Shown here: in pieces, positions 1 through 13,006 of the stretch
Layout of the letters: every line of letters starts with the position of its first letter
How positions within the stretch are numbered: the first letter of the stretch is position 1
Assembly (NCBI GenBank): GCA_021811745.1
Contig: JAJZNH010000258.1
Location: 1 to 13,006, forward strand
DNA length: 13,006 bases
Reading direction: 5' to 3'
Source of the DNA: Acidobacteriota bacterium
Lineage (GTDB): Bacteria > Acidobacteriota > Terriglobia > Terriglobales > Acidobacteriaceae
Position numbers and translations under genes: made by a program
Notes under the pieces: generated by a model
Database searches by the model: none
What the model saw: the letters and a program-made list of their open reading frames with translations, nothing else
Told to the model about the DNA's origin: nothing

Positions 1-445
1 CGCGAACCGCGCGGTCCGGATTGCCGGTTCCGTAAGCCTCGGACATCTACACACTCCACTTTCTACCCAAGGCAACCAGCAAAAAAGACACTCCCGACCT
101 TCGCGGCGACCAATTCTCTGCTCTCCCTTGCGTGGCGCGAAGTTGAGGAGACCCCTCTGCGGCCTTAAGATGCAGAAAACCTCTCTCCTGTTGCTGTCCG
201 CCACAGCTGAGGCACAGCTTCCGGCGATCTAAAGTAGGCTCAGAAACCTGCCGGTATAACCTCAAATTAACCTAAAGTGTTCCGGGAAGAACAGTCTTTT
301 TTGTAAAGATCTGGGGTCTCGAGGCTCGAAGGGTACATTGATGGTACATTGGCGGAAATACGAGCTGAAATGGAACGTGAGACTCTCATTCTTCACCACT
401 TGATTCGTGCCAACCGCCATCCCTAGCCGCGCACACGGCATGCAT
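1..445. other. Intergenic region, no gene recognised
   Basis: No reading frame here has convincing codon use, a ribosome binding site and a recognisable product. A minus-strand frame of 72 codons (47-265) and a plus-strand open frame from the window edge to about 170 exist, but neither resembles a family I know. The only ordered element is a 9-bp direct repeat, GGTACATTG at 332-340 and 343-351 (period 11). The left edge of the window may cut a gene whose main body lies outside. Confidence 0.4.
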
Positions 446-909
446 TCACAGCGGATTCGCCAGCCGAATCTCCGGCTTCACGTGGACCATCGGCAGGCCA
501 GACTGGGGGTCCGTTCGACCCAATTTCGACTGCGACGTCCGCATGACCTTAAGGCGTTGCAGGAGTGCATTCATTTCTAGGGGCGCAGGGAGCATATTCC
601 TGCAACTCCGGACAGTCTCTTTCATCTCTAAGGATGGTAGGTCGGTTCTTCGAGCAGGGAGGCCCTCCCCCAGGTGACCACAAGCAATCAAAGGAACTTT
701 TTCCGCGCGTTCTTCGACTTCTTTGTCCTTTTCAGCGGTATCTCCACGGCTTCCAATTTGGCGCGAACCCAGCGCCGTCCGCCGAAAAAACGTGGAATCT
801 TTCTGTCCCGCAGCCCCGCTGAAGGCTGAACAATATCCACTGGCCTTTCCTCCCCGGCTTTGCCCCCGAAAAGTGCGTCGAGCCGCCCGAGCATCCCACC
901 AGTGGGCAA
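446..909 (-). pseudogene. Possible small or frameshifted hypothetical gene
   Basis: I do not recognise a product. Two overlapping minus-strand frames share the coding-like signal. The upstream part (909 to 688, 73 codons, starting MPTGGMLGRLDALFGG) reads like a basic soluble protein with FGGRRW near its middle and a Lys-rich end. The downstream part (about 700 to 446) is in a different frame and uses mainly G or C at third codon positions, for example in the stretch ending KPEIRLANPL. A single frameshift near the A-run at about 693-697 would join them into one protein of roughly 150 residues. That pattern fits a decayed or mis-sequenced gene, but chance open frames in GC-rich DNA are also possible. 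If real, it would be divergent from mqnC with only 36 bases between the starts. Confidence 0.2.
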
Positions 910-932
910 AGTCAGAGCCGCACCACAGTTGA

Positions 933-938
933 TAAAAT
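933..938 (+). promoter_or_regulatory. Putative -10 element of a leaderless mqnC promoter
   Basis: TAAAAT matches the TATAAT consensus at five of six positions and ends 7 bases before the mqnC ATG at 946. No Shine-Dalgarno-like purine run precedes that ATG. This spacing would put transcription initiation at or next to the start codon. No good -35 hexamer is visible at the usual distance, so this remains a suggestion. Confidence 0.3.
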
Positions 939-945
939 TGAATCA

Positions 946-1992
946 ATGTCCATCTCCCGCCAGCAGGCGCTCGACCACTTCCGTTCTTCCGACCTCATTG
1001 GCCTGGGCTTCGAGGCTGACGCGGTGCGGCGCCGTTTGCACCCTGAAGGTGTGGTTACCTACATCATCGATCGCAACATCAACTACACCAGCTTCTGCAC
1101 TGAGTACTGCACCTTCTGCGCCTTTTATCGGCCACTCAAAGGGCCGCGCGCGGACGAGGGCTACATCCTCGACTTCGAAACGATCTACGACAAGATTGCC
1201 GAAACGGCGGCCATGGGCGGCACGGGCGTGCTCATGCAAGGCGGCATTCACCCCGATCTCAAGATCGATTGGTTCGAGCGCCTCTTCCGCGGTATTAAAC
1301 ATCGCTTTCCCCAGATCTGGCTGCACTGTCTTTCGGCTGCTGAGGTGCTGGCCATCGCTGAGTACTCCGGCCTTGACCTGCGCACCACCATCGCCCGCCT
1401 GCGCGACGCCGGCCTCGATTCCATCCCCGGCGGCGGCGCCGAGATCCTCGACGACGAGGTGCGCTTCCGCATCGCGCGGCTCAAGTGCCGCACCGAGGAC
1501 TGGGTCAGCGTCCACCGCACCGCGCACCAGCTTGGCATGAGGACTACGGCCACCATGATGTTTGGCGTGGGCGAAACCATGGACCAGCGCATCAACCACT
1601 TTGAAGTCGTTCGCCGGCTCCAGGAGGAGACCGGCGGGTTCACCGCCTTCATTCCCTGGAGTTTCCAGCCCAAAAACACGGCTCTCGGCGGCCGCGGATG
1701 GGACGAAGCCACCAGCGTCGAGTATCTCAAGGTGCTGGCCATCTCCCGCCTCTATCTCGATAACATCGAAAACCTGCAGGCCAGTTGGGTCACGCAGGGC
1801 TTGAAGGTTCTGGAGTTAGGCCTCCACTTCGGCGGCAACGACGTGGGCAGCGTGATGCTCGAAGAGAACGTAGTCAAGGCTGCCGGCACCAGCAACTGCA
1901 CTACCGAGGAAGATCTAAGGCGCATCATCCGCGACGCTGGTTTTAAGCCCGCCCAGCGCGACACTCTCTATCGCACACTCTTTTTGAACTGA
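946..1992 (+). CDS. mqnC: Cyclic dehypoxanthinyl futalosine synthase (menaquinone biosynthesis)
   Basis: This is a radical SAM enzyme of the futalosine route to menaquinone; it cyclises dehypoxanthine futalosine to the cyclic form in the cytoplasm. The 348-residue protein has the radical SAM cysteine motif CxxxCxxC at C51, C55 and C58 within NYTSFCTEYCTFCAFYR, which binds the 4Fe-4S cluster. MqnC-type signatures follow: IPGGGAEILDDEVR, MMFGVGET, FIPWSFQPKNT and, near the C-terminus, GGNDVGSVMLEENVVKAAG. The last two separate it from the related aminofutalosine synthase MqnE. Length is normal for the family. The ATG at 946 starts directly with the expected N-terminus and has no visible ribosome binding site, which suggests a leaderless mRNA. 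No other mqn gene is in view, so it appears to be a stand-alone locus. Confidence 0.93.
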   Translation: MSISRQQALDHFRSSDLIGLGFEADAVRRRLHPEGVVTYIIDRNINYTSFCTEYCTFCAFYRPLKGPRADEGYILDFETIYDKIAETAAMGGTGVLMQGGIHPDLKIDWFERLFRGIKHRFPQIWLHCLSAAEVLAIAEYSGLDLRTTIARLRDAGLDSIPGGGAEILDDEVRFRIARLKCRTEDWVSVHRTAHQLGMRTTATMMFGVGETMDQRINHFEVVRRLQEETGGFTAFIPWSFQPKNTALGGRGWDEATSVEYLKVLAISRLYLDNIENLQASWVTQGLKVLELGLHFGGNDVGSVMLEENVVKAAGTSNCTTEEDLRRIIRDAGFKPAQRDTLYRTLFLN

Positions 1993-2131
1993 GATCCCTA
2001 TTCGGCCCCAGGGCAATTTTCCACCAAGTGAGCCTGGTCGTGGAATCCCGCAAGTCGGCACGCGTGCTCACTTAGACAGCAAATCGGTTCTGGTTTTCAC
2101 GGAATCGTCACTGCGAGTCTGCGGCTTGATT
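1993..2131. other. Intergenic region with an 8-bp inverted repeat
   Basis: Between mqnC and the 3' end of the tRNA-Gly gene. AAGTGAGC at 2026-2033 and GCTCACTT at 2066-2073 form a perfect 8-bp inverted repeat with a 32-base loop. There is no T-run after either arm, so I do not call it an intrinsic terminator. Confidence 0.35.
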
Positions 2132-2206
2132 TGGAGCGGGAGACCGGGATCGAACCGGCGACATTCAGCTTGGGAAGCTGACGTTCTACCACTGAACTAC
2201 TCCCGC
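2132..2206 (-). tRNA. tRNA-Gly (anticodon CCC)
   Basis: Read on the minus strand, the sequence folds as a full cloverleaf. The acceptor stem is GCGGGAG (5' end at 2206) pairing with CTCCCGC. The D arm contains GTTCAGTGGTAGAAC. The anticodon stem-loop is TCAGC-TTCCCAA-GCTGA, giving anticodon CCC, which reads GGG. The T arm is GCCGG-TTCGATC-CCGGT. The discriminator is T, as usual for bacterial glycine tRNAs, and the CCA end is encoded (2132-2134). Confidence 0.96.
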
Positions 2207-2581
2207 CCTTTAGAATCAATCGTTTGACTTATTCATACCGCTGTAGCGCGCACCTTGGTCTCCAAAGTGGCAATCCGAGGTCAAATTTGAGGCGACGAAA
2301 GCACTCCTGAAAAGTGACGGCGGCGCGATGTGGGTGCCAACGGCCATCTGGCCAACCTCACCCGGAAACGCAATGCAGAAAAACGGTCAACTACGCTTCC
2401 ATCCGGTTCAATGGGATAGATGCAGACCTGATCCCCGCCTCATCATCATAGACTAGCAACCTGCCTCATGGAAGGGAGGAGGGGCGCACAAAAGCACGCG
2501 AGGCGGCCTCTCTCGACTGGCGAAAGGGCCACAAAACGAAAGCTCCAACGAATTGGCAAACGCCGTGTTAGGAAGGCTTGA
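2207..2581. other. Spacer between two tRNA genes, nothing recognised
   Basis: These 375 bases separate the tRNA-Ser and tRNA-Gly genes, both on the minus strand. I see no third tRNA, no plausible gene and no clear terminator. GGCCA-TC-TGGCC around 2342-2353 is a short palindrome of no evident meaning. The tRNAs may be separately transcribed or share one transcript; the sequence does not decide. Confidence 0.5.
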
Positions 2582-2671
2582 TGGCGGAAGCGGAGGGATT
2601 CGAACCCCCGATACCCTTTCAGGTATGCCGGTTTTCAAGACCGGAGCCATCAACCACTCGGCCACGCTTCC
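2582..2671 (-). tRNA. tRNA-Ser (anticodon TGA)
   Basis: On the minus strand the acceptor stem GGAAGCG (5' end at 2671) pairs with CGCTTCC. The anticodon stem-loop is CCGGT-CTTGAAA-ACCGG, giving anticodon TGA, which reads UCA. A long variable arm (stem ATACC...GGTAT) marks it as a class II tRNA, which together with anticodon TGA and discriminator G identifies serine. The T arm is GGGGG-TTCGAAT-CCCTC. CCA is encoded at 2582-2584. Length including CCA is 90 bases. Confidence 0.96.
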
Positions 2672-2971
2672 GCTCCATCTCAAGATACCACTATGCCTGA
2701 AAAGCTTACCTTACTTCGCCAACGCCTCTTTGCGCGGGTCACATGGAACCGGGCAGAACGATTGAGCTCGCGGCTTCGGCGGGCCGTCACCAGCGCGGCC
2801 TAAGCCGATCGGCTAATTCGGAAGCAACCATAACCCACCTGGGAGTTGAACGCAATTCAGGGTGTCCGGCCCAGAAACTTGGCTGGTCAGCAAGACCCAT
2901 CTGAATGCCCTCGGTGCAGGCACCTTCCAGGCCGAATGCACGCGCGGCTTGGCGGCGCCGGGAGCGCGAGT
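2672..2971. other. Intergenic region upstream of the thiamine unit
   Basis: This stretch separates the 5' end of the tRNA-Ser gene from the putative promoter of the riboswitch transcript. It must hold the tRNA-Ser promoter on the minus strand, but I see no convincing pair of promoter hexamers for it. No gene-like frame is present. Confidence 0.45.
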
Positions 2972-3001
2972 TTGCAATATTCCGGCTGAAGGTGTTTCAA
3001 T
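2972..3001 (+). promoter_or_regulatory. Putative sigma-70 promoter of the thiamine unit
   Basis: TTGCAA (2972-2977) resembles a -35 hexamer. TTCAAT (2996-3001), 18 bases further on, shares four of six positions with TATAAT. Transcription would begin around 3007, just before the first stem of the riboswitch at 3011, which is where it must begin for the element to work. The -10 match is weak, so the call rests mainly on position. Confidence 0.3.
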
Positions 3002-3015
3002 CTAAACATTGAAAC
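2994..3015. repeat. Perfect 8-bp inverted repeat at the riboswitch 5' edge
   Basis: GTTTCAAT (2994-3001) and ATTGAAAC (3008-3015) are exact reverse complements separated by 6 bases. The left arm overlaps the putative -10 element; the right arm contains the 5' strand of riboswitch stem P1 (GAAAC, 3011-3015). It could be a protein operator or, if transcription starts further upstream, an RNA hairpin competing with P1. Confidence 0.5.
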
Positions 3016-3090
3016 AGGGGTGCTCCACCCATGTGGGGCTGAGAAATACCCTCGAACCCGATCCGGATAATACCGGCGTGGGAAGTTTTC
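3011..3090 (+). promoter_or_regulatory. TPP riboswitch (THI element)
   Basis: The element binds thiamine pyrophosphate in the mRNA leader and lowers expression of the downstream genes. The conserved core is present in order, including CTGAGA (3039-3044), GAACCCGATCCGG (3054-3066) and TAATACCGGCG (3068-3078). Stems can be paired by eye: P1 3011-3015 with 3085-3089; P2 3018-3021 with 3048-3051; P3 3023-3028 with 3033-3038; P4 CCC 3057-3059 with GGG 3080-3082; P5 CCGG 3063-3066 with CCGG 3073-3076. It lies 74 bases before the ATG of the TonB-dependent receptor. No terminator hairpin with a T-run follows. TCCTC at 3109-3113 can pair with the GAGGA of the ribosome binding site, so control by hiding the ribosome binding site is the more likely mechanism. 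Confidence 0.96.
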
Positions 3091-3153
3091 TGATCCGAGC
3101 GGGCATCTTCCTCACATTGCGGCACGGTTCCCTTGTTTCAAGCAGCAAGAAGC

Positions 3154-3161
3154 AAGAGGAG
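3154..3161 (+). promoter_or_regulatory. Ribosome binding site fixing the receptor start
   Basis: AAGAGGAG lies 3 bases before the ATG at 3165. It fixes the start there rather than at the in-frame ATG at 3030 or at TTG 3009. Those lie within, or just before, the folded riboswitch and lack a ribosome binding site. Confidence 0.8.
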
Positions 3162-3164
3162 TCT

Positions 3165-5648
3165 ATGCAAGCAGCCGTTCGTCTCTCGCCGTCAGCCTGC
3201 AGGCGCGCCCGTCAATTCCCGGTGAATACACTCGTATTGTGCCTCTGTCTGGCTGCCACATGGGGAGCGCACGCACAACAACAAGCGCAAGGCCAAGAGC
3301 GAGATCAGGCTCCGGCTACCCCAGCAAAAGCTGCAACGAAGCCCACGCAGGCGCCTGAACCTCAGCCGCCTGCCGCGGCGCCGCAAAAGCTAACTCCTAC
3401 AACTACGACGGTGGTGGTGCTCGGCGCAGTACACGGCAACTATCTTCCGCAGCAGGTCACGGTGGGCACGCTGAGCGGAATGCCGCTAAAGAATGCGCCG
3501 CTCTCCGCCACCGTGGTGACGCGTGACCTGATGGACGACCAGGTTGCGCGGCTGCTCTCCGACGTAGTGCAGAACGACGCCTCCGTAAGCTTCGATTATG
3601 TGCCCGTGGGTTATTACGGCGACTACCAGATTCGAGGATTTCCCATCGACCTGGCCACGGGGCTAGAGATTGACGGGATGACCATCGCCGGTGAGCAGGA
3701 TGTGCCGCTCGAAAACAAAGAGCGCGTAGAAATCCTGAACGGGCTGGCCGGCGTGGAAAGCGGCGTAGCCTCGGCGGGAGGGCTAATCAATTACGTGACC
3801 AAGCCTCCGATCGGCATTCGCGCCATGGACTTGGCCACTGATCAGCGCGGGACGACCTACGGCGCCGTCGATCTGGGCCATCTGTTTGGCAGCCGGAAAC
3901 AGGTGGGCGCGCGCATTAATCTGGCGGGCGAACGAATCATGCCGTACATGATCGACACCAACGGCTGGCGGGCGGTGGGGACGGGCGCAGCGGACTGGAA
4001 GATCTCGCCCAAGGCCTTGCTGAACGCCAACTTCGAGTACCAGCACAAGACGGAACGCGACGGAAGCGGCTATCAGTTGCTGGGCGGCACCTTAGTGCCG
4101 GACATCCATCGCATTTATACATCGACGATGCTGGGTGATCAGCCTTGGGGTCCGCCCGACACCTACGACACCTTCAATACCAACGCCCGCTTCGACTACA
4201 CCTTCTCGCCCTCGTGGTTGGCCTTCGCAGAGGCCAGCCTCAGCCACTCGCTCATCCAAGACAATGTGATCTACGCCTATGGCGCAGCGATCGATCCCGC
4301 GACGGGCCTTTCTGACTGTCCGGGCACGCCCAACGCGCCTGTCTACTTCTTCTGTCCGGACGGGACCTACGGCGTGTATGACTACCGCGATCCAAATGAG
4401 CTGCGCATCGACGCCGTGGCTGAGGCCATGGTCACGGGCCACGTGCGCACGGGAGCCGTGATGAACGATCTGACGGCGGGCGTGAATCTCTTTCTGCGCA
4501 GCGTACAGCTGCCCGGATTCTACACGGCAGCCAATCCCTACTCACCCGACGGCATTGTGCAGGACGGCGCTGTATACGCATACGTGGGATCGGAAAACAT
4601 TTATCAGCCCATTACTCCGCTGCCGCAGGAGAGCCCCCTCCAATCCGCTGGGCCGCGCCGGCTGTGGGAGGACAACCATCAATCGTCGGCGGTGATCGAG
4701 GAGCGGATGCACCTGCCGGACCGGATTGAGATCATCGCCGGGGGCCGTTACGATTCTTTACGCGACCACAACTACTCGCTCTATGCTTCATGCGCCGACG
4801 CAGGGGACTTAAATCCGCGCACGGCTCCTACGCCCAACCCCTGTGCGCCCAAATTCAGCGACAAACCGATCTGGATGCCGCAGTACGCCCTCACGTTCCA
4901 TCCCGTTGCGAATGTCACTCTCTACTCAAATTACGGCGTCCAGCTATCGCTTGGCCCCGAGGGGCCCTTCTGGGTTGACAACAGCAGCCAATATCTGGCG
5001 CCATACTTTACGCGGCAGTTTGAGGTGGGCGCCAAGTACGAACCTGGACAGAGCATTCTGCTTAGCGCAGATTTCTTCCATATGCGCGCACCGTTCTTCT
5101 ATCCCAAGGTAATCCAAGCTCCAAACAGTTTTTGTCCGGCAAGCGAGTTTCAGGCGCCTGGCGACCTGTGCTTTGTATCGGAGGGCCGCCAAACCAACAA
5201 TGGTTTTGAATTCAATGCCCAAGGAAAGGCATCCAACTGGCTGCGACTCTCCGGATCAGCGGCGGCAATTCGCGCAGTTTCAACGGACACGGGTACGCCA
5301 GCGTTCAATGACAAGCAGGTGATCGATGTGCCCCGTTTGCGCACCACAGTGTCTGCAGATCTCACCGTGCCCTATGTACGCGGACTGCACCTCATGCCCG
5401 GTTGGATCTACGCGAGCCGCAATGAGGCTACCCGCGACGACAAGGTGAGTGTGCCGGCCTGGAACGTCTATAACTTGGGCGCGCGTTACACACCTGGAGG
5501 TGAGGGAGGCCGGGTGACATTCACCCTCTACGCCAATAACATTGCCAACAATCGCTATTGGTCCGATACCGGCGCAAGCTATGGCGACACGTTTGTCTGG
5601 CTGGGCGCTCCCACGACCGTACGCCTGGACGCACATTACGTCTTCTAA
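3165..5648 (+). CDS. TonB-dependent outer-membrane receptor, probable thiamine uptake
   Basis: An 827-residue outer-membrane active transporter of the siderophore-receptor-like TonB-dependent family. A signal peptide covers residues 1-37 (hydrophobic core LVLCLCLAATWG, cleavage expected after AHA). A Pro/Ala/Gln-rich linker follows (about 38-78), then a TonB-box-like TTTTVVVLG at 79-87. The plug domain starts near 95 and contains QIRGF, ERVEILNGLAGVESG and GGLINYVTKPP. The remainder is the beta-barrel, ending in the aromatic VRLDAHYVF typical of outer-membrane insertion. Several cysteine pairs in predicted surface loops (for example SDCPG...FFCPDG and NSFCPAS...DLCF) could form disulfides. 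The reading frame stays open upstream through the riboswitch, but the signal peptide and ribosome binding site fix ATG 3165. The substrate is inferred from the TPP riboswitch and the neighbours: thiamine, a thiamine phosphate or its pyrimidine moiety. Sequence alone would suggest only a TonB receptor. Confidence 0.9.
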   Translation: MQAAVRLSPSACRRARQFPVNTLVLCLCLAATWGAHAQQQAQGQERDQAPATPAKAATKPTQAPEPQPPAAAPQKLTPTTTTVVVLGAVHGNYLPQQVTVGTLSGMPLKNAPLSATVVTRDLMDDQVARLLSDVVQNDASVSFDYVPVGYYGDYQIRGFPIDLATGLEIDGMTIAGEQDVPLENKERVEILNGLAGVESGVASAGGLINYVTKPPIGIRAMDLATDQRGTTYGAVDLGHLFGSRKQVGARINLAGERIMPYMIDTNGWRAVGTGAADWKISPKALLNANFEYQHKTERDGSGYQLLGGTLVPDIHRIYTSTMLGDQPWGPPDTYDTFNTNARFDYTFSPSWLAFAEASLSHSLIQDNVIYAYGAAIDPATGLSDCPGTPNAPVYFFCPDGTYGVYDYRDPNELRIDAVAEAMVTGHVRTGAVMNDLTAGVNLFLRSVQLPGFYTAANPYSPDGIVQDGAVYAYVGSENIYQPITPLPQESPLQSAGPRRLWEDNHQSSAVIEERMHLPDRIEIIAGGRYDSLRDHNYSLYASCADAGDLNPRTAPTPNPCAPKFSDKPIWMPQYALTFHPVANVTLYSNYGVQLSLGPEGPFWVDNSSQYLAPYFTRQFEVGAKYEPGQSILLSADFFHMRAPFFYPKVIQAPNSFCPASEFQAPGDLCFVSEGRQTNNGFEFNAQGKASNWLRLSGSAAAIRAVSTDTGTPAFNDKQVIDVPRLRTTVSADLTVPYVRGLHLMPGWIYASRNEATRDDKVSVPAWNVYNLGARYTPGGEGGRVTFTLYANNIANNRYWSDTGASYGDTFVWLGAPTTVRLDAHYVF

Positions 5649-5680
5649 GCTCTTGCAATCGGGTAAAGGATGAATTCATA

Positions 5681-6859
5681 GTGAATGCAAAGGCAAAGGC
5701 TCACGGCATGGACGGCACGCTGGTCGAACCCGACTGGCCTCCGCTGACGCCCGATGAGGTAGGTGCTGTGCTGCGGGAATTTCCCGCTTTTGACGGACCG
5801 GCTGAGATCTTGACCACCAGCCCGCGACCGTTTTCCGCGGCAGGAGTGGTTGCCACGCGTGGGGGCCTGATCTTCATCAAGCGCCACAGCCGCGCGATTC
5901 GCAATCGTGAAGGACTGCTTGAAGAGCACCGGTTCGTGGCGCACCTGCGCGAGCACGGCAGACTGGCGCCGCGGGCTTTTGCCGCGCCATCGGGTCAAAC
6001 AGTCATCGAATCCGGTGAGTGGACCTACGAAGTGCAAGAAATCCCCGAGGGCGTGGACTTGTATGAGCAGGCGATCTCATGGACGCCGTTCCGCGGCGCA
6101 CATCATGCGCAGGCGGCAGGTGAAGCGCTGGCGCGGCTGCATCATGCGGCGGTGGGGTTCGGTGCTCCGCGCCGCCCGCCGCACCCCCTGGTAGCCAGCT
6201 TTACGATCTTCGCCGCACAAAATCCTGAAGCTGAGCTGCGCCGGTATTTGTCCGCGCGGCCTTCGATCGCAGATCACACCGGCGTGCGCCGGTGCGCGGA
6301 CGAGGCGCTCGATTTACTGGCTCCGTTTCACGCCGAGCTTGCGCCTCTCTTGCCCGCGCTGGCGCCGTTGTGGACACACAACGATCTGCACGGCTCGAAT
6401 CTCTTCTGGAGCGATGCGAGCGACGCCGCGCAGGCCACGGCCGTCATCGACTTCGGCCTCGCGGACCGCACGAACGCCGTGCACGATCTGGCGCACGCCA
6501 TCGAGCGCAACATCGTTGAGTGGCTTGTCCTGGTCAACGATCCCACGCACCCTGACGATGTTCCTATTCACTTCGATCATCTCAATGCGCTGCTCGACGG
6601 CTACGAAGCAGTGCGCCCGCTCACGGAAGAGGAGGCCGCGGCGCTTGCGCCCATGGCGGCGCTCTGCCACGCCGAGTTCGCGCTCTCTGAGGCGGACTAC
6701 TTTCTGGGCGTGCTGCACTCGGAAGAGAAAGCGGCGATGGCCTACGATGGCTGGCTGGTCGGTCATGCGCGCTGGTTTCGCGGCGCCGGGAGCTCACTGC
6801 TGGCTGCCTTGCGGCGCCGGGCCGAGGCGCCGCTTGCGCGGAGGACAACCCGCCGATGA
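5681..6859 (+). CDS. APH/choline-kinase-type phosphotransferase, candidate thiamine kinase
   Basis: A soluble kinase of the aminoglycoside phosphotransferase fold, 392 residues from GTG 5681. The catalytic loop is THNDLHGSNLF, with H233, D235 and N240 (Brenner motif HxDx4N), and the metal-binding DFG-like motif is VIDFGLAD with D257. The N-lobe contains IFIKRHS, whose Lys probably contacts ATP. The GTG start is preceded by AAAGGA (5665-5670) at 10 bases; ATG 5708 (383 residues) is the alternative. The gene begins 32 bases after the receptor stop and its own stop overlaps the next gene, so all three genes are probably co-transcribed under the TPP riboswitch. By context it should phosphorylate thiamine or hydroxymethylpyrimidine after uptake. 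It is longer than E. coli ThiK (about 274 residues), a member of the same superfamily. Sequence shows the kinase fold; the substrate is inference, and homoserine or sugar-like substrates are not excluded by sequence. Confidence 0.82.
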   Translation: MNAKAKAHGMDGTLVEPDWPPLTPDEVGAVLREFPAFDGPAEILTTSPRPFSAAGVVATRGGLIFIKRHSRAIRNREGLLEEHRFVAHLREHGRLAPRAFAAPSGQTVIESGEWTYEVQEIPEGVDLYEQAISWTPFRGAHHAQAAGEALARLHHAAVGFGAPRRPPHPLVASFTIFAAQNPEAELRRYLSARPSIADHTGVRRCADEALDLLAPFHAELAPLLPALAPLWTHNDLHGSNLFWSDASDAAQATAVIDFGLADRTNAVHDLAHAIERNIVEWLVLVNDPTHPDDVPIHFDHLNALLDGYEAVRPLTEEEAAALAPMAALCHAEFALSEADYFLGVLHSEEKAAMAYDGWLVGHARWFRGAGSSLLAALRRRAEAPLARRTTRR

Positions 6860-7428
6860 GCTACCTTGCCGCGCACGGCCTCGAAATCTCGGGCGTCATC
6901 ACGACGGTGCTTGGCATCTGGCTCACCACACGCCGGCTGCTCATTTGCTGGCCCATCACGCTGGTCGCCGACGTGATTTACCTCATCGTCTTTTACCGCG
7001 CCCGCCTCGACTCCGACGCGCTGCTGCAGGTTTTCTTCATCGTTTTTACGCTCTACGGATGGTGGCATTGGTGGCGCGGAGTGATTGCGGAGGGCGAGGT
7101 GCGCGTGGAACCGCTCAGTGTGCGCGGCTGGATGGCGGGGTTGGCCGCGGGCGCGGCAGGCTCCGTGCTGCTGGGCTGGCTGATGGTGCGCGTAGGCGCG
7201 GCACTGCCGCACTTGGATGCGACGCTGGCCAGTTACTCGCTGGTCGCCACCTGGTGGCAGACGCGCAAGCACATCGCCAATTGGTGGTTGTGGATTGTTG
7301 TGGACGTGGTCTACATCGGCGAATACGTCTACAAGAATCTGCAGGCCACGGCGCTTCTCTACGCGGGCCTGGTGCTGCTGGCAGTCCTGGGATTGCGCGA
7401 CTGGCGGAGCGTGGCGCAGTCCGTTTAG
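6856..7428 (+). CDS. pnuT: PnuC-family transporter, probably PnuT-type thiamine carrier
   Basis: A 190-residue inner-membrane protein with about seven hydrophobic segments. PnuC-family marks are the Trp-rich YGWWHWW (67-73) and the C-terminal block with D121, S126, T132, Q135, K138, N142-W143 and D150 (TLASYSLVATWWQTRK...NWWLWIVVDVVY). PnuC proteins move unphosphorylated nicotinamide riboside by facilitated diffusion; PnuT members, predicted or shown in riboswitch-controlled loci, do the same for thiamine. The TPP riboswitch and receptor upstream favour thiamine here. The ATG overlaps the kinase stop (ATGA), with GGAGG at 6840-6844, so translation is probably coupled. A channel-like carrier needs a kinase to trap its substrate, which explains the pairing with the gene before it. 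Nicotinamide riboside remains the alternative substrate. Confidence 0.85.
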   Translation: MSYLAAHGLEISGVITTVLGIWLTTRRLLICWPITLVADVIYLIVFYRARLDSDALLQVFFIVFTLYGWWHWWRGVIAEGEVRVEPLSVRGWMAGLAAGAAGSVLLGWLMVRVGAALPHLDATLASYSLVATWWQTRKHIANWWLWIVVDVVYIGEYVYKNLQATALLYAGLVLLAVLGLRDWRSVAQSV

Positions 7429-8396
7429 ATCGCAGCCTGCACCACGTTGTGCAGCGGCTCGCCCCGCAGGTGGCGGCGCAGTTCGGCGGCCACGGTGCGC
7501 AGGGCGTTCGACGCAAACTGAGGAGTAGAGCCACCGATATGCGGCGTGAGCAGCAGGTTGGGGCAACTCCACAACGGATGGTCCTCGGGCAGCGGCTCGG
7601 GATCGGTGACGTCCAGGGCAGCGCGAATCCTGCCCGCTTGCAGCGCCGCAAGCAGCGCATCGGTATCCACAATCGATCCCCGTGCGGCGTTCACCAGCAG
7701 CGTGCCCTGACGCATCAATGCAAGCTGACGCCCGCCGATGAGCCCGCGCGTCTCCGCTGTGAAAGGCAGGATCAGCACCACCACGTCTGCGCGGGGCAGC
7801 AGGCTGTCCAATTCACTGACGGGAAGGACCTCGGGCTCGGCGCGCCTGGTGCGGGCCACGCGCAGCACCTGGGCGCGAAAGGGCGCGAGCATGCGTTCAA
7901 TCTCTTTGCCGATGGCGCCGTAACCCGCCAGCAGCACGGTCTTGCCGGTCAGCTCCTCCTGCATCACTGCCGGATGCAGCTGGCGCCGATCGCCGGTAAT
8001 GGCTGCGTAATGCGCGTTCGCCTCGAAACGGCGATTCCACTTGGCTGATCTCTGAATGTCGTAATAGAGGGGAAAGTACTTCAGCGACGCCAGAATCGCA
8101 GCCAACGTCCACTCCGCGGTGGCCACGTTGTGCGCACCACGCGCATTGCAGACGGTTACATGGGGGCCCACAAGACTCGGAAGCCACTCTGGCCCCGCCA
8201 CCATCGCCAGCACCAGCTTGACACCGCGCAGGTGCGGCCAGGTGCGCATGGCGTGCGACGGGTACGGATCGGGGATCCAGACATCGATCTCGACTTCGCG
8301 GTCCAATGAGTCAGGTACCGGGATCAGCTTGATTCCCTCGGGGAAATCGCTCAGCATCTCCGGTGAAATTGTGGCTGGGTATCCGACTCGCAACAT
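7425..8396 (-). CDS. D-isomer-specific 2-hydroxyacid dehydrogenase
   Basis: A 323-residue cytoplasmic oxidoreductase of the D-2-hydroxyacid dehydrogenase family (phosphoglycerate, glyoxylate/hydroxypyruvate and related dehydrogenases). The Rossmann motif is GYGAIG at 158-163. The catalytic triad is R239 (NAARGSIVD), E267 (DVTDPEPLP) and H286 (LLTPHIGG). Where NAD-specific members usually have Asp at the end of the second beta strand, this protein has a basic run, VARTRR (180-185), which suggests NADP(H); that is inference. It lacks the ACT domain of many SerA proteins, so a hydroxypyruvate/glyoxylate reductase role is possible but the substrate cannot be read from sequence. It converges on pnuT with a 4-base overlap of the stops and sits 108 bases after hisA on the same strand. 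The ATG at 8396 has only a weak, distant ribosome binding site. Confidence 0.88.
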   Translation of the reverse strand: MLRVGYPATISPEMLSDFPEGIKLIPVPDSLDREVEIDVWIPDPYPSHAMRTWPHLRGVKLVLAMVAGPEWLPSLVGPHVTVCNARGAHNVATAEWTLAAILASLKYFPLYYDIQRSAKWNRRFEANAHYAAITGDRRQLHPAVMQEELTGKTVLLAGYGAIGKEIERMLAPFRAQVLRVARTRRAEPEVLPVSELDSLLPRADVVVLILPFTAETRGLIGGRQLALMRQGTLLVNAARGSIVDTDALLAALQAGRIRAALDVTDPEPLPEDHPLWSCPNLLLTPHIGGSTPQFASNALRTVAAELRRHLRGEPLHNVVQAAI

Positions 8397-8504
8397 GGCT
8401 TAAATGCCCTCGCCGACTCCGGGCACATTGCCCGTATGCTACCTTAGCCGGCCGCAAACTCGGATAGACGCATCTCAACAGGTGGAAAGCGGCCGCGGGA
8501 GCGA

Positions 8505-9182
8505 TTAAACCGCGAGCAGATCGGTGTAAACCGCCATTCCGACCACGGCGTCGGCGCCCAAGCCGTCCAGCGCGTCGACTTCCTGTTGGCTGCGAATGCC
8601 GCCGGCCACGATGAGCTGCCGCTGGGTAAGTTTGCGCAGACGCGCGGCAACCTCAACGGGAAAGCCCTGCATCAATCCCTCGCCGTCCACGTGCGTGTAA
8701 AGGAACGCCTTCGCGTACGGTTCGAGCTGAGGAATCGCTTCATCCGGCGTGAGCGCGACCTGCGCCTTCCAGCCTTTGACGGCAATGCGGCCGTTCTTGG
8801 TGTCGATGCCGGCGACAATGTGGTCGGCGCCGATGCTCGCAGCGAGTTCTGCAGCGAAGTCCGTGTTCACTTTGCCTTCCACCGAAAAGAGCGCCGACCC
8901 GATGATGACGCGCCTGGCTCCGGCCGCGAGCACCTGGCGGGCACGCTCAATGGAGTGGATGCCGCCGCCGGCCTGAACGGGCAGACGCTTGGCGAGCTGC
9001 TCGACAAGTTTGGAATTTTCGCCCTGGCGCATGGCCGCATCGAGGTCGATTAGCTGAACCAGCGGGTAGCGCGAGAATTTTTCGATCCAGTATTCGAAGT
9101 CGTCGAAGGCGAGACAGAGCTTTTCGCCCTGCACGAGCTGCACGATGCGCCCGCCGAGTAGATCAATAGAAGGAATCAGCAT
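8505..9182 (-). CDS. hisA: ProFAR isomerase (1-(5-phosphoribosyl)-5-[(5-phosphoribosylamino)methylideneamino]imidazole-4-carboxamide isomerase), divergent type
   Basis: Fourth step of histidine synthesis: isomerisation of ProFAR to PRFAR on a TIM barrel. The 225-residue protein keeps both acid/base aspartates, D7 ([10 protein letters not shown]) and D127 (AGIDTKNG), plus the phosphate-binding glycines QAGGGI (70-75) and VAGGIR. It is about 20 residues shorter than common HisA. The usual loop TDIsrDGTl is replaced by [12 protein letters not shown], somewhat like the HAADVEG of eukaryotic HIS6, so the family assignment is firm but the subtype is unusual. The ATG lies inside the end of hisF, sharing ATGCTGA (7 nt), with GAGG just upstream. 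It is the last his gene in view. Position after hisH and hisF supports the call. Confidence 0.9.
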
Positions 9183-9955
9183 GGAAGCCTCACAGGAACG
9201 CCGGCTTGCGCCAGGTCTTCTTTCAGTGCCCGCGCGCTCTTTACGCCGAAGTGGAAGATACTTGCCGCCAGCGCCGCGTCGGCTTTGCCGCGCGCAAACA
9301 CATCGGCGAAGTGGGCTACGGTTCCCGCACCGCCGGAGGCGATCACGGGGATGCTGACGGCTTGGCTCACCGCTGCCGTCAGCTCGCAATCGAAGCCCGC
9401 GCGGGTGCCGTCGCAGTCCATTGAGGTGAGCAGGATTTCGCCCGCGCCGCGCTGCTCGGCCTCGCGCGCCCATTCGACTACGCGGCGGCCCACGGGCTTG
9501 CGCCCGCCGTGCACGAAGACCTGCGCATCGCGGACTGGATCGGAGGCGTGGGGATCGCGGCGCGCGTCGATAGCGACGATGACGGCCTGTGCGCCGAAGC
9601 TCGCGCCGATGGCGGTGATGAGTGTGGGGTCGGCGAGGGCGGCAGAGTTGATGCTTACCTTGTCGGCGCCGGCCTCGAAGACCTGCTCCGCGTCGCGCGC
9701 GGAGCGAATGCCGCCACCCACGCAGAAGGGAACAAAAAGCTCGCGTGCGGTACGGCGCACGGTATCGAGCAGCGTCTGCCGGCCCTCGTGTGTCGCCGTA
9801 ATGTCGAGCAGCACAATCTCGTCCGCGCCTTCGCGGGCGTGGCGGGCGGCCTGCGTGGCCGGATCGCCCGCGTCCACAAGATCGACAAACTGCACACCTT
9901 TGACAACGCGGCCGGCGTGCACGTCGAGACAGGCGATGATGCGCTTGGTTAACAT
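9176..9955 (-). CDS. hisF: Imidazole glycerol phosphate synthase cyclase subunit
   Basis: HisF uses ammonia delivered by HisH to convert PRFAR to imidazole glycerol phosphate and AICAR. The 259-residue TIM barrel has the catalytic aspartates D11 ([16 protein letters not shown]) and D130 ([10 protein letters not shown]), matching the classic HisF numbering exactly. Phosphate-binding loops are [15 protein letters not shown] and VIASGGAGT. The start at 9955 is fixed by AAAGGAG four bases upstream and by the conserved N-terminus [12 protein letters not shown]; an upstream in-frame ATG at 9976 would add seven non-conserved residues. Its start overlaps the hisH stop by 7 nt (ATGTTAA), consistent with coupled production of the two synthase subunits. 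Confidence 0.96.
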
Positions 9956-10569
9956 GCGGCTCCTTTCGCCTGCCATGCGAGGAAATTGTGGAGGATCCGC
10001 AGCCCCGTAGCGCCAGACTTCTCCGGATGGAACTGCACGCCCATCACGTTGGCCCGCTCAATGGCCGCGGCGAAGGGTTCAATGTAATCGGTGACGGCTG
10101 CGGTATCGGCCGTTACGGGGCCTTTGTAAGAGTGCGTAAAGTAGACGTACTCGCCGGGGACGAGGCCGGCGAGAAGACGTGATCCGTCGCGGATTTTGAG
10201 ACAATTCCAGCCAACGTGCGGGATTTTTTCTTTTCCTTCCGGGAAGCGAGCACACTGCTCGGGAAAATGCCCGAGCCCGGGTTGGTTTGGCGCTTCGCTC
10301 GATCCTGCGTAGAGCCACTGCATCCCTACACAAATGCCCAGAAATGGCACGCCGCGTGCGATGGCGGCGCGAATCGCAGGGGTGAGACCGGTCGCGTCGA
10401 GCCGCTCCGTGGCTTGAAAGTGGCCGACGCCGGGCAGCACGATGCGCTCCGCGGATTCGACGAGCGACAGATCGCCGTCTGTGACCTCCGGCTCAGCACC
10501 CAGATGGCGAAGCGCCTTAAGCACTGAGGTGAGGTTGCCGGCTTTGTAGTCGATGACGGTTACACGCAT
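9949..10569 (-). CDS. hisH: Imidazole glycerol phosphate synthase glutaminase subunit
   Basis: HisH is the class I glutamine amidotransferase that feeds ammonia to HisF. The 206-residue protein begins [12 protein letters not shown], has the nucleophile C80 in GICVGMQ, and the His/Glu pair H181 and E183 in [14 protein letters not shown] is the usual HisH signature. The ATG at 10569 has GAGG upstream. The frame is open further upstream, through the octamer repeats, but that extension is repeat-derived and not family-like. It overlaps hisF by 7 nt and follows hisB after a 114-nt gap. Confidence 0.96.
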
Positions 10570-10583
10570 AAAACCTCGGAAGA

Positions 10584-10673
10584 GCAAGTCAGCAAGTTGG
10601 CAAGTCTGCGAGTCAGCAATTTGGCTCCGCTGCGTGGAATCGCAAGCTGGCAAGTTCGCGAGTTGACGCGTTG
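10584..10673. repeat. Degenerate 8-bp tandem repeat between hisB and hisH
   Basis: On the plus strand five consecutive octamers occur: GCAAGTCA, GCAAGTTG, GCAAGTCT, GCGAGTCA, GCAATTTG (10584-10623). After an 18-base unrelated spacer come GCAAGCTG, GCAAGTTC, GCGAGTTG and a decayed unit (10642-10673). The consensus is about GCAAGTYN. The 23-bp blocks 10592-10614 and 10642-10664 match at 19 positions. It fills most of the only sizeable gap in the his cluster. Confidence 0.75.
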
Positions 10674-10683
10674 AATTGGTAGT

Positions 10684-11331
10684 TCATAGAAGGCCCTTGG
10701 TTGAAGGCAACATCTCGCCTAGTTGCTTGTCGCGCGAACAGGCCACGCGCAGCGCCCGGGCGAAGGCCTTGAAGATGGCCTCGATCTTGTGGTGACTGGA
10801 GCGGCCGTACATGGTTTTGACGTGCACATTCGCCCGCGCGCCGCGCGCAAAGCCTTCAAAAAAGTCCGTCACTAGTTCGGATTGCAGGTCGCCGACCAGC
10901 CGCGTGCGCACCTTGGTATCCACGGCGTAGGCCGTGCGTCCGCTCAGGTCCACGGCGGCAACAGCGAGCGTCTCGTCCATGGACATGACGAAGTAGCCGG
11001 CGCGCAGAATGCCGCGCTTGTCACCGAGGGCGCGGTCGAAGGCTTCGCCGAGGGCGATGCCCACGTCTTCGACCGTGTGGTGCTGATCGACATCCAGATC
11101 GCCTTTGCAGGCGAGGTTGAGGTCAAAAGCGCCATGGCGCGTGAAAAGCTCCAGCATGTGATCGAAGAATCGGATGCCGGTGGAGACGTTGTATCGGCCT
11201 TGGCCCTCGATCGTCAGTTGCAGGTCAATGCGCGTTTCGGCGGTATGGCGCACGATGGTTGCGGTGCGTTTGCCGGTCTCCCAAGTCTCATCTGCCGCTT
11301 TGGATTTCGTGGTGCTCTTCTTCGTTCTCAT
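10684..11331 (-). CDS. hisB: Imidazole glycerol phosphate dehydratase (monofunctional)
   Basis: HisB removes water from imidazole glycerol phosphate to give imidazole acetol phosphate, using a di-manganese centre. The 215-residue protein has the two metal-binding His clusters HHTVED (84-89) and HHKIE (180-184), plus [13 protein letters not shown]. It is the dehydratase alone, without the N-terminal phosphatase domain of the enterobacterial fusion, so histidinol phosphatase must be encoded elsewhere. About 20 N-terminal residues ([12 protein letters not shown]...) form a basic, probably disordered tail before the conserved [12 protein letters not shown]. The ATG overlaps the hisC stop (ATGA). 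Confidence 0.96.
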
Positions 11332-12425
11332 CGCGTCTCGCTTTCTGCCCGCAGCGCGGCCAGCGTTTCGTTGAGGGCTGCGGCGGCTTGCCGCATCTGC
11401 TCGCGGGTTCCGATGGTGATACGCACGCGGCCGTCGCAGCCGGGATCGCTCGACCGGTCGCGCACCAGCACGCCCCTGGCGCGCATCAGCCGGACAAACT
11501 CTGCGTGCCGCGCGCCAATCTCAATCAGAATAAAGTTGGCGCGGCTGGGCCAGCGGCGCACTCCCGCCGCATCGAGCGCGGCTTCGAACTCGCCACACGC
11601 GGCAAGCACCTCGCCCACGTACCAATCCAAGTAAGCCGTGTCTTCGAGCGCCGCCGGCAGGCAGGTGAGAGCCAGCGAGTTCACGCTATAGGGCGAAAGC
11701 ACGCGGCGCACCCAGCGCATCAGTTCGGCGGGACCCGCCAAAAGCCCGAGGCGCAAACCGGCCAGACCGTAGGCCTTCGAGAAAGTGCGCGCCACCACAA
11801 GATTAGGCAGCGTACCCACGAGGTCCATCACCGTTTCGCCACAAAAATGGAAGTAAGCTTCGTCCACCAAAAGCACGGCCTGCGGCGCGCAGCGCGCAAG
11901 TTCGAGAAGCTGCCCGCGCGTAGCGGTCGAGCCGGACGGGCTGTTGGGATTGGCGATGGCGATGATCTTGGTCTGAGGCGTGACCGCGCCGAGCAAGTGC
12001 TCGAAGGGAAACCGCAAATCATCCGCGGCCTGGACGGCGACGGCCTTGGCCTCCGTTGCCGAGGCGTAGACCTGGTACATGGTATAGGTGGGCACGGGGA
12101 GCAGCAACTGATCACCGGCCTCGAGGAAGGCCTCGAAGAGCACGTGAATGGCCTCATCGACACCGTTGGTAAGCGCCACCTGCTCCGCGCGCAGACCGAG
12201 ATGCGTGGCCACGATGGCTTCGACAGGCTCGCGCTCGGGATAGCGCGTGAGCGAACCGCTGGAGATGCGGGCCAGCACTTCGCGCACCTTCGGCGAACAG
12301 GCTACCGTGTTCTCGTTGAAGTCCAGGCGCAACGCATCGCGGCTGCCGAGCGGAGGGTGATACTCCTGCATCGCCTGCACACGCGCGCGGGGCACGGGAG
12401 TAATCGTAGTCAGCACTTCAGCCAC
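11328..12425 (-). CDS. hisC: Histidinol-phosphate aminotransferase
   Basis: A PLP-dependent class I/II aminotransferase that converts imidazole acetol phosphate and glutamate to histidinol phosphate. The 365-residue protein has LDFNENT near the start, [20 protein letters not shown], and the PLP-binding K217 in [14 protein letters not shown]. The GTG at 12425 is preferred because an excellent ribosome binding site, AAAGGAGG, lies 4 bases upstream and the resulting length suits the family; in-frame ATGs at 12449 and 12491 would reach further into hisD without such a site. The GTG overlaps the hisD stop by 8 nt (GTGGCTGA). Confidence 0.95.
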
Positions 12426-13006
12426 GGGACCTCCTTTTTCCTCGGGCATTGCTGCCAAGCCGTACACGGATGGCCGCGGCGTGGGCGGCAAGCCCTTCGG
12501 CTTCCGCCAGCAGCGCCGCCTTCGGTCCCAATCCCCGCAGCGCCTGCGCCGTGTACTCCTGCACGGTGATGAGCTTGACGAAATCGTTCACGCTTAATCC
12601 GCCACGCACTCGCGCCATGCCGCCAGTGGGCAATGTGTGATTGGGACCGGAGATATAGTCGCCCATGGGCTGCGCCGACCAGCGGCCGACAAAGACGGAG
12701 CCTGCATTCTGCACCCAGACTAGATCGGCGGCTGAGTCGACGGTGAGATGCTCGGGAGCAATGCGATTGGTGATCTCGCGTGCTTCCTCAACCGATCCGG
12801 CCAGGAAGACGTACCCATTGCGGCCGAGCGCCGCGCGCGCCACGGCATTTTCGCGGCTGCGCAGCTTGGCCTCGGCGATCACGGCATGGGCCAGCTCCGC
12901 GCGCGTGGTGATGAAGATGGCCAGCGCCTCGGGATCGTGCTCGGCCTGAGCAACGAGATCCGATGCAATCGCTGGTGCATCGCCGCGCTCGCTGGTGACG
13001 ACGATC
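12418..13006 (-). CDS. hisD: Histidinol dehydrogenase (C-terminal part, cut by window edge)
   Basis: HisD carries out the last two oxidations, histidinol to histidine, with NAD and a zinc ion. Only the C-terminal 195 residues are inside the window; the start lies beyond 13006. The visible part includes the opening IVVTSERGDAPAIASDL, the catalytic Glu-His pair in NRIAPEHLTV, GDYISGPNHTLPTGG, and GLSVNDFVKLITVQEYT. GLAAHAAAIRVR near the end carries the C-terminal zinc-ligand histidine. It is the first his gene in view, overlapping hisC by 8 nt; hisG may lie further upstream. Confidence 0.95.
   Translation of the reverse strand, partial: IVVTSERGDAPAIASDLVAQAEHDPEALAIFITTRAELAHAVIAEAKLRSRENAVARAALGRNGYVFLAGSVEEAREITNRIAPEHLTVDSAADLVWVQNAGSVFVGRWSAQPMGDYISGPNHTLPTGGMARVRGGLSVNDFVKLITVQEYTAQALRGLGPKAALLAEAEGLAAHAAAIRVRLGSNARGKRRSRG

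Follow-up and report, generated by a model that had tools for sequence, protein, structure and literature searches.

A TPP-riboswitch operon in Acidobacteriaceae that probably joins thiamine import to an APH-fold trapping kinase

What does an APH-fold kinase phosphorylate when its gene lies between those of a TonB-dependent receptor and a PnuC-family carrier, behind a TPP riboswitch? The question is raised by a stretch of 13,006 nucleotides from an Acidobacteriota bacterium (contig JAJZNH010000258.1; hereafter the window), in which aptamer, receptor, kinase and carrier are all present. A sequence-only reading had described a complete TPP aptamer followed by three tightly spaced genes, and this description holds: the aptamer scores 67.2 bits, 32 bases separate the receptor and kinase genes, and the kinase and carrier genes overlap by 4 bases. 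The carrier gene is the third behind the aptamer on the same strand, and the genes are predicted to form a single unit. The layout is not a chance one: where an Acidobacteriota locus extends 3.3 kb or more upstream of the kinase and 0.6 kb or more downstream, receptor, carrier and aptamer accompany the kinase in 45 of 47 cases. The features are as follows.

3006..3101, + strand: complete TPP riboswitch aptamer, RF00059 (cmscan 67.2 bits, gathering threshold 54.3, E 1e-11)
3126..3139, + strand: putative switching strand of the expression platform, predicted by folding to pair with 3149-3163 or with the aptamer 5′ strand (about 3008-3025)
3149..3163, + strand: strand bearing the receptor gene's Shine-Dalgarno site, which the switching strand is predicted by folding to close in the OFF state
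3165..5648, + strand: TonB-dependent outer-membrane receptor, 827 aa, predicted thiamine receptor (TIGR01783, Plug)
5681..6859, + strand: APH-fold kinase of 392 aa with a GTG start, predicted to convert thiamine to thiamine monophosphate (TMP) (PF01636, HNDLHGSN, DFG, genome context)
6856..7428, + strand: PnuC-family inner-membrane carrier, 190 aa, PnuT-like (PF04973)

Leader, receptor and carrier

The aptamer carries CTGAGA at 3039 and ACCCGATC at 3056, which we take to be the core motifs of this riboswitch class, and ends 63 bases before the receptor ATG. Pairing of the switching strand with the aptamer 5′ strand is predicted at -21.0 kcal/mol (RNAduplex), a value that none of 200 shuffles equalled, and the hairpin closing the Shine-Dalgarno site at -14.0 kcal/mol in the fold of the window leader. 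By computed prediction, the strand-swap pairing is stronger than that of shuffled sequences, with no more than 5 in 200 reaching so low an energy, in 46 of the 51 loci; it does not beat them in L011, L049, L055 or either of the two sphingomonad loci tested (L002, L005). We infer that the leader is a strand-swap TPP switch. At low TPP the mRNA leader would stay open and the receptor gene would be translated, while TPP would fold the aptamer, free strand 3126-3139 and thereby close the Shine-Dalgarno site. The operon aptamer was recovered in 31 of genomes G001-G032 and was the sole TPP aptamer found in 28 of them; the three genomes with further TPP aptamers are, mapped by hand, the three with ThiC. 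The switch mechanism, the link with ThiC loss and the Bacillota ABC context described below all go beyond the earlier reading.

The receptor scores 241.6 bits against TIGR01783 (cut-off 223.5), with a plug domain at 47.3 bits. A mechanical ORF call had started it at 3009, in a reading frame that runs through the aptamer; 3165 was used instead. The carrier scores 153.9 bits against PF04973 (cut-off 27.3) and also exceeds the PnuC cut-off (TIGR01528, 74.8 bits vs 42.45). It has WxxWxxxD where E. coli PnuC has WxxWxxxN, at a site that presumably bears on cargo. Among 68 carriers the site is Asp in 59 and Asn in 9, eight of the nine being acidobacterial operon members, so the residue gives no clean sorting. 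The proposed likeness to PnuT lies in a PF04973 carrier under TPP control; PnuT itself is said to work by facilitated diffusion. For PnuC-like carriers the riboswitch class is held to predict cargo (PMC7749635). We regard the carrier as PnuT-like, with thiamine as its predicted cargo.

Kinase family and neighbourhoods

The kinase belongs to the APH/PF01636 superfamily by profile score (69.3 bits, cut-off 23.2), by its HxDxxxxN and DFG motifs (HNDLHGSN at residue 233, DFG at 257) and by fold (model pLDDT 91.0). The sequence-only reading had proposed comparing it with profiles of known kinases, and in that comparison it fell far below the cut-offs of homoserine kinase type II (TIGR00938, 32.5 bits vs 255.9), PRK11768 (24.0 vs 194), which we take to be the SrkA/RdoA type, and APH(7'') (17.4 vs 640). 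The ThiK profile TIGR02721 (cut-off 299.45 bits) gave no match at E 1, while E. coli ThiK as a control scored 338.1, and BLASTP aligned the two proteins over 61 residues only (E 0.023), the window kinase having 392 residues and ThiK 274. The thiamine pyrophosphokinase (TPK) domain PF04263 was absent in the Pfam search, which besides APH gave DUF1679 below cut-off at E 0.1. In the earlier description of an unrelated APH-type enzyme in the place of TPK, "unrelated" was too strong a word: the wider APH/choline kinase superfamily includes E. coli ThiK as well, minimal though the alignment is. The closest solved folds among the matches listed are homoserine kinase 2PPQ (ThrB_alt; 18-20% identity) and N-acetylhexosamine kinase; a thiamine kinase was absent among the matches listed (50 per fold search), an absence that carries no exclusionary weight. 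At least 3152 relatives were found at E 0.001 among 7998 candidates scored, and among the best 120 of these, source labels, where given, read "phosphotransferase" or Ser/Thr kinase "RdoA". Across 20 kinases of the groups studied, with 34-82% identity to the window kinase, 53 columns are invariant, which suggests one common substrate.

The neighbourhood recurs well beyond the window. On plasmids, 35 records had a kinase match, and the 13 loci fetched have the receptor beside the kinase in 13/13, the carrier in 12/13 and the aptamer in 5/13. By group, the sphingomonad plasmids have the receptor in 6/6, the carrier in 5/6 (the sixth cut by the record end) and the aptamer in 5/6, and receptor and carrier occur in 4/4 Burkholderia and 3/3 Acinetobacter loci. 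In Oxalobacteraceae the receptor is present in 7/7 loci and a carrier of this kind in 0/7. The sphingomonad and Telmatospirillum receptors were missed by phmmer with the window receptor and detected by Pfam. Viral contigs searched contained no kinase relative.

Beyond Acidobacteriota and sphingomonads, the searches detected no TPP aptamer next to the kinase. Loci in which it was sought and not detected are four Burkholderia loci (Rfam), three Acinetobacter loci (L004 by Rfam; L113 and L114 by R1 only), seven Oxalobacteraceae loci (R1 on all, Rfam on L078 only), N. capsulatum L003, L072, L076 (by R1) and nine Bacillota loci (R1 on all nine, Rfam on five, and genome-wide positions). A TPP aptamer of G044 (C35) was ruled out as a neighbour of L080, lying on a contig of different length. 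Of the two acidobacterial loci that are incomplete, L036 has a leader in which Rfam gave no TPP match.

In Bacillota, 9/9 loci have the kinase flanked on one side by two binding proteins of the NMT1/THI5 type and on the other by the permease and ATPase of an ABC system. The first binding protein of L069 matches Clostridioides difficile 4NMY at 450.7 bits over 297 residues, vs 100.3 for the formylaminopyrimidine binder 3IX1. It is thus a close relative of a protein listed as thiamin-bound (PMC10586155), although the 4NMY system is an ABC importer and not of the TonB/PnuT kind seen in the window. A review describes an ABC operon in C. difficile, its cargo unproven, that follows a TPP riboswitch (PMC11477304). 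The NMT1/THI5 context had been considered a sign of a pyrimidine substrate, a view overturned by the match to 4NMY. The Bacillota binding protein gave a poor structure model (pLDDT 50.4), which was left out of the evidence. All eight Bacillota carriers searched have TPK and four of the eight are without ThiL over cut-off, a background in which TMP would be a strange product.

In the loci examined, homologues adjoin uptake genes with a thiamine link and do not lie apart from such genes, as the refuting case named in the sequence-only reading would have required, which favours the earlier idea of an alternative metabolic-trapping kinase.

Thiamine pathway in kinase carriers

The sequence-only reading had also suggested looking for thiL and thiC, and this was done in related carriers. 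We chose 49 carrier genomes from the best kinase matches, most of the acidobacterial ones being closely related MAGs whose completeness is not given. Among the 33 acidobacterial carriers, ThiL is present in 30, ThiC in 3, ThiD over cut-off in 3 and full-length ThiG in 2, and TPK in none; ThiK over cut-off is found in 0/33 and in 0/49 carriers overall. ThiL is kept by 27 of the 30 carriers without ThiC and has no match over cut-off in G001, G007 and G012. Terracidiphilus gabretensis (L059) is an example of a carrier without ThiC. PF02581, a family that does not separate ThiE from its TenI-type relatives, persists in 49/49 carriers (weakly in G018).

In a phylum-wide draw of 149 genomes the kinase turned up in just two, the centre genome G030 included, and a draw from Acidobacteriaceae was therefore used instead. 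Among 150 members of this family, kinase-bearing genomes comprise 2 with ThiC and 10 without it, vs 134 and 4 for genomes lacking the kinase (Fisher p 5.4e-11, or 4.8e-10 without G030, kinship ignored; the test overstates independence, since most acidobacterial genomes are MAGs of unstated completeness and close kin). TPK was found in 0/150.

Probable thiamine uptake and trapping, and the readings that compete with it

Locus recurrence, pathway holes and the Bacillota relative of a thiamine-binding protein point to thiamine as the substrate. We consider it quite probable that the operon serves TPP-controlled thiamine import and trapping, with the kinase making TMP and ThiL finishing the pathway; layout, recurrence, co-occurrence and predicted fold are the evidence from which cargo, substrate, product and switch are inferred. 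The TonB receptor would take scarce thiamine across the outer membrane, the PnuT-like carrier would let it equilibrate into the cytosol, the kinase would convert it to TMP and so retain it inside the cell, and ThiL, encoded elsewhere, would convert TMP to TPP. In Acidobacteriaceae without ThiC, ThiD and ThiG, the operon would be the only route to TPP. E. coli ThiK, of the same broad kinase superfamily, offers a parallel: its reaction is the one predicted here, and it too acts together with ThiL where TPK is lacking.

Three reactions had been offered in the earlier reading: thiamine to TMP, thiamine directly to TPP, and phosphorylation of hydroxymethylpyrimidine (HMP). The route through TMP and ThiL is the best supported, because acidobacterial carriers keep ThiL (30/33) without TPK (0/33). 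Tnr3 is a thiamine pyrophosphokinase, and one might ask whether an APH-fold enzyme has replaced it, transferring a diphosphate and yielding TPP in one step. The majority of gut Bacteroidetes surveyed are reported to have OMthi, pnuT and tnr3 together in a single operon; that operon resembles the present one in uniting TPP riboswitch, TonB receptor, PnuT and a thiamine-phosphorylating enzyme (PMC5613172), and the kinase occupies the tnr3 position. The APH-fold kinase differs from Tnr3. The lack of TPK in acidobacterial carriers and sampled family members alike, as well as the three genomes without ThiL, would fit a direct synthesis of TPP. These three genomes may however be incomplete, and ThiL, retained in 27 of 30 ThiC-less carriers, would be of little use if TPP were made directly. 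Diphosphate transfer is not known to us from any enzyme of the APH fold, and we regard this reading as unlikely.

Another reading places the substrate apart from thiamine metabolism (an antibiotic, a protein, a small molecule resembling homoserine, or a nucleoside, for instance nicotinamide riboside), with an operon cargo other than thiamine. It would agree with the homoserine and N-acetylhexosamine kinase folds, the RdoA label from one source, the carrier score above the PnuC cut-off with Asn in 9/68, and the failure to find a TPP aptamer next to the kinase beyond Acidobacteriota and sphingomonads. Yet the kinase lies far below the homoserine kinase, PRK11768 and APH(7'') cut-offs, and three separate kinds of data speak against it: the aptamer itself, the tie to loss of ThiC, and the relative of a thiamine-binding protein. 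We regard this reading as very improbable. Least probable of all is that the kinase acts on an imported thiamine precursor or breakdown product such as HMP. The NMT1/THI5-type family includes pyrimidine binders and THI5 enzymes, and a ThiE/TenI-type protein is retained in carriers; but ThiD over cut-off is absent in 30/33 acidobacterial carriers, which makes HMP an unlikely substrate, and with full-length ThiG also missing in 31/33, HMP phosphate would lead nowhere in these carriers. Moreover, the first of the two Bacillota binding proteins is far nearer thiamin-bound 4NMY than 3IX1.

Returning to thiamine trapping, it seems fairly likely that these proteins form a non-orthologous family of thiamine kinases with the APH fold. 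The family would be widespread, present also on plasmids and joined to two or more unrelated importers of thiamine, namely TonB receptors with PnuT among Gram-negatives and an ABC system that binds thiamine in Bacillota, and it would serve as sole entry to TPP in a thiamine-auxotrophic clade of soil Acidobacteriaceae whose single TPP riboswitch controls it. We found no paper describing this kinase with thiamine, in a search thin on subscription literature, so the link may be in print. If true, the reading would give a function to a kinase family labelled "phosphotransferase" or "RdoA" where it is named at all, and the leader would be a simple case in which a strand-swap mechanism for TPP riboswitches can be tested. 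The reading would also fill a gap in the pathway of thiamine-auxotrophic soil bacteria and provide a genomic marker for organisms that depend on vitamin B1 from other microbes.

The operon and its recurrence in Acidobacteriota

The operon consists of four elements, the proteins being called by profile matches:

3006–3101, + strand: complete TPP aptamer (67.2 bits against a gathering score of 54.3)
3165–5648, + strand: TonB receptor
5681–6859, + strand: APH-fold kinase, 392 aa, GTG start
6856–7428, + strand: PnuC-family carrier
8508–12882, − strand (neighbouring): histidine genes; hisF, hisH and hisB each above a cut-off

A gap of 32 bases separates the receptor gene from the kinase gene, which overlaps the carrier gene by 4. 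Nothing unusual surrounds the operon: nearby are mqnC, two tRNA genes, a gene for a hydroxyacid dehydrogenase and, on the opposite strand, the his genes, where hisA (158.6 of 228.95), hisC (272.2 of 276.55) and the 3′ portion of hisD (148.7 of 243.8) fell below cut-off. Best matches place the window's DNA in Acidobacteriota.

In a scan of genome contigs for the kinase, the best 80 of at least 550 confirmed stretches were examined. The 63 acidobacterial loci among them carry the receptor in 61 cases, the carrier in 62 and the aptamer in 49, a count that takes in one aptamer interrupted by the contig end (L007). All three accompany the kinase at 45 of the 47 acidobacterial loci whose flanks reach 3.3 kb or more upstream and 0.6 kb or more downstream. 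At L036 no aptamer was found, either by Rfam RF00059 or by R1, our own aptamer model, which was built on nine aptamers from this same locus set, so that those nine match by construction. At L076 neither a receptor of the window type nor an aptamer was found beside the kinase; the single TPP aptamer of that genome (G041) lies elsewhere. A tree of 47 kinases grouped them mostly by taxon.

Thiamine genes in kinase-bearing genomes

Thiamine genes were sought in 49 kinase-bearing genomes, a non-random set picked from the scan.

Genomes with a match (Acidobacteriota of 33; Bacillota of 8; Pseudomonadota of 8)
ThiL above cut-off: 30; 4; 8
TPK (thiamine pyrophosphokinase): 0; 8; 0
ThiC: 3; 6; 8
Full-length ThiG (>300 bits): 2; 8; 8
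ThiD above cut-off: 3; 8; 1

The remaining seven Pseudomonadota have full-length ThiD matches under the cut-off (162–169 bits), and one acidobacterium (G005) has a ThiG fragment of 24 bits, barely above the Pfam cut-off. ThiK above cut-off was found in none of the 49, and a ThiE/TenI-type protein in all (in G018 at 27 bits only). ThiE-like proteins of three ThiC-less acidobacteria score 117–126 bits, under the ThiE cut-off of 145.1, versus 149.5 and 173 bits in two ThiC-bearing genomes; such sub-cut-off proteins are encoded at L086:4956–5588, L087:4947–5585 and L088:4947–5615, in genomes without ThiC, ThiD and ThiG. The L086 gene adjoins an amino-acid transporter gene. Judged by these searches, most kinase-bearing acidobacteria can neither make either half of thiamine nor use HMP by the known route and, because TPK and ThiK are absent while ThiL is kept, the step they lack is a thiamine kinase.

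A control sample of 150 Acidobacteriaceae, the centre genome G030 included, had the kinase (E 1e-30 or better) in 12, ThiC in 136 and TPK in none. ThiC was present in 2 of the 12 genomes with the kinase (G032, G277; absent in 10) versus 134 of the 138 without it (absent in 4; Fisher p 5.4e-11, or 4.8e-10 with G030 excluded, for related genomes, many of them MAGs, and non-independent events). The four lacking both (G197, G244, G262, G307) may be incomplete genomes or users of an alternative thiamine route. In a phylum-wide sample of 149 genomes the kinase was found in 2, G030 among them.

Aptamer, predicted switch mechanism and carrier protein

A genome-wide aptamer search, filtered more strictly at the cost of weak matches and with positions matched to operons by hand, recovered the operon aptamer in 31 of 32 genomes (G001–G032; the G007 contig is cut), in G008 at 54.1 bits, slightly below the gathering score. 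It was the sole TPP aptamer found in 28; the genomes with further ones (G002, G008, G032) are exactly the three of this set with ThiC. Strand 3126–3139 (core CCCUUGUUUC) is predicted to pair either with the Shine-Dalgarno strand (3149–3163) or with the aptamer 5′ strand, the latter at −21.0 kcal/mol, as low as none of 200 shuffles. At 46 of 51 loci at most 5 of 200 shuffles, which preserve base composition only, were as low for this strand-swap pairing; L011, L049, L055 and the sphingomonad L002 and L005 exceeded that number. These predicted pairings fit a translational OFF switch at the acidobacterial loci, which would work by strand exchange.

PnuT reportedly works by facilitated diffusion, which would make a trapping kinase sensible. 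The E. coli PnuC motif WxxWxxxN reads WxxWxxxD in 59 of 68 carrier proteins and keeps Asn in nine, one from Burkholderia and eight from acidobacterial operons; since Asn thus occurs in the operon too, this site is no arbiter of cargo. In published work (PMC7749635), riboswitch class is held to predict the cargo of PnuC-like carriers.

Other partners of the kinase and its predicted role

The kinase matched 35 plasmid records, 24 of them typed mobilizable, and gene context was examined in 13. Six sphingomonad plasmid loci have a receptor (6/6, by Pfam), a carrier (5/6) and an aptamer (5/6). Their receptors (L002, L003, L005, L110–L112) gave no match to the window receptor (3165–5648) at E 1e-5, so the kinase, judged by sequence comparison, appears to be retained while the type of its partner receptor varies. 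Receptor and carrier accompany it in all four Burkholderia and all three Acinetobacter plasmid loci, with no TPP aptamer found in any of the seven, and gene order varies, the kinase gene closing the set in Burkholderia and opening it in Acinetobacter. The Acinetobacter cassettes (L004, L113, L114; two of the three plasmids typed mobilizable) have a GntR-type regulator on one side and an aldehyde dehydrogenase gene on the other; in Burkholderia cenocepacia (L108:1757–4200) the receptor match is split over two adjacent reading frames. Seven of seven Oxalobacteraceae loci (L074, L078, L079, L082–L085) pair receptor and kinase, and neither a PnuC-type carrier nor a TPP aptamer was found in any. 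In one Telmatospirillum MAG (L072) the kinase is accompanied by both receptor and carrier, and the locus gave no TPP aptamer match.

All nine Bacillota loci share one order (two NMT1/THI5 proteins, kinase, ABC permease, ATPase), and searches for a TPP aptamer at these loci gave no match. In L068, L069, L075 and L080 the cluster is followed downstream by a gene with two rhodanese stretches; L069 and L080 have a MerR regulator as well. Of the two binding proteins of L069, the first gives E 2.3e-134 over 297 residues against 4NMY but just 100.3 bits against the formylaminopyrimidine binder 3IX1, and the other is farther from both (68.8 and 62.9 bits, respectively). 4NMY is an ABC transporter substrate-binding protein listed "with thiamin-bound" in PMC10586155, so the kinase family is coupled also to a second, unrelated importer with thiamine as its likely cargo.

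Production of TMP by the kinase is made less secure by TPK in all eight Bacillota genomes and the missing ThiL in four of them, as well as by the loci from groups other than Acidobacteriota and sphingomonads, where no TPP aptamer was detected next to the kinase. The most economical reading, which we consider probable, is nevertheless that the protein is a predicted thiamine kinase making TMP.
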